In this document: one piece after another, positions 1-64,000 of the stretch
Position numbering within the stretch: position 1 is the first letter of the stretch
How the letters are laid out: the number at the start of each line of letters is the position of its first letter
Source of the DNA: Legionellaceae bacterium
GTDB taxonomy: Bacteria > Pseudomonadota > Gammaproteobacteria > Legionellales > Legionellaceae
DNA length: 64,000 bases
NCBI GenBank assembly: GCA_029210085.1
Contig: JARGPP010000013.1
Span: 164,719-228,718 of the forward strand
Reading direction: 5' to 3'
The notes under the pieces: generated by a model
Database searches by the model: none
What the model was told of the DNA's origin: nothing
The model's input: only the letters and a program-made list of their open reading frames with translations
Position numbers and translations under genes: made by a program

Positions 1-1048
1 CCACATCAATTTTCTGAAAACGTCTTGCAAGCGCACGGTCTTTCTCAAAAATACCTCGGTACTCTTGATAGGTCGTTGAGCCCATACATTTCAGTTCACC
101 ATTAGCAAGCAATGGTTTAATTAAATTAGAAGCATCCATAACGCCACCAGAGGCAGCACCTGCGCCAATAATTGTATGAATTTCATCAATAAACAAAATG
201 CCACCATCTTGCTCACTCAGTTGCTTTAATACCGATTTCAAACGCTTTTCAAAATCACCCCGGTATTTTGTACCAGCAAGTAATGCGCCCAAGTCCAATG
301 CATAAACGACACAGTGTTGAATTGCTTCTGGCACTTCTCGATCAACAATTCGTCGCGCAAGTCCTTCTGCAATGGCTGTTTTGCCTACACCTGCTTCACC
401 GACTAATAAAGGATTATTTTTACGGCGACGACAAAGCACCTGTATACTACGCTGCAGTTCTTCATGTCGTCCAATCAATGGGTCAATTTTACCCGCTTTA
501 GCACGTTTGTTCAGATTCAGACAATAGCTTTCTAAAGGGGACTCTTGAGCTTCTCCACCCATCATTTCTTCATCAAACGCAGGGTTCATATTATCATGAA
601 AATGTTGGCGCTGTTGTTTTGAAATACCATGCGAAATATAGTTAATCACATCCAAACGCGTAATATTTTCTCGTCTTAAAAAGTACACTGCCTGACTTTC
701 TTGCTCACTAAAAATAGCGGCTAAAACATTAGCACCGCTAACTTCTGTTTTGCCAGCAGATTGCACATGAAAAACTGCACGTTGTAACACCCGTTGAAAG
801 CCAAGCGTTGGTTGCGTTTCACGCTCTAGTTCACCTTCAGGAATTTTAGGCGTTGTTTCGTCAATAAACTCAACCAAATCACGTCTTAAGATTTCAATGT
901 CCGTATCGCATGCTTGCAACACATTACCTGCAGCTGGATTGTCTAGCAGTGAAAGAAGCAGATGTTCAACAGTCATAAATTCATGACGCTTTTCTCGTGC
1001 CTCTTTAAAGGCAAGATTTAACGTGAACTCAAGCTCTTTATTTAGCAT
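1..1048 (-). CDS. clpA: ATP-dependent Clp protease ATP-binding subunit ClpA (partial, C-terminus outside window)
   Basis: AAA+ unfoldase that feeds substrates to the ClpP peptidase in the cytoplasm. About 349 codons are present, read leftward from an ATG at 1046-1048 with an AGGAGC ribosome site just upstream; the gene leaves the window before any stop. Visible parts are the N-domain (starts [18 protein letters not shown], with [10 protein letters not shown]), the linker, and the first AAA+ module with Walker [14 protein letters not shown], the [13 protein letters not shown] loop, Walker [10 protein letters not shown] and the IGAGAASGG segment, ending near [12 protein letters not shown]. The length fits the first half of the roughly 750-residue family. 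It lies 31 bases after clpS on the same strand, the usual clpS-clpA order, so the two are very likely cotranscribed. Confidence 0.97.
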
Positions 1049-1079
1049 AATCGTTGCTCCTATCTGACTTAGACCAGGC

Positions 1080-1409
1080 TCAAACAACCTCCATCATACA
1101 CAGCAATGGATACTCATTTTCCCTGGCATGCTCATTCACCAACCCCACAATGGTTTCGGCTACATCATGAGTAAAAATACCGCAAACAGCTCGTCCTTCA
1201 ACATGTACTTGCATCATTAACCGTGTTGCTACATCTTCTGTTACATGAAAAAAAAGTTGTATAACTTCAACCACAAATGCCATTGGTGTATAGTCATCAT
1301 TATACAAAAGCACCTGGTACTGCTTCGGCATTTGTACTGCCAGCTCAAGTAATGCCTCAGTAACTAATTCGCCCTCTGTTTCTGTTGGCATCTGTCTTGG
1401 CATAAACAA
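1080..1409 (-). CDS. clpS: ATP-dependent Clp protease adaptor ClpS
   Basis: Small cytoplasmic adaptor that delivers N-degron substrates to ClpA(P). The 109 residues match the normal family size. Diagnostic segments are the [16 protein letters not shown] stretch, which carries the Asn-Asp pair that binds the N-degron amino group, then [15 protein letters not shown] and the C-terminal [15 protein letters not shown]; all are classical ClpS. The N-terminal 25 residues are the flexible extension that enters the ClpA pore. The gene sits directly before clpA. A short purine-poor leader separates it from the icd terminator. Confidence 0.97.
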
Positions 1410-1510
1410 AATCCCCTTATCTTTTTTATAGTCTTTGAAAACAGATTTAGCCAGTAAATCAATGAGAGAATTTTTGATTAAGTCTGTAAAAAAAAAGAAA
1501 AAAGAAAAAA

Positions 1511-1533
1511 AAAGCCAAGAAAATCTTGGCTTT
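1511..1533 (-). terminator. Rho-independent terminator of icd
   Basis: A perfect 10-bp stem (AAAGCCAAGA / TCTTGGCTTT) with a 3-base loop lies 34 bases beyond the icd stop codon. Read on the minus strand, it is followed by a long U-tract (the plus strand has an A-rich run at about 1490-1513). T residues also follow on the plus strand, so it could work in both directions, but only icd converges on it from the right. Confidence 0.85.
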
Positions 1534-1566
1534 TTAAACTTTCAAGAACAAGTCAACACAACATGA

Positions 1567-2823
1567 TTACTTCATATGCTGAACCATGGCTGCTGCAAAT
1601 TCAGAACATTTTAACTGTTTTGCATCAGACATTAAACGCTCCAAATCATAAGTCACTGTTTTCGCAGTAATTGCAGCTTCCATACCTTTGATAATCAAAT
1701 CGGCGGCCTCATGCCATCCTAAATGACGCAGCATCATTTCTGCTGACAAAATAAGCGAACCAGGATTGACTTTATCTTGCCCTGCATATTTTGGCGCTGT
1801 ACCGTGTGTTGCTTCAAATACAGCAACGTTATCACTTAAGTTTGCACCCGGCGCAATTCCAATGCCGCCAACCTGAGCTGCAAGCGCATCCGAAATATAA
1901 TCACCATTTAAGTTAAGTGTTGCAATCACATCATAATCTTCAGGACGCAATAAAATTTGCTGTAAAAATGCATCTGCAATCACATCTTTAATAATAATAT
2001 TACGATTGGTTTTAGGATTTTTTAAAATCATCCAAGGGCCACCTTCATGAAGCTCCGCACCAAACTGCTCTTTTGCAACTTGATAGCCCCAATCTTTAAA
2101 GGCTCCTTCTGTGAACTTCATGATATTGCCTTTATGCACAAGCGTTACAGAGTCACGATCTTGATCAATGGCATACTGAATAGCGGCTTTTACCAAACGT
2201 GTTGTACCGGCTTGTGACACAGGTTTAACCCCAATACCACAGTTTTCAGGAAAACGAATTTTTTGAACATTCATTGTGTTTTTCAAAAAATCAATCACTT
2301 GGTTTGCTTCAGATGTACCTGCTTGCCACTCAATACCTGCATAAATATCTTCTGAATTTTCACGAAAAATAACCATATTGGTTTTCCATGGCTCTTTTAA
2401 TGGGCTGGGAGTCCCATCAAAATAACGAACAGGTCTTAAACACGTATATAAATCTAACTTTTGACGAATCGCAACATTCAACGAACGAATACCACCCCCA
2501 ACAGGTGTGGTTAAAGGTCCTTTAATAGAAACCACAAATTCTTGAATGGCTTTTAATGTTTCTTCAGGTAACCAATCATCTGAACCATAATGCTTGGTTG
2601 CTTTCTCGCCTGCATAAATTTCCATCCACTCAATACGTTTGCTATTGCCATACGCTTTTTCAACGGCTGCATCAACCACAGTACGCATAGCAGGCGTTAC
2701 ATCAACACCAATGCCATCACCTTCAATGAAAGGGATAATAGGCTGATTAGGCACATTCAAAGACCAATCCGCATTCACTGTAATAGCCTTGCCTGTTTCA
2801 GGCACTTGAATTTTTTCGTACAT
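1567..2823 (-). CDS. icd: NADP-dependent isocitrate dehydrogenase
   Basis: TCA-cycle enzyme converting isocitrate to 2-oxoglutarate with NADP+. The 418 residues equal the usual bacterial length. Visible motifs are [12 protein letters not shown] near the start, [12 protein letters not shown] with the substrate-binding serine that is the AceK phosphorylation site in E. coli, LRPVRYF, the [14 protein letters not shown] block, the catalytic Lys in [15 protein letters not shown], the metal-binding Asp residues in NLNGDYISD, and HGTAPKYAG of the NADP-binding loop. The gene is monocistronic, with a terminator just downstream. No aceK is visible nearby. Confidence 0.98.
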
Positions 2824-2872
2824 GAGTTACTCCGCTTGATGCAATCCAATAAAGGCACCTATCATAGCACTG

Positions 2873-3550
2873 CTATCGAGCCACGTCAGCCACACTCACA
2901 CGAATAACGGCCGAAATAGCATAAGGCACCCCCCAAACAGCAATCACTGCAACAGCCAATAAAAGCGCCAAGTGTCCGCTTACTGATAATCCTTGCATCG
3001 TACTTGTCAGTACGCCCCCCCCAAAAATCATCACAGGCAACGTCAATGGCAATACAATAAGTGCCGTAAAAAGCCCTTGTTTTTTTAGACTCAAACCAAA
3101 CGCGCCTGAAAAAGCACACAGCATATAGAGTGTTGGTGTGCCACACACAAGGCTTAGCATCAACACCCCCATTTCTAAACGGGTTAAATCAAATAACAAA
3201 GCGATTAAAAAACAAAGTAATAAAAACGAAATGATATGACTCAACCAATGAATTAAAAGCTTTATTCGAATACGCGTATGCATAGGCATAGAAGACAGCA
3301 ACCACTGCTCTAAAACACCGCTCTCATTTTCTTCTTGAAATACACTATCTGCTGAAAGAAACAAAGCAAACAAAGCCGCAATCCACACCAATCCTGGTAA
3401 AATTTTTTTAAGCAAACTTGGATTAGCTTCAAAACTAAGTGGAAAAAGCAGTAACACCATTAAAAAAAACAAACTTGCATTCACAACACTACGCAGTGCA
3501 CGCCCTTGTAATATAACTTCTCGTCCAATAATTTGCTTTAATATACTCAT
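2873..3550 (-). CDS. ccmB: Heme exporter protein CcmB
   Basis: Membrane subunit of the CcmABCD complex used in System I cytochrome c maturation. The 225 residues contain about six hydrophobic segments and the typical early part with REVILQGRALRS, FPLSFEANP and SVFQEENESGVLEQWLLSSMP, a hallmark of CcmB. Its start overlaps the ccmA stop by 4 bases, so the two are translationally coupled. The next gene on this strand is icd, so ccmC-ccmH are not attached here and must be encoded elsewhere if the pathway is complete. Confidence 0.93.
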   Translation of the reverse strand: MSILKQIIGREVILQGRALRSVVNASLFFLMVLLLFPLSFEANPSLLKKILPGLVWIAALFALFLSADSVFQEENESGVLEQWLLSSMPMHTRIRIKLLIHWLSHIISFLLLCFLIALLFDLTRLEMGVLMLSLVCGTPTLYMLCAFSGAFGLSLKKQGLFTALIVLPLTLPVMIFGGGVLTSTMQGLSVSGHLALLLAVAVIAVWGVPYAISAVIRVSVADVAR

Positions 3551-4116
3551 AACACCAACACCTCAAGCACTCCTGCATCCACCTTAAAAGGTAAGTTTTG
3601 ATGAGAAGTTAGCACAATACTTCCTGCTTGCTTTAAATGCATTTGAATCAAATCACTAAACACTTGCATGCCTGCTTCATCCAGCCCCACTAAAGGCTCA
3701 TCCAAAAGCCATAATTTTGCCTCGGCCATCAATAATCTTAACAACCCCACACGACGTTTTTGACCCGAAGAAAGTAAAGCGCAAGGCATATCACGCACAT
3801 CTTGTAATATCATACAGTCAAGCATGTTATTTAATACCCCATCATCCAGCACGCACAAATCAAAGCGGAGATGCTCATAGGGTGTTAAGCGCGTATTGAC
3901 ACCATTCTGATGGCCTACGTAACACAACTTCTCCTGACAGGAAATATTCCCTGAAACTGGATGTAACAAACCGGCCAATAATTTAAGCAATGTTGTTTTT
4001 CCTGATCCATTTTTACCCTTAACATGCAATATAGTGCCTTTAGAGACCGAAAAACATACATTTTGCAATAAAAATTTATCCGAATAATCAAATATAAGAT
4101 CTGTTACATGTAACAT
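3547..4116 (-). CDS. ccmA: Cytochrome c biogenesis ATP-binding protein CcmA
   Basis: Cytoplasmic ATPase that powers release of holo-CcmE by the CcmABCD complex. At 189 residues it is slightly shorter than the usual 200-215. Walker A is GKNGSGKTTLLK (about residues 34-45), the ABC signature is LLSSGQKRRVGL, Walker B is LWLLDEPLVGLD, and the switch His is in VLTSHQN. YVGHQNGVN resembles the CcmA-typical Y.GH..G.K segment. First gene of a two-gene unit with ccmB. It diverges from hipBA across a 65-base gap. Confidence 0.93.
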   Translation of the reverse strand: MLHVTDLIFDYSDKFLLQNVCFSVSKGTILHVKGKNGSGKTTLLKLLAGLLHPVSGNISCQEKLCYVGHQNGVNTRLTPYEHLRFDLCVLDDGVLNNMLDCMILQDVRDMPCALLSSGQKRRVGLLRLLMAEAKLWLLDEPLVGLDEAGMQVFSDLIQMHLKQAGSIVLTSHQNLPFKVDAGVLEVLVL

Positions 4117-4181
4117 CTAGCTTTCACTTAATATAACCGTTATGGTTAAGCATACCAGTTAATGAGAAAGAGCTCATAATT

Positions 4182-4433
4182 ATGTTTATTTGCTCACCCA
4201 AAGAGCTAGCACTGCTTATTGCAAATCGTAGAAAAAATTTAAAACTCAGCCAAGCTGCCGTGGGTAAATTGGTTGGACTAAAACAACAAACCATTTCAGA
4301 GTTTGAAAAACGCCCTGAGGGTACCAAGCTTGACACTCTTTTTAGAATCTTATCTGCGGTTAAGTTAGACGCAACCGTACTGACAAAAGACGAACAAACT
4401 CCAAAAGAATCACAATGGAATGAAGAATGGTAA
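4182..4433 (+). CDS. hipB: HipB-like antitoxin (XRE-type helix-turn-helix)
   Basis: DNA-binding antitoxin that should hold and neutralise the HipA kinase and repress its own operon. The 83 residues carry a canonical Cro/CI HTH (IANRRKNLKLSQAAVGKLVGLKQQTISEFEKRPEGTKLD split over residues 10-48), in which Q-A-A-V-G-K-L and Q-Q-T-I-S-E-F are the two helices. The C-terminal tail is short. The stop overlaps the hipA ATG by 7 bases. No clear operator palindrome was found in the 65 bases upstream. Confidence 0.9.
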   Translation: MFICSPKELALLIANRRKNLKLSQAAVGKLVGLKQQTISEFEKRPEGTKLDTLFRILSAVKLDATVLTKDEQTPKESQWNEEW

Positions 4434-5770
4434 CTCAAAAAAAAACACGCCAAAGTCTCAATATTCTAATGAATGGCCGACACATTGGATCTCTCAAAAA
4501 AACAGCAGACAATAAACTACACTTTGCCTATGCCGTAAGCTGGCTAGAAACACCTGGTGCACGGCCAATATCGCTTTCTCTCCCTTTACTCAATAACCCC
4601 TTTAAAACAAGCAACGTGCATTCATTTTTTAGCAATTTACTGCCTGATAATCCTAAAATAAAATCGCGTATTCAAACGAAATTTAAGACAAAAAGCAATC
4701 ATACCTTTGACTTACTCACAGCCATCGGAAAAGAATGTACTGGTGCACTACAAATCATTCCAAATCGCATCCCAGTTTTTAAAAAACATATACGATTTGA
4801 AGCCCTAGATGATGTATCCATTGCGACACGTTTGCGCGATATACAAAACTACCCATTGGGTATGGCTCCCAGTCTTGACACGTTTAGGCTTACTCTCTCA
4901 GGATCGCAAGAAAAAGCAGCTTTTTTATATCACAACGATACCTGGGCAAGACCCCGTGATAAAACACCAACCAGTCATATTTTAAAGCTGACACAAGCCA
5001 TACCTAATCAACTCGAAAACGAATGGCTTTGCTTAAAAATTACGGAAGCTTTTGGCTTACCTGTTGCCAAATCTCACTTACTCCATTTTGAAGACATTCA
5101 AACACTTGCGATTAAACGCTTTGACCGAAAATATGCAACCGATAAAAGCTGGTTCATGCGCCTGCCCCAAGAAGATATTTGTCAGGCTCTTGGAATACCA
5201 TCCTCTTTAAAATATACCCAAGATGGAGGTCCAGGCATTAAAAACATCATGCGATTTTTACTCGGCTCTTCAAACCCCATTCATGACAGAGATGTTTTTT
5301 ATTGCAGTCAAATTTTATTTTGGTTACTTGCAGCAACCGATGGCCATGCAAAAAACTTCAGTGTTTTTATTCAGCCTGAAGGGAAATATCACCTTACCCC
5401 ACTGTACGATATTTCATCTAGCTACCCATTGATGGCCAAAAAACTTATGTCTGTTGAAGACATCAAAATGGCAATGCCACTCCATAGCAAGCCAACAGAA
5501 GCTCTCTGGCATCAACTGGAACGTCGGCACTTTTTAGAAACAGCAAAAAGCATTCATTATTCTGTTGAACGTGCTGAAGCCATTCTTGACGATATGCTCG
5601 CACGTGTTGACTCAGTCATAGAGCAAGTGTCTATCAACCTCCCCCTCAACTTTCCTAAAGGCATATCAGAGCCCATTTTTGATGGCATGCAATTTGTCAA
5701 AAATAAACTGCAAACGTCTAAGAAACCATTCGCAACAGCACCCGAAGTAAATGCCGCTCATTCGAGGTAA
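4427..5770 (+). CDS. hipA: HipA-like serine/threonine kinase toxin
   Basis: Type II toxin kinase; in E. coli HipA phosphorylates glutamyl-tRNA synthetase and induces persistence. The 447 residues show the N-terminal couple domain (MNGRHIGSLKKT, then SLSLPLL and FFSNLLPDN, residues 15-80), the HipA core with SGSQEKAAF, the lysine in THILKL, the adenine-side FEDIQTLAIKRFDR segment, the catalytic loop ATDGHAKNFSVF and the metal-binding LYDISS, so the kinase appears intact. The last 53 bases run into the oppositely oriented ygfX-like gene, an unusual tail-to-tail overlap that suggests the module arrived by transfer or that the end has drifted. Confidence 0.93.
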   Translation: MVTQKKTRQSLNILMNGRHIGSLKKTADNKLHFAYAVSWLETPGARPISLSLPLLNNPFKTSNVHSFFSNLLPDNPKIKSRIQTKFKTKSNHTFDLLTAIGKECTGALQIIPNRIPVFKKHIRFEALDDVSIATRLRDIQNYPLGMAPSLDTFRLTLSGSQEKAAFLYHNDTWARPRDKTPTSHILKLTQAIPNQLENEWLCLKITEAFGLPVAKSHLLHFEDIQTLAIKRFDRKYATDKSWFMRLPQEDICQALGIPSSLKYTQDGGPGIKNIMRFLLGSSNPIHDRDVFYCSQILFWLLAATDGHAKNFSVFIQPEGKYHLTPLYDISSSYPLMAKKLMSVEDIKMAMPLHSKPTEALWHQLERRHFLETAKSIHYSVERAEAILDDMLARVDSVIEQVSINLPLNFPKGISEPIFDGMQFVKNKLQTSKKPFATAPEVNAAHSR

Positions 5771-6164
5771 TTTGATCTTGAAATAACAACACATGCTTTC
5801 GAGAGTGTTGCCCTTGTTCTGCAATATTCTGAAAAACAAGCCACATCAACCAGCCAAAATCAAAGCGAACACGTACTGTTTGATAGATTTCAATTTGATG
5901 CTTTGTATCCGTAATTTGCCACTTCTGCTCTATATATTGTATTTGTACACAAGCAGCACCAGGTGTTTTTAAACGTCCTAAAAAAACAAAATAAACGCCC
6001 AGAGCTAGCATTAAAACAACATCAACCATCCCATAAAAATTAGACTGAAACAACGCAACAGCCAAAAAACAGTACATTAACACTAAAAACTTCTGATAAT
6101 CTTTTGAAGATTTAAGGTTTACCGTAACGTTGGATAAGGGTGACCATGTGCTTGAACGATTCAT
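5718..6164 (-). CDS. YgfX/CptA-like inner membrane protein
   Basis: Small protein with two predicted membrane helices (about residues 24-60: LVLMYCFLAVALF and GMVDVVLMLALGVYFVFL) followed by a cytoplasmic tail with a W-Q-I strand pattern and KHVLLFQDQITSNERHLLRVLLR. This layout and its position directly after sdhE match YgfX, reported in E. coli as the toxin-like partner of YgfY/SdhE. The chosen ATG (6162-6164) gives 148 residues and overlaps the sdhE end by 53 bases; earlier in-frame starts up to 6233 would add 23 residues with no membrane or family support. The 3' end overlaps hipA. Confidence 0.72.
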   Translation of the reverse strand: MNRSSTWSPLSNVTVNLKSSKDYQKFLVLMYCFLAVALFQSNFYGMVDVVLMLALGVYFVFLGRLKTPGAACVQIQYIEQKWQITDTKHQIEIYQTVRVRFDFGWLMWLVFQNIAEQGQHSRKHVLLFQDQITSNERHLLRVLLRMVS

Positions 6165-6375
6165 CTTCAACGGTTTCATATCCCATAAACCAAGCATATA
6201 AATTTGGATCGGGCTCATGCAATAAACGTTCAAATATCATTTGTTCATCACGTGTGAGTGCATTCCAATGATTGCTTAAAAAGCGCGATAAAATTAAATC
6301 TAACTCAAGCATGCCGCGCCTACAACGCCACTTTAGCTTGGCTATCTCATCTGTTGTTATTTGATTCAATGTCAT
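6112..6375 (-). CDS. sdhE: SdhE / FAD assembly factor 2 family (YgfY)
   Basis: Promotes covalent flavinylation of SdhA in succinate dehydrogenase. The 87-residue length and the KLKWRCRRGMLELDLIL segment, containing the RGM.ELD signature that contacts the flavoprotein, identify the family. The helical body (ALTRDEQMIFERLLHEPDPNLYAWFMG) also fits. It is followed by the ygfX-like gene in the normal order. No sdh operon lies in this window. Confidence 0.92.
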   Translation of the reverse strand: MTLNQITTDEIAKLKWRCRRGMLELDLILSRFLSNHWNALTRDEQMIFERLLHEPDPNLYAWFMGYETVEDESFKHMVTLIQRYGKP

Positions 6376-6453
6376 CTCAACTCATTATCGCCTCAATATA
6401 GAAGAGATCATGATACACTGTCGTACATATTTAAAACAAGCACGTGTTGAAAC

Positions 6454-7176
6454 ATGTTTAAAATTATTTTATTCATCCTTAGTACTTTTTTGTGTGCTTC
6501 AGTCCATGCACACAGCAGCCCAACTGATTGCGTTGTGTTATTGCATGGACTTGCACGCTCACACCATGCGATGTCTGGCATAGAAAGCATGCTCAAGAAA
6601 CAAAATTATTGGGTGGTTAATCAAAGCTACCCAACAACTAAAAAATCTATCAACACACTTGCAAATGAATCTATCCAACCGATGATTAATCAGTGCCTTG
6701 CACACAGCCCGCAACATATATTATTTGTAACGCACTCACTGGGCGGGATTGTGCTAGAAAAATACCTAGAGAATCATTCGCTTCCCCAATTATCACGTAT
6801 TGTCATGCTAAGCCCCCCTCATCATGGAAGCCCACTTGCAGATTTACTACATCATCACAAGATATACCAAAGTATTATGGGGCCTGCAGGGCAAGCATTA
6901 ACAACGGATAATATTCAACTGAATAAACAATCTGCCCATACAAACTATCAAATCGGTATTATTGCAGGGAGCTTTAATTTAATACCCTTTTCAACCCATT
7001 TTTTTCACGGAAAAAATGATGGCAAAGTCGCTGTATCAAGCGCTAAAACAGATAATATGACAGACTTTATTGTACTGCCTGTCAGTCACACCTTTATGAT
7101 GAATAATCATCTCGTGCAACAACATATCTTAGCTTTTTTACAGTCGGGGCAATTTAAATCGTTTTTAAGTGACTGA
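6454..7176 (+). CDS. Secreted alpha/beta-hydrolase (lipase-like)
   Basis: Predicted exported esterase or lipase of 240 residues. It starts with a signal peptide (MFKIILFILSTFLCASVHAH, cleavage likely after AHA/VHA). VVLLHGLARSHHAM is the oxyanion-hole HG element, THSLGG is the nucleophile elbow (Ser about residue 98), and VMLSPPHHGSPLADLL follows, as in PGAP1/lipase-like families. GKNDGKVAVSSAK supplies a likely catalytic Asp region and VLPVSHTFMM the catalytic His. Substrate is unknown. It diverges from sdhE. Confidence 0.85.
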   Translation: MFKIILFILSTFLCASVHAHSSPTDCVVLLHGLARSHHAMSGIESMLKKQNYWVVNQSYPTTKKSINTLANESIQPMINQCLAHSPQHILFVTHSLGGIVLEKYLENHSLPQLSRIVMLSPPHHGSPLADLLHHHKIYQSIMGPAGQALTTDNIQLNKQSAHTNYQIGIIAGSFNLIPFSTHFFHGKNDGKVAVSSAKTDNMTDFIVLPVSHTFMMNNHLVQQHILAFLQSGQFKSFLSD

Positions 7177-7193
7177 CTGTAAAAAAATACTCA

Positions 7194-7376
7194 TCAACAC
7201 CCATCATTCGAATTTAAAAAAGATGATGATATGCTCCCTCTTGGGCCAGCATCACGCTCTTCAGACTTAAATTGATAGACTCTCTTCTTTTCTATGTCAC
7301 GTACTAGGGGCTGTTGAGAAAGTGTTGCGGCATCAAAACGAGCTGGAACATATTGCTCGAATTTTTCTTGAGTCAC
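7194..7376 (-). CDS. Possible small hypothetical protein (60 residues)
   Basis: An open frame beginning with GTG at 7374-7376 encodes 60 mostly polar residues (TQEKFEQYVPARFDAATLSQ at the start). There is no clear ribosome site, signal peptide or membrane segment, and no family was recognised. It faces the lipase-like gene tail-to-tail. It may be real, but could equally be chance open frame. Confidence 0.3.
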   Translation of the reverse strand: MTQEKFEQYVPARFDAATLSQQPLVRDIEKKRVYQFKSEERDAGPRGSISSSFLNSNDGC

Positions 7377-7447
7377 GGTGTTTTTTCATAAACAGGTTAT
7401 TTGATTATTATGCGATAGATGCTTTTTTGGTTAAAAAAAATCAAGTG

Positions 7448-7822
7448 CTAAGTATCAATTATATCTAACTGACATCGCTTTGATAATTTCCAAATGATCA
7501 ATTTTTTGTGCTCTTTAACTTGATAGGTTTTAGAACCAGAGCAGCGTACTTTTCGTTTACCATAAAAATAAACTTGCTCAAAATCCATTCTATAAGCACC
7601 AGGTTTAAATAATCCCCCGCTCTGACAGTCCACTTGCTTAATATGGCCTGGCTTTAGCATATCGCTACTATCACATGCCGCGTCCCCTAGAAAATGAAAG
7701 TGATAAGACATCATGTCTGTCGTTTTATTTGCAATCACATGCTTCATCGGAAAAATACTTTGAGTATACGCTATGCCATTGAGACCCAATCCTAAAATGA
7801 ATAAACCAACTCTAATGCCCAT
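7448..7822 (-). CDS. Small secreted cysteine-containing protein, unknown function
   Basis: A protein of 124 residues from the ATG at 7820-7822; an in-frame TTG 18 bases earlier is less likely. The N-terminus is a signal peptide (MGIRVGLFILGLGLNGIAYT), so it should be periplasmic or secreted. The mature part has four cysteines (in AACDSS, VDCQSGG, VRCSGS and RCQLDI), possibly two disulfides, and a beta-rich look. No family recognised. The start overlaps the upstream SecD-P1-head-like gene by 11 bases, so it probably belongs to the same transcript as etfBA-ald. Confidence 0.68.
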   Translation of the reverse strand: MGIRVGLFILGLGLNGIAYTQSIFPMKHVIANKTTDMMSYHFHFLGDAACDSSDMLKPGHIKQVDCQSGGLFKPGAYRMDFEQVYFYGKRKVRCSGSKTYQVKEHKKLIIWKLSKRCQLDIIDT

Positions 7823-8222
7823 GTTTAAAATTTTCCTCAAAACGTGTTGCTTGTGCTTTTGTTAATCCTGAAATCATGAACCTTTCCTTCAATGCACTGG
7901 CAATAAAAGAAGAAGATACAAGCTCATCGTTTACAATTATATTCAATTTTTTATTCAAATTATTACCAGTTAACTGTTCAAATTGCTTTGCTGCTGCTGG
8001 CGTCAACTCAAGATCTATATTATAAAATTCTGAGCCTTCTCCAGCGGGCACTGCCACTGCAGACTTAATCGAGTGATGATTAAAAGTGAGCTCTTTCTCT
8101 ATCACTTGGAATGACACCGTATTAGCCGATGTTTCTGGTTCTTCAGTTGTGGTGCCTTCTGAAGCCATCACAACTGAAGACACAAACATTCCAAGCGCTA
8201 ATCTTTTCAAAAAAATATTCAT
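7812..8222 (-). CDS. Exported protein with a SecD P1-head-like domain
   Basis: 136 residues from the ATG at 8220-8222, which has an AGGGGTT ribosome site; a longer frame to 8279 would add 19 residues before the signal peptide. The N-terminus (MNIFLKRLALGMFVSSVVMA) is a signal peptide. The mature part contains DLELTPAAAKQFEQLTGNN, KKLNIIVNDELVSSSFI and MISGLTKAQATRF. These match in order the periplasmic P1 head of SecD (compare VSIQLGGGGESFFTKTTREN, IGKRMAIVF and FQITGL in the SecD of this window). It has no transmembrane domains beyond the signal. It follows ald by 13 bases. Function unknown; the domain match is by eye. Confidence 0.65.
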   Translation of the reverse strand: MNIFLKRLALGMFVSSVVMASEGTTTEEPETSANTVSFQVIEKELTFNHHSIKSAVAVPAGEGSEFYNIDLELTPAAAKQFEQLTGNNLNKKLNIIVNDELVSSSFIASALKERFMISGLTKAQATRFEENFKHGH

Positions 8223-8235
8223 TTTAACCCCTAAT

Positions 8236-9360
8236 TTATGATAAGTCAGACAAAACATCTTTCGCTGAAACATATTCATAGTCTAAATCACGTGCAACGG
8301 CTTCATGCGTAATTTTTCCTTGATGTACGTTCAAGCCAGCTAGTAAATGTGGATCACTTAATAATGCGACTTTTAAACCTTTTGTCACCAAATTAAGAAT
8401 AAAGGGCAATGTTGCATTATTTAAAGCAAACGTTGAAGTACGTGGTACAGCACCTGGCATATTGGTTACACAGTAATGCACAACACCTTCTTCGACATAG
8501 GTTGGTTCTTCGTGTGTTGTTGAGCGACTTGTTTCAAAACATCCCCCCTGATCAATCGCAACATCAACCATAACAGAACCTGGTCGCATGGCTTTTAACA
8601 TATCGCGTGTCACTAAGCGTGGTGCGGCGGCACCCGGCACTAATACAGCCCCTATCACCAAATCAGCATCTGTTACATACTGTTCTAACGTTTCTGCTGT
8701 CGAATAAATTGTATTTAATTTCGAACCAAATTGAAAATCAAGAACTCGTAAACGCGATAAAGATCTATCCAAAACAGTCACACGTGCTTCCATGCCCATC
8801 GCCATTCGAGCAGCATTTGTACCCACAACGCCTCCACCAATGACAACAACATTAGCCGGAGAAACGCCAGGCACCCCACCCAGTAGAATACCTGATCCAC
8901 CTTCTACCATTTCTAAGCAATGCGCACCTGCTTGAATTGACATCCGCCCAGCCACTTGTGACATCGGGGTTAATAAAGGTAATCCACCTCCAGCCTCCGT
9001 GACGGTTTCATAAGCAATCGCGCTCACGCCTGATTCTTTTAACAATCGTGTTTGCATCGGGTCGGGCGCTAAATGTAAATATGTAAATAAGATTTGCCCT
9101 TCTCGCAAACGCCTACATTCACTGGGTTGTGGCTCTTTCACTTTAATCACTAAGTCAGCACGAGCAAATATCTCATCCGCGGTATCTACTAAAACAGCAC
9201 CTGCTGCTACGTAGGCTGCATCTGTGATGCCAATGCCATTACCGGCATTTCTCTCAACAATCACTTCACTACCCGCACGTATGATTTCACGAACACTTGC
9301 TGGAACCAAACCAACACGTGCTTCTTGTGCCTTAATTTCCTTTGGAACACCAACTAACAT
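8236..9360 (-). CDS. ald: Alanine dehydrogenase
   Basis: NAD-dependent enzyme interconverting L-alanine and pyruvate plus ammonia. The 374 residues match the family length. Motifs are [20 protein letters not shown], the catalytic Lys in VIKVKEPQ, the catalytic His in YLHLAPD, the nucleotide-binding [17 protein letters not shown], the Asp-containing [10 protein letters not shown], the [11 protein letters not shown] block and [13 protein letters not shown]. It begins 3 bases after the etfA stop, so it is very probably cotranscribed with etfBA, linking alanine catabolism to electron-transfer flavoprotein expression. Confidence 0.97.
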
Positions 9361-9363
9361 TTT

Positions 9364-10299
9364 CTACCCCTTAAGCATTTCTATGAATTCAGGGACTATC
9401 TTAAAGAGATCCCCAACGAGCGCATAATCTGCAATTTGAAAAATAGGTGCATCTTCATCTTTGTTAATAGCAACAATCACACCTGCATCTTTAATTCCTG
9501 CTAAATGCTGTACCGCACCTGAAATACCGACTGCAATATACAAACGAGGCGCTACAATTTTTCCTGTTTGCCCTACTTGATGATCATTTGAAATAAAACC
9601 GGCGTCTACTGCTGCGCGTGATGCACCCACTGCAGCTCCTAAGCTATCCGCTAAATCTTCAATTAATTTAAATTGCTCCTTACTTTGAAGCCCTCGTCCG
9701 CCTGAAACAACACGCTTTGCAGCTGTTAATTCTGGACGTGTTGACTCAGGCTTTGAAGCATTAATAAATTGTGTGTTTTCTGATTCAAATGCACAGTCTA
9801 ATGTTTCAACTTGGCAAGATGCTTGCTCATGGGTAACCGCATCAAATGCAGTAGTTCTAATGCTCAAGACTTTTAGTTTATCTAAAACACGAATGGTTTC
9901 AATGGCATTCCCAGCATAAATAGGATGCTCAAATGTTTCCTTACCTATGATTTGTGTCACATCTGAAACTTGTACCACATCTTGCAATGCTGCAACACGT
10001 GGTAATATATCTTTACCAAATGTTGTTGCGGGTGCTAATAACACATCAATATTTTCTAATTGTGTATTGACCAATAAACTTAAGTTTTCTGCACATGCAT
10101 GCGTATAACAAGCAGCATCGACTAAACGTACCTGACTCACGCCAGAGAGCTTTGACACTTCATCTGCAACTGTACGACATCCATACCCAGCAACCAATAC
10201 AATCACATCACTTTCAAACAATGCTGCAGCACTCAATACATGTGCTGTTGCAGGATGAAGTTGTTGATTATCATGTTCGGCTAAAACTAAAACACTCAT
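9364..10299 (-). CDS. etfA: Electron transfer flavoprotein alpha subunit
   Basis: Carries the FAD of the ETF heterodimer that accepts electrons from acyl-CoA and other dehydrogenases. The 311 residues are the usual length. The C-terminal FAD domain is clear: [31 protein letters not shown], the [21 protein letters not shown] block in pieces, and [23 protein letters not shown]. It lies 14 bases after etfB. No ETF-quinone oxidoreductase lies in this window. The fatty-acid oxidation pair at 40-43.4 kb is a likely functional partner. Confidence 0.96.
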
Positions 10300-10313
10300 A
10301 CCCCTTCTCCCTT

Positions 10314-11069
10314 TTAAAGCACTTTTGCCTCTTCGCGTAATTTGCTAATCAATTCTTCGATAGATGCAACTTGAACACCTGCCTTCCTTGCAGCTGGAGG
10401 CTTAACGGATACAATTTCTGTATGCTGTTTTAAATCCAGGTTTAAATCTGCCAGAGCAATTTTATTCAAAGGCTTTTGCTTAGCCTTCATAATATTGGGT
10501 AAACTTGCATAACGCGGCTCATTAAGCCTTAAATCTGTGCTCACAACTGCTGGCAAGTTTATCATTATCGTTTCAAGCCCTGCATCTACCTCGCGTGTAA
10601 CCGTCAACTTTTCATCCGAACACGTGATTGATGATGCAAAAGTAGCCTGTGGCCAGCCCAGTAATGCTGCGAGCATTTGAGGTGTTTGATTATTATCTCC
10701 ATCAATCGCTTGCTTGCCCATCAGCACTAAATCAGGTGATTCTTGTTCAACAATGGCTTTTAAAATTTTTGCAATATGAAGAGCACCATGTGTTGCATCT
10801 GTTTCAACCAAAATACTGCGGTGTGCTCCAAGTGCCAACGCATGTCTTAGTGTTTCCTGACATACAGCCGAGCCCACTGTTACAACAATCACTTCATCTG
10901 CGACTTGCTTTTCAACCAAGCGTAATGCTTCTTCAACTGCAATTTCATCAAAAGGATTCATTGCATGCTTAACATGCTCTGTTTCTACACCTTCATGATT
11001 AGGTTTTACATGTATTTTAACGTATGGGTCAATCACACGTTTAACAGCCACTAAAATCTTCATTGACAT
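10314..11069 (-). CDS. etfB: Electron transfer flavoprotein beta subunit
   Basis: AMP-binding partner of EtfA. The 251 residues start MSMKILVAVKRVIDP (an ATG two codons later is also possible), preceded by an AAGGA site. Typical segments are MNPFDEIAVEEALRL, the LVLMGKQAIDGDNNQTPQMLAALLGWPQATFAS block in pieces, and DLRLNEPRYASLPNIMKAKQKP, the loop preceding the recognition region. First gene of the etfB-etfA-ald unit. Confidence 0.96.
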   Translation of the reverse strand: MSMKILVAVKRVIDPYVKIHVKPNHEGVETEHVKHAMNPFDEIAVEEALRLVEKQVADEVIVVTVGSAVCQETLRHALALGAHRSILVETDATHGALHIAKILKAIVEQESPDLVLMGKQAIDGDNNQTPQMLAALLGWPQATFASSITCSDEKLTVTREVDAGLETIMINLPAVVSTDLRLNEPRYASLPNIMKAKQKPLNKIALADLNLDLKQHTEIVSVKPPAARKAGVQVASIEELISKLREEAKVL

Positions 11070-11149
11070 AAAATTCGTCCTTCTTTACATCGCAAAATCA
11101 AGACGAGCATCTTGCCAGAGATAGCTAAAAGTCGTCAACTTATTCCTCA

Positions 11150-11599
11150 TTAATTCGTCACTTGCCAAGAACCATCAGCCTTTCGACATGCTTTGCCATA
11201 AATCTGTTCTTGTTTACCACCAATATTGGCGTACGTTGTATATTCTCGGCAAGGTTGATCATGACGATAATATGTGCGTGTTGGCGTGACACGATATCGA
11301 TTGCCTGAATCTGGATTTTTCCAACTGACAGGCTTGCCTGTGGGTGAGTTTTCTAATGCACGCTGCACTTCAAGTTGATCCTGCTTATCCATATGCTGTC
11401 CTATTTTCCCACCTAAAACAGCACCAATAAATGCCCCCGTTGCTGCAGCTGCAACTTGCCCTGAGCCACTCCCCACTTGACTCCCCAACAAACCGCCTGC
11501 AACACCTCCTGCAACCATGCCAACGCCTTCATTGGTCACAGGAATACACGCTGTAAGCGCCATCAAACTCATCATCCCTAAATAATTGATCTTACGCAT
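11150..11599 (-). CDS. Glycine-zipper surface lipoprotein (17-kDa antigen type)
   Basis: Outer-membrane lipoprotein of 149 residues. The signal sequence MRKINYLGMMSLMALTAC ends in a lipobox (ALTAC, Cys about residue 18). It is followed by a glycine-zipper segment (GMVAGGVAGGLLGSQVGSG and AAATGAFIGAVLGGKIGQHM), then a C-terminal domain with SGNRYRVTPTRTYY, CREYTTYANIGGK and GKACRKADGSWQV. This is the layout of the Rickettsia 17-kDa antigen family. Monocistronic between etfB and alr. Confidence 0.85.
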   Translation of the reverse strand: MRKINYLGMMSLMALTACIPVTNEGVGMVAGGVAGGLLGSQVGSGSGQVAAAATGAFIGAVLGGKIGQHMDKQDQLEVQRALENSPTGKPVSWKNPDSGNRYRVTPTRTYYRHDQPCREYTTYANIGGKQEQIYGKACRKADGSWQVTN

Positions 11600-11614
11600 T
11601 ATTGATTACTCCTT

Positions 11615-12703
11615 TTAAACAATTACAGCTTGCGCACGCACACGTGGAGATACCTGACAAATTAACTCATAGCCAATCGTTCCAGCTGAATGTGCTATAC
11701 GCTCTACAGGAAGATTCTCTCCCCAAAGCTCTACACGACTACCGAGTTCTATTTCTGGATAATCCGTTAAATCAACGGTTAACATATCCATTGAAATACG
11801 ACCTACAATCGGCACATAATGTCCATTAATATACACGGGTGTGTCTGCTGAAATATGTCGTGGATATCCATCACCATACCCAGCTGCCACAACGCCAATC
11901 CGTGACAAGCGTGAAGCTTCCCAAGTTGCACCATAGCCAATCCGCTCACCTTTGGCATAAGTATGGATAGCCGTTAAAGCTGAAACAAACTGCATGGCCG
12001 GTTTTAAACCTATACTTTCACCCTCTTTTTCAAAAAAAGGAGACACCCCATATAACATAATACCAGGGCGAACAGCATCTAAAAGCAATTCGGGTATCGA
12101 AAGAATGGCCGCTGAATTACCAATGCTTCTTGTGAATATTCCCTCTGATGATAAACGAAGATGTTGAAATGTCTCATATTGCATATGATTTGTTATGCTT
12201 TCAGGGGTATCAGCCGATGAAAAGTGGGTCATTACACCAATATTATCTTGGACCCAAGCACACGTTTGAAGCGCCGAAATCACATCTACACATTCATCAG
12301 GCATAAATCCTAAACGATGCATACCAGTATCAACTTTCACCCAAACACGAATAGGCTTATCTAGCTTGGCTTTTAAAATCCATTGCAGCTGTTCTTTTTG
12401 ATGCACAACCACTTCAAAGTGATTCTGTGCTAAAGAAAAGAGCTCATCTTCTGTAAAAACACCCTGAAATAAAATGCACGGTTTCTGAGTATATTGGCGA
12501 ACATGCCTTGCTTCTTCAAGACATGCAACACCAAATGCATCCACTGATAAATCAAGGATAGGCACAACGGCTGAAATTCCACAACCATAAGCATCAGCCT
12601 TTACCATAGCGATAATTTGTTTACCGGGCACATACGCCTTGACCTGCGCTATGTTATGACAAATAGATCCCTTATCAACCTCTATACGTGTCGGCCTGGT
12701 CAT
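11615..12703 (-). CDS. alr: Alanine racemase
   Basis: PLP enzyme making D-alanine for peptidoglycan. 362 residues, normal length. The PLP lysine is in MVKADAYGCG (about residue 34). WVKVDTGMHRLGF follows, and the catalytic tyrosine is in GERIGYGATWEA. GYGDGYPRH and GRISMDMLTVDL complete the set. The start overlaps the dnaB end by 29 bases, the common gammaproteobacterial dnaB-alr pair. Confidence 0.96.
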   Translation of the reverse strand: MTRPTRIEVDKGSICHNIAQVKAYVPGKQIIAMVKADAYGCGISAVVPILDLSVDAFGVACLEEARHVRQYTQKPCILFQGVFTEDELFSLAQNHFEVVVHQKEQLQWILKAKLDKPIRVWVKVDTGMHRLGFMPDECVDVISALQTCAWVQDNIGVMTHFSSADTPESITNHMQYETFQHLRLSSEGIFTRSIGNSAAILSIPELLLDAVRPGIMLYGVSPFFEKEGESIGLKPAMQFVSALTAIHTYAKGERIGYGATWEASRLSRIGVVAAGYGDGYPRHISADTPVYINGHYVPIVGRISMDMLTVDLTDYPEIELGSRVELWGENLPVERIAHSAGTIGYELICQVSPRVRAQAVIV

Positions 12704-14093
12704 GGTTAGTACCTCCTTGAGATTGATAACCCTGAAACGCTAAATCTTCAAACCGTGTGTACTGTCCTAAAAACGCCACACGTACTTTTCCAATCGGACC
12801 ATTTCTTTGTTTCGCTATAATAATCTCGGCACTGCCTTTGTCCGGACTTTCTTCATTGTATACTTCGTCACGATAAATAAAACAAATTAAATCCGCATCC
12901 TGCTCAATGGCCCCAGACTCTCGCAAATCAGACATCACAGGTCTTTTATCTTGCCGCTGCTCGAGGCTTCGATTAAGCTGTGACAACGCAATAACAGGTA
13001 CTTTTAATTCTTTCGCTAAAGCTTTTAAACTACGCGAAATCTCAGAAATTTCGGCCGCACGGTTATCTGCACGAAACCCTGGTACCTTCATTAGCTGCAA
13101 ATAATCGATAACGATTAAACCAAGCTGGCCTTGTTCTTTCACCAGCCGCCGTGCTCGTGCACGTAATTCAGCCGGACTCAACGATGGTGAATCATCTACA
13201 TATAAATTGGCTTCTGATAACATATGTACCGTTGAAGTGACGCGTGACCAATCATCATCATCAAGCTTACCTGTCCGAATACGATTTTGATCAATTCGCC
13301 CCAAAGATGACATCATCCGCATCGCAAGTGAGTCAGCCGGCATCTCCATTGAAAATACCAAAACTGGCTTTTGTACTTCAAGTGCGGCATGCTCTGCAAT
13401 ATTCATCACCAAACTGGTTTTACCCATCGACGGGCGCCCCGCAACAATCACTAAATCAGCTTCTTGCAACCCCGACGTCAAATTATCTAAATCGGTTAGT
13501 CCTGTTGGCAGGCCTGTAATCGCACTACCCTGATGAAATAAAGCATCAATTTTTTCAACTGCACGCACTACAACCGATCGCATCGCTTCAGGACCACCCT
13601 CAGGTGCTGTCTGCTCAGCAATAGCAAACACGCGTGTTTCTGCAAAATCCAGCAAATCAGAGACTTCTCGCTCACCGGGTTGGTAAGCTGCATCTGCGAT
13701 TTCACCCGCCACACCAATTAGCTGTCGCTGAACTGATTTTTCACGAACAATATCAGCATAAGCAGCAACATTGGCAACACTCGGTGTATTATTGGCAAGT
13801 TCAAATAAATAAGCCTCACCGCCTGCTGCATCAGACTGACCACTTGATTGAAGACCATCAAGAACCGTTACCACATCAAAAGGTTGATTTTTAGCCACTA
13901 AGTTTGCAATACATTGAAACAACAAACGATGTTCCGTCCGATAGAAATCAGTATCACAAAGTTTATGACCAATTTTATCCCACACCTGGTTATCAAGCAT
14001 TAATCCACCCAAAATTGCTTGTTCAGCTTCCACTGAGTGCGGAGGACTTTTCAATACACCCGATGTTTGTTGTCGTATTTTGGTTTCTGCCAT
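12675..14093 (-). CDS. dnaB: Replicative DNA helicase DnaB
   Basis: Hexameric 5'-3' helicase of the replication fork. 472 residues, normal length. The N-terminal domain starts PPHSVEAEQAILGGLMLDN and includes RTEHRLLFQCI; the linker contains GLPTGLTDLDNLTSGLQ. RecA-like motifs are GRPSMGKTSLVMNIAEH (Walker A), FSMEMPADSLAMRM, LIVIDYLQLM (Walker B), SRSLKALAKELKVPV, the LSQLNRSLEQRQDKRP loop and ESGAIEQDADLI. No intein is present. It heads the dnaB-alr unit. Confidence 0.98.
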   Translation of the reverse strand: MAETKIRQQTSGVLKSPPHSVEAEQAILGGLMLDNQVWDKIGHKLCDTDFYRTEHRLLFQCIANLVAKNQPFDVVTVLDGLQSSGQSDAAGGEAYLFELANNTPSVANVAAYADIVREKSVQRQLIGVAGEIADAAYQPGEREVSDLLDFAETRVFAIAEQTAPEGGPEAMRSVVVRAVEKIDALFHQGSAITGLPTGLTDLDNLTSGLQEADLVIVAGRPSMGKTSLVMNIAEHAALEVQKPVLVFSMEMPADSLAMRMMSSLGRIDQNRIRTGKLDDDDWSRVTSTVHMLSEANLYVDDSPSLSPAELRARARRLVKEQGQLGLIVIDYLQLMKVPGFRADNRAAEISEISRSLKALAKELKVPVIALSQLNRSLEQRQDKRPVMSDLRESGAIEQDADLICFIYRDEVYNEESPDKGSAEIIIAKQRNGPIGKVRVAFLGQYTRFEDLAFQGYQSQGGTNHDQADTYRG

Positions 14094-14323
14094 AATTTTA
14101 AATTCACCAGCCGAAAAAGAGCTATATTGTAGCGCGTTTTATACCCACTCTTATACCCTTAAACTAAAGGAGTGAATGAGTCTTGTGTACTGCTTCCCTC
14201 GACAACACAAGATAAATCTTTCAAACCACCAAAAAATCTCATTTTTACTGCAGTAATTGGGTCGTTAATGCTACTCTGCCCCACTTCGTCCATTAAAACT
14301 CAATCATTCAAAGAGTATATCGC

Positions 14324-14815
14324 ATGAAACCTCTCACACAATTTAAATTTATGTTATGGGCTTTTGGAAAAACAAAAGTTCCTTTAATTAGCTATGTAAA
14401 GCCTAAACTTCTTTTCATTAATGATGAAAAGATTATCATTAAACTTCCCTGCCGTCGGCGTAATAAAAATCACCTAAACTCAATGTACTTTGGTGCATTA
14501 GCTGTCGGTGCTGATCTTGCAGGTGGTTTTCATGGTTTATACCACGCAAAAAAAAGTGGTTTAAATATTTCTTTAGCCTTCAAATCTTTTCAGGCCAATT
14601 TTATACGTCGTCCTGAAGCAGATGTATATTTTGTGAGTCAAATGGGGCAAACAGTACAAACCATGATAGCTGAATCAAAAAAAGAAGGGCATCGTGTTAA
14701 TCGGCCAATTGACGTCAAAGCATATGTCGATTATCCTGATGCACCCCAAGAAGTAGCGAACTTTAGCTTAGAGTTATCTTTAAAAGTGATATCAAAAGCA
14801 CCTGCACATGCTTAG
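14324..14815 (+). CDS. DUF4442-type hotdog-fold protein (thioesterase-like)
   Basis: Cytoplasmic protein of 163 residues resembling the PaaI-like DUF4442 family: early KTKVPLISYVKPKL, then CRRRNKNHLNSMYFGALAVGADLAGGF, where N-H-L-N-S-M-Y-F-G-A is the family signature of the hotdog central helix, and SFQANFIRRPEADVYFV. Members are assumed to be acyl-CoA thioesterases, but the substrate is not evident. It ends tail-to-tail with the kinase gene, overlapping by 4 bases. Confidence 0.8.
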   Translation: MKPLTQFKFMLWAFGKTKVPLISYVKPKLLFINDEKIIIKLPCRRRNKNHLNSMYFGALAVGADLAGGFHGLYHAKKSGLNISLAFKSFQANFIRRPEADVYFVSQMGQTVQTMIAESKKEGHRVNRPIDVKAYVDYPDAPQEVANFSLELSLKVISKAPAHA

Positions 14816-15798
14816 ACACCAAGGGTCCTACTCTCTGGAACACTTATTGGTGCAGATGGCGTGGCTATCGCATCAAAAAACCGTGGATAAGGTACTGTAT
14901 TTGAACGAATACCTTGATGATGAGGTGGCCAAAGATGTGCTGTTCCTGATGGCAGCTTTAAACCATATTCTCTGACTCTGGCCTTATCGTCTAAAAGCAT
15001 CGTGCCAATATCTTTTGTGGTAGGTCGTTTATTGGGGATTTCTGATAAACATGCTTGAATCACAGAGGCTAATAACAAAGAAGTTTCTTGAGGTATCTCA
15101 TAATGAGTACAATCATCTCTTACATATTGTATTAACTCCCGCATCGATAAGTGCTTTATCCAAGGCTCCCTATAAGCTAACTTTTTAGAAACGAGCTCCA
15201 GTAACAACCGTCCAAATGCGTAAATATCTGTATTAACGTCATAAAAATAAACATGACTTCTCATAAGGTATGCATCCATCAGTTCTGGAGCAATGCCTGT
15301 TATAGACCCTAAAAAAGTATTATCATGTTTAGCCTTTGATACAACAGAAAAACCAAAGTCTGATATTTTTGCCATACCTGTGGCTGTTAACAAAATATTT
15401 TCAGGTTTTAAATCTCGATGCAAAATATCTTGCTGATGTAAATAGGTTAGTCCTCTCAATATACCTTCAAAGATTGAACGCGTATTTACCTGATTCAGAC
15501 GTGTCGGATGTTGCGAAATAAAATGCTTTAAAGATTTCCCTGGCATTAATTCTAGCACCAGATAAATATGGTTTGGTTTTTCAATCACTGATAATAAAAG
15601 CACAATATTTGGATGAGCCAATTGAGCATGCAATTTAAATTCAGATTGAACCCAATGATATTCTAATGTACCAACACAGCACGCCACTCTTTTAATCGCA
15701 ACAGAACACCCATCCGCAAGGCCTAATTTCACTTTTGAAAAACTGCCTACCCCTATTGTTGGACCTACAACCTTCAATTGATTAAATTTTACGAGCAT
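14812..15798 (-). CDS. Eukaryotic-type Ser/Thr protein kinase
   Basis: A soluble 328-residue protein that is almost entirely one Hanks-type kinase domain. The glycine loop GVGSFSKVKLG spans residues 16-26, the ATP lysine is in VAIKR (Lys36), the alpha-C Glu about residue 53, the catalytic loop HRDLKPEN at 127-134 (Asp129), DFG at 147-149, and APE at 170-172. All key residues are present, so activity is expected. No membrane segment, PASTA or other sensor domain follows; the last 60 residues are proline-rich and unassigned. This differs from typical bacterial PknB proteins and resembles translocated kinases of intracellular bacteria. That role is inference; no secretion signal can be proven here. 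Confidence 0.9.
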   Translation of the reverse strand: MLVKFNQLKVVGPTIGVGSFSKVKLGLADGCSVAIKRVACCVGTLEYHWVQSEFKLHAQLAHPNIVLLLSVIEKPNHIYLVLELMPGKSLKHFISQHPTRLNQVNTRSIFEGILRGLTYLHQQDILHRDLKPENILLTATGMAKISDFGFSVVSKAKHDNTFLGSITGIAPELMDAYLMRSHVYFYDVNTDIYAFGRLLLELVSKKLAYREPWIKHLSMRELIQYVRDDCTHYEIPQETSLLLASVIQACLSEIPNKRPTTKDIGTMLLDDKARVREYGLKLPSGTAHLWPPHHQGIRSNTVPYPRFFDAIATPSAPISVPESRTLGV

Positions 15799-15842
15799 AT
15801 GGTATAAAAGCCTAACTTATTTGAAATGAAAACTCAAAAATC

Positions 15843-15869
15843 ACTTATCCACATATTCCGTGGATAAGT
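15843..15869. promoter_or_regulatory. Inverted repeat formed by two DnaA-box-like 9-mers
   Basis: ACTTATCCAC (15843-15852) and GTGGATAAGT (15860-15869) form a perfect 10-bp inverted repeat with a 7-base spacer. The left arm contains TTATCCACA (15845-15853), the consensus DnaA box; the right arm holds TTATCCACG on the other strand. It lies between the kinase start and the DUF2147 stop. On the minus strand the hairpin is followed by GATTTTT, so it could instead be a weak terminator of the DUF2147 gene. Confidence 0.45.
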
Positions 15870-15927
15870 ATGTGTGTTACTTGAACATGAAACCTGGTTT
15901 AATATTCAAACCGAGAAAAAATGCTCC

Positions 15928-16377
15928 CTACATATGATTTAGCGATGAACGTTGCCAAATTTGTGTGCGCCCCAAAACAGGCAAACCCACATATCCACGC
16001 ACATATAATTTATTCCCTTTTTGAATCATTTTAACGTGATACACTTTACCCGTTTTAGGATCAAGAATATCACCTCCACTCCAACTTCCATCTTGGTTTT
16101 CTTTTAAACCCCATAAAAAGGTTAATGCTTTAATTGGTTTATTTTTTAATACCCCAGGACATAACTTGCAAATACCAGTATCGCCTGCCTCGGCATATAC
16201 ATGCATAATTTTTCCTGATAATTCATGATGTTCATCTAAACTCAAATACACTTCCGACCGTTTTTTACCTGTTTTATCATCAATTGTTGTCCAGTTTCCT
16301 GCTGGAGATTTTGCCGCAACCGTAGAGATATAACTCACTATTAAGATTGATAATAGCCAAAATTTTTTTATTTTCAT
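15928..16377 (-). CDS. DUF2147 family exported protein
   Basis: 149 residues from the ATG at 16375-16377, preceded by AGGAGTG; the open frame extends to 16467 but the ribosome site and signal peptide fix the start here. Signal peptide: KIKKFWLLSILIVSYISTVAA. The mature domain carries GNWTTIDDKTGKKRSEVYL, ISGKIMH-like LSGKIMHVY, CKLCPG, then GSWSGGDILDPKTGKVY and LYVRGYVGLPVLGRTQIWQR, all typical of DUF2147. Members are periplasmic and functionally unassigned. It is oriented like gpmI but separated from it by 160 bases. Confidence 0.88.
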   Translation of the reverse strand: MKIKKFWLLSILIVSYISTVAAKSPAGNWTTIDDKTGKKRSEVYLSLDEHHELSGKIMHVYAEAGDTGICKLCPGVLKNKPIKALTFLWGLKENQDGSWSGGDILDPKTGKVYHVKMIQKGNKLYVRGYVGLPVLGRTQIWQRSSLNHM

Positions 16378-16538
16378 CAAAGCACTCCTTCTTTCAAAAT
16401 AAGCTGAGAGCATAAGGCATGCTTTAAAGCCTGTCGAGTGCTTTTTTATGGATAAAAAATGTATCACATAAATGTTAATAAAATCGGCCTATTAAAAATA
16501 GATTACATCATCATGACGCTTAGCATGCATCCATTAAA

Positions 16539-18248
16539 TTACTCTTTTCGAATACCATGATAAGAGAAACTCGCATGAAATGTAGCATCCGTATCATCTA
16601 CTTTTGTTCTCGCTTCTTCAAAAAAATTATAGCGTGTTCTAAGCAAAGATTGGCCCGACATTTCCTTTGGCTTAGGCAATTCAAGAAGCTCAAGTATAGT
16701 AGGCGCTATATCAATTAAACTACCTCTTGTATCAGCAGCCATAAACGTTCTTTTAGAATCACCTATATATAAACATGGCACGGGCTCAGAGGTATGAGCC
16801 GTGTGTGGCTGGCCTGTTTCATCATCAAACATTTTTTCGGCATTACCATGATCGGCCGTAATAATTGCCGAGCCATTTGTGAACTTCAATGCATATAAAA
16901 TACGTTGCAAACAAGCATCAATCGCTTCTATAGCACGTATAGTCGCATCTAAATTACCCGTATGTCCTACCATATCTGCATTTGCAAGGTTACAGATAAT
17001 CAGGTCATATTTTTGTTTGATCATTTCAACAACAAGCCGCTCTGTTATTTTCTCCACACTCATTTCAGGTTGTAAATCATAGGTAGCCACTTTAGGAGAT
17101 GGAATTAAAATACGCTCTTCATGCAAAAACGGCTTTTCTAAACCACCATTGAGAAAAAAAGTAACATGCGCATATTTTTCAGTCTCTGCAATACGAAGTT
17201 GACGCATACCCGCACTAGAGATACATGCGCCTAATGTGTTTTGTGATTGAACAGGTGGAAACACAGGTGTTGTTTCCAAGTAGGTTGCATATTGCGTCAT
17301 ACTGATAAAATCAGCTAAACAAGGTTTTTTTTGACGATTAAACCCAGAAAACTGCTTTGAAATAAAGCTCTCGGTGAGTTGTCGTGCACGATCTGAGCGA
17401 AAATTAAAGAAAAACACAGCATCCTCGTCTTCAATCAGCTGAGCTTGAGAGATTTGTGTTGGCGGAATATATTCGTCCGTAATATTTTCTTGATAATAAG
17501 CATTGATAGCAATGCTAGCAGTTTCAAAGTGCGCTTCCCTTTGACCTTCAGCAAGTAACTGATAAACACGTTTGATTCTATCCCAATTATTATCACGATC
17601 AAGCGCATAATACCGCCCAGTAATAGATGCAATCACTGAACCAGGCATGGCTACCAACTGCTTTTCTAATCGCTCAATACTTTGAAGAGCACTTCTAGGC
17701 GGTGTATCTCGGCCATCCAAAAAAAGATGTAGTGCTATTTGGTGAAAACCTTTTTCTTTACAAAAATCCAAAAAAGTAAAAAGATGATTCTCATGACTGT
17801 GCACACCACCCGGAGAAAACAATCCCATAACATGCAAAGTTTTACCTGTTTTCTTCAGCTTCTGAACTGTGTCATTCAAAACAGCTATTTTTTGAAATTC
17901 TCCTGAATGAATGGACTCTTCCAGGCGTGTTAAATCCTGTGGAACTCTTCGACCTGAGCCAATATGCATATGGCCCACCTCTGAATTTCCTACTTGTTTT
18001 ATTGGCAATCCAACAGCTGTACCCGAAGCATTGAGTAACGTTCGTGAATGGCTTTTCCACAGTTCATCCCAAACAGGTGTCTGTGCTTGAGTAATGGCAT
18101 TATGTGGATGCGCTTCACCATGCCCCCAACCATCCAAGATCAGTAATAAAAGAGGTGGTTTTCTAAAAGGAACTATTCCTATTGATCGTCCTAAATTATG
18201 GCCCAATTTTCTAGTTATCTGATTTAAAATCAATGTGTTAAACTCCAT
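16539..18248 (-). CDS. gpmI: 2,3-bisphosphoglycerate-independent phosphoglycerate mutase
   Basis: Glycolytic enzyme interconverting 3- and 2-phosphoglycerate with a Mn/alkaline-phosphatase-type site. Motifs: LILDGWGHGE, the phosphoserine in QVGNSEVGHMHIGSGR, HLFLDGRDTPP, ITGRYYALDRDNNWDR, FFNFRSDRARQL, DMVGHTGN, ITADHGNAEKM and PHTAHTSEPVP. The start is uncertain. This ATG gives 569 residues, still about 27 more at the N-terminus than typical. A frame reaching 18314 adds 22 more, and no good ribosome site or ATG sits closer to the FRKPPLLLL start of the fold. The C-terminus also has some 30 extra residues. Confidence 0.93.
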   Translation of the reverse strand: MEFNTLILNQITRKLGHNLGRSIGIVPFRKPPLLLLILDGWGHGEAHPHNAITQAQTPVWDELWKSHSRTLLNASGTAVGLPIKQVGNSEVGHMHIGSGRRVPQDLTRLEESIHSGEFQKIAVLNDTVQKLKKTGKTLHVMGLFSPGGVHSHENHLFTFLDFCKEKGFHQIALHLFLDGRDTPPRSALQSIERLEKQLVAMPGSVIASITGRYYALDRDNNWDRIKRVYQLLAEGQREAHFETASIAINAYYQENITDEYIPPTQISQAQLIEDEDAVFFFNFRSDRARQLTESFISKQFSGFNRQKKPCLADFISMTQYATYLETTPVFPPVQSQNTLGACISSAGMRQLRIAETEKYAHVTFFLNGGLEKPFLHEERILIPSPKVATYDLQPEMSVEKITERLVVEMIKQKYDLIICNLANADMVGHTGNLDATIRAIEAIDACLQRILYALKFTNGSAIITADHGNAEKMFDDETGQPHTAHTSEPVPCLYIGDSKRTFMAADTRGSLIDIAPTILELLELPKPKEMSGQSLLRTRYNFFEEARTKVDDTDATFHASFSYHGIRKE

Positions 18249-18559
18249 TAAATATGTAAATAGGACATATAATTCAATTTTAAAATAACCTATCATGCCA
18301 CTCACCAGTGTCAAGAAAAAATCACTGTTATTTCAAGGTCTGTGTAAGTTTAAACACCCTCTTTTCATGAAGACTACATCATGCCACTTATTAATACGTA
18401 ACGAAGTGGCGCAAGCCAGGCTCTGTTAGTATGAAAATAATATATTCACTCGATTTAAAATATGCATTAATTAACTGCTATTGCTTATTTTCAATAGATG
18501 ATTTAAAAAAAAATATATGTTAGGGTTTAAAATAAGGCATAGGGCGGCGTCTATTCTAC
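18249..18559. other. Divergent intergenic region between gpmI and zapD
   Basis: About 310 bases, very A+T-rich, with no supported gene. It contains a 7-bp inverted repeat (GCCACTT at 18383-18389, AAGTGGC at 18404-18410, 14-base loop) with no T-run, so not an obvious terminator. The promoters of the divergent gpmI and zapD genes must lie here, but no convincing -35/-10 pair could be chosen. Confidence 0.5.
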
Positions 18560-19312
18560 ATGGCTTGTGATACCATCACTTTTCAGCTAGGGACTCATTA
18601 TTTGTCGCGAGTAGCACTGCGCGTCGAACGCTTATTATTTACAATTCAAGAAGCAAGTCTTGAACAACACCCTGTTATTCATCATGCAGCACTCAATGAC
18701 TTATTTGAAATCATTAAGCTAACAGAAAAACCTGAATTAAAAAGTCGTTTTCTACAAGAGTTTATACGTATTGAACATGCACTCAATAAAACTTCTAAAT
18801 TATTATCCCCAATAGATTATTCAGCTCTCTCGAGTCAAATCCAGGTTCTTAGCCAGTTAGCCGGACGATTTGGAGGTGAGATATATAACGATCCTTTTCT
18901 ACACGCCACAGGCCTAACGTCAACCGGTCAAACATTGGAAGGAGAACTTTACACGCCTCAACTGCTTTTTTGGTTGGAATCTGAGCCAAATACACGCCAA
19001 AATGATTTAATGCACTGGCTGAAACAGCTGGAACCATTACAAGCAACTGTACAAGTCTATTTATCTTTGTTACGAGATGCCGCACATTTTGAAAAAATAA
19101 CACCTGAAAATGGCTTTTATCAATGTCCCTTACCACATAGCACTAAAACGTCTTGCCATTTAATTCTTGTACGTATAAAAAAACAAAATGCCCAAATTCC
19201 TAAAATGCAAATTGGGCACCATGGATTAAGTCTTAGACTTTGTGAAGCTAAGACAATGAGAGAAATTTACGATCAAAGCAATACACTTGAATTATCTATT
19301 TGTGAGCTTTAA
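18560..19312 (+). CDS. zapD: Cell division protein ZapD
   Basis: FtsZ-bundling protein of the cytoplasmic Z-ring, 250 residues as usual for the family. The pattern is that of ZapD: an N-terminal R.ERLLFTI segment in place of LR.E.L, the helical region FLQEFIRIEHALNKTS, then the beta part with DPFLHATGLTSTGQTLEGELYTPQLLFWLESEP (ZapD: SIPGG...D.P..H.WLH.P), NDLMHWLKQLEPL, LLRDAAHFEKITPENGFYQ and GHHGLSLRL. In many gammaproteobacteria zapD follows coaE and precedes yacG; here it stands alone, facing secF tail-to-tail. Confidence 0.85.
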   Translation: MACDTITFQLGTHYLSRVALRVERLLFTIQEASLEQHPVIHHAALNDLFEIIKLTEKPELKSRFLQEFIRIEHALNKTSKLLSPIDYSALSSQIQVLSQLAGRFGGEIYNDPFLHATGLTSTGQTLEGELYTPQLLFWLESEPNTRQNDLMHWLKQLEPLQATVQVYLSLLRDAAHFEKITPENGFYQCPLPHSTKTSCHLILVRIKKQNAQIPKMQIGHHGLSLRLCEAKTMREIYDQSNTLELSICEL

Positions 19313-19350
19313 AACCATCAGTTTCTGAGTCTTTGCGAACGGATGGTTTT
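19311..19350. terminator. Hairpin between zapD and secF, possibly a bidirectional terminator
   Basis: AAAACCATC (19311-19319) and GATGGTTTT (19342-19350) form a 9-bp stem with a 22-base loop in the gap between two convergent genes. On the minus strand the hairpin ends in TTTTAAA, on the plus strand in TTTTATGG. The U-tracts are short, so termination strength is uncertain. Confidence 0.5.
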
Positions 19351-19399
19351 ATGGTAATTAGGGCGGTTTACTATTTGTTTATTGCTGATAAGCATGTAT

Positions 19400-20314
19400 T
19401 TAAGGTGCATCCGTTAACTTATTTTCAGTCGGTAAAAAGTCTTTTCGACTAAGCCCCATTACAACTGCCAACGCACCAGCAACATAAATAGAAGAGTATG
19501 TTCCAACCACAATACCAATAATCAAGGCTAAAGAAAAAGCATGGATAGCTTCTCCGCCATAAACAAACAAAGCCACGACCACAAATAATGTTAAAACCGA
19601 AGTCATAATAGTACGTGATAACGTTTGATTAATCGAAGTATTCATAATTTCAATTGGCGTTGCACGTCTTAATTTCACAAAATTTTCACGTACCCTATCA
19701 AATACAACAATTGTATCATTCAGAGAATATCCAATTACGGCTAATAAACCTGCAAGTGCCTTCAAATCAAAATCAATATTAAAAAAAGCAAACACCCCTA
19801 AAATAAGTACTGGATCATGTACCAAAGCAACAGCTGAACTAAATGCTAGACGATACTCAAATCGCAAAGCGATATAAATCATAGTCGCCAAAAGCGAAAC
19901 AAAAATAGCCAGCGCACCTTTAGTTGCCAGCTCTTTCCCAACTTGCGGTCCCACAAACTCAACCCGTTGTTTTTCCGCACCGGGTAAAACATGCATCACA
20001 TGCTCAACCACAGAGCTTGCATCTTGACCTGCTCGTGGTGCGATACTAATTAAAACATCTTTAGATGTGCCATAACGAACCACTTGTGCTTCTTTAAAAC
20101 CAATATCGGACAAAGCATGACGAATCGAAGCTAAATCAGCTGCTTCTTGATAGGTCACTTCAATTTGAGTACCCCCAGTAAAGTCGAGTCCCCACTTTAA
20201 TCCATTCATGACCAATGCACCGATAGAAAGCACAAAAATTAATCCTGAAAGAAATGCCGTCCAGCGACGTGCACCCATAAAGTCTACATTTGAATTTGGG
20301 TTAAAAAACTCCAC
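19400..20314 (-). CDS. secF: Protein translocase subunit SecF
   Basis: Inner-membrane partner of SecD that uses the proton gradient to aid late protein export. 304 residues with six membrane segments. Visible are GLDFTGGTQIEV, the VVRYGTSKDVLI strand, EFVGPQVGKELATKGALA, then FNIDFDLKALAGLLAVIGYSLNDTIVVFDRVREN, where NDTIV.FDR is the family signature, and RTIMTSVLTLFVVVALF. The start is GTG (20312-20314) with an AGGGGA site. It lies 24 bases after secD. Confidence 0.97.
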   Translation of the reverse strand: MEFFNPNSNVDFMGARRWTAFLSGLIFVLSIGALVMNGLKWGLDFTGGTQIEVTYQEAADLASIRHALSDIGFKEAQVVRYGTSKDVLISIAPRAGQDASSVVEHVMHVLPGAEKQRVEFVGPQVGKELATKGALAIFVSLLATMIYIALRFEYRLAFSSAVALVHDPVLILGVFAFFNIDFDLKALAGLLAVIGYSLNDTIVVFDRVRENFVKLRRATPIEIMNTSINQTLSRTIMTSVLTLFVVVALFVYGGEAIHAFSLALIIGIVVGTYSSIYVAGALAVVMGLSRKDFLPTENKLTDAP

Positions 20315-20338
20315 AAAAAATCCCCTTAATGCGCTAAT

Positions 20339-22195
20339 TTAAATACCGATTGAAAGCTTTTTAACTTGACGTCTACCGTAAACGGCATTCACAATACCTC
20401 GTGTATATGTTACACCTGTGAGCATAGAAGTCAGTAAACCAAGTGATAGTGTCACAGCAAACCCACGTACAGGCCCTGTTCCAATAGAAAACAACACAAT
20501 GGCAACAATCAAGGTAGTTACATTTGCATCCAAAATAGTTGAAAATGCACGATCATACCCCGCATGAATAGCAGTTTGTGGTGATAATCCAGCCCGCAGC
20601 TCCTCACGAATACGTTCATAAATCAAAACATTCGCGTCAACCGCCATACCCACTGTTAAAACAATACCGGCAATACCTGGTAGCGTTAAGGTCGCACCTA
20701 ATAGTGAAAGCAACGCACTCAGTAAAATTAGATTTAAAAGTAAAGCAATGTTAGCAACCAAGCCAAAAAAGCGATAATAAACAAGCATTGCAATCAAAAT
20801 CAGTAACATGCCTATTTCGAGTGACACTATGCCTCGATGAATATTTTCTTGTCCAAGTGTTGGGCCAACGGTACGCTCTTCAACAGGATAAATTGCAGCG
20901 GGTAAGGCGCCTGCGCGTAATAATAAGGCTAAATCAGCCGCTTCTTTTGAGTCATGTAAACCCGTAATCTGAAAATTATTACCCAAAGCACTTTGAATCA
21001 CTGGTGAGCTAATCACACGCTCTTCATGGTGAGTCACACGCTTCGTTTCTCCACCAATATTTTGCATACTGGTTCTTGACTCAACAAAAACAATGGCCAT
21101 GCGTTTACCAATGTTTTCACGGGTTGTTTTTGTAAAAAAGGACTCGCCTCCGCCTCCTAATTGAATAGAAACAGCAGGAGAAGCACTTTGTTGATCAAAA
21201 CTAGACATGGCACTGGTAATAGAGTCACCACTTAACACAACCTGGCGCATTAATAAAATAGGCTGGCCATCCATCATATAAAATTTTGTACCAACCGGTA
21301 TTGCGCCTGTTTTTTTCGCAATCACTGGATCATGCTCTGAATCTACTAAATGAAACTCGAGTGTTGCTGTGCCCCCTAAAATTTGTTTTGCTCGGGCTGC
21401 ATCTTGTATGCCGGGTAAATCAACTGCAACACGGGTTGCACCTTGCTGCTGCACCACGGCTTCGCCCACACCCAACTCATTGACGCGATTTCTTAAAATA
21501 CTCATGGTTTGATCAATGGTATTTTGGCGAATTTTTGAAAGTTCTGCATCCGACAATGATAATAAAAGCTCAGGCGTTTCTTTGGATGCTTTGATCAGTA
21601 AATCAGGAAAATCTGTTTTCAAAAAAGATGTAGCTTTTTGTAAGAGGGTATTTGATTTAAACCGTATTTCAATGCCGTGCTGCGGCACATAGCGAATTCC
21701 CGAGTAGCGAAGCTCAGCATCACGAAGGCCGCGCCCAACGCCTTTCATTAAGCCTTCATAACGTCGCATTAAAACACTGTCAACATCTACTTCTAATAAA
21801 AAGTGAACGCCTCCTCGCAAATCAAGCCCTTGCTTCATGGGCTCTGCCCCAATTTTAGAAAGCCACTTGGGTGTAGAAGGTACTAAGTTTAAAGCAACGG
21901 TATAGTCAGGGCCAAGACCCGATTTGATAACATCCCGTGCAAGCAACTGAACATCCGTCGATGTAAAACGGACTTCAAGACGTTCAGAATCTGCTGACAC
22001 ACTTTTATATTTGAGGTGTGCAAGTCGCAACATTTGTTCAACTTTAGCTTTTAAAGCCGTTGGCAAAATAGGCGTTTTTGATGAGACTTGGACTGCTGGC
22101 TCTTCCGTATAAATATTTGGAATCGCATAAACAAGCCCCACCAGAACTAATAAAACGAGGGAGATATTTTTCCATAGCGGGTACTTGTTCTGCAT
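20339..22195 (-). CDS. secD: Protein translocase subunit SecD
   Basis: Large periplasmic-domain subunit of the SecDF export motor. 618 residues, normal. An N-terminal membrane helix (WKNISLVLLVLVGLVYAIPN) precedes GLDLRGGVHFLLEVD, the P1 base with RVNELGVGEAVVQQQG and VDLPGIQDAARAKQILG, the P1 head with IGKRMAIVFVES, and the membrane part with ALPAAIYPVEERTVGPTLG, GMAVDANVLIYERIREELRAG and ILDANVTTLI. Gene order yajC-secD-secF is complete; tgt/queA are not adjacent. Confidence 0.97.
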   Translation of the reverse strand: MQNKYPLWKNISLVLLVLVGLVYAIPNIYTEEPAVQVSSKTPILPTALKAKVEQMLRLAHLKYKSVSADSERLEVRFTSTDVQLLARDVIKSGLGPDYTVALNLVPSTPKWLSKIGAEPMKQGLDLRGGVHFLLEVDVDSVLMRRYEGLMKGVGRGLRDAELRYSGIRYVPQHGIEIRFKSNTLLQKATSFLKTDFPDLLIKASKETPELLLSLSDAELSKIRQNTIDQTMSILRNRVNELGVGEAVVQQQGATRVAVDLPGIQDAARAKQILGGTATLEFHLVDSEHDPVIAKKTGAIPVGTKFYMMDGQPILLMRQVVLSGDSITSAMSSFDQQSASPAVSIQLGGGGESFFTKTTRENIGKRMAIVFVESRTSMQNIGGETKRVTHHEERVISSPVIQSALGNNFQITGLHDSKEAADLALLLRAGALPAAIYPVEERTVGPTLGQENIHRGIVSLEIGMLLILIAMLVYYRFFGLVANIALLLNLILLSALLSLLGATLTLPGIAGIVLTVGMAVDANVLIYERIREELRAGLSPQTAIHAGYDRAFSTILDANVTTLIVAIVLFSIGTGPVRGFAVTLSLGLLTSMLTGVTYTRGIVNAVYGRRQVKKLSIGI

Positions 22196-22243
22196 TGTAA
22201 GTCTCTTTATTTCTTATTATTAATATATTTAAAGTAAAATTAC

Positions 22244-22588
22244 TTAAAGCGCTGCAAGTGTTCCTTTAGGTAATACAGCACTCACTGCACTACGTTGTAA
22301 GGTAATTTCAGTGCCTTCTGCAACAGATATTTTTAAATACTGCTCATCAAGATGAACTACACGTCCCAAGATACCGGAAGAAGTCGCAATTTCATCCCCT
22401 TTTTCAAGCTTGTTAATTAATTCACGATGTTCTTTAGCACGCTTATTTTGTGGGCGAATCAACATAAAATAAAATAAAACAAAAATAACGCCAATCATCA
22501 CGAGCGAAAAGGTACCATCACCTTGTGTCGCAGAACTGCCTGCTGCGTCTGCTGCATCAGCCATTGCATTTGAAATAAAAAAACTCAT
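22244..22588 (-). CDS. yajC: Preprotein translocase subunit YajC
   Basis: Single-pass inner-membrane protein associated with SecDF. At 114 residues it has the right size. A short alanine-rich periplasmic start is followed by the membrane helix FSLVMIGVIFVLFYFMLIRPQNKRAKEH, containing the family signature F.LIRPQ.KR.K.H, and a cytoplasmic domain with LEKGDEIATSSGILGRV and ISVAEGTEITLQRSAV. First gene of yajC-secD-secF. Confidence 0.96.
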   Translation of the reverse strand: MSFFISNAMADAADAAGSSATQGDGTFSLVMIGVIFVLFYFMLIRPQNKRAKEHRELINKLEKGDEIATSSGILGRVVHLDEQYLKISVAEGTEITLQRSAVSAVLPKGTLAAL

Positions 22589-22766
22589 TTCTCACTCCTC
22601 AAAAAATTTAGCTCGTATCATATCGAGATTTAAAGCACACGTAAATCAGATTTATATGCTTAATTTAAATAACAACAGCACAAGAATCAAAAAAAATCAT
22701 ATTGAGTTATAATAAAACATATACTAGCATTATGATAATACCAATAGTAAATTTTTGGATCTTCAT

Positions 22767-24329
22767 ATGTTTAAACTAGACTTAACGGGTAAAAATGGAG
22801 TAAACGCACTGGTCCCTGTTGCACAAAAAGGAAGCGCTGATATCATTCAATTTCAAAAAGACATACAGTCACAGTTGAAAAGCGCCTCTGAAGCACATCC
22901 AACCACACAACATGTACTCCAGCAATTAAATCAAGCCATTGAACTTAATCAAAAACTAGAGGCGTATATTCTTGCTAATACAACAGCTATTGTGAACCCG
23001 TTTAGCAGCTCAGGGCGGGTCGCTTTAGCTGAACAAATAGAATCCATTTTTTTAAAAGTCTCTGATATCGATTTTGACAAAATAAACATAACCGACAAAC
23101 AATCCTACAGTGCGACACAAACACTCTTGAAAATGCTTGAAACTTTTCAGTCTCTTTTTCCTCATCAAATACATGACAAATTGGCTGCGGCCCGCACAAA
23201 ACTAGAAGAAAAAATCAAGCAGTACCAAAAAGAAAATCCAAATGCAGATGAACAAGAAATAGAAGCCGACATAGAGGTCATACCATATGAGCTATCTACC
23301 CCCTTAAACCCCATAAAATCACTGCCTAACCTTCAAGATTACGTCATTAGTGAATTTAAAAATATTGATGAAACCTGTCCTGACAGCCAAAAAATAAAAG
23401 CTCATCAAAGCCTCCAGGCATTCATCAAAGCAAGCGCTGAAAATGAAGGACTTTCAATGGAGGATGGAGTACACTCACTTTCAGAGCTTACAGAAAAAGT
23501 CAGCCAAGGCGCATGGGGTGCTCTTCTTGATTTAATCGGCCCTATTATGCCCACTCAATCATCCGATCAAATAGAGGATGCGTATGATCAAAGCGTGCTT
23601 GAACTGCTCACACAAGTTTCTGATAAAATCATTGAGTTATCCTTTGTTGAATATAATCAGATTAATCAAATTTCTAATTTTAGAACAAGATTGGCGCATT
23701 ACCAATTGCTAAAAAATGTCATTGAAACACAGCATGAAAATTTTCATATACAAAGCGAACAGTCAGAAGCATTACTCAAAACAATCACTGCAGCCATTCA
23801 AAAAGAAGTGCATCCTATTATTACTGAATTTGATCTGCTCACGCGGTCTTTTCAAGAAAAAATTGACGCCCTTGAGAAAAAATCTCGTACTGTTTCTGAT
23901 GCACACGCCCAAGAAACTTACTTACCTGCAATTAATCATGCTAAGACTTTAATCCAAGACTTAAATCAAGCAAAAAAAACGTTCCAAACAACAGGTGATC
24001 TTGCTGCGTTTGAAAGCACAACACAGCAATTGCTGAAAGACTTTCCGGGAAAAGCAGCATTTGAAACGAACCGCTCTCAACCCTGGTTCCAAACCCTTGT
24101 CATCACGCCATTTGAAGCCCTCAAGAAAGGGTTAAATGCAATACTTCAAGCCATAGATGCCCAAATTCATGGCCAAAAAGAAAGCTTGCACACTTTTTTT
24201 CAACCGGCTCAGACAGGCACAAAAAAGAAATTTGAAGCATATCAAGAAGGTCTAAAAAACTTAGGCCATCATGATGAAAATTTAACAAAAGAAGATCAGC
24301 AAGATACAAAAAGACGAAAATTAAAATAG
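22767..24329 (+). CDS. Large helical/coiled-coil protein, member A of a tandem paralog pair
   Basis: 520 residues from the ATG at 22767 (an upstream in-frame TTG at 22755 is weaker). No signal peptide or membrane segment, mostly charged helices, and a Lys/Asp-rich tail (EDQQDTKRRKLK) that looks like a nuclear-localisation-type basic cluster. Shared with the next gene: the NPFSSSGRVALAEQIE...KINITDKQSYSA region (residues about 75-125) and the C-terminal block with SFQEKIDALEKKSR, YLPAINHAKTLIQDL, TTGDLAAFESTTQQLL and PWFQTLVITPFEALKKG. No known family recognised. A secreted effector role is only a hypothesis, based on composition and neighbourhood. Confidence 0.8.
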   Translation: MFKLDLTGKNGVNALVPVAQKGSADIIQFQKDIQSQLKSASEAHPTTQHVLQQLNQAIELNQKLEAYILANTTAIVNPFSSSGRVALAEQIESIFLKVSDIDFDKINITDKQSYSATQTLLKMLETFQSLFPHQIHDKLAAARTKLEEKIKQYQKENPNADEQEIEADIEVIPYELSTPLNPIKSLPNLQDYVISEFKNIDETCPDSQKIKAHQSLQAFIKASAENEGLSMEDGVHSLSELTEKVSQGAWGALLDLIGPIMPTQSSDQIEDAYDQSVLELLTQVSDKIIELSFVEYNQINQISNFRTRLAHYQLLKNVIETQHENFHIQSEQSEALLKTITAAIQKEVHPIITEFDLLTRSFQEKIDALEKKSRTVSDAHAQETYLPAINHAKTLIQDLNQAKKTFQTTGDLAAFESTTQQLLKDFPGKAAFETNRSQPWFQTLVITPFEALKKGLNAILQAIDAQIHGQKESLHTFFQPAQTGTKKKFEAYQEGLKNLGHHDENLTKEDQQDTKRRKLK

Positions 24330-24350
24330 ACCAAATAGTGAATATGATCC

Positions 24351-25550
24351 ATGATATTAAAAATTTCTGAATTAAAACACCTCGCATCAGTTGCACCTGA
24401 AGGCTATAAAAAAATAAAAAGCCTTAGAGATGAACTGCTGCAACTCAAAGGCACACTAGACGATACTGACTCAGTTGATATTCAAGAAAAAAAAACCATC
24501 CAATACATGCTCGACGAACTAGAGCAGGCTGTCATTACACTCAAAACCATCAAAAAATTTGTTGTCTCCCATAAACTTGCGCTCACCAACCCCATGAACG
24601 ATAAAACACGTGCCCAATTGACAACAATGCTAGAGCATCATTTAAGTGAAGCCAGTAAGATTGATTTCAAGCAAATTAACATTGCTGGAGCAAACAGTTA
24701 TATTGCGGCACAAGCTCTCTTAAGCCTATTTGATACGCTCAACACATTACTGCCTCATGATGACATCAAATACACACGCAAAACATTAAACCAGAAAATA
24801 GCTCATTTTCAGAAAAAAAATGCTGATATTATTTCACCCGCCTCTATCACGAACTTTTTAGAACTCAATCAGTATATAAAACATGCACTTCAAGCTATAT
24901 CTATAGAAACTGAAGGCCATGTCAAATTTGAACACTATCAAGCGCTCAAATTATTCACCCAAGAAAAAAGTGAAGCACTGCTCATCCAATCAATCCAGAA
25001 AAAATCAATCAGCCAAAAAGATTATGGCGAAACCTTTCAATTGCTGGATAAAATGACATTAAAAATAGCCCATGAAAAAAATGACATCATCAAAAAGTTT
25101 GATATGCTCACAGAGACTTTTAGTCAAAAAATTGATGAGCTACGCACCAGAAGCACATCAACACATGCCATGCACTCAAAAAAAACATATAAACCAGCTA
25201 TTCAACATGCTGAAAAGCTACTTCAGGATTTAAAAAAAGCAAAAAATAAATTTCGACAATCAGGAAACTTACCTTGTTTTCAAAAAACCATACACAAACT
25301 ACTGTCTCAATTTGAAGGAGAGCGTTTCTTCAAAATACATCGCTCAGTACAATGGTTTCAAGATTATATCCAAAAACCTTTTGAGCAATTTAAAAAAGAA
25401 ATGAACTTCTTAATCGATTTTTTTAACATTAACATAGAACACTTTGAACCTGCCAAAACCAATACAACCGAGATATTCGAAGCCTACAAAAATAACATCG
25501 AAAATTTAATAGAAGAGCAAGCGCCCCCAACCCCTCATCACTCTAAATAA
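24351..25550 (+). CDS. Helical/coiled-coil protein, member B of a tandem paralog pair
   Basis: 399 residues starting 21 bases after the preceding gene, so probably cotranscribed. It aligns with member A over two blocks: TNPMNDKTRAQLTTMLEHHL...QINIAGANSYIAAQALL near the N-terminus, and TFSQKIDELRTRSTS, YKPAIQHAEKLLQDLKKAK, QSGNLPCFQKTIHKLL and VQWFQDYIQKPFEQFKKE near the C-terminus. The middle of A, about 120 residues, is missing here. Soluble, Lys-rich and helical, with no recognised family. The pair looks like a gene duplication with internal length change. Confidence 0.8.
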   Translation: MILKISELKHLASVAPEGYKKIKSLRDELLQLKGTLDDTDSVDIQEKKTIQYMLDELEQAVITLKTIKKFVVSHKLALTNPMNDKTRAQLTTMLEHHLSEASKIDFKQINIAGANSYIAAQALLSLFDTLNTLLPHDDIKYTRKTLNQKIAHFQKKNADIISPASITNFLELNQYIKHALQAISIETEGHVKFEHYQALKLFTQEKSEALLIQSIQKKSISQKDYGETFQLLDKMTLKIAHEKNDIIKKFDMLTETFSQKIDELRTRSTSTHAMHSKKTYKPAIQHAEKLLQDLKKAKNKFRQSGNLPCFQKTIHKLLSQFEGERFFKIHRSVQWFQDYIQKPFEQFKKEMNFLIDFFNINIEHFEPAKTNTTEIFEAYKNNIENLIEEQAPPTPHHSK

Positions 25551-25631
25551 AGCATCTCGTGACACAAGCCTATGACTTTCTTATAATGCCGCTTTTATTC
25601 TTAACACCCAGCATTTTAACCAGGTAAAAAC

Positions 25632-27233
25632 ATGTCCCAACCACTTGCGCTTCTGATGGCCCAAATTAATCCCACCGTCGGTGCAATAGAAGCCAATGCA
25701 AAAAAAATCATCGAAATCATTCAAACACATCAAAATACACACGATCTTATTATATTTCCTGAGCTGGCCCTTACAGGCTATCCACCGGAAGACTTACTGT
25801 TTCGTGAGGCTTGCAAGATTCGTGTCCTTGAAGCATTACATCAAATTAGCCATGCCACTCATAATGCACACGTGATTATCGGTCACCCACACCAAGATGA
25901 TGCTTTATCTTACAACGCACTCAGCATTGTTCATCAAGGCCAAATCACGGCCACTTACAAAAAGCAGCACTTACCTAATCACGGCGTATTTGATGAAAAA
26001 CGTTATTTTGAACCTGGTCCTGAACTTCCATGTCTATTAACCCTCAAAAATCAGACCATTGGCTTTTGTATTTGTGAGGATATTTGGAAACCTGGCCCCG
26101 TTGAACAAATCATTAAAGCAAATGCTGACATACTTGTCTGCATTAATGCCTCTCCATTTGAAATCAACAAACCTAAACAGCGCATTGATTTATTATTATC
26201 ACATGCTCCAAATCACTTAACTTTTGTTTATGTCAATCAAGTCGGCGCACAAGATGAATTGGTGTTTGATGGTCAATCCTTTGTGCTGAATCATCAAGGG
26301 GAAATTAAAGCACAAGCACCTGCTTTTATAGAACACCTACAAACCGTTCATATTACAGGCCAAGATATTAAATCTGAAATAGCACCTGACTTAGATGAGC
26401 ATGCGCTCATTTACCAAGCACTTTGCACGGGTCTTTCAGACTATGTACATAAAAATAATTTTCCGGGCGTTTTACTCGGGTTGTCGGGGGGTATCGACTC
26501 TGCTTTAACACTTGCTATTGCTGTTGATGCGCTCGGTGCTGATTGTGTGGAAGCTTTAGCACTCCCTTCACGCTATACCGCAGACATGAGTACAGAAGAC
26601 ATTGATAAAATCTTAAAAATTCAAGACATAAAACACCATTCCATCTCCATCGAACCCGGCTTTAATACCTTACTACAAACCCTTGGACCACACCTTGATA
26701 ACGGTGTTATTCCTGAAATTGCCCAACAAAACCTTCAAGCACGCTTGCGTGGAATGATGCTCATGGCTTTTTCTAATAGTAATCATAAACTTGTTCTTTC
26801 AACCAGTAACAAAAGTGAGAGTGCTATTGGTTATACAACACTTTATGGTGATATGTGTGGTGGATTCTCCCCCATTAAAGATGTTCCTAAAACGCTTGTT
26901 TATGCCCTCGCGCGCTACCGAAACACCATTAGTCCTGTCATTCCTGAACGTGTTATCACACGCGCACCATCCGCAGAACTTGCTGAAAACCAAACAGACC
27001 AAGATTCACTTCCTGACTACCCTGAATTAGATGCAATTATTTCATATCATATGGATGAAAAACTCAGCACAGATGATATCATTGCAAAAGGCCATGAACC
27101 TACGGTGGTCCATCAAATCATCCAGCTGATTCAAAAAAATGAATATAAGCGTAGACAAGCCTCACCTGGCACAAAAATATCAAAACGAGCATTTGGGCGA
27201 GACTGGCGTTACCCTATCACCTCAAAATTCTAA
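25632..27233 (+). CDS. nadE: Glutamine-dependent NAD+ synthetase
   Basis: Final step of NAD synthesis, amidating nicotinate adenine dinucleotide with ammonia released from glutamine. 533 residues with two domains. The nitrilase-type glutaminase has the Glu in IIFPELALTGYPPEDLL, the Lys in TYKKQHLPNHGVFDE and the nucleophile Cys in IGFCICEDIW. The synthetase has the P-loop LLGLSGGIDSALTLAIAVDALG, LPSRYTADMS, LARLRGMMLMAFSN-like QARLRGMMLMAFSN, STSNKSESAIGYTTLYGDMCGGFSPIKDV in pieces and APSAELAENQTDQDSLPDY. Complete and apparently functional. Confidence 0.97.
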   Translation: MSQPLALLMAQINPTVGAIEANAKKIIEIIQTHQNTHDLIIFPELALTGYPPEDLLFREACKIRVLEALHQISHATHNAHVIIGHPHQDDALSYNALSIVHQGQITATYKKQHLPNHGVFDEKRYFEPGPELPCLLTLKNQTIGFCICEDIWKPGPVEQIIKANADILVCINASPFEINKPKQRIDLLLSHAPNHLTFVYVNQVGAQDELVFDGQSFVLNHQGEIKAQAPAFIEHLQTVHITGQDIKSEIAPDLDEHALIYQALCTGLSDYVHKNNFPGVLLGLSGGIDSALTLAIAVDALGADCVEALALPSRYTADMSTEDIDKILKIQDIKHHSISIEPGFNTLLQTLGPHLDNGVIPEIAQQNLQARLRGMMLMAFSNSNHKLVLSTSNKSESAIGYTTLYGDMCGGFSPIKDVPKTLVYALARYRNTISPVIPERVITRAPSAELAENQTDQDSLPDYPELDAIISYHMDEKLSTDDIIAKGHEPTVVHQIIQLIQKNEYKRRQASPGTKISKRAFGRDWRYPITSKF

Positions 27234-27334
27234 ATAACAATTTTACACCCATAAAAAATATAAAGTATATATATTGAACTTCATGGATATTTAAAGTATA
27301 GTTTGTCTTTGGCTTTTTTAATATAAAAATCATT

Positions 27335-28708
27335 ATGCTATCCAGTGCTTTCTTCGGTACGTCTTCTTATTTGGCGAAAAAAAAACAACACACACCCGAG
27401 TCATTCACTTATGACCGTTTCATTCCTCAACGTAGAAGAAACTCATCTGATTCTCCCCTAGATTACAAAAAAAACACCGTTGCACAAACAATGTATGAGC
27501 AGCTTATTCAAGACAATCTTAGAGATCCGAATGACAATCGAGTGCTTCTCTTCTCTCCACTCAAAGAACAGCAGCCTTATCAGATGCTTAAAGTATCTTT
27601 CAATCAACCCCAAAAAACAAAACCATCCCCTCCTAAGTTACATTTTCAAGCAGGAAGAATCATGGATGCACCGGGTACATTAGACGATTTTTATTCTAAT
27701 ACGCTTGCCTGCACACATGATCAAGTGATTGTTAGCTTAAATGAAGTGGACAATCGTTCTAATTTACCCTTTAGCCGCATTTATAATACATCTGCATTAA
27801 ATCTAGCAACAAATACACCTTATCGTATTGCCTCGACTGAACCTACTGCATTTGGAACAACCGTTCGTGCTATCAGCCCAATGACTCAAACAGATATTGT
27901 GTCTGGCTGGAGTGATGGTTTTCTGCGCATACATAATTTAGAAAGATTAACTTATTATCGAACATTTCACACACAAGAGGCTTCAGCTATATCTACCATA
28001 CAATCACTCACCGCATTCACTTTTGTTTGCGGAGATTTCATGGGAAACTTACGATTAATTGACTTAAGATCTCAACAAGCTGCTGTAACAATTCATATAA
28101 GTGCACACAGAGAAAAAGTGTCTGGTCTCGCATATAATAATGAATTTAACATCGCAAGTGGTTCAAATGATAACACCGTTAAACTATGGGATATTCGCCA
28201 CTTAAACAGGACTGAATTACTCTCTCACCAAGGGCATTCAGCAGGCATAAAAGCTTTAAGTTTTTACGGCACTCACCACCTCCTTTCCGGTGGTGGCACG
28301 GCTTGCAAAAAGATTTGCCTATTTAACACACAATTAAATGTTATTTCAAATACAAAAATGACGCATGGGCAAATCACAGGTATTCAACATTTACAAGATC
28401 CCCGCTACATTGTAACCAGTCACGGATATGGTCAAAATACACTTAATTTATGGTACGTATCTAAAAAAAATCAGATTGTAGCCGTATCTAAAACATCAGC
28501 AGATACAATCCAAAGAGATCCTGAAAGCCCTACAAACGGGCGATTTATATCACTTATTGCATCTCCAACTCAAGATACACTTGTAGCACTTAAAACAGAT
28601 GAAACACTCCGTTTTTTTGATATCAGTCATAAAAGGCAGAAGGGCATGAGCAAGAAAACAACGTTTTTGCCACAAGAAATGCTACCCAATTCTCCAACCA
28701 TTCGTTAA
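27335..28708 (+). CDS. WD40 protein resembling the APC/C coactivators Cdh1/Cdc20
   Basis: 457 residues. It reproduces the layout of eukaryotic Fizzy/Cdc20 and Fizzy-related/Cdh1 proteins. Residues 27-33 are DRFIPQR, the C-box (consensus DR[FY]IPxR). A Y..L..DNL segment stands at 54-62, where Cdh1 has Y..LL.NELL. Residues 108-120 are RIMDAPGTLDDFY, against KVLDAPELQDDFY in Cdh1. A WD40 propeller follows, with KVSGLAYN, ASGSNDNTVKLWDIR, HSAGIKALSF, LLSGGGTACKKICLFNT (Cdh1: LLASGGGTADRCIRFWNT), IVTSHGYGQNTLNLW (Cdh1: LVSTHGYSQNQILVW) and KTDETLRFFDI. The protein ends in Ile-Arg, like the IR tail that docks on APC3. No signal peptide or membrane helix. Likely acquired from a host; target and activity are inferred. 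Confidence 0.9.
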   Translation: MLSSAFFGTSSYLAKKKQHTPESFTYDRFIPQRRRNSSDSPLDYKKNTVAQTMYEQLIQDNLRDPNDNRVLLFSPLKEQQPYQMLKVSFNQPQKTKPSPPKLHFQAGRIMDAPGTLDDFYSNTLACTHDQVIVSLNEVDNRSNLPFSRIYNTSALNLATNTPYRIASTEPTAFGTTVRAISPMTQTDIVSGWSDGFLRIHNLERLTYYRTFHTQEASAISTIQSLTAFTFVCGDFMGNLRLIDLRSQQAAVTIHISAHREKVSGLAYNNEFNIASGSNDNTVKLWDIRHLNRTELLSHQGHSAGIKALSFYGTHHLLSGGGTACKKICLFNTQLNVISNTKMTHGQITGIQHLQDPRYIVTSHGYGQNTLNLWYVSKKNQIVAVSKTSADTIQRDPESPTNGRFISLIASPTQDTLVALKTDETLRFFDISHKRQKGMSKKTTFLPQEMLPNSPTIR

Positions 28709-28794
28709 CTTTTATGATAAAAACACGCGTATCACTTGCAAATCTTTGGCAAATAGATACCATGTGAAGAAGTTAATATTTGCTTAGGAAACCT

Positions 28795-29433
28795 GTGAGA
28801 CTAACCCTTATTGCTTGCGTGTTACTCCTCACCACAGTAGCTGCTAAAGCAGCCATTCCGATTGATGGCTGGTATTCTAGTGCTTTTGGCGGTTACGCCT
28901 ATCTTCCTAATAATATCAATAAAACACATGATGGAATTACCTATACAGATGCAAACTATGAGTCTGAATATAACGCTGGAGGGAGCTTTGGTTATAAAAG
29001 CAATCCAATGCGTTATGAAGGCCAAGTGACTTACATCAGTGCCATGCTCAATCACGTCTATGAAAACGGTACTCGCGACCCACGTGTTGCAGGCTATAAT
29101 AATGCAGTGATTGGCCTTGCCAATGTTTACTATGACTTTCCTATGATTATCCCTGCTATTTCTCCATTTTTAGGAGCAGGGCTTGGATACGGCTGGATTA
29201 ACGTAAAAGTCGATAACTCACGTCTAGATATCACTGATTTTCGAGTAGCTGACAGTGCTTTTGCCTATCAAGGTACTGCTGGTATTACCTTCAATTTTTC
29301 AGAAAACTATGCCATTAATGTTGCCTACCGCTATATCGGAACGAACACTGTTTTCAAACTGGGTAAATCATTCCAAGCCCATCTTGCAAACTTTGGTATT
29401 ATTTACCGTTATGATGAGGCAAAATACAAATAA
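28795..29433 (+). CDS. Outer-membrane beta-barrel protein
   Basis: 212 residues from GTG at 28795, chosen because an AGGAAA ribosome site precedes it and the signal peptide (RLTLIACVLLLTTVAAKA) begins there; an in-frame TTG at 28780 is less likely. The mature part alternates aromatic and polar residues (GWYSSAFGGYAYLPNN, GLANVYYDFP, ISPFLGAGLGYGWINVKVD, YAINVAYRYIG) and ends near an aromatic residue (IIYRYDEAKYK), as in 8-stranded OmpA/porin-like barrels. It has no peptidoglycan-binding domain. It and the next gene form a tandem pair of small barrels. Confidence 0.85.
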   Translation: MRLTLIACVLLLTTVAAKAAIPIDGWYSSAFGGYAYLPNNINKTHDGITYTDANYESEYNAGGSFGYKSNPMRYEGQVTYISAMLNHVYENGTRDPRVAGYNNAVIGLANVYYDFPMIIPAISPFLGAGLGYGWINVKVDNSRLDITDFRVADSAFAYQGTAGITFNFSENYAINVAYRYIGTNTVFKLGKSFQAHLANFGIIYRYDEAKYK

Positions 29434-29474
29434 AAAATAGTCACTTAAAGAATGATAACTAAGGACAGTCTGTC

Positions 29475-30248
29475 ATGAAATGGTTTCTAAAAACCTTACT
29501 TACAAGCCTTACCCTTACCACAAGTACACTCCATGCCTTTAATCCACAACCTGATTGGTATGCAGGTCTTATTGTCGGTGCAAACTATGTTGGCAATGTA
29601 AAATTCACGTATGTAAACGATGTCAGCGCTGCTAACCCATCTGGTATCAAAAGACCCGGGCAGCTAGGTCACGACATTATGGGAAGTATTGGTGGACAAG
29701 TTGGTTATCGATTCTGTGACAATTTTCGTGTTGAATTTGAGGGTATTTATAACAACAGTCCTTACAGTTACTTACGTCTCAATGATGTCACCATTCATAG
29801 CCCTGACACCAGCACAGCGCTTCGAATATCAGGGGTCACTCAATCAGGTGTGGGTACATTTAACTTTCTGTATGATTTTTTTGGAGATTATTCCTCTAAA
29901 GCTGTGCCCTACTTAGGAGCTGGCATTGGGTTTGCTTATATAGCAAATAAAATTGAGTTTTATTATAACGATGTACGCTTAGGCGATGGATTTAAAGAGC
30001 GTGTCCAAGATCGCTTTGGCATCACTCCAAGCGATAAAAGCCGATCGGGTATTGTTGGACAAGCCATTGCGGGTATTAGTTATTATCTAGATGACTATGC
30101 TTACTTTGCTTTAGATGGGCGTTATCTGGTTTCACAAGAGCAAACCATTATTGCGCGTCAGACCAAACGGGTGACCAATCAATTTGATGCAAAATATCAA
30201 ATGTATAGTGTCAACCTTGTCTTTAACAGCGCCTTTGACTGTAGTTAA
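29475..30248 (+). CDS. Outer-membrane beta-barrel protein (second of pair)
   Basis: 257 residues. Signal peptide MKWFLKTLLTSLTLTTSTLHA, then DWYAGLIVGANYVGNVKFTYV, IGGQVGYRFCDNFRVEFEGIYN, KAVPYLGAGIGFAYI, IVGQAIAGISYYLDDYAYFALDGRYL and a closing strand YSVNLVFNSAFDCS. PYLGAGIG is the common strand motif of small surface-antigen barrels. It shares only general barrel features with the preceding protein. Long polar loops, for instance residues 60-120, would be surface-exposed. Confidence 0.87.
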   Translation: MKWFLKTLLTSLTLTTSTLHAFNPQPDWYAGLIVGANYVGNVKFTYVNDVSAANPSGIKRPGQLGHDIMGSIGGQVGYRFCDNFRVEFEGIYNNSPYSYLRLNDVTIHSPDTSTALRISGVTQSGVGTFNFLYDFFGDYSSKAVPYLGAGIGFAYIANKIEFYYNDVRLGDGFKERVQDRFGITPSDKSRSGIVGQAIAGISYYLDDYAYFALDGRYLVSQEQTIIARQTKRVTNQFDAKYQMYSVNLVFNSAFDCS

Positions 30249-30254
30249 AATACC

Positions 30255-30902
30255 ATGATATTTCCTTCACTACTTGCTGCAAATAGCATGCAACTCGGGC
30301 AAGAAATTGAAGATGTTCTGCAAGCAGGAGCTGATGGTATTCATCTTGATATTATGGACAATCATTATGTGCCTAACTTAAGCTTTGGTCCTGCGATTGC
30401 TGGAGATATTCGGAAAAAATTTCCAAAACTTATTCTTGATGTTCATCTTATGGTTTCACCGGTTGATGCAATCATTGAGCCCTTTGCAAAAGCCGGTGCA
30501 AGTCGCATAAGCTTTCATCCGGATACAACACCTCACCCCAATAAACTACTTCAAAAAATTCAAATATTAGGATGTAAAGCGGGTCTTGCACTCAACCCCA
30601 ATACACCCTTCGAGAAGCTTCAAGATTACACCCAATATTTAGATTTTGTATTGGTAATGAGTGTCCATCCAGGTTTTGGCAATCAAGCTTTTATGCCTGA
30701 AGTTATTCCTAAAATTAGAGCTTTAAAACAAACTTATCCTAAGCTCCCTATCATGATTGATGGCGGGGTATCAGAAAAAAATTTGGATCTTCTCAAGCAA
30801 GCGGGTGTTACGCAATTTGTTATGGGCTCTGCTATATTCAACAGTATGGACTACCAACATACGATCTCAACCATGCAGAAACAGCTGAAACTGAAAAAGT
30901 AA
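30255..30902 (+). CDS. rpe: Ribulose-phosphate 3-epimerase
   Basis: Pentose-phosphate enzyme interconverting ribulose- and xylulose-5-phosphate. 215 residues forming a TIM barrel: IFPSLLAANSMQLGQE at the start, GIHLDIMDNHYVPNLSFGP with the metal His/Asp, LDVHLMVSP (second His), VLVMSVHPGFGNQAF (phosphate/metal loop) and IMIDGGVSEKN with the catalytic Asp. The stop shares one base with the slt start (TAATG). Confidence 0.96.
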   Translation: MIFPSLLAANSMQLGQEIEDVLQAGADGIHLDIMDNHYVPNLSFGPAIAGDIRKKFPKLILDVHLMVSPVDAIIEPFAKAGASRISFHPDTTPHPNKLLQKIQILGCKAGLALNPNTPFEKLQDYTQYLDFVLVMSVHPGFGNQAFMPEVIPKIRALKQTYPKLPIMIDGGVSEKNLDLLKQAGVTQFVMGSAIFNSMDYQHTISTMQKQLKLKK

Positions 30903-32728
30903 TGAATACTTTTTCTCGCATCCTATGTGGGAGTTGTCTTGCACTCGTAACCTGTGCAAACACCCCCCCAAAACCTTCATATCTGAACCGATTTATGGAT
31001 TATTTGGCTTGGAGCAAACAATTGCCGGCCAAACCCACTCCCGCTTTTTTAGAGTTTATTGAGGGTGATGCACCACTATCTCGCAAGTTACGTGAAAAAT
31101 GGCTGTACACGCTCGCAAAAAACAATGACTGGACCCTGTATAACGAGCACTACCAAAGCTCCAATGACATCAGTTTACAATGCTATCAACAGTTCGCACT
31201 GCATCAAAAAAAACGTCCTATTTTTGATGCCAGTAAAAAAATATGGCTCACAGGAGAAAACTTACCTCCGGCTTGTGATAAATTATTCAGTACGCTTATT
31301 GATAAAAAAATAATAACAAATGATTTAATTCTTGAACGCGTTGATTTAGCGCTTGAGAAGCGCAATATCACCCTCGCAAAATATCTACTCTCACATGCAA
31401 ATCTACCCGACCCTTATGAAAAACGTACCCTCGAACTCATTCAAAAAAAACCAACACGTATTGCTTCATTAAGCCAAAGTAAGCTCCACAGTCATTATTA
31501 TCTTTATGGCTTAAAAAGCCTTGTTTCCTCTAATCCGAAACGCGCCATAGCACTTTGGAAAGAAATTAAAAATCAAAATATCCTCACCGATGAACAAAAA
31601 CAGGCTTTTCTAACCCATTTAGCACTCTATCAAGCCATACGAAATAAACCTGATTCCTATAACTGGTTTAATCAAGTCACACCTGATGCATACAACGAAA
31701 CCCTGCTTGATTGGCAAATCCGTTTTGCATTACGAAATCATGAGTGGGAACGTGTAAAGACCCTAATTCAACTCTCCAATAAACAAGAAGAACCTGCTTG
31801 GCAATATTGGCTTGCACGCGCAGAAGTTGCGCTTGGCCATCCACAGGAAGGCAATAAAATATATCAAGAACTTGCCAAAACAAGGCATTACTATGGATTT
31901 CTTGCCAGCACGCGCTTAAAGCAACCCCTTGCGTTCCAGCAGGAAGAAGCAAATCATCAAACCTCAATTTTAGACGAATATCAACCCATTACCGATGAAA
32001 TCAAAACACTTTATAAAAACAAAAAACAGCTTCAAGCATCTCGCATGGCCAATGATTTTGCAAGTGAGCTGCCTAAAAATAAAAAAAGCGCCTTTATTGC
32101 TTGGCTTGCGAACACATTACATTGGACAGGAAAATCAGTTTATCTAAGCGGTGCAGATGAACTCAAACATCAAATCAGCCTAAGATTTCCACTCGCACAT
32201 CAAAAACACATTCAAACTTATGCTCAAAAATATCATATCCCAAAGGCATTAGTTTATGCCGTGATTCGTCAAGAAAGTGCCTTTCGACATGATGTTATCT
32301 CACCTGTTGGGGCACATGGACTCATGCAACTGATGCCTAAAACGGCAAAACATGTCGCACGCCAAAAGCATATCGCTTATCAAAACACCAAAGATTTATT
32401 TAAACCCGAGAAAAACATTCATCTAGGCGTCGCTTATCTTGCTGAGCTTGCAAAACGATTTGATAATAATCCACTTCTGATGGTTGCGGCTTATAATGCA
32501 GGGCCACACCAAGTTAATCGCTGGATAAAAACGCATCCCATTCAAGAAATTGACATCTGGATTGATACCTTGCCCTGGGGAGAAACACGTAATTACCTCA
32601 AAAGTGTAATGGCTTTTTATGCCGTCTATCAATATCGATTAGACGAAACAGCCAACCTAACTGCTTTCATGCATCAAAATATTAAGCACAAAACGTTGCA
32701 TAAGGATTACAAGAAGACAACTCAATAA
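30902..32728 (+). CDS. slt: Soluble lytic murein transglycosylase
   Basis: Periplasmic peptidoglycan-cleaving enzyme that makes 1,6-anhydro ends. 608 residues: a cleavable N-terminal export signal, a long superhelical alpha-ring region (about residues 30-430), and a C-terminal lysozyme-like domain. Its catalytic Glu is in YAVIRQESAFRHDVISPVGAHGLMQLMP, split over residues 455-482, followed by NIHLGVAYL, MVAAYNAGPHQVNRW and LPWGETRNYLKSVMAFYAVY. This is the Slt70 domain order. Coupled to rpe by one-base overlap; the 3' end overlaps the convergent ketoacyl-synthase gene by 47 bases. Confidence 0.95.
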   Translation: MNTFSRILCGSCLALVTCANTPPKPSYLNRFMDYLAWSKQLPAKPTPAFLEFIEGDAPLSRKLREKWLYTLAKNNDWTLYNEHYQSSNDISLQCYQQFALHQKKRPIFDASKKIWLTGENLPPACDKLFSTLIDKKIITNDLILERVDLALEKRNITLAKYLLSHANLPDPYEKRTLELIQKKPTRIASLSQSKLHSHYYLYGLKSLVSSNPKRAIALWKEIKNQNILTDEQKQAFLTHLALYQAIRNKPDSYNWFNQVTPDAYNETLLDWQIRFALRNHEWERVKTLIQLSNKQEEPAWQYWLARAEVALGHPQEGNKIYQELAKTRHYYGFLASTRLKQPLAFQQEEANHQTSILDEYQPITDEIKTLYKNKKQLQASRMANDFASELPKNKKSAFIAWLANTLHWTGKSVYLSGADELKHQISLRFPLAHQKHIQTYAQKYHIPKALVYAVIRQESAFRHDVISPVGAHGLMQLMPKTAKHVARQKHIAYQNTKDLFKPEKNIHLGVAYLAELAKRFDNNPLLMVAAYNAGPHQVNRWIKTHPIQEIDIWIDTLPWGETRNYLKSVMAFYAVYQYRLDETANLTAFMHQNIKHKTLHKDYKKTTQ

Positions 32729-34481
32729 CACTATCAAACTCTGAGAGTTTGATAGATGAAGGAGTCATTGTCACAGATGCTGCATCCATAACTGCCTCTC
32801 CAAACTGATAAATAATACGTTCGTTTCCTGATACAGCACGCGCATCCAGAGCTTCTATTTCACGCTTTACAGCATTATTTTTTTCCTGATAATCGGCCAT
32901 TTTTTTCGAGCCATGTTTATGCGCTAACATATCTCGAGTTTGCTCCGGTGATAAAACAAGTGCACTGGCATTATTTCCACCAAATCCTTTCGAATTTAAA
33001 ATAACAGCTTTCATATCACAACCTTGTGTACCTACGGTTAGGTGATCCATTAAAATATTTAAGTGTGATTGGTGTACATCATCAGCAAGATGATCAATCG
33101 TTTTAATACCAGGAATTATGCCATGCTGCCACACACCAAGAGAAGTAATTAATTGATCACCTGCTGCAGCACTCACTGTATGTCCAACATATGCTTTAAT
33201 CGCTGCAACAGGCCATGATTTCATCGAAAATGTTTTAGCAACTTCATTTAAAATATGACTCTCTGTAATACGATTTTGTGGCGTTCCTGTACCATGCGCC
33301 TGCACATAAGTTTGCGTTAAATCACCCAACATTGTGTGAGCAAGCGCAGCGGCTTTAGCCATGGTAATATAATTTCCAACACCTGGGCCTGCAATTGATT
33401 TTTTATTCGCATCTGCATTCACAAACACATCTGCAACTGAACCATATATTTCTGCGCCCAGTTCAAAAGCAAGTGCATCATCCATTAAAATAACAAACTG
33501 GCCTGCTTCGGCCAAAGTAAACCCTGCATTGGTTGAAAATGGCCGACAAGCACGCGCATGATTAGGGACTGTTACTCCGTCCATATCCGCGAGTTCTTTA
33601 TCCGTTGCCAAAGCGCCCATCACACGGAAACCTTCAACAATTTCTGGCAGTAATGGTGCTTCGACTCCACCCACAATTGCAACACGTGCTTGACCGGACT
33701 GAATACAATCAAAACCTTGCTTTAAATTATATAAAAACGTTGCACATGCACCAACGTTATGACCTGTCATGCCTACGCTATTAATGACATAACTATTAAT
33801 AAAATCAGCTGGCATTTCAGCTAACGACAATGCCATCATTTTAGAATTAACTCGCCCCCCTAAAAGAGGCTGTCCTATCACGCCACCTAAAGAGTTCTCA
33901 TCAACTTGAGAAAGAGCACTGCCGGCATACACAGCTATTTCATCAGGTTGAATATGCTGGAGCAAATCTTGCCACTCAATCCCCATAGCGTTCAGTGCAT
34001 CAGACATGCCATAAATTGAGAGTTTAAGTCCACGTGGATGGTGGTGCGAATTATATAACTCACCGGGATCAAAACCACTTGGTAAACCACCTCCACTTGA
34101 GACAGATAATGCATAAGTATCCGGTAATAATACCTCTTGTTCTGATGTAACTTGAATACGCTCTTCTAAGGTTTTAGATTTCTGAATCACAAAATCAGCC
34201 GTTGCGCCACTCACACGGGCTTTTTGATGACAACGTACTGCATCAGGATTAAAGCGATCAATACGCCGCACCAAAGTACCGGCTTTAATCGCATCAATTT
34301 GTTCAGGGGTCACATGATCATCAATAGATAAGCCCATTCTATGGCCCAAATCTTTCCATGTATTTTGAAGTATGTCATCCGTTAACACATCACTAAGCAT
34401 ACGTTTATAGCTATGCCCACCGGAACTTCGTCCAGCTGCATTCATGCCGCCCATACCAACAATAACAGGTAATTTATTCAT
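32682..34481 (-). CDS. Beta-ketoacyl synthase-like enzyme (KASI/II superfamily, long form)
   Basis: 599 residues, against about 410 for FabF/FabB. The Cys-His-His triad is present: nucleophile in VGACATFLYNL, then VQAHGTGTPQNRITESH and AIKAYVGHTVSAAAGDQL. VILNSKGFGGNNASALVL near the end is the GFGG.N loop. About 90 extra residues precede the first core strand, and a further 70 residues after the fold run to the C-terminus. No acyltransferase or carrier domain is attached, and no other fab or polyketide gene lies near. It could serve an unusual fatty-acid or polyketide-type condensation; the substrate cannot be told. Confidence 0.85.
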   Translation of the reverse strand: MNKLPVIVGMGGMNAAGRSSGGHSYKRMLSDVLTDDILQNTWKDLGHRMGLSIDDHVTPEQIDAIKAGTLVRRIDRFNPDAVRCHQKARVSGATADFVIQKSKTLEERIQVTSEQEVLLPDTYALSVSSGGGLPSGFDPGELYNSHHHPRGLKLSIYGMSDALNAMGIEWQDLLQHIQPDEIAVYAGSALSQVDENSLGGVIGQPLLGGRVNSKMMALSLAEMPADFINSYVINSVGMTGHNVGACATFLYNLKQGFDCIQSGQARVAIVGGVEAPLLPEIVEGFRVMGALATDKELADMDGVTVPNHARACRPFSTNAGFTLAEAGQFVILMDDALAFELGAEIYGSVADVFVNADANKKSIAGPGVGNYITMAKAAALAHTMLGDLTQTYVQAHGTGTPQNRITESHILNEVAKTFSMKSWPVAAIKAYVGHTVSAAAGDQLITSLGVWQHGIIPGIKTIDHLADDVHQSHLNILMDHLTVGTQGCDMKAVILNSKGFGGNNASALVLSPEQTRDMLAHKHGSKKMADYQEKNNAVKREIEALDARAVSGNERIIYQFGEAVMDAASVTMTPSSIKLSEFDSVIELSSCNPYATFCA

Positions 34482-34631
34482 TTATATATTGTTCCTAAAA
34501 AACTGTCGCTCAGTCTACTGTAAATGCCGCAAACAGACAACTTTCACAAAAGTGACATTACACTGGTTTTTTATTTAAATTCTCGTTATGCTAGCCCGAT
34601 TCAAATTGCTTACATAAGGAAATGGGCCGTG

Positions 34632-35696
34632 ATGACTGTTGTTGCTCGTTTTGAAATTTCTTATCTACAAGTGCTCAATGAAAAAAGTGAATTAACCGCT
34701 CCGCTACCTGCGTTTGCGGCACAGAAAGAAACGCTCATTCATCTTTACAAAACCATGCTTCAAGCACGTTTATTTGATAAAAAAGCAATCGCGCTACAAC
34801 GCACGGGTCAAATGGGTACCTATGCTCCTATTAATACACAAGAGGCCATTTCAACGGCCATTGGGCATGCGCTAAAACCTAAAGATGTTTTTGCACCTTA
34901 TTATAGAGATTATGCAGCCCAATTTCAGCGCGGTGTCAAAATGTCTGAAATTCTTGCCTATTGGGGTGGAGATGAACGGGGCAGTCAATTTGACTGTAAA
35001 TCTCAAGACTTTCCAATTTGTGTTCCCATCGCTTCTCAGTGTTTGCATGCAACAGGTGCTGCATTTGCCTTTAAACATCGTAATGAACCACGTGTGGCTG
35101 TGACCTGTATTGGTGATGGTGGTACCTCTGAAGGTGATTTTTATGAAGCCTTAAATGCTGCAGGAGCTTGGAAGCTACCTGTTGTTTTTGTGGTCAATAA
35201 TAATCAATGGGCTATTTCTGTTCCTCTTGAACAACAAACCCGGTGCAAAACACTCGCTCAAAAAGCAATTGCTGCCGGCTTTGAAGGCATTCAAGTTGAT
35301 GGAAATGACATTCTTGCCATGCGAGAAGCCATGGGTGAAGCCATTGAAAAAGCACGACGTGGCGAAGGCCCTACCCTCATTGAAGCTTTAACTTATCGAC
35401 TTTCAGACCATACGACAGCTGATGATGCAACCCGATATCAACCCCTCGACGCTGTTGAAACAGCTAAAACACGTGAACCAATTGAGCGTTTTAAACGCTT
35501 TTTAGAAAAAGAGCAAGGCTGGGATGAAGCTCAAGATAAAGCCTTAACCCATCAGCTGAAAGCAGATATTGACGCAGCAGTTCAAGAATATTTAAATCGC
35601 ACGCCTCAACCTATAGAAAGCATATTTGATTATCACTATGCTGAGACTCCTCCGGAATTATTAGAACAACGTGAAGCCGCCAAGGAGGCACAATAA
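34632..35696 (+). CDS. pdhA: Pyruvate dehydrogenase E1 component, alpha subunit
   Basis: TPP-dependent decarboxylase half of the E1 heterotetramer. 354 residues from ATG 34632 (AAGGA upstream); a GTG one codon earlier is possible, and the open frame extends to 34524 without support. Motifs: LYKTMLQARLFDKKAIALQRTG, YYRDYAAQFQRGV, TGAAFAFKH, and the TPP/Mg motif GDGGTSEGDFYEALN followed by FVVNNNQWAISVP, with RLSDHTTADDATRY, the phosphorylation-loop region in eukaryotic homologues. First gene of pdhABC. The preference for pyruvate over branched-chain 2-oxoacids is inferred from overall similarity. Confidence 0.93.
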   Translation: MTVVARFEISYLQVLNEKSELTAPLPAFAAQKETLIHLYKTMLQARLFDKKAIALQRTGQMGTYAPINTQEAISTAIGHALKPKDVFAPYYRDYAAQFQRGVKMSEILAYWGGDERGSQFDCKSQDFPICVPIASQCLHATGAAFAFKHRNEPRVAVTCIGDGGTSEGDFYEALNAAGAWKLPVVFVVNNNQWAISVPLEQQTRCKTLAQKAIAAGFEGIQVDGNDILAMREAMGEAIEKARRGEGPTLIEALTYRLSDHTTADDATRYQPLDAVETAKTREPIERFKRFLEKEQGWDEAQDKALTHQLKADIDAAVQEYLNRTPQPIESIFDYHYAETPPELLEQREAAKEAQ

Positions 35697-35697
35697 T

Positions 35698-36672
35698 ATG
35701 TCTGACATTACCCTCCTTGAAGCGGTTACCCAAGCACTCGCCTACGAATTAAACATTGATAAAGACATCGTTATCTTTGGTGAGGATGTCGGCAAAAATG
35801 GCGGTGTTTTTCGTGCTACAGCAGGTTTACAAGAGCGTTTTGGTGAAAAACGCGTCTTTGACTCTCCACTTGCTGAGTCAATGATTGCAGGTCTTGCGAT
35901 TGGCATGTCCACACAAGGCTTAAAGCCTGTGGCTGAGTTTCAGTTTATGGGGTTTATTTACCCTGCACTGAACCAAATTATTTCACATGCAGCGCGCATG
36001 CGAAATCGCACGCGAGGACGCCTCAGTTGCCCCATTGTTTTTCGCGCACCATTCGGTGGTGGCATTCATGCACCAGAACACCACTCTGAAAGCACAGAAG
36101 CCTTATTTGCCCATATTCCAGGACTTCAAGTTGTGATTCCCTCATCGCCCAAACGCGCTTATGGATTATTACTTGCTGCCATGCGCAATCCTGACCCTGT
36201 TATTTTTCTAGAACCTAAACGCATTTATCGCCTGGTTAAGCAACCCGTTCCTGATAACGGCGAAGCTTTGCCTCTCGGCAAATGCTTTACCCTTAAAACA
36301 GGAGATGATGTAACCTTGATTAGTTGGGGCGCTAGCATGCATGAAACCCTGCAAGCAGCACGCACACTCGACAAAGAAGGCATTTCATGTGAAGTGATAG
36401 ATGTTGCGACTATTAAACCGCTTGATATAGAAACCATCTTAAATTCTGTTGAAAAAACAGGGCGCGCAGTGATTATTCATGAAGCGGCTAAATCTGGGGG
36501 AGTCGGTGCAGAAATTTCAGCCCAAATTATGGAAAATAGCCTAGACACTTTGCTAGCTCCTGTACAGCGCGTAACAGGCTATGATGTGACCATGCCTTAT
36601 TTTCAACTCGAGAAACATTATTTACCTAGCGTTGCACGTATTACCGAAAGCGTGCAGAGCATTCTGGCATAA
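35698..36672 (+). CDS. pdhB: Pyruvate dehydrogenase E1 component, beta subunit
   Basis: Transketolase-like partner of PdhA. 324 residues from the ATG at 35698, which follows an AAGGAGG site inside the pdhA end; an in-frame start 27 bases earlier is unlikely. Motifs: VIFGEDVGKNGGVFRAT, FDSPLAESMIAGLAIGMS, PVAEFQFMGFIYPALNQI, PIVFRAPFGGGIHAPEHHSES, DPVIFLEPKRIYR and GYDVTMPYFQLEKHYLP. Complete. Confidence 0.95.
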   Translation: MSDITLLEAVTQALAYELNIDKDIVIFGEDVGKNGGVFRATAGLQERFGEKRVFDSPLAESMIAGLAIGMSTQGLKPVAEFQFMGFIYPALNQIISHAARMRNRTRGRLSCPIVFRAPFGGGIHAPEHHSESTEALFAHIPGLQVVIPSSPKRAYGLLLAAMRNPDPVIFLEPKRIYRLVKQPVPDNGEALPLGKCFTLKTGDDVTLISWGASMHETLQAARTLDKEGISCEVIDVATIKPLDIETILNSVEKTGRAVIIHEAAKSGGVGAEISAQIMENSLDTLLAPVQRVTGYDVTMPYFQLEKHYLPSVARITESVQSILA

Positions 36673-36698
36673 TTTATTAAGGTATAAGTGGAGTAATC

Positions 36699-37805
36699 AT
36701 GACTATTTTTAACTTACCCGATTTAGGCGAAGGTTTACCTGATGCTGAAATTCACGAGTGGTTCGTCAAAGAAGGAGACGAAGTTCAATTAGACCAACCG
36801 CTTGTTTCCATGGAAACCGCTAAAGCTGTTGTGGATGTACCCTGTCCTCAGGCTGGTGTTATTGAAAAATTATTTGGACAATCTGGCGATATTATTAAAA
36901 CGGGCGATCCACTCGCCGCTTTCGTAAAAGAACAATCAACACAAAATGAAGACAAAGGTACGGTGGTTGGCACACTTGAAGAAAGTACTGATAACTTTGA
37001 AGATAACTTTATTATTGGCTCATCTTCACCCTCTTCACGGGTTAAAACAACGCCTGCCGCACGCCTTCGTGCCAAAAAGCTGAGCATTGATTTAAAAACA
37101 ATAACCGGCACAGGCACTGATGGTCTTGTGACTATTGACGATGTCGAGGCTGAAGCTAAAAAACAGGCAACTCCACCTGAGGGGTTTGAGCCTTTGCGTG
37201 GAGTTCGCCGGGCTATGCTGAGCAGCATGGTTGAATCACATCAAACCGTTGTTCCTGTTAGCATTTTTGATGAGGCTGATGTATCAGCCTGGATTGGAAA
37301 GGATGATATTACAGTACGACTCATTCGTGCTATTTGTGACGCGGCTAAAACAGAACCGGCTTTAAATGCCTGGTTTGATACTCAACATGGCGCACGTAAG
37401 TGTTTTGACGCCGTACATTTAGGCCTTGCTATGGATAATGCGGATGGCTTATTTGTACCTGTTATTCACAATGCTCAATCAGAAAACAATGAAACACTGC
37501 GCAAACAAATCAATGCATTTAAAGTAAGTGTACAAGAGCGTACGGTTCCGGCAGAAAAACTCACAGGCTCCACCATTACACTGTCCAATTTTGGAAAATT
37601 TTCAGGTCGTTTTGCAAGCCCTATTATTGTTCCGCCGAATGTTGCAATTCTTGCTGTCGGCCGACTCTATGAAGGCGTTAAAAGCGACAAAGGTGAAATC
37701 CGTTCATGTCACCTACTGCCACTTTCTTTAAGCTTTGATCATCGCGCTGTAACCGGTGGCGAGGCAACACGCTTTTTAGGGTGTGTTATTCAATCACTGC
37801 TTTAA
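36699..37805 (+). CDS. pdhC: Dihydrolipoamide acetyltransferase (E2) of pyruvate dehydrogenase
   Basis: Core acyltransferase of the complex, 368 residues. One N-terminal lipoyl domain (FNLPDLGEGLPDAEI, lipoylated Lys in METAKAVVDV), an acidic/Ser linker, an E3-binding domain (TTPAARLRAKKLSIDL, GTGTDGLVTIDDVEA), and a catalytic domain with VPVSIFDEADVS, GSTITLSNFGKF and the active-site SFDHRAVTGGEA (His-x-x-x-Asp-type HRAVTG). The catalytic domain is shorter than usual. A good GGAG ribosome site precedes the ATG. No E3 (lpd) gene is attached; the E3 must come from elsewhere. Confidence 0.94.
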   Translation: MTIFNLPDLGEGLPDAEIHEWFVKEGDEVQLDQPLVSMETAKAVVDVPCPQAGVIEKLFGQSGDIIKTGDPLAAFVKEQSTQNEDKGTVVGTLEESTDNFEDNFIIGSSSPSSRVKTTPAARLRAKKLSIDLKTITGTGTDGLVTIDDVEAEAKKQATPPEGFEPLRGVRRAMLSSMVESHQTVVPVSIFDEADVSAWIGKDDITVRLIRAICDAAKTEPALNAWFDTQHGARKCFDAVHLGLAMDNADGLFVPVIHNAQSENNETLRKQINAFKVSVQERTVPAEKLTGSTITLSNFGKFSGRFASPIIVPPNVAILAVGRLYEGVKSDKGEIRSCHLLPLSLSFDHRAVTGGEATRFLGCVIQSLL

Positions 37806-37821
37806 ACAAACATATTATGAT

Positions 37822-37864
37822 GCCGTACTCAGTTTTACTGAAGCTGAGCACGGTATATTTTTAT
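37822..37864 (+). terminator. Rho-independent terminator of pdhABC
   Basis: CCGT-A-CTCAG and CTGAG-CA-CGG pair across an 11-base loop, with TATATTTTTATT directly after, 17 bases downstream of the pdhC stop. The stem has small bulges, so this is a reasonable but not perfect terminator. Confidence 0.65.
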
Positions 37865-37960
37865 TAGAGAAAGCACCTACTCCTTTTATTGTGCTTTACA
37901 AGCCGAAGTAAGTTACAAAAGAAAAACGAGTCGTCACTATTTTTTTACACACCAGGATTA

Positions 37961-39076
37961 TCAAGATATCATAACGGATTCAAAAAGAGTCAATACTTTG
38001 GGCATGTTGCGCCGTCCAAACCCAATACGAAAATGATTGCTTTTATAATCATAAACTGAGGCTGGCATCAATAATATGCCATGCTTTTCAACAAGCCTTT
38101 TGCAAAGTAAATCACTGGATTCATCTGAAAGATAATTGACAAATCCAATACAACCACCCTCCGGTTTCACCCACTGAAACTTATCTGAGAATTTTGAGAA
38201 AAACACCTCTAGCAACGCAAGATTATGCTTCACAATCAGGTTACTTTTATCCAAAAAATAATGCTTATTACGCAAAGCAATCAAACTCAAAATTTCAGAT
38301 GGTGCACTGTTACAAATAGAAGCATAATCTTTCATTTGCTTAATATGCTGTAGCAGCGGTTTATTTTGACATGCAATCCACCCAACTCGTAAACCAGGCA
38401 TACCAAATGCCTTACTCATAACACCTAACGACAATGCTTTGGGATACACATCAGCCGCAGGGCTTGCCCATGATTCCGTTGGTGAACCAAGATAACGGTA
38501 GACTTCGTCAGAAAAAAGCCAAATACCATACTCATCCAGTAATTTAACTAAATCTTTCAGTGCTTGCTGCGAGATAATTTGCCCTGAAGGATTATGAGGA
38601 AAATTCATCACAAGACATTTCGTATTTGATTGTATGGCTTGCTTAATATCATCAAGACAAATTTGCCATTTATTGGATTCATCTAACTCAAGTGTTGTTA
38701 CCTCACACCCTTTAATTTTAGGAATTTCTTTCAATGATTGATAACAAGGCGTTAAAACAATCACATGATCTTCAGGCTCACATAACGCATATAATGCACA
38801 ATAAATACCTTCTTCTGCGCCAGCAAAACATAAGATATTATCTGTCATCATATTCTCATACATTACTTCTGCAATCCTACTTCTCAATGCAGGGTACCCG
38901 AATGGCTCCGTATATTTAAGCTCTAAGGTGTTCCATAAATTTTGCTCTTCTTGATTAGCCAAACTTATGACTTCTGACATTGCTACACTTTCTGCATCAG
39001 AACAACAGAGCAAATGAGGTGCACTAAACTCATATTGTGTAAGATACTCCTCTAATTTAAAAAGATTGATACTCAC
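37961..39076 (-). CDS. PLP-dependent aminotransferase, class I/II
   Basis: Fold-type I aminotransferase of 371 residues. The start is GTG at 39074-39076: GGAG stands 8 bases before it and GTGA overlaps the regulator stop by 4 bases. Motifs: YTEPFGYPALRSRIAEVM, FAGAEEGIYCAL, VMNFPHNPSGQII (Asn and Pro that flank PLP), WLFSDEVYRYLG (Asp-Glu-x-Tyr), the Schiff-base Lys in SLGVMSKAFGMPGLRVGW, and the carboxylate Arg in NHFRIGFGRRNM. The enzyme resembles aminotransferases annotated as capreomycidine-synthase-like, but substrate is unknown. It is cotranscribed with the regulator. Confidence 0.88.
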   Translation of the reverse strand: MSINLFKLEEYLTQYEFSAPHLLCCSDAESVAMSEVISLANQEEQNLWNTLELKYTEPFGYPALRSRIAEVMYENMMTDNILCFAGAEEGIYCALYALCEPEDHVIVLTPCYQSLKEIPKIKGCEVTTLELDESNKWQICLDDIKQAIQSNTKCLVMNFPHNPSGQIISQQALKDLVKLLDEYGIWLFSDEVYRYLGSPTESWASPAADVYPKALSLGVMSKAFGMPGLRVGWIACQNKPLLQHIKQMKDYASICNSAPSEILSLIALRNKHYFLDKSNLIVKHNLALLEVFFSKFSDKFQWVKPEGGCIGFVNYLSDESSDLLCKRLVEKHGILLMPASVYDYKSNHFRIGFGRRNMPKVLTLFESVMIS

Positions 39077-39660
39077 TCTATTTTTCTCCAAGATTTTAAA
39101 TAGTTGAAAATTGTGGCACGTCCCATTTTCAATACATTCGCAATGTAATCTGCTGCATTTTTTTCTACGAAGGCTCCTTGTTGAAACAAATAATGCACCA
39201 CGTCTTTTTTCTGTTTTTGAGTAAGACCATCAAAATTCCATGCTTTTTCATTCAAATAGGTATGAATCACAACATGCAACTTTTCTTGCCAATCTTGTCT
39301 AAACAAGCTATTCGGCATGCTCGGCTCATGAGACATTGTGAACAATTCGCTAAATTTCTGGATTTGTTTAAATATGGATATATCGCAGTTCATGCAGATT
39401 AAGAACGCGTCATCAACAGGAACCGATATTGATTTAATCAGTCGACCATCAAAATTTAACTTTGGATAAGTAATGTGCGAAAGATCGTTTTCTAGCTCCT
39501 CACGATTCAGCAAAGAAGCATCACCAACACAACGATTAGATAGCTTTCCTTCAATAAAGCAAATGTTACCCGATTCTAAATCATGAATAACAATTTCAAG
39601 CAATGGATCCAAAAGTAGCACAGCTGCATTTAAAACGGGTATGTAGTGTGAAAAACCCAT
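39073..39660 (-). CDS. YheO/DauR-type transcriptional regulator (PAS-like + HTH)
   Basis: 195 residues. The N-terminal YheO-like PAS domain has LDPLLEIVIHDLESGNICFIEGKLSNR in pieces, VGDASLLN and an ISVPVDDAFLICMNCD strand pair. The C-terminal HTH has FDGLTQKQKKDVVHYLFQQGAF, KNAADYIANVLKMGRATIFNYLK, the pattern of the HTH_22/DauR family. Family members often respond to small ligands such as amino acids. Because its stop overlaps the aminotransferase start, it likely controls that gene and perhaps itself. Confidence 0.85.
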   Translation of the reverse strand: MGFSHYIPVLNAAVLLLDPLLEIVIHDLESGNICFIEGKLSNRCVGDASLLNREELENDLSHITYPKLNFDGRLIKSISVPVDDAFLICMNCDISIFKQIQKFSELFTMSHEPSMPNSLFRQDWQEKLHVVIHTYLNEKAWNFDGLTQKQKKDVVHYLFQQGAFVEKNAADYIANVLKMGRATIFNYLKSWRKIE

Positions 39661-40062
39661 GAAACACCTTAAAGTATAAAAAACAAATTATATATACTTT
39701 TAAGTATAAAACAATCCTTGCTTGGTTTTATTTGATTCAAAAAAGCATTTGCCTTGTTATAGACCATGAACGGTTAAATACCCGATTCTCATCGGGGCTA
39801 AGCAACGCTTTTTTTTAAGCTAAGATAATTTTTTAGAGATATTTCGCCACACATTTATTAGGGGATTAACGAACAGTCTAACCTATATCGTCCAGAGTGT
39901 GACGAAGTAACGACCGCATGATTTATATTATTTAAATAATTATGCTGCATTGAGGTTATCTACTTTGCATGTTTACAGAAGAAGATAGAATATTAAGCTT
40001 TCTGCAAACAATAAGTGATGTCATCTACAGAAAGCTCAATGTAACAAATCAATTAAAACGTT
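39661..40062. other. Intergenic region with a perfect small hairpin
   Basis: About 400 bases without a supported gene. It holds CCCGAT-TCTC-ATCGGG (39781-39796) followed 12 bases later by eight T residues (39809-39816), which could end a short plus-strand RNA. A 33-codon frame (ATG at 39970, MFTEEDRILSF...) exists but has only a distant GAGG and no family. The regulator promoter should lie at the left end. Confidence 0.45.
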
Positions 40063-42123
40063 TTATTTAGAAGCTGGCTTATCACCAATCCCTTGATCCG
40101 CTTTAAAGCGCTCACCATATTGTGTTTCAAGCGCTGCAAACGAGGCATTTAACTTATCTTGTCCAAATGCTTTTGCATAATGCATTGGTCCACCTCTAAA
40201 TGGCGCAAACCCTGTACCAAAAATCATACCTGCATCCAACAAATCAGCATCGGCGACAACATGCTCTCGAAGGCATGCAGCTGCTTCATTCACCATACGT
40301 AAAATTAAACGATGTGCAATTTCTTCATGATGTGAACTCGCCTCTTGCTTTAGTACTGCTTTATTTTTAACAGGCTTCCCTTGCTTATATTGATAAAATC
40401 CTTTGCCAGACTTACGACCTAAATAGCCTTTTTTCACCATTTCACCAATACGCTTAGGAACACCCCCACCATAATGGGCCGTTAAATTCTCAGCAACAGC
40501 TAAACAAACATCTAAGCCGACTGTATCAGCAAGTTCTACAGGACCCATCATCATACCAAACGCCTTAGCAGCTTCATCAATGACTTCTGGCGCATAGCCA
40601 TCTTCGAGTAGCTGAATACACTCTAACAAATAAGGCATGAGTACGCGATTCACCAAAAACCCTGGACTTGATTTAACAGGCAGGGGTAAGCGTGAAATTT
40701 GATTCACAAATGCCGCTGCATCATCAGCAACTCGAGACAGTGTTTTTTCTGCACTAACAATCTCAACCAACTCCATACGAGATACAGGATTAAAAAAGTG
40801 AATACCCACTAAGCGTCCTGGCTTTTTCATGACCGCACTGATTTCATCAAGTGGAATACTTGAGGTATTGGTCGCTAAAATTGCTTCAGGTTTTGCAACC
40901 GCTTCAGCATGTTTAAAAATATCTTGTTTGACTTCAAGGTTTTCAAAAACAGCTTCAATGATCACGTCAGCTTTTTTTAATCCATGCCCTTCTGGATCAG
41001 GAATCAATCTGTCTTGAGCCGCCTGAATGAGGCGTGGCTTTTTAAGTGTTTTCTTAAATAACGTCTGAGCACGCCCTATCGCTGGCGCAATTTGTGCGTA
41101 CGTTTGATCTTGCAACGTCACGCGCAAACCTTGCTTTGCGCACCACGCGGCAATATCTCCACCCATAACACCTGCACCAATCACATGTACATGATTTGCT
41201 TTAAATTTTGAGGCTTTTGCAAAGCCTTTCATGCGTTCTCGCAATAAAAAAAGACGGATTAGGTTTTTGGCTGTATCTCCTTCTGTCACTAGTTGAACAA
41301 CTGAATCGGCTTCTTTTCGATAAGCACGTTCATCAAACCCACTCTCTTTTTCCCAAAAATCAATCACTGAAAAAGGGGCAGGATAATGTGCTTGACGTGC
41401 TTTTTTGGCAACTTCACGTCGCAAAATTTTTGCCATCAACACACGAACAGGCGTATATTTATCAAGGCTTTGCAAGACTGAAGGTTTATGTTTTGGAGGC
41501 TTATTTTGAATAAAGTAAATAGCTGCACGTTTTAATTGCCGAAGCGGTACGACATCATCAACCAGGCCTAATTTTTTTGCTTTTTTAGCACGAAGCATCG
41601 CGCCGGTTAAAATTACCTGAGACAAGGCATTAAAACCACCAATTAATCGCGGCAAGCGCACAACTCCCCCCCAACCAGGATGAATTCCAAGCAAAATTTC
41701 AGGTAATCCTAAGCGCGTATCATCACTATCTGTTGCAATACGATAGTCACATGCTAAAGCAAGTTCCATACCGCCACCCAAACAAAATCCGTCAATCATC
41801 GCAACCGTTGGTATTTTAAGGCTCTCAAGACGTGAAAATACAGCCTGCCCTTTGTGTAAAAACGCTTCCGCGCGCTCAGAAGTATCTAATCCTGAAAAAG
41901 TTTTAACGTCAGCACCGGCAATAAACCCTTTGTCTTTACATGAATAAATAACGAGCCCTTTCGCATCACTCGTAGTGACATCTGAAATATCTTGTAATAG
42001 TGTATTGAGTTCATCCAGCACTTCATCATTAATACTATTTGTGCCCATGCCCTGCCTATCGAGTCCAAGCCAAATAATATTGTCAGCATCTTTTGTTAGC
42101 TTCCATTGTTTTTCATTACGCAT
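40063..42123 (-). CDS. Multifunctional fatty-acid oxidation alpha subunit (FadB/FadJ-like)
   Basis: Enoyl-CoA hydratase plus 3-hydroxyacyl-CoA dehydrogenase, 686 residues from ATG at 42123 with GGAGG 8 bases upstream. The crotonase domain (1-190) has KGFIAGADVKTF and IDGFCLGGGMELALACDYRIATD with LGLPEILLGIHPGWGG, providing the oxyanion hole and both catalytic Glu. The dehydrogenase part has HVIGAGVMGGDIAAWCAKQG (NAD fold), ATNTSSIPL, GIHFFNPVSRMELVEIV (catalytic His) and NRVLMPYLLE. Slightly shorter than E. coli FadB/FadJ. It overlaps the thiolase gene by 8 bases. Electrons presumably pass to EtfAB. Confidence 0.93.
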   Translation of the reverse strand: MRNEKQWKLTKDADNIIWLGLDRQGMGTNSINDEVLDELNTLLQDISDVTTSDAKGLVIYSCKDKGFIAGADVKTFSGLDTSERAEAFLHKGQAVFSRLESLKIPTVAMIDGFCLGGGMELALACDYRIATDSDDTRLGLPEILLGIHPGWGGVVRLPRLIGGFNALSQVILTGAMLRAKKAKKLGLVDDVVPLRQLKRAAIYFIQNKPPKHKPSVLQSLDKYTPVRVLMAKILRREVAKKARQAHYPAPFSVIDFWEKESGFDERAYRKEADSVVQLVTEGDTAKNLIRLFLLRERMKGFAKASKFKANHVHVIGAGVMGGDIAAWCAKQGLRVTLQDQTYAQIAPAIGRAQTLFKKTLKKPRLIQAAQDRLIPDPEGHGLKKADVIIEAVFENLEVKQDIFKHAEAVAKPEAILATNTSSIPLDEISAVMKKPGRLVGIHFFNPVSRMELVEIVSAEKTLSRVADDAAAFVNQISRLPLPVKSSPGFLVNRVLMPYLLECIQLLEDGYAPEVIDEAAKAFGMMMGPVELADTVGLDVCLAVAENLTAHYGGGVPKRIGEMVKKGYLGRKSGKGFYQYKQGKPVKNKAVLKQEASSHHEEIAHRLILRMVNEAAACLREHVVADADLLDAGMIFGTGFAPFRGGPMHYAKAFGQDKLNASFAALETQYGERFKADQGIGDKPASK

Positions 42124-43438
42124 TATCACTCACCTCCGTTGTGCGCTCGAGGTACATCGCGCCCCCTTGACCACCACCAATACAAATAGACGCCATACCA
42201 CGCGTACCTCCACTCTTTTCTAAAGCTTGGAGCACATGTAAAACAATACGTGCTCCACTCGCCCCAATAGGATGTCCTGCAGCAATAGCGCCTCCATCTT
42301 GATTTAAACGCTCTCTCAGTGGTGAACCAAGAGCACTTGAAAGCCCTAACTCTTCTTTGGAATATGCTTCATCATCAAAAGCACTCAAACACGCAAGCAC
42401 TTGTGCTGCAAACGCTTCATTGATTTCAAAAGCATCCATATCAGCAGGTTTAATACCTTGACGTGTGCATATAGGCGCTACCGCATGTACAGGTCCAAGC
42501 CCCATTTGAGACGGATCAAGTGCAGCCCATTCAGAATCCACAATTCGCCCAATGACCGATAATTTATGCTTTTTCACAGCATCTGCACTTGCAAGCAATA
42601 ATAGACAAGCGCCATCTGTAATTTGCGAGCTATTGCCAGCGGTCACCATGCCATACTTCTTATCAAAAAAAGGCCTTAATTTAGCAAGCTTCTCAGGCGT
42701 TGAGTCTGTTCTGGCTCCATCATCTTTTTCATATGCTCGGCCTTTTTTATCAATAATAGGAATGACTTCGTTCATTTGATTATCAGCATATGCTTTTAAT
42801 AAATTAGCGTGGCTTTCTGCGGCAAAAACATCCATTTGCTCACGTGTAATATTAAATTTATAAGCGAGTTTCTCTGCCGTCTGCCCCATGTTAAGTCCTA
42901 CAATGGGATCCGTTAAACCACGCATGAGCGCAATTACTGGCGCTAAAAAAGAAGGGCGTATTTTAGGAAGTAAAGCCATGCGTTGCGACATGTTTTTTGC
43001 CATAAACCATTGGCCAAGCCAAGCGGTCATTTTTGCATTAAACAATAAAGGTGCTCGACTCATGGCGTCTGTTCCGCCTGCAAGCACTAAATCACTCTGT
43101 CCACTTGCAATCTGGAGCGCTGCGTTATCAATGGCTTGCATACCTGAGGCACAATTCCGCATCACCGTAAACGCAGGTACTTGATGGCCACAACCCAACC
43201 GCAAAGCAATCACACGTGCTATATTGGCTTCATCAGGACTTGGCATTGCCGAACCAATAATGACATGATCTAAATCACTGGGTAAAAAAGGCTGACGAAT
43301 GAGTAAACTCTCACCCGCTGAAACAGCTAAATCAGATGCACTAAATGCTCCAATGCCTTTTGCCTTTAAAAATGGAGTACGGGCCCCATCCACAACATAG
43401 ACCGCTTTACCGGTTAAATTTGATTGAGATTTTTTCAT
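42116..43438 (-). CDS. Acetyl-CoA acyltransferase (3-ketoacyl-CoA thiolase)
   Basis: 440 residues from the ATG at 43436-43438 (AGGAG upstream), thiolytic partner of the preceding alpha subunit. Motifs: VVDGARTPFLKAKG, the nucleophile Cys in TVMRNCASGMQAIDNA, AGGTDAMSRAPLL, VTAGNSSQITDGA, EINEAFAAQVLA (His replaced by Asn in the NEAF motif as usual), GGAIAAGHPIGASGARI with the catalytic His, and ASICIGGGQGGAMYLER with the second Cys. The roughly 440-residue length and gene order resemble FadI and trifunctional-enzyme beta subunits. Confidence 0.94.
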   Translation of the reverse strand: MKKSQSNLTGKAVYVVDGARTPFLKAKGIGAFSASDLAVSAGESLLIRQPFLPSDLDHVIIGSAMPSPDEANIARVIALRLGCGHQVPAFTVMRNCASGMQAIDNAALQIASGQSDLVLAGGTDAMSRAPLLFNAKMTAWLGQWFMAKNMSQRMALLPKIRPSFLAPVIALMRGLTDPIVGLNMGQTAEKLAYKFNITREQMDVFAAESHANLLKAYADNQMNEVIPIIDKKGRAYEKDDGARTDSTPEKLAKLRPFFDKKYGMVTAGNSSQITDGACLLLLASADAVKKHKLSVIGRIVDSEWAALDPSQMGLGPVHAVAPICTRQGIKPADMDAFEINEAFAAQVLACLSAFDDEAYSKEELGLSSALGSPLRERLNQDGGAIAAGHPIGASGARIVLHVLQALEKSGGTRGMASICIGGGQGGAMYLERTTEVSDNA

Positions 43439-43538
43439 TTTGTCTCCTGACAAAGCTTTTCCCAAGAATAAATAGTCCAGATAGAACCATACATGACTTT
43501 TAACTTTTTTTTAACACTTCATAAATTAAAATACTTAG

Positions 43539-43566
43539 TTGACCGCTCGAAAATTACTGATATACT
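43539..43566 (+). promoter_or_regulatory. Sigma-70 type promoter of the tRNA genes
   Basis: TTGACC (43539-43544) and TATACT (43561-43566) with a 16-base spacer, 15 bases before the tRNA-Ser gene. This is close to the consensus -35/-10 pair and well placed for both tRNAs. Confidence 0.75.
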
Positions 43567-43580
43567 GTCGCAGCAATATT

Positions 43581-43673
43581 GGAGAGGTGGCCGAGTGGCT
43601 GAAGGCGCTCCCCTGCTAAGGGAGTATGGGGGCAAAACCTCCATCGAGGGTTCGAATCCCTCTCTCTCCGCCA
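43581..43673 (+). tRNA. tRNA-Ser(GCU), CCA encoded
   Basis: Class II tRNA with acceptor GGAGAGG/TCTCTCC, D-arm GCCGAGTGGCTGAAGGC, anticodon loop CTGCTAA (GCT at 43615-43617), a long variable arm, T-arm GGTTCGAATCC and an encoded CCA (43671-43673). It reads the serine codons AGC/AGU. Confidence 0.95.
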
Positions 43674-43683
43674 AAAGCAATGT

Positions 43684-43760
43684 GCGCCCGTAGCTCAGTT
43701 GGATAGAGTATCTGGCTACGAACCAGAGGGTCGGAGGTTCGAATCCTTCCGGGCGCACCA
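43684..43760 (+). tRNA. tRNA-Arg(ACG), CCA encoded
   Basis: Acceptor GCGCCCG/CGGGCGC, D-arm GCTCAGTTGGATAGAGT, anticodon loop CTACGAA (ACG at 43718-43720, to be deaminated to ICG by TadA), T-arm GGTTCGAATCC and terminal CCA. It stands 10 bases after tRNA-Ser, so both probably share one primary transcript. Confidence 0.95.
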
Positions 43761-43824
43761 TTTTCATTGGGTCTTTCCCATTTGAGCGGCACCCATTTAA
43801 CAACACAACACCCTAAAACATAAG

Positions 43825-46332
43825 CTAGCGTTTTTGAGCGTTATCACCATATTTTTTGATGAGCGTTTGTAACGGAAGTGGCTTATCAAAATAATAACCT
43901 TGAATAATATGACACCCATGTTTTTTTAGAAAAGTCACTTCATCTTCGTTTTCCACACCCTCTGCAACAATACATAAATCTAAATTTTTAGAAAAGTTAA
44001 TCGTAAATTTTATGATATTTGAAACCTTAGCATCACGTTTTTGAAGCCCATCAATTAGTGTTTTATCGATTTTTAAAATAGAAAAAGGAAGTTCTCTAAT
44101 ATAACGTAAAGAAGCATAACCCGTTCCAAAATCATCGAGCGCTAAATCAATACCAATTGCTCTTATTTCTCTTAACGTACTTTGTTCATGCCTAAAGTTT
44201 GTAAGTAATTTCTGTTCTGTTACTTCTAAAGTTAAAAGCGCTACTGGGAAATGAGTCTTTTGAATAATAGCTTTAAGCTTATCCAAAAAATCGTCTTCTC
44301 TAAGTTGTACAGCAGACAAGTTAATAGATAAATGAACATTTTGATTATCAATATTTTTAAGAAACTCCATATGACTAATCATTGCTCGCTCTAAAATAGA
44401 GTAGCCCATAGGAATAATTAAACCTGACTCTTCGGCAACAGTAATACACTCTTGGGGTGATACAGGGTATAAATCATTGTCTTCAGGCCATCGAAAAAGC
44501 GCTTCAACACCATATAACAGGCCTGTTTTTACAAAAAACTGTGGTTGATAATATAAATTAAACGTATCATTTTTAATGATCGATTGCAGTGCCTTTTCAA
44601 CCTTACTTTTTCTTTCAAATTCGTGTTTAAGTATTTGAGTAAAAATTTTAAAATTACTTTTTCCTTCAGTTTTAACGCAATACATACTGTAATCAGCATA
44701 TTTTAAGAGCGCTTCTGGAGTCTTTGCATGTTCGGGATAAATTGAAATACCAACGCTAACAAAAACGTTTAACCGGCCATGTTCAATCATAAATTTTGGA
44801 CTTAAAGTTGCCTGACATTTTTCGGTGAAACGCTTAATCTCCGCTTTATTTTTAAACTCCGTATATAATAGTACAAATTCATCACCGCCAATTCGTCCAA
44901 TGCAATCAGTTTTCTTCGTTATTTTAGCTAAACGCTGATAAACTTCACGAAGTATGCTATCTCCTGTTTTATGTCCCCAAATATCATTAATATGCTTAAA
45001 GTTATCAATATCTATAAATAAAACAGCGAGAAAACCCTTTGTTTTTTTCATGGCCTCATTTAATTTAAAAATAAATTGATTACGATTTAAAGCCCCCGTT
45101 AAAGTATCGTAAATAGACAGCTCTAATAGTTTTTTTTCTTTATCTAAAATCGCTTGTTTAAGTACATAAACTTCATCGGGTAAATGATATACAAACCTTA
45201 AAGGAAGGCTTTTTTCATTAGACTCAATAACAGCAGACGCTAAATCAGAAAGAGGCTTAAATATTTTTTTGACTAGCCATATAATGACAACAAATGAAAG
45301 CAGGAAAAAGATAAGACTTGCAAAAATAATTTTTTGTATCACCCGATCATTTAAATCAAAAAAAGACGGTATTTTGCATTGATTGATTAAATAGATATAC
45401 CTACTTTTAACACGCTCATCATAATGCAACTTAGAAAAATATATTATTTTATGCTTAAAAAAAACAAAACCTGAATTTTTATTGAGTTGCTTAATTTTAT
45501 GCGCATATGTCTCTAATTGCTTAGTTTCTACGTCAATTGATTTATCAAAAGAAGTAGAAACAATATTTTTTTCTAAACAAAAAAAATCTCCCGCATCGTT
45601 TAAAATACTAATATTATCTTGATTGCCTAAAAAGTGATTATCATATAAGTTCAATAAAATTTTTTGTATAAATGCGACATAGTTTAGATTAATCACTAAT
45701 ACACCAAACGGTTTTCCATCAAAATCAATGCGTTTCATCACTCTCATGGTTAGATAAACGGGGTATTCAATCCTGCCATTTTCTTTATTGGGTGTAACAT
45801 CTGAAATATACAACTCTGGATAATTCATCTGTTTCCACTGATAAAAATAAGGTTCATTTGCCTTATTTTGTAGTGATTTTTCTGGCACTAGACTGGTTTT
45901 ATTTTCTTTTTGATCGACACGGGTTAATTCTTGTCCATTAAGATGGATATATCTGATTTGACTAAAAGTTCGGTTTGTTTTAAGAAATGCAGAAAAAATA
46001 ACTTGTAACCGACTTTTCCAGAATGACAGAGAAGAGTTATCAACTGGATCTATGCCTTTGTTATCCGTGCTTCGGATAATACCTTGAATCGGTGGCGTAT
46101 CACTGATTACATTTAAAGCTCTTGTGATACCATTTAACTCATTGAAAAAGTTCAAACCAATCAGTTCTGTCTTTTTCTCTAAGTTTTCTCGGGTACTGGC
46201 TAGGAGCTTCGCTTGGTAAGTCGATTGCCCATAAAATCCTACAAGCAGTGATAGAAAAATTGAAATACAGAGTGATAAAACGATCATTTTATTTTTTAAT
46301 GTTGCATTTTTAGTCCAATATTTTTTTATCAT
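43825..46332 (-). CDS. Membrane GGDEF-EAL cyclic-di-GMP signalling protein
   Basis: 835 residues from the ATG at 46330-46332 (AGGTGA upstream; an in-frame GTG lies 12 bases earlier). Membrane helix (MIVLSLCISIFLSLLVGFYG), a periplasmic Cache-like sensor (about 45-330, with DVTPNKENGRIEYPVYLTMRV), a second helix (IIFASLIFFLLSFVVIIWLV) and a HAMP-like linker. The GGDEF domain has an intact RIGGDEFVLL and DIDNFKHINDIWGH; the inhibitory site reads KKTD rather than RxxD. The EAL domain has GVEALFRW, SINLSAVQL, LEVTEQ, LALDDFGTGYASLRY and VAEGVENE, so it should hydrolyse c-di-GMP. Both activities are possible; the net output is unknown. Confidence 0.93.
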   Translation of the reverse strand: MIKKYWTKNATLKNKMIVLSLCISIFLSLLVGFYGQSTYQAKLLASTRENLEKKTELIGLNFFNELNGITRALNVISDTPPIQGIIRSTDNKGIDPVDNSSLSFWKSRLQVIFSAFLKTNRTFSQIRYIHLNGQELTRVDQKENKTSLVPEKSLQNKANEPYFYQWKQMNYPELYISDVTPNKENGRIEYPVYLTMRVMKRIDFDGKPFGVLVINLNYVAFIQKILLNLYDNHFLGNQDNISILNDAGDFFCLEKNIVSTSFDKSIDVETKQLETYAHKIKQLNKNSGFVFFKHKIIYFSKLHYDERVKSRYIYLINQCKIPSFFDLNDRVIQKIIFASLIFFLLSFVVIIWLVKKIFKPLSDLASAVIESNEKSLPLRFVYHLPDEVYVLKQAILDKEKKLLELSIYDTLTGALNRNQFIFKLNEAMKKTKGFLAVLFIDIDNFKHINDIWGHKTGDSILREVYQRLAKITKKTDCIGRIGGDEFVLLYTEFKNKAEIKRFTEKCQATLSPKFMIEHGRLNVFVSVGISIYPEHAKTPEALLKYADYSMYCVKTEGKSNFKIFTQILKHEFERKSKVEKALQSIIKNDTFNLYYQPQFFVKTGLLYGVEALFRWPEDNDLYPVSPQECITVAEESGLIIPMGYSILERAMISHMEFLKNIDNQNVHLSINLSAVQLREDDFLDKLKAIIQKTHFPVALLTLEVTEQKLLTNFRHEQSTLREIRAIGIDLALDDFGTGYASLRYIRELPFSILKIDKTLIDGLQKRDAKVSNIIKFTINFSKNLDLCIVAEGVENEDEVTFLKKHGCHIIQGYYFDKPLPLQTLIKKYGDNAQKR

Positions 46333-46777
46333 TCTTCGTATCACCTATGCACTTTATTTTGTTCAAAGCATTGGGATTTGAAAATCATCCACCTAAGAGC
46401 TCATCACCAAACAAACAGTACGTAATAGAAGGAAAAGAAAAATAACGCTCTTTAAGTAACTTTTACCCCATTCTAGCGTTCACTAACCCTTAATCACGCT
46501 ACTTATTAGAACTATCTCCAAAAATTATCACTCATTTTAGTATAGTTGCTTTTATGACTAATCTGAGATGCTCATCCGTATTTGAAGTTCGTATGTCTCA
46601 TACAAATATGATTTTATGCATGCAACACTCACAAGCATTGCTAAAGTGAGGATAATTTTACCGAGAAAGGCATGAGCTTAGGGCGTGTTAACAAGTGTCA
46701 ATACGCCCTACTATTTTTTATTTTTATGATATTCCTAAAACCCATAGAGCTTACCTGGATCTCGCTCAACAAATGTA
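46333..46777. other. Intergenic region with an orphan terminator-like hairpin
   Basis: About 445 bases without a supported gene. TAGGGCGT (46679-46686) and ACGCCCTA (46703-46710) make a perfect 8-bp G+C-rich stem followed by TATTTTTTATTTTT on the plus strand. No known plus-strand gene ends here, so it may close a small RNA or a short peptide gene; a 31-codon frame begins ATG at 46554. A TATAGT -10-like element lies at about 46542. Confidence 0.45.
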
Positions 46778-47998
46778 TCATTCAGCTCTAGGATCAATCT
46801 CAACCATAATAGGTGTTGTTTGTGGCATAATCTGAAATGGTTCTTCTTGAGGCGGACTTTCTTTTTGTGTTTTTCTCCATGAAAATAATGCAGCAACACA
46901 TCCGGAAATTAAAATAAAATAGATAAAAACACTCGCCCCATTTAATCGATGCATAAACAGTGGAGCGACAAAAGGACCAAGGGCTGCACCAATACTATAA
47001 GAGAGTAATAACCCTTGAATGCCTGCAACAATATCTTTTGCTTCTAGCGTATCGCAAGAATAGCTAATGCTAATTGGATAAATAGTAAAGGTTAACCCAC
47101 CAAAAATAGTAATGAGTACAAGCGAGAGTATGTAGTTTTCAAAAGAAAACATTAACAATAATGATACGAGCATCACACAAATAGAAACAATCACCACCAC
47201 TAGTCTTCGATCAAAAATATCTGAAAGCTTTCCAACAGGATATTGTAATGTCATGCCTCCAATAATAAGAAAAAACATAAATGAAGAAACTCTTGAATTG
47301 TCATGAAATACATTTGAAAATAACACAGGGAATAATGCATAAATTGCACTTAATGTCATACCAGCAAAAAAACATCCCAAAATACCAGATGTTGTCTGCT
47401 TGTATAAAGTTTTCAATCTCATGGTGGAAGGTTCATCAAACTGTGGCATTGTTATGTATGTCATAGACAAAGGAATAACCGATAAAGAACATAACATTGC
47501 GACAACACCATAGGTCAGTAAATTATTTTGATTATCTAACCTTATTAGCAACTGCCCAAAAGCCTGTGCCGCATAAAACACTATCATATATAAAGATAAA
47601 ATACGTCCACGTGTTAACGCTGTACTATTACATAACAGCCAACTTTCAATCACAACAAAAATACCAGCTGTTCCAACCCCTCCCAAAAATCTAAGGACAA
47701 GCCATAGCGGCATATTATAAAATAATCCATGTAAAATAGTGATTACAGCTAACGCAGAAGCAAAAGTAGAAAAAGACCTAATGTGGCCCACTCGTGCAAT
47801 AAATCGCTCTATACTAAATGAGCCACATACAAGCCCAGCGTAATAAATACCCGTCATTGAGCCAACAAGCAATGCCGGCTCATGATTAATATTCATGGTA
47901 AGCGATAGCAACGTCAAAAAGAATCCACTCCCAAAAACAAAAATAAACAAACTCAATAAGGGGGCAATTGTTTTTCTAATAATATCTAACATAAGCAT
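46778..47998 (-). CDS. Major facilitator superfamily transporter (YcaD-like)
   Basis: 406 residues with 12 predicted membrane helices. MFS signatures are FIARVGHIRSFS in loop 2-3, LRFLGGVGTAGIFVVIESWL in helix 4-5 and PVGKLSDIFDRRLVVV in loop 8-9. The helix 4-5 ...ESWL.. and GR..SLY patterns resemble YcaD/Fsr-like permeases. The C-terminal tail is polar with many Pro and Glu. Substrate unknown. Monocistronic. Confidence 0.9.
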   Translation of the reverse strand: MLMLDIIRKTIAPLLSLFIFVFGSGFFLTLLSLTMNINHEPALLVGSMTGIYYAGLVCGSFSIERFIARVGHIRSFSTFASALAVITILHGLFYNMPLWLVLRFLGGVGTAGIFVVIESWLLCNSTALTRGRILSLYMIVFYAAQAFGQLLIRLDNQNNLLTYGVVAMLCSLSVIPLSMTYITMPQFDEPSTMRLKTLYKQTTSGILGCFFAGMTLSAIYALFPVLFSNVFHDNSRVSSFMFFLIIGGMTLQYPVGKLSDIFDRRLVVVIVSICVMLVSLLLMFSFENYILSLVLITIFGGLTFTIYPISISYSCDTLEAKDIVAGIQGLLLSYSIGAALGPFVAPLFMHRLNGASVFIYFILISGCVAALFSWRKTQKESPPQEEPFQIMPQTTPIMVEIDPRAE

Positions 47999-48040
47999 CC
48001 AACATACGATTCAGACAGTTAACCTTTGATTAGGCCGAGT

Positions 48041-48088
48041 AAAAAAGACTTATACTCTCAAAAAAGATAATATTGAAGTCTTTTTTTT
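48041..48088 (-). terminator. Terminator-like inverted repeat after the sulP-usp unit
   Basis: AAAAAAGACTT (48041-48051) and AAGTCTTTTTT (48076-48086) form an 11-bp A/T-rich stem with a 24-base loop, about 40 bases downstream of the usp stop. T-tracts appear on both strands. The stem is weak, hence moderate confidence. Confidence 0.5.
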
Positions 48089-48126
48089 AATTGATCATCA
48101 AAAATCCATATAAACTATAATTCAAA

Positions 48127-48978
48127 CTATTTAAATAAGAGTAGCGGTATCTTTGTTGTATGAAGCATATGGCTAGTGGTACTGCCTACAAAAAACTGTC
48201 GTATTTTTGAATGACCAAATGCACCCATGATTAATAAATCGATGGTATGCCGCTCAATATAATGCGTTAAAACAGGCTCAATGTCTCCTGTTAATTGCGC
48301 ACTCATCACCTGAATGCCCGTACCTTCTAATCTTTTTTTTGCTTTTAAAAATAGGTCGTTATGATTATTTTTATTCACCATCACCAAATGGCAGGTTAAA
48401 CCCTCAAATAAATGAACGTTTTCTACCAAGATATTTAGCGCTTTATGTGCTGTAGGGCTGCCATCAAAAGCAAACATTACCGCCCGAGGAGCTTTAAAAT
48501 CGGGCAAAGCCACTAATATAGGGCAATGAAGTGTTCGAATAATTGTTTCTAATTGACCGCCAACTTGAGATGTTCTTGACTGCGTTTTTTCTCCCTTGCG
48601 GCCCATTACGATAAGTTTTATGTCATGTTCAAGCGCTAATAACCCGTCCATAAGACTTCCATGTCGCTGTAAAGAACGTGCCTCTTTGATACCCCCCGCT
48701 ATCACGCGCTGATAGGCCTCTTCTAAAAGCTGCTTACCGTGTTGAAACGCAATTTTATTACGCTGCTCATCAAGTACTGATAACGCTTCAAGCAATTTTT
48801 CTCGGCTGCCCAAACCAATCGCTCCGGTAAGATTTGTATGAGAAACTTTTGATGGGTTATCCAATGTATGTAATAACGTCAAAGGTATTGAGCGTTTAAC
48901 AGCGGTCCAAACAGCCCAGTCACACACGGCAGCTGCTGAGATAGAGCCATCAATACAAGCGATAATTTGGTTTGACAT
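48127..48978 (-). CDS. Tandem universal stress protein (UspA x2)
   Basis: 283 residues comprising two Usp domains: QIIACIDGSISAAAVCDWAVWTA...LIVMGRKGEKTQSRTSQVGGQLETIIRTLHCPILVAL in the first half and AVMFAFDGSPTAHKALNIL...LLIMGAFGHSKIRQFFVGSTTSHMLHTTKIPLLLF in the second (each quoted in part). The second half has the ATP-binding G-x2-G-x9-G[S/T] pattern (GAFGHSKIRQFFVGSTT). The first is more degenerate. It follows the SulP transporter gene by 15 bases; SulP-Usp pairs are common in bacteria and may couple transport to energy or bicarbonate status. Confidence 0.92.
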   Translation of the reverse strand: MSNQIIACIDGSISAAAVCDWAVWTAVKRSIPLTLLHTLDNPSKVSHTNLTGAIGLGSREKLLEALSVLDEQRNKIAFQHGKQLLEEAYQRVIAGGIKEARSLQRHGSLMDGLLALEHDIKLIVMGRKGEKTQSRTSQVGGQLETIIRTLHCPILVALPDFKAPRAVMFAFDGSPTAHKALNILVENVHLFEGLTCHLVMVNKNNHNDLFLKAKKRLEGTGIQVMSAQLTGDIEPVLTHYIERHTIDLLIMGAFGHSKIRQFFVGSTTSHMLHTTKIPLLLFK

Positions 48979-48993
48979 AAATCACTCCTTCAC

Positions 48994-50481
48994 TTAATGA
49001 CCATTCATTAATTTTTCAAGTTCATCAGGCTTATCATGAACCCCAAAACGGTCGACAAGTGTTGCTGTTGCTGTATTCATGCCGATAATATCAACATTCG
49101 TTCCTTCTCTTTTAAATTTAATCACAATTTTATCTAATGTAGAAACAGCCGTAATATCCCAAAAATGCGCATGACTCACGTCAATAATAACTTTATCAAG
49201 CGCTTCTTTAAAATCAAAAGATTGTATAAATTTCTCTGATGAAGCAAAGAAAATTTGACCCAATACATGATAAGAACGACACGTGCTTTTAACATCAACG
49301 GTGGTATTGACCACAACAAATCGTCCCACTTTGTTCGCAAAAAACAAAGAGGCCAGTAATACCCCAATCAAAACACCATAAGCTAAATTGTGGGTTGCCA
49401 CAACAACCACAACGGTTGCTATCATCACAATATTAGATGACAGCGGATTTTTCTTCATATTTTTTATCGAATTCCAAGAGAATGTTCCAATAGACACCAT
49501 AATCATCACAGAGACTAAAGCCGCCATTGGAATACGTGCAACCCAATCACTTAAAAAAACCACCATAAGTAAGAGCACAATACCTGCTGTCAAAGTAGAC
49601 AAGCGGCCACGTCCACCCGACTTAATATTAATTACAGACTGACCAATCATAGCACAACCTGCCATTCCACCAAGAAGCCCTGTCATAAGGTTAGCAACTC
49701 CTTGGCTTTTACACTCTCTGTTTTTATCACTGGGGGTATCCGTTAAATCATCTACGATTGTTGCAGTCATCATCGACTCTAAAAGACCGACAACTGCAAG
49801 CGCTATAGAATAAGGAAAAATAATGCCCAATGTTTCCAAAGTGAGCGGCATGTGTGGCCAAAGAAATACAGGTAATGTATCCGGTAATGTACCCATATCA
49901 CCCACTGTGCGAATCGGTAGTTTTAAATAGATAGAAAGTATCGACAAAAAAATAATACAAACCAATGGAGACGGAATTGTTTTATTCATATAAGGAAATA
50001 AATAGATAATCATAAGCCCACCTGCCGTCATTGCATAAACATGCCAGGTTACGTTTGTTAATTCAGGCAATTGCGCTAAAAAAATAAGAATAGCGAGTGC
50101 ATTCACAAAGCCCGTGACAACCGACTGTGACACAAAACGCATTAAACTGCCGAGTCTCAAGTAACCAAAAATTATCTGGATAATACCGGTGAGTAGTGTT
50201 GCACCGAGTAAATACTGTAACCCATGCGTTTTAACTAAGGTCACCATTAATAGCGCCATTGCCGCAGTGGCAGCTGATATCATCCCTGGCCGCCCCCCTA
50301 AAAATGCACTCACAACAGCCATCGAAAATGAAGCATACAGGCCTATTTTAGGATCTACACCTGCAATAATTGAAAAAGCTATTGCTTCAGGAATCAGCGC
50401 TAATGCAACAACAATGCCTGCCAGTAGGTCTGCTCGGATATTGCCAAACCAGTCTTCACGTGTGGAATAAAATAACATCAT
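48994..50481 (-). CDS. SulP/SLC26 family anion transporter
   Basis: 495-residue membrane permease with about 12-14 helices and a C-terminal STAS domain (about 400-490; [28 protein letters not shown] in pieces). The N-terminus [31 protein letters not shown] is the SulP signature, and [27 protein letters not shown] is the second conserved block. Such proteins carry sulfate, bicarbonate or dicarboxylates; the sequence does not decide which. Operon with the UspA protein. Confidence 0.92.
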
Positions 50482-50803
50482 TCAGTTTTATCCTATGCAT
50501 TAATAGTGAGCCACAAATTTCAAGGCTGAATCAACTTTTATCGCTTTTTTTTACTTCAAAAACCCAACTATGCCGATCGAAATTCACCCTGACTTCCTCA
50601 ACACTTCTTTAAAGCGTATAAATAGAATAAACCTGTGAGATATGGGGTCAAGTTTGTTTTTAGTGTTTCAAAACCAACGGCTGTTGATAAGCGATTCTAT
50701 CTCCTATCTGCTACACAGGCATACAGTGCCCAATCAAATGCATTGCAACGCATCAAAACAAGCATGCTATTCGCCTATATTACAATATTCAAAAGGAGAT
50801 TTT
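50482..50803. other. Intergenic leader region
   Basis: About 320 bases between the divergent sulP gene and the unknown gene at 50804. An open frame upstream of 50804 continues in phase with that gene but lacks a ribosome site. No RNA gene or convincing promoter was recognised. Confidence 0.4.
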
Positions 50804-51406
50804 ATGTCTAAAAGCAAATCTAATATGGAACATTTTTTAGAAAAAATTAACTGCAAAAAAGTGGATTCATTTTATTTGCCAAGCACTCATCCCATAGCTG
50901 AGCACAGTTTCTTTTCCCAAGCACTTCCAACTCACACAGCACATACACCATCAGAGGAGCAACTTTATGTTGGAGACTTACGAAATATTATCCTAGAGGC
51001 AATTCATGCTTATCATCATCATTATTCATTTGCGACGAAAGCACATCAGTTAGCATCCTTGCTAAGGACATGCCATAGTGGACAAACTATATTAAATACT
51101 TTAGGTGATTTTTTAAATAAACATGCAACTCATGGACGAGAGACGCATCATCCTCTTGTTGCTTGCTTTGTGAGTCAACTTTTTTTGTCAGAGCGTCAAG
51201 ATATCCTTTCTCACCTTACAATACTCATCAGAGCGCAAGCCAAACAAAATCAACAAAAACAATGGGAAACTTTTACATTCCCATGCCATTTAGTGAATAA
51301 TAATCACCAAAAAACACTAGAAAATTTAACCCATATTTTCAAACTGTTTAGTACTATAAATACACAAGAAAAAGAAGGCTACCTGATGGTTGAATTAAAT
51401 GGTTGA
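50804..51406 (+). CDS. Hypothetical soluble protein, unknown family
   Basis: 200 residues from ATG 50804, preceded by AAAGGAG. The upstream in-frame extension to 50642 has no ribosome site. The protein is soluble and helical, rich in His (EAIHAYHHHYSF, THGRETHHPLVA), with Cys at residues near 20 and 95; no signal peptide or membrane span. Its first 50 residues look disordered. No family recognised, and its neighbours (other orphan genes, an IS remnant) mark this as accessory DNA. Confidence 0.68.
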   Translation: MSKSKSNMEHFLEKINCKKVDSFYLPSTHPIAEHSFFSQALPTHTAHTPSEEQLYVGDLRNIILEAIHAYHHHYSFATKAHQLASLLRTCHSGQTILNTLGDFLNKHATHGRETHHPLVACFVSQLFLSERQDILSHLTILIRAQAKQNQQKQWETFTFPCHLVNNNHQKTLENLTHIFKLFSTINTQEKEGYLMVELNG

Positions 51407-51697
51407 TAGTATCGCGACAATTACAGCTTAAAAACACTTGATTGCTACGCTTCGCTCGCATGGATAGCATAAATAATCTATTTTTATTAATGATGGCCAT
51501 ATATAGAACATTTAAAAAGATACAATCGCCAAAAAATAATGCGCTCAAGATTAAAATACAACAACAAAGTGCTTACTAATGACAGTATGATCTATTTTTG
51601 TCGCAATAAAACAAGTATAATTCATTCTTAGACACCAAATATAACCCTGACATTTAAAAAGACACACATAATCAATACCTATCATGTGAAAAATCCA

Positions 51698-52243
51698 ATG
51701 AAAAACACAAGCACATTACTGACTCTTTTATGTAGCACATTTTTATTTAATTTAAACTTTGCTGCTTATGCTTATGCTGATGCCTCAAATCATGAATTAT
51801 CAGCTTATTGCATTCAATCTGGTGGTCACGTAGAAAGAATGCAAGCCGAGTTCTCAACATCACATGGCATAGTTCATGGCCTAACAAAACTATTCTGCGA
51901 ATTTAATATGGACCACGGCACACAATCGATTGGTCTTGAAACTTTCTCGTCCACAGCCCCTAGTATTGCAGCAAGCTACGCAAAAACTTTAGCACCTCTC
52001 TATGAAGATTCACCTTTATGGCTGGGCCATGCGAGTAACCCTTCTTTAAATGTCTGCCAAAATTTAGGGGGTACATCTATAGGAACACTCAGTAGCGGTG
52101 GCTTTAAAAGTGCTTTAGGACAATCTGATATCTGTGTATTTGGTGATACCTCAATGATCAGCACATGGACTTTAATTTATATGACAAATCACCGAAATGG
52201 TTATGATGTGATTAAGAACCTTATTCGATCAAAACCTTTATAA
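51698..52243 (+). CDS. Exported protein with two C..xGG repeats (DUF333-like)
   Basis: 181 residues from ATG 51698 (an in-frame GTG at 51686 is possible). A signal peptide (NTSTLLTLLCSTFLFNLNFAAYAYA) is followed by two similar halves: AYCIQSGGHVERM...KLFCEFNMD and NVCQNLGGTSIGTL...SDICVFGDTSMISTW. The C-x3-GG...C-x-F pattern recalls the DUF333 (putative hemolysin) domain, but this is a by-eye match. Four conserved cysteines could form two disulfides. Probably periplasmic or secreted. Confidence 0.65.
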   Translation: MKNTSTLLTLLCSTFLFNLNFAAYAYADASNHELSAYCIQSGGHVERMQAEFSTSHGIVHGLTKLFCEFNMDHGTQSIGLETFSSTAPSIAASYAKTLAPLYEDSPLWLGHASNPSLNVCQNLGGTSIGTLSSGGFKSALGQSDICVFGDTSMISTWTLIYMTNHRNGYDVIKNLIRSKPL

Positions 52244-52335
52244 AACATCAAACTTACCTATCTCAGCTTAGAAATAAATCATAACGCTTGGCATCACAGA
52301 TAAAGTTTCAACAAATCCTAATCCTGACTTTTATA

Positions 52336-52428
52336 CTAGAGGGGCTGTTGACAATCCCCCCCCAGCACCTACGTGCCGTGGCCATATCATTACCCATCAG
52401 TATCTCTTCGCGTATTCAACATATTTTT
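52336..52428. repeat. Insertion-sequence end repeat, copy 1
   Basis: Direct copy, at about 85% identity by eye, of the segment at 57851-57939. Both begin CTAGAGG..CTGTTGA, share GGCCATATCATTACCCAT and AGTATCTCTTCGCGTATT, and end in AACATATTTT. Part of it is repeated in inverted orientation at 52637-52690, so the two flank the transposase remnant as opposite ends. Confidence 0.7.
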
Positions 52429-52438
52429 TTAATTATAT

Positions 52439-52649
52439 TTGCGAAATACGGAAAGCATTCCGGCGCCAGAGGAAATACCAACGTTACAAGAGGTTTTAAA
52501 AATGATTGCGCAACTGGGGTGGGTTCCTTGGTCGAAAACATGATGGTGAACCAGGGTCTATGGTGATGTGGAAAGGCATGAGAAGTCTTTGTGAGCATAT
52601 AAGAGCCCGTGAAGCATTTCAAAACGCATACGGACATACTTATGGGTAA
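52439..52649 (+). pseudogene. IS4-family transposase remnant (C-terminal part, frameshifted)
   Basis: Only the last roughly 70 codons remain. One frame reads IPAPEEIPTLQEVLKMIAQLG; after a one-base shift in the G-run at 52515-52522 the other frame continues GGFLGRKHDGEPGSMVMWKG, then MRSLCEHIRAREAFQ and a stop at 52647-52649. The IAQLGGFLGRK.DGEPG.....W.G pattern is characteristic of the IS4-family C-terminus. The catalytic DDE region is absent, so it is inactive. Confidence 0.75.
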
Positions 52650-52690
52650 TGATATGGCCACGGCTTATCCGCGTCATCCAGAGGCTCTTG
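52637..52690. repeat. Insertion-sequence end, inverted copy
   Basis: Contains TACTTATGGGTAATGATATGG-CC, the reverse complement of the core of the 52336-52428 repeat, and ends GAGGCTCTTGC, resembling the reverse of the other end. It overlaps the stop codon of the transposase remnant and marks its right boundary. Confidence 0.55.
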
Positions 52691-52845
52691 CTTAATGGCA
52701 AATATCCTCATATAAATCACGCCACTTAAAAAACACTAAAAAAAACGTGATTTTCATCTGAAAAGTGTTTATAGTTTACTGCAATGGAATTGGGGAGCCA
52801 CTTGGCAAACCAGATAAAGCTAGTCAAACAGAAAAGGAATTCACA

Positions 52846-53679
52846 ATGAAACGTGCTCTAGTAGCGCCTCTCTCCGAGGTTGCCTATAAAATATTTTTAA
52901 CGCCCAGTGCTTCAATCACAGAAAAAGCAGCTCAATTTGCAGGCTGTGTTGCACATCAAGCTTCGTCTTCTCATCTTCCTAGAAATCGCTCAGATGCTTT
53001 TGGTCGTCTTGCAGCTCAAAACATGCTCAATTTAATTCAAAGCAGTTATCAATACTCATCTAATCAAGCAGACAAAAGTACGGCCGTCCAAGAAGCGCAA
53101 GCTGAACAGGTTAAAGCACAAGTTCCCTGGATTCAGACACCAACACCACCTATGCCCTGTCAAAATACTCAGTTAGAATCACTTGAAATGATTCGTAGCA
53201 GAACTTTTCACGACAATGGCTACCTGACAAACTCCGACACAGTGTTTAAAAGTAAATGCCTCAATAGAAGTCAAAATGAAATAGAGTCATCCAGTAATAT
53301 TTACCCCAAAGCTTATTGTGTGGCTTTTCTTGCTTTTGAACGTGCTGCAAAAACAAATACGCAGCAACAGTTTGAATCTATCATTCAAAAAGAGCTCATG
53401 CAGGAATTAGCAGAGCCCTTTTCTTACACTGAATTTTGTCTACAAATATTAAAAAGTAAAGAACTGAGCGCCATTATGGGTGTGGTTCTTGTTTTAGGCT
53501 TGATTTTATTAGCTCTCCCTAGTTTTGAAGTGGTTTTTATGGCTGAAACAACCACATACGCACTCGGAGGAAGCATGGCTTTTTTAGGCAGTGCATATCA
53601 TTTATGGAGACTATTTTCACCTGCACCTAAAACTTCGGAAGAAGACAGTGAAAAACTACTTGTACCTCAATCCCTTTAA
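52846..53679 (+). CDS. Hypothetical protein with C-terminal membrane hairpin
   Basis: 277 residues from ATG 52846 (AAGGA upstream; the frame is open back to 52765). The N-terminal 200 residues are polar and helical with no recognised motif. Near the C-terminus two hydrophobic segments (IMGVVLVLGLILLALPSFEVVF, then ALGGSMAFLGSAYHLW) form a likely membrane hairpin before an acidic tail (TSEEDSEKLL). No signal peptide. First of three neighbouring genes on one strand with a similar membrane-plus-coil style. Confidence 0.72.
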   Translation: MKRALVAPLSEVAYKIFLTPSASITEKAAQFAGCVAHQASSSHLPRNRSDAFGRLAAQNMLNLIQSSYQYSSNQADKSTAVQEAQAEQVKAQVPWIQTPTPPMPCQNTQLESLEMIRSRTFHDNGYLTNSDTVFKSKCLNRSQNEIESSSNIYPKAYCVAFLAFERAAKTNTQQQFESIIQKELMQELAEPFSYTEFCLQILKSKELSAIMGVVLVLGLILLALPSFEVVFMAETTTYALGGSMAFLGSAYHLWRLFSPAPKTSEEDSEKLLVPQSL

Positions 53680-53712
53680 TTCAAGCAACTCACTCAATCA
53701 TAGGAGATTCAT

Positions 53713-54534
53713 ATGTTACCTCTACTCTTAGCTGCTCCAACGCTTGCTGCAGCAGCAACAGACTTTACAGTCTATATCGTAGGTGTAGGTGCTTTAGGCA
53801 CAGGAGGGTTTCTCGGCTATTTCTGGTCTCATCCTGCAGCACCCCCAGCTACGCCAACAAACTCAAATGCTTCAGCTAAAGAAGAAAAACACCTTCAAGC
53901 AGCTGAAGTGATTCAAACGGAAACCAAGAATAAAAGAAAACGGGTATTAGAAAAAATAGGTGACGAAGCAATGGGACATATTGAAAAAGTCTTAGAAGGG
54001 GCTTACAAATCACGCTTAAAACTCAATAGCCTAGCACAAACATTTGAAACACAAACACATGAAATGAAACAGTCTACAGAAACACTAAAAAAATTAATCG
54101 AAACACTCAATTTGGCGAACACATCAGCACAAGGTACCGTCCACCATTTATCCACTGAAATTGATGCGCTCAAGCATAATATTTCAACTGGAAGTCACGC
54201 AATAGAGGAAGCAACTCAAAAATTATCCAGCAAAGAAGTGGCTCTTGCAAACGTTGTTGGGCAATTTAAGCGAATGAGTGTAACTCTGGAAAATACTCAA
54301 CTTGAATATCGCACACAAATTTCAACTTTAACTGAAGCATTACAGCGTTCAAATAGTGCATTAAATCAAAAAATTGCCAATCAACCAAAGCAAGAAGAAC
54401 ACATCAAACGCTTACAAAATAAAGTTGTTCAATTAACTGCCTGCCTTCAAGCTGTCACACCAAAAAAAGAAGGTACTGCAGCCCATCAATCTGAATCTCA
54501 ACCTGAAGCAATTACTTCCATTCAATATACTTAA
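53713..54534 (+). CDS. Membrane-anchored coiled-coil protein
   Basis: 273 residues, with AGGAG 7 bases before the ATG. A short N-terminal Ala-rich stretch and one glycine-rich membrane segment (FTVYIVGVGALGTGGFLGYFW, residues 18-38) precede a Pro-rich spacer and a long coiled coil from about residue 60 to 240, with regular Leu/Ile heptads such as SLAQTFETQTHEMKQSTETL. No bacterial family was recognised. It follows the previous gene by 33 bases, so an operon is likely. Confidence 0.75.
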   Translation: MLPLLLAAPTLAAAATDFTVYIVGVGALGTGGFLGYFWSHPAAPPATPTNSNASAKEEKHLQAAEVIQTETKNKRKRVLEKIGDEAMGHIEKVLEGAYKSRLKLNSLAQTFETQTHEMKQSTETLKKLIETLNLANTSAQGTVHHLSTEIDALKHNISTGSHAIEEATQKLSSKEVALANVVGQFKRMSVTLENTQLEYRTQISTLTEALQRSNSALNQKIANQPKQEEHIKRLQNKVVQLTACLQAVTPKKEGTAAHQSESQPEAITSIQYT

Positions 54535-54575
54535 TTTAGCCTATTTAACTGAACTTAATTCAAGGAAGAACAGTC

Positions 54576-55601
54576 ATGTTACATGAAATACAGTCATCCG
54601 GTGAACTCCTCATGAATCTAAAAGAACAAAGCACGCATATTGGGGATTTACGAGGCTCTTTAGATACCTTAATTAAAAACCGTGAGGATAAAAGTTATTT
54701 AAACCGATTATCCTTAAGTTATGGAGAAGCCGCGTGGTGGCAAAAAACACTGCTTTTTATCGGCTTTTTGCTAACTGGGGCTGCTGTTATTACCTGTTTT
54801 GGGCTATCTCCTTGGTGGATGCTTCCCTTAGTGAGTTTTTATGGCATAAGTATTTACTTTTTATCTAATCATCATGAAGCGCATCAAAGTATTAATACAA
54901 AAACTTTAGCAGTTCTCGAATCAACACTCACTGAATCAATCCATGCAATTGACGCTGTCTGTCATCAGCTAGATAATATCACCCATGTTTGCTCAACACT
55001 CTATCAATTTCAAGCAACAGAACACATCGCATTTCAACAACGGTTATCAAGTATGGAGCAAACAAATGACTCATATCAAACAGCAGTCGATATATTAAAT
55101 CCCGTTGCCCAAGCATTAAATCAAACAGAGCAAACCACCCATCAAAAAGCGCAAGAATTACTGAAATTATTCAATGAAACACAAACCACACTGCTTGAAG
55201 AAAAAGAGCATATTTCACAAGTACTGACCCCAAAACTCAATACAAGCATCGACTCATTAAAAGACTCTGAAGCACACCTTTCATCCTTAAAAACACAATT
55301 TCAAAAGAATATTATCTATATGAATGCATTCATTGATGAACTGGATGAGCTATGTTGTCAATTAGACTCCGAACAATCCGTGCAAAAAAGCACTTTTCAA
55401 GAAGACACTTTTGAAGAAACAGACAAACTTTTGATGCATGCAGATGAAGTAATAGAACAAGCGATGCGAACACTTTCTCCATCATCAGAACATTCATTAG
55501 CGACTACACATACAAAGCCCATAAACGCTAGCCCTACTTTTTTTAGGCCCGTGCTCAGCGCATCAGAATTTTCAACTCAAACCATAGAACATGCATGTTA
55601 A
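54576..55601 (+). CDS. Coiled-coil protein with a membrane hairpin
   Basis: 341 residues; AAGGAAG stands 8 bases upstream of the ATG. Two membrane helices at about 57-75 and 79-97 (TLLFIGFLLTGAAVITCFG and WWMLPLVSFYGISIYFL) are followed by a helical coiled-coil region to about residue 290, then a Ser/Thr-rich tail. Both long ends would lie on the same side of the membrane, an arrangement also seen in SNARE-like LegC-type effectors of Legionella. That comparison is architectural only. Third gene of the cluster. Confidence 0.75.
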   Translation: MLHEIQSSGELLMNLKEQSTHIGDLRGSLDTLIKNREDKSYLNRLSLSYGEAAWWQKTLLFIGFLLTGAAVITCFGLSPWWMLPLVSFYGISIYFLSNHHEAHQSINTKTLAVLESTLTESIHAIDAVCHQLDNITHVCSTLYQFQATEHIAFQQRLSSMEQTNDSYQTAVDILNPVAQALNQTEQTTHQKAQELLKLFNETQTTLLEEKEHISQVLTPKLNTSIDSLKDSEAHLSSLKTQFQKNIIYMNAFIDELDELCCQLDSEQSVQKSTFQEDTFEETDKLLMHADEVIEQAMRTLSPSSEHSLATTHTKPINASPTFFRPVLSASEFSTQTIEHAC

Positions 55602-55620
55602 TCAATCCATATAAAAAATA

Positions 55621-56694
55621 TTAACCATATAAAAACTTACTCGCAATTTTTTTTTGTAATAAAGGTATACGAGTCATGATTTTTAACATAAATAATACTA
55701 AAAAATGTTTCAGTGGGTTACTCGCTGTCAATATTTTTCGAAGCACCTCTGAACCTGCAATAATACTTTTACCTTCTTGATAGCGAGACTGAGTGTATTC
55801 ATTTGCTTTATTTTGTACTAATTTTTCAGCTAAATCTGCTGCGTCAGCAATGCCCAGATTCATACCTCGTCCCCCTGCAGGAGAATGAGAGTGCGCTGCA
55901 TCACCCGCCAGAAAAACACGCCCCTTACGATATATTTCAACTTGTGCAACTTTTATTTTAAATTCACCTTCTCGGTGAATTTTAATTATATCAAGTTCAA
56001 ATGGCACATCATCTAATACGCGCTTAGTATTAGAAACAAAGCGAAAACGATTTTTTCCTATCGGTGCTACAAATACAATATGTCCATGCCCTACAGTATA
56101 CAGAGCAACACTACTCATCATATCTTCTGGATAATAGGCTTCTACATCTGCAATAGACCATACATCTGGAAGCTCAATGCCTTTAGACTTAATACCGACC
56201 AGCTCTCGCGTTAAGCTATGAGCACCATCGGCACCAATGATGTAATCACCTTTGAAAATTTTACCTTGAGTCGTGCCTACAAGCACTTGCTTATTTTGGG
56301 GTGTAATACTTTCCAGTTCAGTATCATAATGAATCGCTCCACCTAAACTTAAAAAAGTATCTCGTAAAATTGTTTCTGTTTTATCTTGTGGCAAGCCCAA
56401 CATAAAGTTGTAACCATATTGAACAGGATTAGCAGCCGTCAGTTTCAATGTTACCCAGTGTTTTGCGCCATGATAAAAACGGGCAGTATGATATTGAATA
56501 CCTTCTGCCAGCAATTTGTTTGTAACACCTGAAATTTCTAAAATTTTCAAGCTATGAGGATTAATCCCAACTGCACGTGATAACGTTGAACCTTGCTTTT
56601 TTTTATCAATGATTTCAACAGACACACCGCGTCGTGCTAATTCAACACCTGCAGTAAGGCCTGTTGGCCCCGCCCCGACAATTATCACATGCAT
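55621..56694 (-). CDS. FAD-dependent monooxygenase (aromatic hydroxylase type)
   Basis: 357 residues from the ATG at 56692-56694 with AAGGATAT upstream. Group A flavoprotein hydroxylase: GAGPTGLTAGVELARRG (FAD-binding beta-alpha-beta), the DG motif in YIIGADGAHSLTRELVG, and FLAGDAAHSHSPAGGRGMNLGIADAADLAEKL (second FAD motif). The C-terminal domain is short and lacks the thioredoxin-like extension of PHBH/phenol hydroxylases. Substrate unknown. It faces the coiled-coil cluster tail-to-tail. Confidence 0.9.
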   Translation of the reverse strand: MHVIIVGAGPTGLTAGVELARRGVSVEIIDKKKQGSTLSRAVGINPHSLKILEISGVTNKLLAEGIQYHTARFYHGAKHWVTLKLTAANPVQYGYNFMLGLPQDKTETILRDTFLSLGGAIHYDTELESITPQNKQVLVGTTQGKIFKGDYIIGADGAHSLTRELVGIKSKGIELPDVWSIADVEAYYPEDMMSSVALYTVGHGHIVFVAPIGKNRFRFVSNTKRVLDDVPFELDIIKIHREGEFKIKVAQVEIYRKGRVFLAGDAAHSHSPAGGRGMNLGIADAADLAEKLVQNKANEYTQSRYQEGKSIIAGSEVLRKILTASNPLKHFLVLFMLKIMTRIPLLQKKIASKFLYG

Positions 56695-56821
56695 CAATCA
56701 ATATCCTTATAAAATAAACCATATAATTAATACTACATTTTAATTTTATAACAATAAGTCTAGCTTAAAAAATAAATCACACACGATATTCAAAGTGACC
56801 ATCCATGTTGGTCAAAATAAA

Positions 56822-57694
56822 TTATATCCGATAGATATTATCCTCACTAATTTGTTCCAGCACTGTGCTCGATTCTGCTTTTTCTAAATCCTCAGCAGCA
56901 TTTCCTTGTGATAAGCTTACAAGCAAAGCAAGGGTACCCGGTGAAAAAAATGCATTGGTGTCTTGATCATCAATTCGAGGAGGCGTTATCTTCCCTTGAT
57001 TTTCACATTCATACAACACATCGGCTAATCGAGTCTCATCATCTTCTAATGCTTCATCATTAATATCAATACCATTCTCACGGATTGGAGTGGGTTCTAA
57101 CAACGATTGAACAAGATTTTTAAATAAAGGTAAGGTATTTTTCTTACGAACCATTTTTCTCGTCACTAACTGAAGCTCACCTTCTTTTCTTGCATACGTG
57201 ATATGATTATCACCTACCAACTCAATATGCGCATCAGGCGGTACATCACTGCCATCTGGATATGAAAAAATGAATTTAAACCAATTATATTTTCTATAAA
57301 CAGGAATTTTTTTCCCATCGTTCTCTACATATGTTTTACGATGCTTATTTCCACCACGACCTACAACAGTATCATGCGGTAAAACTGCTTTCCCACTATA
57401 ATACAAGTATCTTCCCTGACCTTCACTTCTATTGGCATAACAAATAACTTGCTTAGGTTCCCCGTCCTGAAAAAGAACATGCCTATTGCCGCGTTTAAAG
57501 ACCCTATCTTTTTGAGAAACACGCCTGCCCGTATCTTTAAGAATCATTGATTTTTCTTTGATTTCTTGCGCCGTTAATTCTCTAACTTTAACAGTACTTT
57601 CCTGTTCCAAATCGATGGTATTAGCCTCTACTTTTGTATTGCCTGTAGAGCTTTTATGATGACCAAATTTACTCTGATGACGTCTTTGTCGCAT
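56822..57694 (-). CDS. Hypothetical protein, unknown family
   Basis: 290 residues from the ATG at 57692-57694 (AGAGGTTG upstream; an open frame runs to 57796 without support). The N-terminus is basic and low in hydrophobicity (RQRRHQSKFGHHKSS). The middle is strand-rich with DTVVGRGGNKHRKTYVENDG, YNWFKFIFSYPDG and HIELVGDNHITYARKEGEL, followed by an acidic tail (DINDEALEDDETRLADVL). No signal peptide or membrane span. No family recognised. Same strand as the helicase-like gene, separated by the truncated GIY-YIG gene. Confidence 0.68.
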   Translation of the reverse strand: MRQRRHQSKFGHHKSSTGNTKVEANTIDLEQESTVKVRELTAQEIKEKSMILKDTGRRVSQKDRVFKRGNRHVLFQDGEPKQVICYANRSEGQGRYLYYSGKAVLPHDTVVGRGGNKHRKTYVENDGKKIPVYRKYNWFKFIFSYPDGSDVPPDAHIELVGDNHITYARKEGELQLVTRKMVRKKNTLPLFKNLVQSLLEPTPIRENGIDINDEALEDDETRLADVLYECENQGKITPPRIDDQDTNAFFSPGTLALLVSLSQGNAAEDLEKAESSTVLEQISEDNIYRI

Positions 57695-57804
57695 AAACCA
57701 ACCTCTGTTATTATAAATAATCTTATTTATGCTCACAAAACAAGCACAAGGGGTCGCCATTATACGCTTATTTATCAAAAATAAAATCATTATCATGGTA
57801 CGAG

Positions 57805-58176
57805 TTAAGGAAGTTTTGCAAGTGCTATCGCTAAAAATAACCGTTCTTTTCTAGAGGCTGTTGATAATTCATCTCCTCGCTTACGTGCCGGGGCCATATC
57901 ATTACCCATAAGTATCTCTTCGCGTATTAAACATATTTTGTAACACCCCTGGTCCGTCAAACTATCGTACAAATCGTTCCAGTCTGGGTTTATAGTCTGA
58001 ACAAGCGCATTCTTCTTATCTCTAGACCAACCTTTAATTTGTTTTTCCCACTCAATAGCAACGACAATATCAGAGCAAACCTCATAATACATAAGTTTAT
58101 GTTTGTGTTCATAAATACGGCGGATTAAATCATTGGTAACGCCAACATAAAGCACGTGATTGTATTTGTTGGCCAC
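57805..58176 (-). pseudogene. GIY-YIG nuclease-like gene, truncated and fused to an IS-end repeat
   Basis: The frame begins at a GTG (58174-58176) inside the first motif. In-frame codons just upstream (58177-58194) still read IYVYLV, the GIY strand, but then meet a stop with no start codon. The body fits small UPF0213-like GIY-YIG proteins: LYVGVTNDLIRRIYEHK, LMYYEV, AIEWEKQIKGWSRDKKNALV and NPDWNDLYDSL. The normal protein would end there. Here 40 more codons run through the IS-end repeat (57851-57939). It is probably inactive or nearly so. Confidence 0.7.
57851..57939. repeat. Insertion-sequence end repeat, copy 2
   Basis: Second copy of the roughly 90-base segment seen at 52336-52428, in the same orientation and without any transposase beside it. 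It sits at the 3' end of the GIY-YIG gene and supplies that frame's last codons. It looks like a solo IS end or a MITE-like leftover. Confidence 0.7.
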
Positions 58177-58334
58177 GAGATAAACATATATTAATCACTA
58201 TGCATCTAATTTCCTTACTGCAATTAGACCATTTAGCCTGTTAATTATGTCGATATCACGTCAGTGGAAGATAAATTAATACGCTATAATTGATTACACG
58301 ACCTAAAACACACCTTTGAGTCATAAATAACAGC

Positions 58335-60641
58335 TTAAGGTGCGGCGTTACTATCACTATCAGCAATAGGAGGCGTTGGGCTGTCAGAATCATATTCAGA
58401 GGTATTTCTTCGCCCTGAAACTTGCTCTTTTAACTCCGAAAAAGCTTCCATTCTACTTGCTTTATCTCTCTCTGCTTGAAAGATAACATCCATTCTTTTA
58501 CCAGAGTCTTCCGCATAAATATCATCTAATTTCACATACTGCCCTTCAGGAACTTGATTACTCACAATTTGTTGATTAAATGCAGCAAGATCATCAGCTC
58601 GAATATTCCGACCATGTAATTGAGGTGCATCAACTGGGTTATTCAAAGAATCTGCTGTTGACGCAACAATTTGCTGTACGCCTAAAACACTTGGAATTGA
58701 AATACCCGTGGTATAACAAGAATCACTCGCAACATGCATCACCAAGCCACATCTCATTTGGTCTAATATGGCGGCTGACTCTTCTGCGGTTGTTTTTGCT
58801 TGTACCTTAGAGCCCATCGTAGCCGATGCTGTATACTGAGCCTGCAGTGCTTCCAAATCAATATCAGCCGCAGTACATAAACCATGGGGATCCGTTGGAT
58901 TTGTCGCTAACCGCTCAATAATTTCTTGTAATTGCTCAATATATTTTTCTCGCTGTTCTGTTGGTAAACCCGTTGCAACTCCCTCATAAGAAATAGCTGC
59001 GATATCGACAGGCGTTTTAGTATGCGTTGAAATAAGTGCCTCCAATCTCCCTTGACGCTGCAGACTTTCCAATTTTCTTGCGGGTACATCTGGGTAAAGC
59101 AAACTTAAAGCATGTACATTCATAGACATTGCAATTTGCGCCTGTTGTGCTGTTTTAACTTCTTCTACTAAATTAACCGGTTTTCCTGGACCAACGCGCT
59201 GTTCTGCAATACGGTAGAGTGCCTCTTCATCTGCTTCGGGATGAAGTGCTTGCATCATCTCAACTCGTGCATTAATTTCTGCATCACGACGTGCTTGCCG
59301 CACTTGAGTGGCTAAGATAATTTCATTCGGATAATGTCCTTCTGCAATATCTTGATAACTTTGAATCCAATCTCGGCGTAAACGATTATCCCCCGTAAAC
59401 ACAAAGTTTTTTTGATTCAGTCCTCGCTGGCAATTTTTTTTCATTGCAAAATCAATGGCAGCTTCTTCAGACATAGGTGGATCACCTGCAATCAAATTCC
59501 GTACCTGATCGACCGAAACTAAACCAGGCCCTTTGCTTGGATATTCATCTCGAGCAAAATAACCTTTAATCGCAGTAGACAATAAATCAGTTGATAATAC
59601 ATTTGCATCTGTTTTCCGACAGTTTTGCCTTAACCCCCCTTGATCCATCACAAAACGCACATTGATATCAACCAAAGTATCATTACCAATCACTGTTTTT
59701 AACTTACTGGTGGGTGTACCGGTTAGAGCTAGAAGTGCATTATGCTCTTTGAGTGATCTCAGCGTTCCTAAACTTTTGTCATCAAACGTGTGCTGATGTG
59801 ATTCATCCATTAAAACAATTGTATTTTGAACGGCCATTGCTTTTTCATGAAAAAGCGGGTCATCTGCAATCAAAATAATTTGTGAGTTGCCCTCTAAAGC
59901 CTCAGCAAAAGCTTCGACGGTTTCATATTCTTTGGAAGTGTGAACCGATTTTTTTGCTTCCGCTCCTTGTAATATACCGATAGCATCATTTTTCATTTCA
60001 TGAGCAAGTGCATCATTCGGCACAACAATAACACCCTTACCCCCATTGGCATGAGTCACTCCTGCTATCACCCAACTTTTACCTGTCCCCGTTCCCATAA
60101 TAGCGAGCTGCTGAGGATTTCCTCGAACCATGGCGTCAGCAAATTTATTAATGACTCGTAACTGCAAAGGTCTTGGTTTAGGTGAGCTTTCATTAAAAAC
60201 CTCTTTTCCTTCAATCGTAACAGAATATTTTAGCTTCTCTCCCTTCTTAACCATAATAGGGGGAAAATCAACTCTTTCAAGCCCAAACTTTTCTTGTTTA
60301 TCTTGAGATAATTCTTTGCGTACTTTCACTTCAATTACAGGCTCTCCTGTCTCAGCATCACGCATTTTTTTCGCAACTACTTGATACGCATGCTCTCCAC
60401 CCAGTACAGCAACAAACTCACTCCCTCCAGCAATACTTTCTTCTGGTGCATTCATCAAATGATAAATCAAATCCATGAGCTTGGGGCGCTCTTTCTCATT
60501 ATGATACTCAATAATTTCTTGAGCAGATGCCACTTCTAGAACCCGATGTGCTCTTTGCTGCTCTAAAATAGCAATCGCAAGCGCTGCTTGTGCATAACCA
60601 CGGACAGCTCTCCCTTTATCGATATAAGTATTATCTGGCAT
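58335..60641 (-). CDS. SF2 helicase-like DEAH-type ATPase, unusual architecture
   Basis: 768 residues. Motif I IMGTGTGKSW (181-190), Ia VIVVPNDALAHEM, motif II MDESHQ (about 278-283), motif III LTGTPTS (306-312), then a large second half with motif V CYTTGISIP (about 640-650) and motif VI QLHGRNIR (674-681). About 150 residues precede motif I and roughly 330 separate III from V, much more than in ordinary SF2 enzymes. The C-terminus is acidic and disordered. An AGGAT-type site precedes the ATG. Accessory location; no restriction or CRISPR partner nearby. It may be a nucleic-acid translocase; substrate unknown. Confidence 0.78.
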   Translation of the reverse strand: MPDNTYIDKGRAVRGYAQAALAIAILEQQRAHRVLEVASAQEIIEYHNEKERPKLMDLIYHLMNAPEESIAGGSEFVAVLGGEHAYQVVAKKMRDAETGEPVIEVKVRKELSQDKQEKFGLERVDFPPIMVKKGEKLKYSVTIEGKEVFNESSPKPRPLQLRVINKFADAMVRGNPQQLAIMGTGTGKSWVIAGVTHANGGKGVIVVPNDALAHEMKNDAIGILQGAEAKKSVHTSKEYETVEAFAEALEGNSQIILIADDPLFHEKAMAVQNTIVLMDESHQHTFDDKSLGTLRSLKEHNALLALTGTPTSKLKTVIGNDTLVDINVRFVMDQGGLRQNCRKTDANVLSTDLLSTAIKGYFARDEYPSKGPGLVSVDQVRNLIAGDPPMSEEAAIDFAMKKNCQRGLNQKNFVFTGDNRLRRDWIQSYQDIAEGHYPNEIILATQVRQARRDAEINARVEMMQALHPEADEEALYRIAEQRVGPGKPVNLVEEVKTAQQAQIAMSMNVHALSLLYPDVPARKLESLQRQGRLEALISTHTKTPVDIAAISYEGVATGLPTEQREKYIEQLQEIIERLATNPTDPHGLCTAADIDLEALQAQYTASATMGSKVQAKTTAEESAAILDQMRCGLVMHVASDSCYTTGISIPSVLGVQQIVASTADSLNNPVDAPQLHGRNIRADDLAAFNQQIVSNQVPEGQYVKLDDIYAEDSGKRMDVIFQAERDKASRMEAFSELKEQVSGRRNTSEYDSDSPTPPIADSDSNAAP

Positions 60642-60833
60642 GCGATCCTCCCCATAGACACCTGCTTAATGAGGTGTTTTTTTGATCCATATATATAGGT
60701 ATAGAACAAAAAAAGGGGAATTCAAATAAACATCATACTGATTTTTTTTTAATCTTAACTATTCATAAGCGATATCTCAAGCTATCTCGTTCAACATGCT
60801 CCATATGAACATACTGACCCATGATAAAAATAA

Positions 60834-60853
60834 GCTGGACATAAACACCCAGC
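60834..60853 (-). terminator. Rho-independent terminator of the nadD-like/msrAB unit
   Basis: On the minus strand GCTGG and CCAGC (plus-strand 60849-60853 and 60834-60838) form a stem with a 10-base loop, followed by TTATTTTTATC. It begins 15 bases after the msrAB stop. Confidence 0.65.
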
Positions 60854-60867
60854 CGCCAAGCATCTTT

Positions 60868-61887
60868 TTATTTTGAATGCTCAAACAAACTCAAATAGCT
60901 ACCATAGCCTCGCTCTTTTAATTTATTTTTAGGAATAAACTGCAAGGCAGCAGAGTTAATACAATAACGTAAGCCCGTGGGTTCTGGGCCATCTTTAAAA
61001 ACATGCCCCAAATGTGAATCTGCTTTTCTAGAACGAACTTCTGTTCGAACAATAAAAACAAAAGTTCTATCTTTTTTTAAGACCACTGCAGCTTTGGAAA
61101 TTGGCTTTGTAAAGCTTGGCCAACCGGTACCGGACTGATATTTATCCGTTGAACTAAACAAAGGCTCGCCTGATATAATATCCACATAAATTCCTGCTGC
61201 TTTATTATTCCAGTATGGATTATCAAACGGTTTTTCAGTAGCGCCTTCCTGTGTCACCTGATACTGCAAAGTCGTGAGTATTTTTAAGTGATTTGACTTT
61301 GTAAAAACACCCTTCTGATGCCAAATGTCTTCTAAACGTGCATCACGCCCACAACGATGACGATAATACTTATATTGAAGCGCGTGCTTCACATGATAAT
61401 CTTGATGTGAAGCATCTGCCCGATAAAAATGTGTGGACGGCACTACCTCTGTATATATGTGAGAAAACTTTTGCTCAAGCTGACTTTTACTTTGCTCTGC
61501 AACTTGCTTTTGTTCTGCATTCAAATAAAAAATAGCTGTACGATACTGATGCCCATGGTCACAAAACTGAGCATCTTTTACGGTGGGGTCAATCTGACGC
61601 CAAAAATACGCCAGCAGTTCTTGGTAGCTTATTTTTTGGCTGTCATACGTAACGCGTACCGCCTCAGCATAACTCGTTTTTCCGGCAGATACTGACTCGT
61701 ACGTTGGATTTTCAGTGGTTCCACCATCAAATCCTGATTCTGTTTTTAAAACACCTGGAACCTTATCAAAATCGGCTTCAAGACACCAAAAACATCCCCC
61801 CGAAAAAATAGCCTCCGATATTTTTGCAAAACCTATATTCAATACAAAACAACTTAACACAATAATCCAACTAATTTGTCGCACCAT
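60868..61887 (-). CDS. msrAB: Exported peptide methionine sulfoxide reductase MsrA/MsrB fusion
   Basis: Repairs both S- and R-methionine sulfoxide in proteins; the signal peptide ([16 protein letters not shown]) places it in the periplasm. 339 residues. The MsrA half has the nucleophile Cys in [13 protein letters not shown] and the [17 protein letters not shown] segments. The MsrB half has [34 protein letters not shown] and the catalytic Cys in [13 protein letters not shown]. MsrB zinc Cys pairs are absent, as in many MsrB forms. The start overlaps the upstream gene by 17 bases. Confidence 0.95.
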
Positions 61888-62533
61888 AATATCCTTTCTC
61901 CCTAATCAGTTTATCGACAACCTCTGTTATTCCGTCCGGTCTACCAGTCATACCTGCTGCGTAATATGCACGTGCTGCAGTTGAAGAACCTGCAACCATA
62001 TGAGGTTTTTCATCTTCAAAAGACACCACAGAAGCCTGGATACCGGCCTCGTGCAATGGAGATAGGCTAGTATTCACGTCTTTTAAAGGCATTTCTTCAC
62101 CGACTCGCGGATAAAATTTAACCTCACACAAAGTACCGTAAGTATCCCATTGATACCAACGTGTAAACTGCTTCAAAGCATCTAAGCCTAAAGCTAATGT
62201 AATTTTTTCATCAATACCCTGCTGCTTCGCACGTGAGATCAATGCACTTAATGTATCTATCATATACGAAGGTGGTGGACGCTCAAGCTCTAACCGCTCA
62301 AGAATACAACGATTAAAATCAACCGACTCAAAATCAAGCATTGCTTTTAATAACTCAAAACGGCCTTCAGCTGGAATATAACCTTGAAATGATTTTAACG
62401 GTGACTGAGCATTCAATACCACACGCACTAAATCATATGTTTTTAAACTTAATAAATGCTGAATAAACAACAAATGATTTTTTGTGGGTGGATTCCCACT
62501 CAGACCAAACACAATGGTTTTTAGAGGCCGCAT
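61871..62533 (-). CDS. Nicotinate-nucleotide adenylyltransferase-like protein (NadD family)
   Basis: 220-residue nucleotidylyltransferase. [21 protein letters not shown] is a divergent form of the G.F.P.H.GH motif (second His present in NHL, first His replaced by Lys). It continues with [29 protein letters not shown] (NadD: GaD.l..f..W) and [12 protein letters not shown], the ISST.[IV]R motif. It likely binds ATP and a nicotinate or related nucleotide. The altered first motif leaves doubt whether it is the main NadD of the cell. It is the first gene of a unit with msrAB. Confidence 0.7.
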
Positions 62534-62635
62534 ACATCATTCCCATTTTAAATGCCTTTCACTTAATACTTTACCCGAGCAGATAAGGCACGTACATTAA
62601 TCAATACTTATTTTATTTAATAAAAACAAATAATC

Positions 62636-63724
62636 ATGACTATTCTTCTTGCATTGATTGCTATTATATTAACACTCATCTTAGTCGTAGGTATGCATGA
62701 GGCAGGACATGCCTTCGCTGCCAAATGCTTTAACGTAAAAATTGAACGTATTTCGATTGGCTTTGGAAAGCCACTGTACACTTGGAAAAGAAAAAAAGGA
62801 GTCGAGTGGGTTTGGTCAAAGTGGCCTCTCGGTGGCTATGTTAAATTATTAAATAGCCGTATAACACCTGTATCTATTCAAGACCATGCTTATTGTTTCG
62901 ATAAAAAACCTATCTATGCCCGCATCATTATTCTGATATCAGGTGCTTTAGCAAATCTCTTAATTGCCTGGATTGCACTGGTTTTGGTTTTTATGATGGG
63001 CTATAAGCAAGTACCCGCCATCATTCATAACGTCACCCCCAAAAGTATTGCAGCAAAAGCCGGTTTAAAATCAGGAGATACAATCATTGGCTTAGCAAGC
63101 ATTGATACACCCACCTGGCGTGAAGTGGGAATGGAACTGATTACACATTTTGGCCAAAGCAATATACCCATCACACTCAAAAACAAAACGAGAATCATTT
63201 ACCATACACAACTTAATCTAAGTGATTGGCACTATAAGCGCCAAAAAGATGCACTGCTGGTAAGCCTGGGCATAACCCTTGATATGGACAATATTAAACA
63301 CAAGCAAATCGCAGGTGTTGGCTTCTTAAAAGCCAGTCAACTCGCATTACATAAAATAAAATATCTGACCGGATTTTTCTTGATGATGCTCAAACAGCTG
63401 TTAACCGGAAAACTGCCACTCGCACTCCTTTTGGGCCCCCTCGGATTATTTTCTGCCATGGCCGGATCTTTCATACAAGGTCTCAGTGTTTTCTCTTATT
63501 TTATTGGGACACTCAGCCTTGCCGTCGCAGTGGTTAATATACTCCCTATCCCAGGGCTTGATGGTGGCTCCCTCATGTATACATTACTAGAGAAAGTACG
63601 TGGTAAACCATTATCAATAGCCGTTGAAGTATTATTACACCAACTCGCATTTATTGCTTTTTGTGTATTACTCGCACAGCTTATTATCAATGATTTAGGA
63701 CAATTTATCAGTATGTTCGGGTAG
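62636..63724 (+). CDS. RseP-like site-2 intramembrane metalloprotease (short form)
   Basis: 362 residues versus about 450 for E. coli RseP. The zinc motif HEAGH (about residues 21-25, in VVGMHEAGHAFAAKCF), GFGKPLYTWKRKKGVEW, WPLGGYVKL and ISGALANLLIAWI are present. It has a single PDZ domain (SIAAKAGLKSGDTIIGLASI) instead of two, and the C-terminal NILPIPGLDGG provides the third zinc ligand. It may be the sole RseP or a second, shortened paralog; the neighbours of a typical rseP (dxr, bamA) are missing, favouring the latter. Confidence 0.85.
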   Translation: MTILLALIAIILTLILVVGMHEAGHAFAAKCFNVKIERISIGFGKPLYTWKRKKGVEWVWSKWPLGGYVKLLNSRITPVSIQDHAYCFDKKPIYARIIILISGALANLLIAWIALVLVFMMGYKQVPAIIHNVTPKSIAAKAGLKSGDTIIGLASIDTPTWREVGMELITHFGQSNIPITLKNKTRIIYHTQLNLSDWHYKRQKDALLVSLGITLDMDNIKHKQIAGVGFLKASQLALHKIKYLTGFFLMMLKQLLTGKLPLALLLGPLGLFSAMAGSFIQGLSVFSYFIGTLSLAVAVVNILPIPGLDGGSLMYTLLEKVRGKPLSIAVEVLLHQLAFIAFCVLLAQLIINDLGQFISMFG

Positions 63725-63876
63725 TTCTAAAAAAGCCATGACAAAAAAAGCATCCTATCAATCAAGCAAGCCTATACTCTCCACAAAGTTTAATCGCTAA
63801 TCGTCTCTAATTTATCGTAAGCGGTTAATGAAATACCCCTAAAAATTCTTTTTGATCTGGTATAGTCGATTAAATT

Positions 63877-64000
63877 TTAAATGATCGATTGAAAGGCATA
63901 ATCGACGGCTTCAGCCAAACTCCCGCATCCCCCAATAATTTTTTTAATTTTATCTTTCAAATTTGCCCAGCATTTCTCAATTGGATTTAGATCTGGTGAG
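63877..64000 (-). CDS. IS630-family transposase, C-terminal end (partial)
   Basis: 41 codons entering from the right edge: SPDLNPIEKCWANLKDKIKK then IIGGCGSLAEAVDYAFQSII and a TAA stop at 63877-63879. The SP.LNPIE..W..LK block, containing the third catalytic acidic residue of the DDE triad (Glu of NPIE), is typical of IS630/Tc1-mariner transposases. Most of the element lies beyond 64000. Confidence 0.85.
   Translation of the reverse strand, partial: SPDLNPIEKCWANLKDKIKKIIGGCGSLAEAVDYAFQSII

What the first reader, a model, noticed from the sequence alone, without database searches (positions are those of the whole stretch)
27335..28708. Bacterial mimic of the APC/C coactivators Cdh1/Cdc20, complete with C-box and IR tail
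Seen directly: C-box DRFIPQR at residues 27-33, the RIMDAPGTLDDFY signature just before the propeller, WD40 blades with LLSGGGTACKKICLFNT, TSHGYGQNTLNLW and KTDETLRFF that follow Cdh1 motif by motif, and Ile-Arg as the last two residues. Known: in eukaryotes the C-box and IR tail are the two elements that dock the coactivator on the anaphase-promoting complex (Cdc20/Fizzy and Cdh1/Fizzy-related family). Inference: the bacterium acquired a host coactivator and may inject it to redirect APC/C ubiquitination or to stall or advance the host cell cycle. A generic bacterial WD40 protein would not keep all four non-propeller elements.
Basis: partly seen in the sequence, partly recalled or inferred. 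Interest (0 to 1): 0.96.

Follow-up and report, generated by a model that had tools for sequence, protein, structure and literature searches.

The report
Bacterial mimic of APC/C coactivator Cdc20
A relative of Legionella carries a gene whose protein has the propeller, the docking motifs and the substrate-gripping residues of Cdc20 and Cdh1, the proteins that switch on the cell-division ubiquitin ligase APC/C in eukaryotes, and it is predicted to be injected into host cells to steer that ligase.

Summary
In detail: ORF 27335-28708 (457 aa) carries C-box DRFIPQR, a predicted WD40 propeller and a terminal Ile-Arg. Its best Pfam match is the CDC20/Fizzy domain (E 2.7e-45; 155 bits, below the curated 200). 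In the PDB fold search, ranks 1-28 are APC/C coactivators. Twenty distinct bacterial-type proteins, 13 traced to the window's family (Legionellaceae), form one clade joined to eukaryotic coactivators. Thirteen (group A, with the window) keep D-box and KEN-box receptor residues at 95% identity to human CDC20, against 25% over the domain; 29 generic WD40 proteins match 1.07 of these 10 sites on average. Seven (group B) keep the IR tail but have mostly lost the KEN-binding asparagines. In the window's genus the gene sits at one site, 31-38% identical while conserved neighbours stay at 55-94%; two species lack it cleanly. The genome has a Dot/Icm operon. Best reading: a host-directed APC/C coactivator mimic, Cdc20-like or Cdh1-like unresolved. 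APC/C binding, activation and injection were not tested. The listed searches showed no earlier report.

The parts
27335..28708 (+). coactivator-like gene, 457 aa, ATG start, stop included
27274..27302 (+). promoter-like site TTGAAC-17-TATAGT upstream of the gene (consensus match only; 3 sites found in the region against 5.3 expected by shuffling, so not above chance)
27413..27433 (+). C-box DRFIPQR, residues 27-33 (in eukaryotes docks on Apc8B)
   Evidence: role from PMC5717348 passages
27539..27559 (+). RVLLFSP, residues 69-75: lines up with the KILR / Mad2-interaction motif of Cdc20
   Evidence: 12 of 13 group A proteins hold [KR]-hydrophobic-hydrophobic-x-[FLY] there; motif from PMC9357983 and PMC5717348 passages
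27632..28630 (+). WD40 propeller, residues 100-432, pLDDT mostly over 90 (seven-bladed by its match to Cdc20)
27665..27667 (+). D-box receptor residue Asp111 (human CDC20 Asp177)
   Evidence: role from PMC12401543 passage
27686..27694 (+). KEN receptor residues Asp118-Phe119-Tyr120 (human CDC20 184-186)
   Evidence: role from PMC9357983 passages
28166..28174 (+). KEN receptor residues Asn278 and Asn280 (human CDC20 329, 331)
   Evidence: role from PMC9926468 and PMC9357983 passages
28295..28300 (+). KEN receptor residues Gly321-Thr322 (human CDC20 376-377)
   Evidence: role from PMC9926468 passage
28370..28372 (+). KEN receptor residue Gln346 (human CDC20 401)
   Evidence: role
28541..28543 (+). 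KEN receptor residue Arg403 (human CDC20 445)
   Evidence: role
28601..28603 (+). D-box receptor residue Glu423 (human CDC20 465)
   Evidence: role
28700..28705 (+). terminal Ile456-Arg457, IR tail (in eukaryotes docks on Apc3)
   Evidence: role from PMC5717348 passages

Best explanation
The protein is a bacterial homologue of the eukaryotic APC/C coactivators (Cdc20/Cdh1, Fizzy family) that would, after likely Dot/Icm injection, dock on the host APC/C through its C-box and Ile-Arg tail and load D-box and KEN-box proteins for ubiquitination. Shown: homology, predicted fold, both docking motifs, the degron-receptor residues, their selective conservation while the rest of the propeller has drifted, and a Dot/Icm operon in the genome. 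Inferred: acquisition from a eukaryote (probably a protist host), injection, Apc3/Apc8 binding, and unscheduled or redirected destruction of APC/C substrates in the host, which would shift or hold its cell cycle. In the divergent group B relatives the IR tail and the C-box arginine persist while the KEN receptor has decayed, so those would act as altered-specificity coactivators or as plugs.
Against: The Pfam score (155) is under the curated cut-off (200). The fold lead is clear at the top but narrow at its end: Foldseek rank 28 has E 8.7e-17, the next (ribosomal, RACK1-type) chain 1.2e-16. The N- and C-terminal ends are predicted disordered (pLDDT under 50), so docking was not modelled. No complex was predicted, no translocation signal was tested, and the last 30 residues show no obvious acidic block by eye. 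Two of 13 group A proteins end LR or GR. The proline spacing of the Mad2 motif is not kept in the window. The donor lineage is not resolved and the bacterial stem is long. Seven of the 20 proteins come from records whose organism I did not trace, four of them on contigs under 10 kb.
Confidence: 0.75

Rival explanations
1. A plug rather than an activator: it occupies the Apc3 and Apc8 sites (and perhaps degrons) without productive substrate delivery, so it would inhibit the host APC/C.
For: Docking elements persist even where the degron receptor has decayed: group B IR 7 of 7, C-box arginine 7 of 7, degron sites 51% identical and no better than other conserved columns (P 0.25). [quoted passage not shown]
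Against: In group A, with the window, the D-box and KEN receptor sites are far better kept than other eukaryote-conserved columns; a mere plug would not need them.
Confidence: 0.15
2. A Mad2 sponge or checkpoint decoy: the RVLLF motif binds Mad2-type proteins and releases or blocks the spindle checkpoint, the APC/C docking being secondary.
For: RVLLF lines up with KILR/MIM; the pattern is present in 12 of 13 group A proteins.
Against: The proline position given for AtCDC20.1 (PMC9357983 passages) is not kept in the window; the KILR motif also augments the C-box contact (PMC5717348 passages), so its conservation has another reason.
Confidence: 0.04
3. A bacterial WD40 scaffold of ordinary kind that converged on coactivator-like motifs and works inside the bacterium.
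For: WD40 proteins occur in bacteria; injection is not shown.
Against: 29 generic WD40 proteins match on average 1.07 of 10 receptor sites and none ends in IR; 44 non-member loci of the genome scan: none ends in IR or holds a C-box; tree support 99/99; the site is empty in two species of the genus.
Confidence: 0.03
4. Eukaryotic DNA misassembled into the bacterial genome.
For: Eukaryote-like protein; close relatives are metagenome assemblies.
Against: Uninterrupted gene inside a 228,718-base contig with bacterial neighbours, base composition within the range of its neighbours, same site in three other assemblies.
Confidence: 0.01

Closest known systems
Cdc20/Slp1 and Cdh1 (Fizzy / Fizzy-related) APC/C coactivators
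   Same: C-box, MIM/KILR-like motif, WD40 propeller, D-box and KEN receptor residues, IR tail, in the same order.
   Different: Encoded by a bacterium; about 25% identical over the propeller (group A mean); 28 of 69 eukaryote-conserved propeller columns are kept in under half of group A; no KEN motif of its own in the window.
Legionella F-box effectors such as AnkB
   Same: Idea: a bacterial protein acts as the substrate receptor of a host cullin-RING ligase (PMC7830128 passages).
   Different: They plug into SCF through Skp1 with an F-box; this would plug into the APC/C through C-box and IR tail. No F-box match was found in this genome.
The effector that targets Mad2L2, an APC inhibitor (IpaB of Shigella, name recalled)
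   Same: A bacterial effector that changes host APC/C activity (title of Iwai et al. 2007 seen in the reference list of PMC7279228; the rest recalled).
   Different: Acts on a regulator; not a coactivator homologue (recalled).

Membership tests
Fizzy/Cdc20-Cdh1 coactivators | CDC20/Fizzy propeller as best profile over its full length | tested here: met
   PF24807 positions 1-292, E 2.7e-45, next family 64 bits
Fizzy/Cdc20-Cdh1 coactivators | Pfam curated score (200 bits), a curation limit rather than a biological trait | tested here: not met
   155.4 bits; 8 other members scanned 126-171 bits. So it is filed as a divergent homologue outside the curated boundary.
Fizzy/Cdc20-Cdh1 coactivators | Propeller fold closest to solved coactivators | tested here: met
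   Foldseek ranks 1-28 and VIA ranks 1-17 are coactivators; group B model likewise (there VIA rank 17 and 18 are within 1 Z)
Fizzy/Cdc20-Cdh1 coactivators | N-terminal C-box DR[F/Y]IPxR | tested here: met
   Window DRFIPQR; strict pattern 10 of 12 group A proteins with an N-terminus, relaxed 12 of 12; group B strict 2 of 7
Fizzy/Cdc20-Cdh1 coactivators | C-terminal Ile-Arg | tested here: met
   Window IR; 18 of 20 IR, one LR, one GR; last residue R 20 of 20
Fizzy/Cdc20-Cdh1 coactivators | D-box and KEN-box receptor residues | tested here: met
   Window 10 of 10; 10 of 13 group A proteins have all ten, the other three have eight; group B mean 51%, so not met there
Fizzy/Cdc20-Cdh1 coactivators | Common descent with eukaryotic coactivators to the exclusion of other WD40 proteins | tested here: met
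   99/99 for bacterial plus eukaryotic coactivators against 9 generic rows; the generic rows have long branches
Fizzy/Cdc20-Cdh1 coactivators | Binds and activates the APC/C | not testable with these tools
   needs protein work
Cdc20 versus Cdh1 subfamily | Groups with one of the two in a tree | tested here: inconclusive
Dot/Icm-injected effectors | Dot/Icm system in the same genome | tested here: met
Dot/Icm-injected effectors | C-terminal translocation signal and actual transfer | not tested
   no predictor at hand; transfer assay referred

The most novel reading that the evidence does not exclude
Legionellaceae own an old family of APC/C coactivators of their own. One branch keeps the full degron receptor and would hand host proteins (or new targets) to the host's APC/C; the other keeps the docking ends but has dissolved the KEN receptor, turning the coactivator into a plug or a retargeted receptor. 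It would be the first bacterial family known to me that takes over the APC/C by replacing its substrate receptor.
Probability: 0.6. Interest if true: 0.94.

Novelty: new variant of a known kind. Interest (0 to 1): 0.88.

Why it matters
Bacterial effectors that pose as substrate receptors of SCF ligases are known; a bacterial homologue of the APC/C coactivators with docking ends and degron receptor intact is, as far as the searches here reach, not described. If it works as read, an intracellular bacterium can set the host's cell-cycle clock by swapping the coactivator itself. The natural divergence of the family (receptor kept in group A, decayed in group B) is also a ready-made experiment on which parts of a coactivator serve docking and which serve substrate choice.

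Tried and rejected
Contamination: rejected by synteny and composition. Generic WD40 convergence: rejected by the site control and tree. Giant-virus route: one scan of viral contigs with the A2 profile gave 21 pattern stretches and no relative; this does not exclude it. Spread outside the family: of 369 genomes of the class, 30 matched at E 1e-6, 29 of them other than the window's own; the listed places are partial matches, most in larger WD40 frames (at most 4 candidates per genome were scored, and no ends were inspected). The genome-contig scan returned 47 loci, of which L002-L004 are members; the other 44 (mostly Streptomyces, E 3e-9 or weaker, some spanning most of the query at 20-25% identity) were read in the frame of the match: none ends in IR, none holds a C-box. 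Other APC/C mimicry in the genome: no ANAPC10 match, but no control genome rang either, so this shows nothing; no F-box match. Cdc20 or Cdh1 origin: left open. NCBIfam gave no family for the window protein. Regulation: one promoter-like match upstream, not above chance; no terminator-like site. A cyclomodulin review held none of the terms APC, Mad2L2, Cdh1, Cdc20 (PMC5440457, term search).

Rows dropped: of 23 order genomes with a match, 13 hold a full coactivator-like ORF and one (G086) an interrupted one; 9 were left out. The generic control used 29 rows picked by me from the hit lists, the tree 9 of those 29. P0007 has no N-terminus in its record and is left out of C-box counts. L061 is in the counts and tree but not in alignment A3.

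Full report
What is there. The strongest Pfam family is the CDC20/Fizzy WD40 domain, E 2.7e-45 over profile positions 1-292, 155 bits against 64 for the next family; the curated cut-off of 200 bits is not reached. In a sequence search of the PDB the best end-to-end match is S. pombe Slp1 (Cdc20), query residues 27-410, E 4.8e-23; four highly repetitive WD40 proteins rank higher through many summed short hits.

Family. Database and genome searches gave 20 distinct proteins: the window, P0002-P0010, and L052-L061. In the order of the window's genome, 23 of 143 genomes match; 13 hold a full coactivator-like ORF, one an interrupted copy, 9 were left out. Thirteen of the 20 proteins (window, P0002, P0004, L052-L061) are traced to genomes of the window's family; that family is Legionellaceae by the record titles of L002 and L004, which are the genomes G032 and G033. 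One group B member is held by NCBI as a 'Legionella sp.' MAG protein (P0063, identical to L058). The other seven (P0003, P0005-P0010) were not traced to an organism; the tree puts them inside group A. In 369 genomes of the class no full-length member was listed besides the window's.

Docking ends. Group A (13 proteins): relaxed C-box 12 of 12 with an N-terminus, strict 10 of 12; last residue R 13 of 13, IR 11 of 13 (LR in P0005, GR in P0008). Group B (7 proteins): IR 7 of 7, C-box arginine 7 of 7, but the aromatic residue is Glu or Asp in 4 of 7 and the strict C-box is met by 2 of 7. By PMC5717348 (passages seen) the C-box docks on Apc8B, the IR tail on Apc3A, and KILR augments the C-box. The RVLLF segment aligns with KILR and with the Mad2-interaction motif given for AtCDC20.1 (PMC9357983 passages); the pattern is in 12 of 13 group A proteins.

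Degron receptor. Sites were taken from passages of PMC12401543 (Asp177, Glu465), PMC9357983 (Asp184-Tyr186 and the Arabidopsis KEN set) and PMC9926468 (Cdh1 KEN set, from simulation) and mapped by my alignment; the CDC20 numbers of the two asparagines were first recalled and then agreed with the alignment. The window matches human CDC20 at 10 of 10 sites. Group A averages 95.4% there against 25.2% over all WD40 columns. Against a fairer background, columns at least 90% conserved in the eukaryotic rows (69 columns, 9 of them degron sites), retention is 95.7% for degron sites and 50.6% for the other 60; a random draw did as well in 1 of 20,000. Group B: 55.6% against 44.8%, P 0.25; the two KEN-binding asparagines are kept in 2 of 7 and 1 of 7, the glutamine in 4 of 7, the arginine in 3 of 7, the D-box glutamate in 5 of 7. 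Twenty-nine generic WD40 proteins average 1.07 of 10, highest 3; none ends in IR and one (P0020) holds a C-box-like string.

Descent. A maximum-likelihood tree of the propeller (50 rows, 312 columns) has the 20 proteins as one clade (99/96), groups A (100/99) and B (100/100) within it, joined to the 21 eukaryotic coactivators away from 9 generic WD40 rows (99/99). The eukaryotic rows form their own side (95/97), so the donor is not placed; long generic branches are a caution.

Locus. The gene lies between a NAD synthetase gene and two outer-membrane barrel genes (gene names by eye; barrels have weak model matches). In L002 the same neighbours flank it; in L004 likewise, with one extra ORF before the barrels; L003 ends just after it, behind the same upstream gene. 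There it is 38%, 37% and 31% identical to the window's, while the conserved neighbours (Sec, NAD synthetase, barrel, epimerase and other genes with a counterpart in the window) are 55-94% identical; the ORF family upstream of the NAD synthetase gene (22755-25550) is itself fast, at 27-40%. In G028 and G029 the NAD synthetase and barrel genes are adjacent with no ORF of 100 aa between; in G031 two ORFs of unknown kind sit there. So the gene is an accessory, fast-changing cargo at a fixed site whose docking and receptor residues stand still, which is what one expects of a protein that must fit a conserved eukaryotic partner (inference). Base composition is within the range of the neighbours. It is the one WD40 match found in the genome.

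Delivery. The genome carries DotI and DotH (0 of 14 control genomes ring) in an operon with DotM, a coupling-type protein (best model TrbC, 381 bits under its 800 cut-off), a DotK-like protein (226 bits, under its 250 cut-off), DotJ, DotG and DotF. No transfer signal was tested.

Mechanism. Most likely the protein is injected and acts as an extra coactivator: IR tail on Apc3, C-box on Apc8, D-box/KEN receptor offering substrates, giving unscheduled APC/C activity. The conserved receptor in group A speaks for delivery of substrates, not mere blocking. In group B, docking ends without the KEN asparagines suggest a plug or a changed target. Every step after homology and residue conservation is inference.

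Prior knowledge. Searches of the open-access library (listings seen, showing 10 of 30 papers) showed no report of a bacterial Cdc20/Cdh1 homologue. Term searches inside an atlas of 368 L. pneumophila effectors (PMC11696984: no WD40, propeller, anaphase or Cdc20 in the main text), two Legionella ubiquitin reviews (PMC7830128, PMC5770618; WD40 only for F-box proteins of hosts), a 2026 review (PMC12960579) and an effector-RNA screen (PMC5570926: WD40 only for the cyclophilin-like Lpg1962) found none. One review says that WD40-repeat proteins occur in Legionellaceae, with no word of Cdc20 or anaphase (PMC11323580, passage). A phylogenomic study of the APC/C (PMC3195147, passages) puts Cdc20 and Cdh1 in the eukaryotic ancestor. 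Subscription journals are not held, so an unseen report is possible.

Noticed in passing
window 14812-15798 (-): 328-aa eukaryotic-type Ser/Thr protein kinase (Pfam Pkinase 4.5e-51; best PDB match AMPK alpha-2, E 7e-26), a possible second host-directed protein.
   Followed up: partly
window 22755-25550 (+): Two ORFs of a fast-evolving family without a Pfam match above cut-off, in varying copy number at the same place in relatives (two in L002, four in L003), 24-40% identical.
   Followed up: partly
L098 7763-10543; L004 11409-12413: Unknown ORFs at or beside the coactivator site in relatives, no Pfam match; the site looks like a spot for exchangeable cargo.
   Followed up: no
L101 (G117:C3:163800-166000): A Legionellaceae WD40 frame of 409 aa with, by eye, an F-box at its start and no C-box or IR tail: possibly a parallel mimic of SCF receptors.
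   Followed up: partly
L062 (G086): A copy of the coactivator-like gene interrupted by a stop codon in a 3.7-Mb genome of the same family; described only.
   Followed up: no
window 28780-30248 (+): Two outer-membrane barrel genes with weak, below-cut-off matches to the adhesin Adr model.
   Followed up: no
window 4427-5770 (+): HipA-type kinase gene.
   Followed up: no
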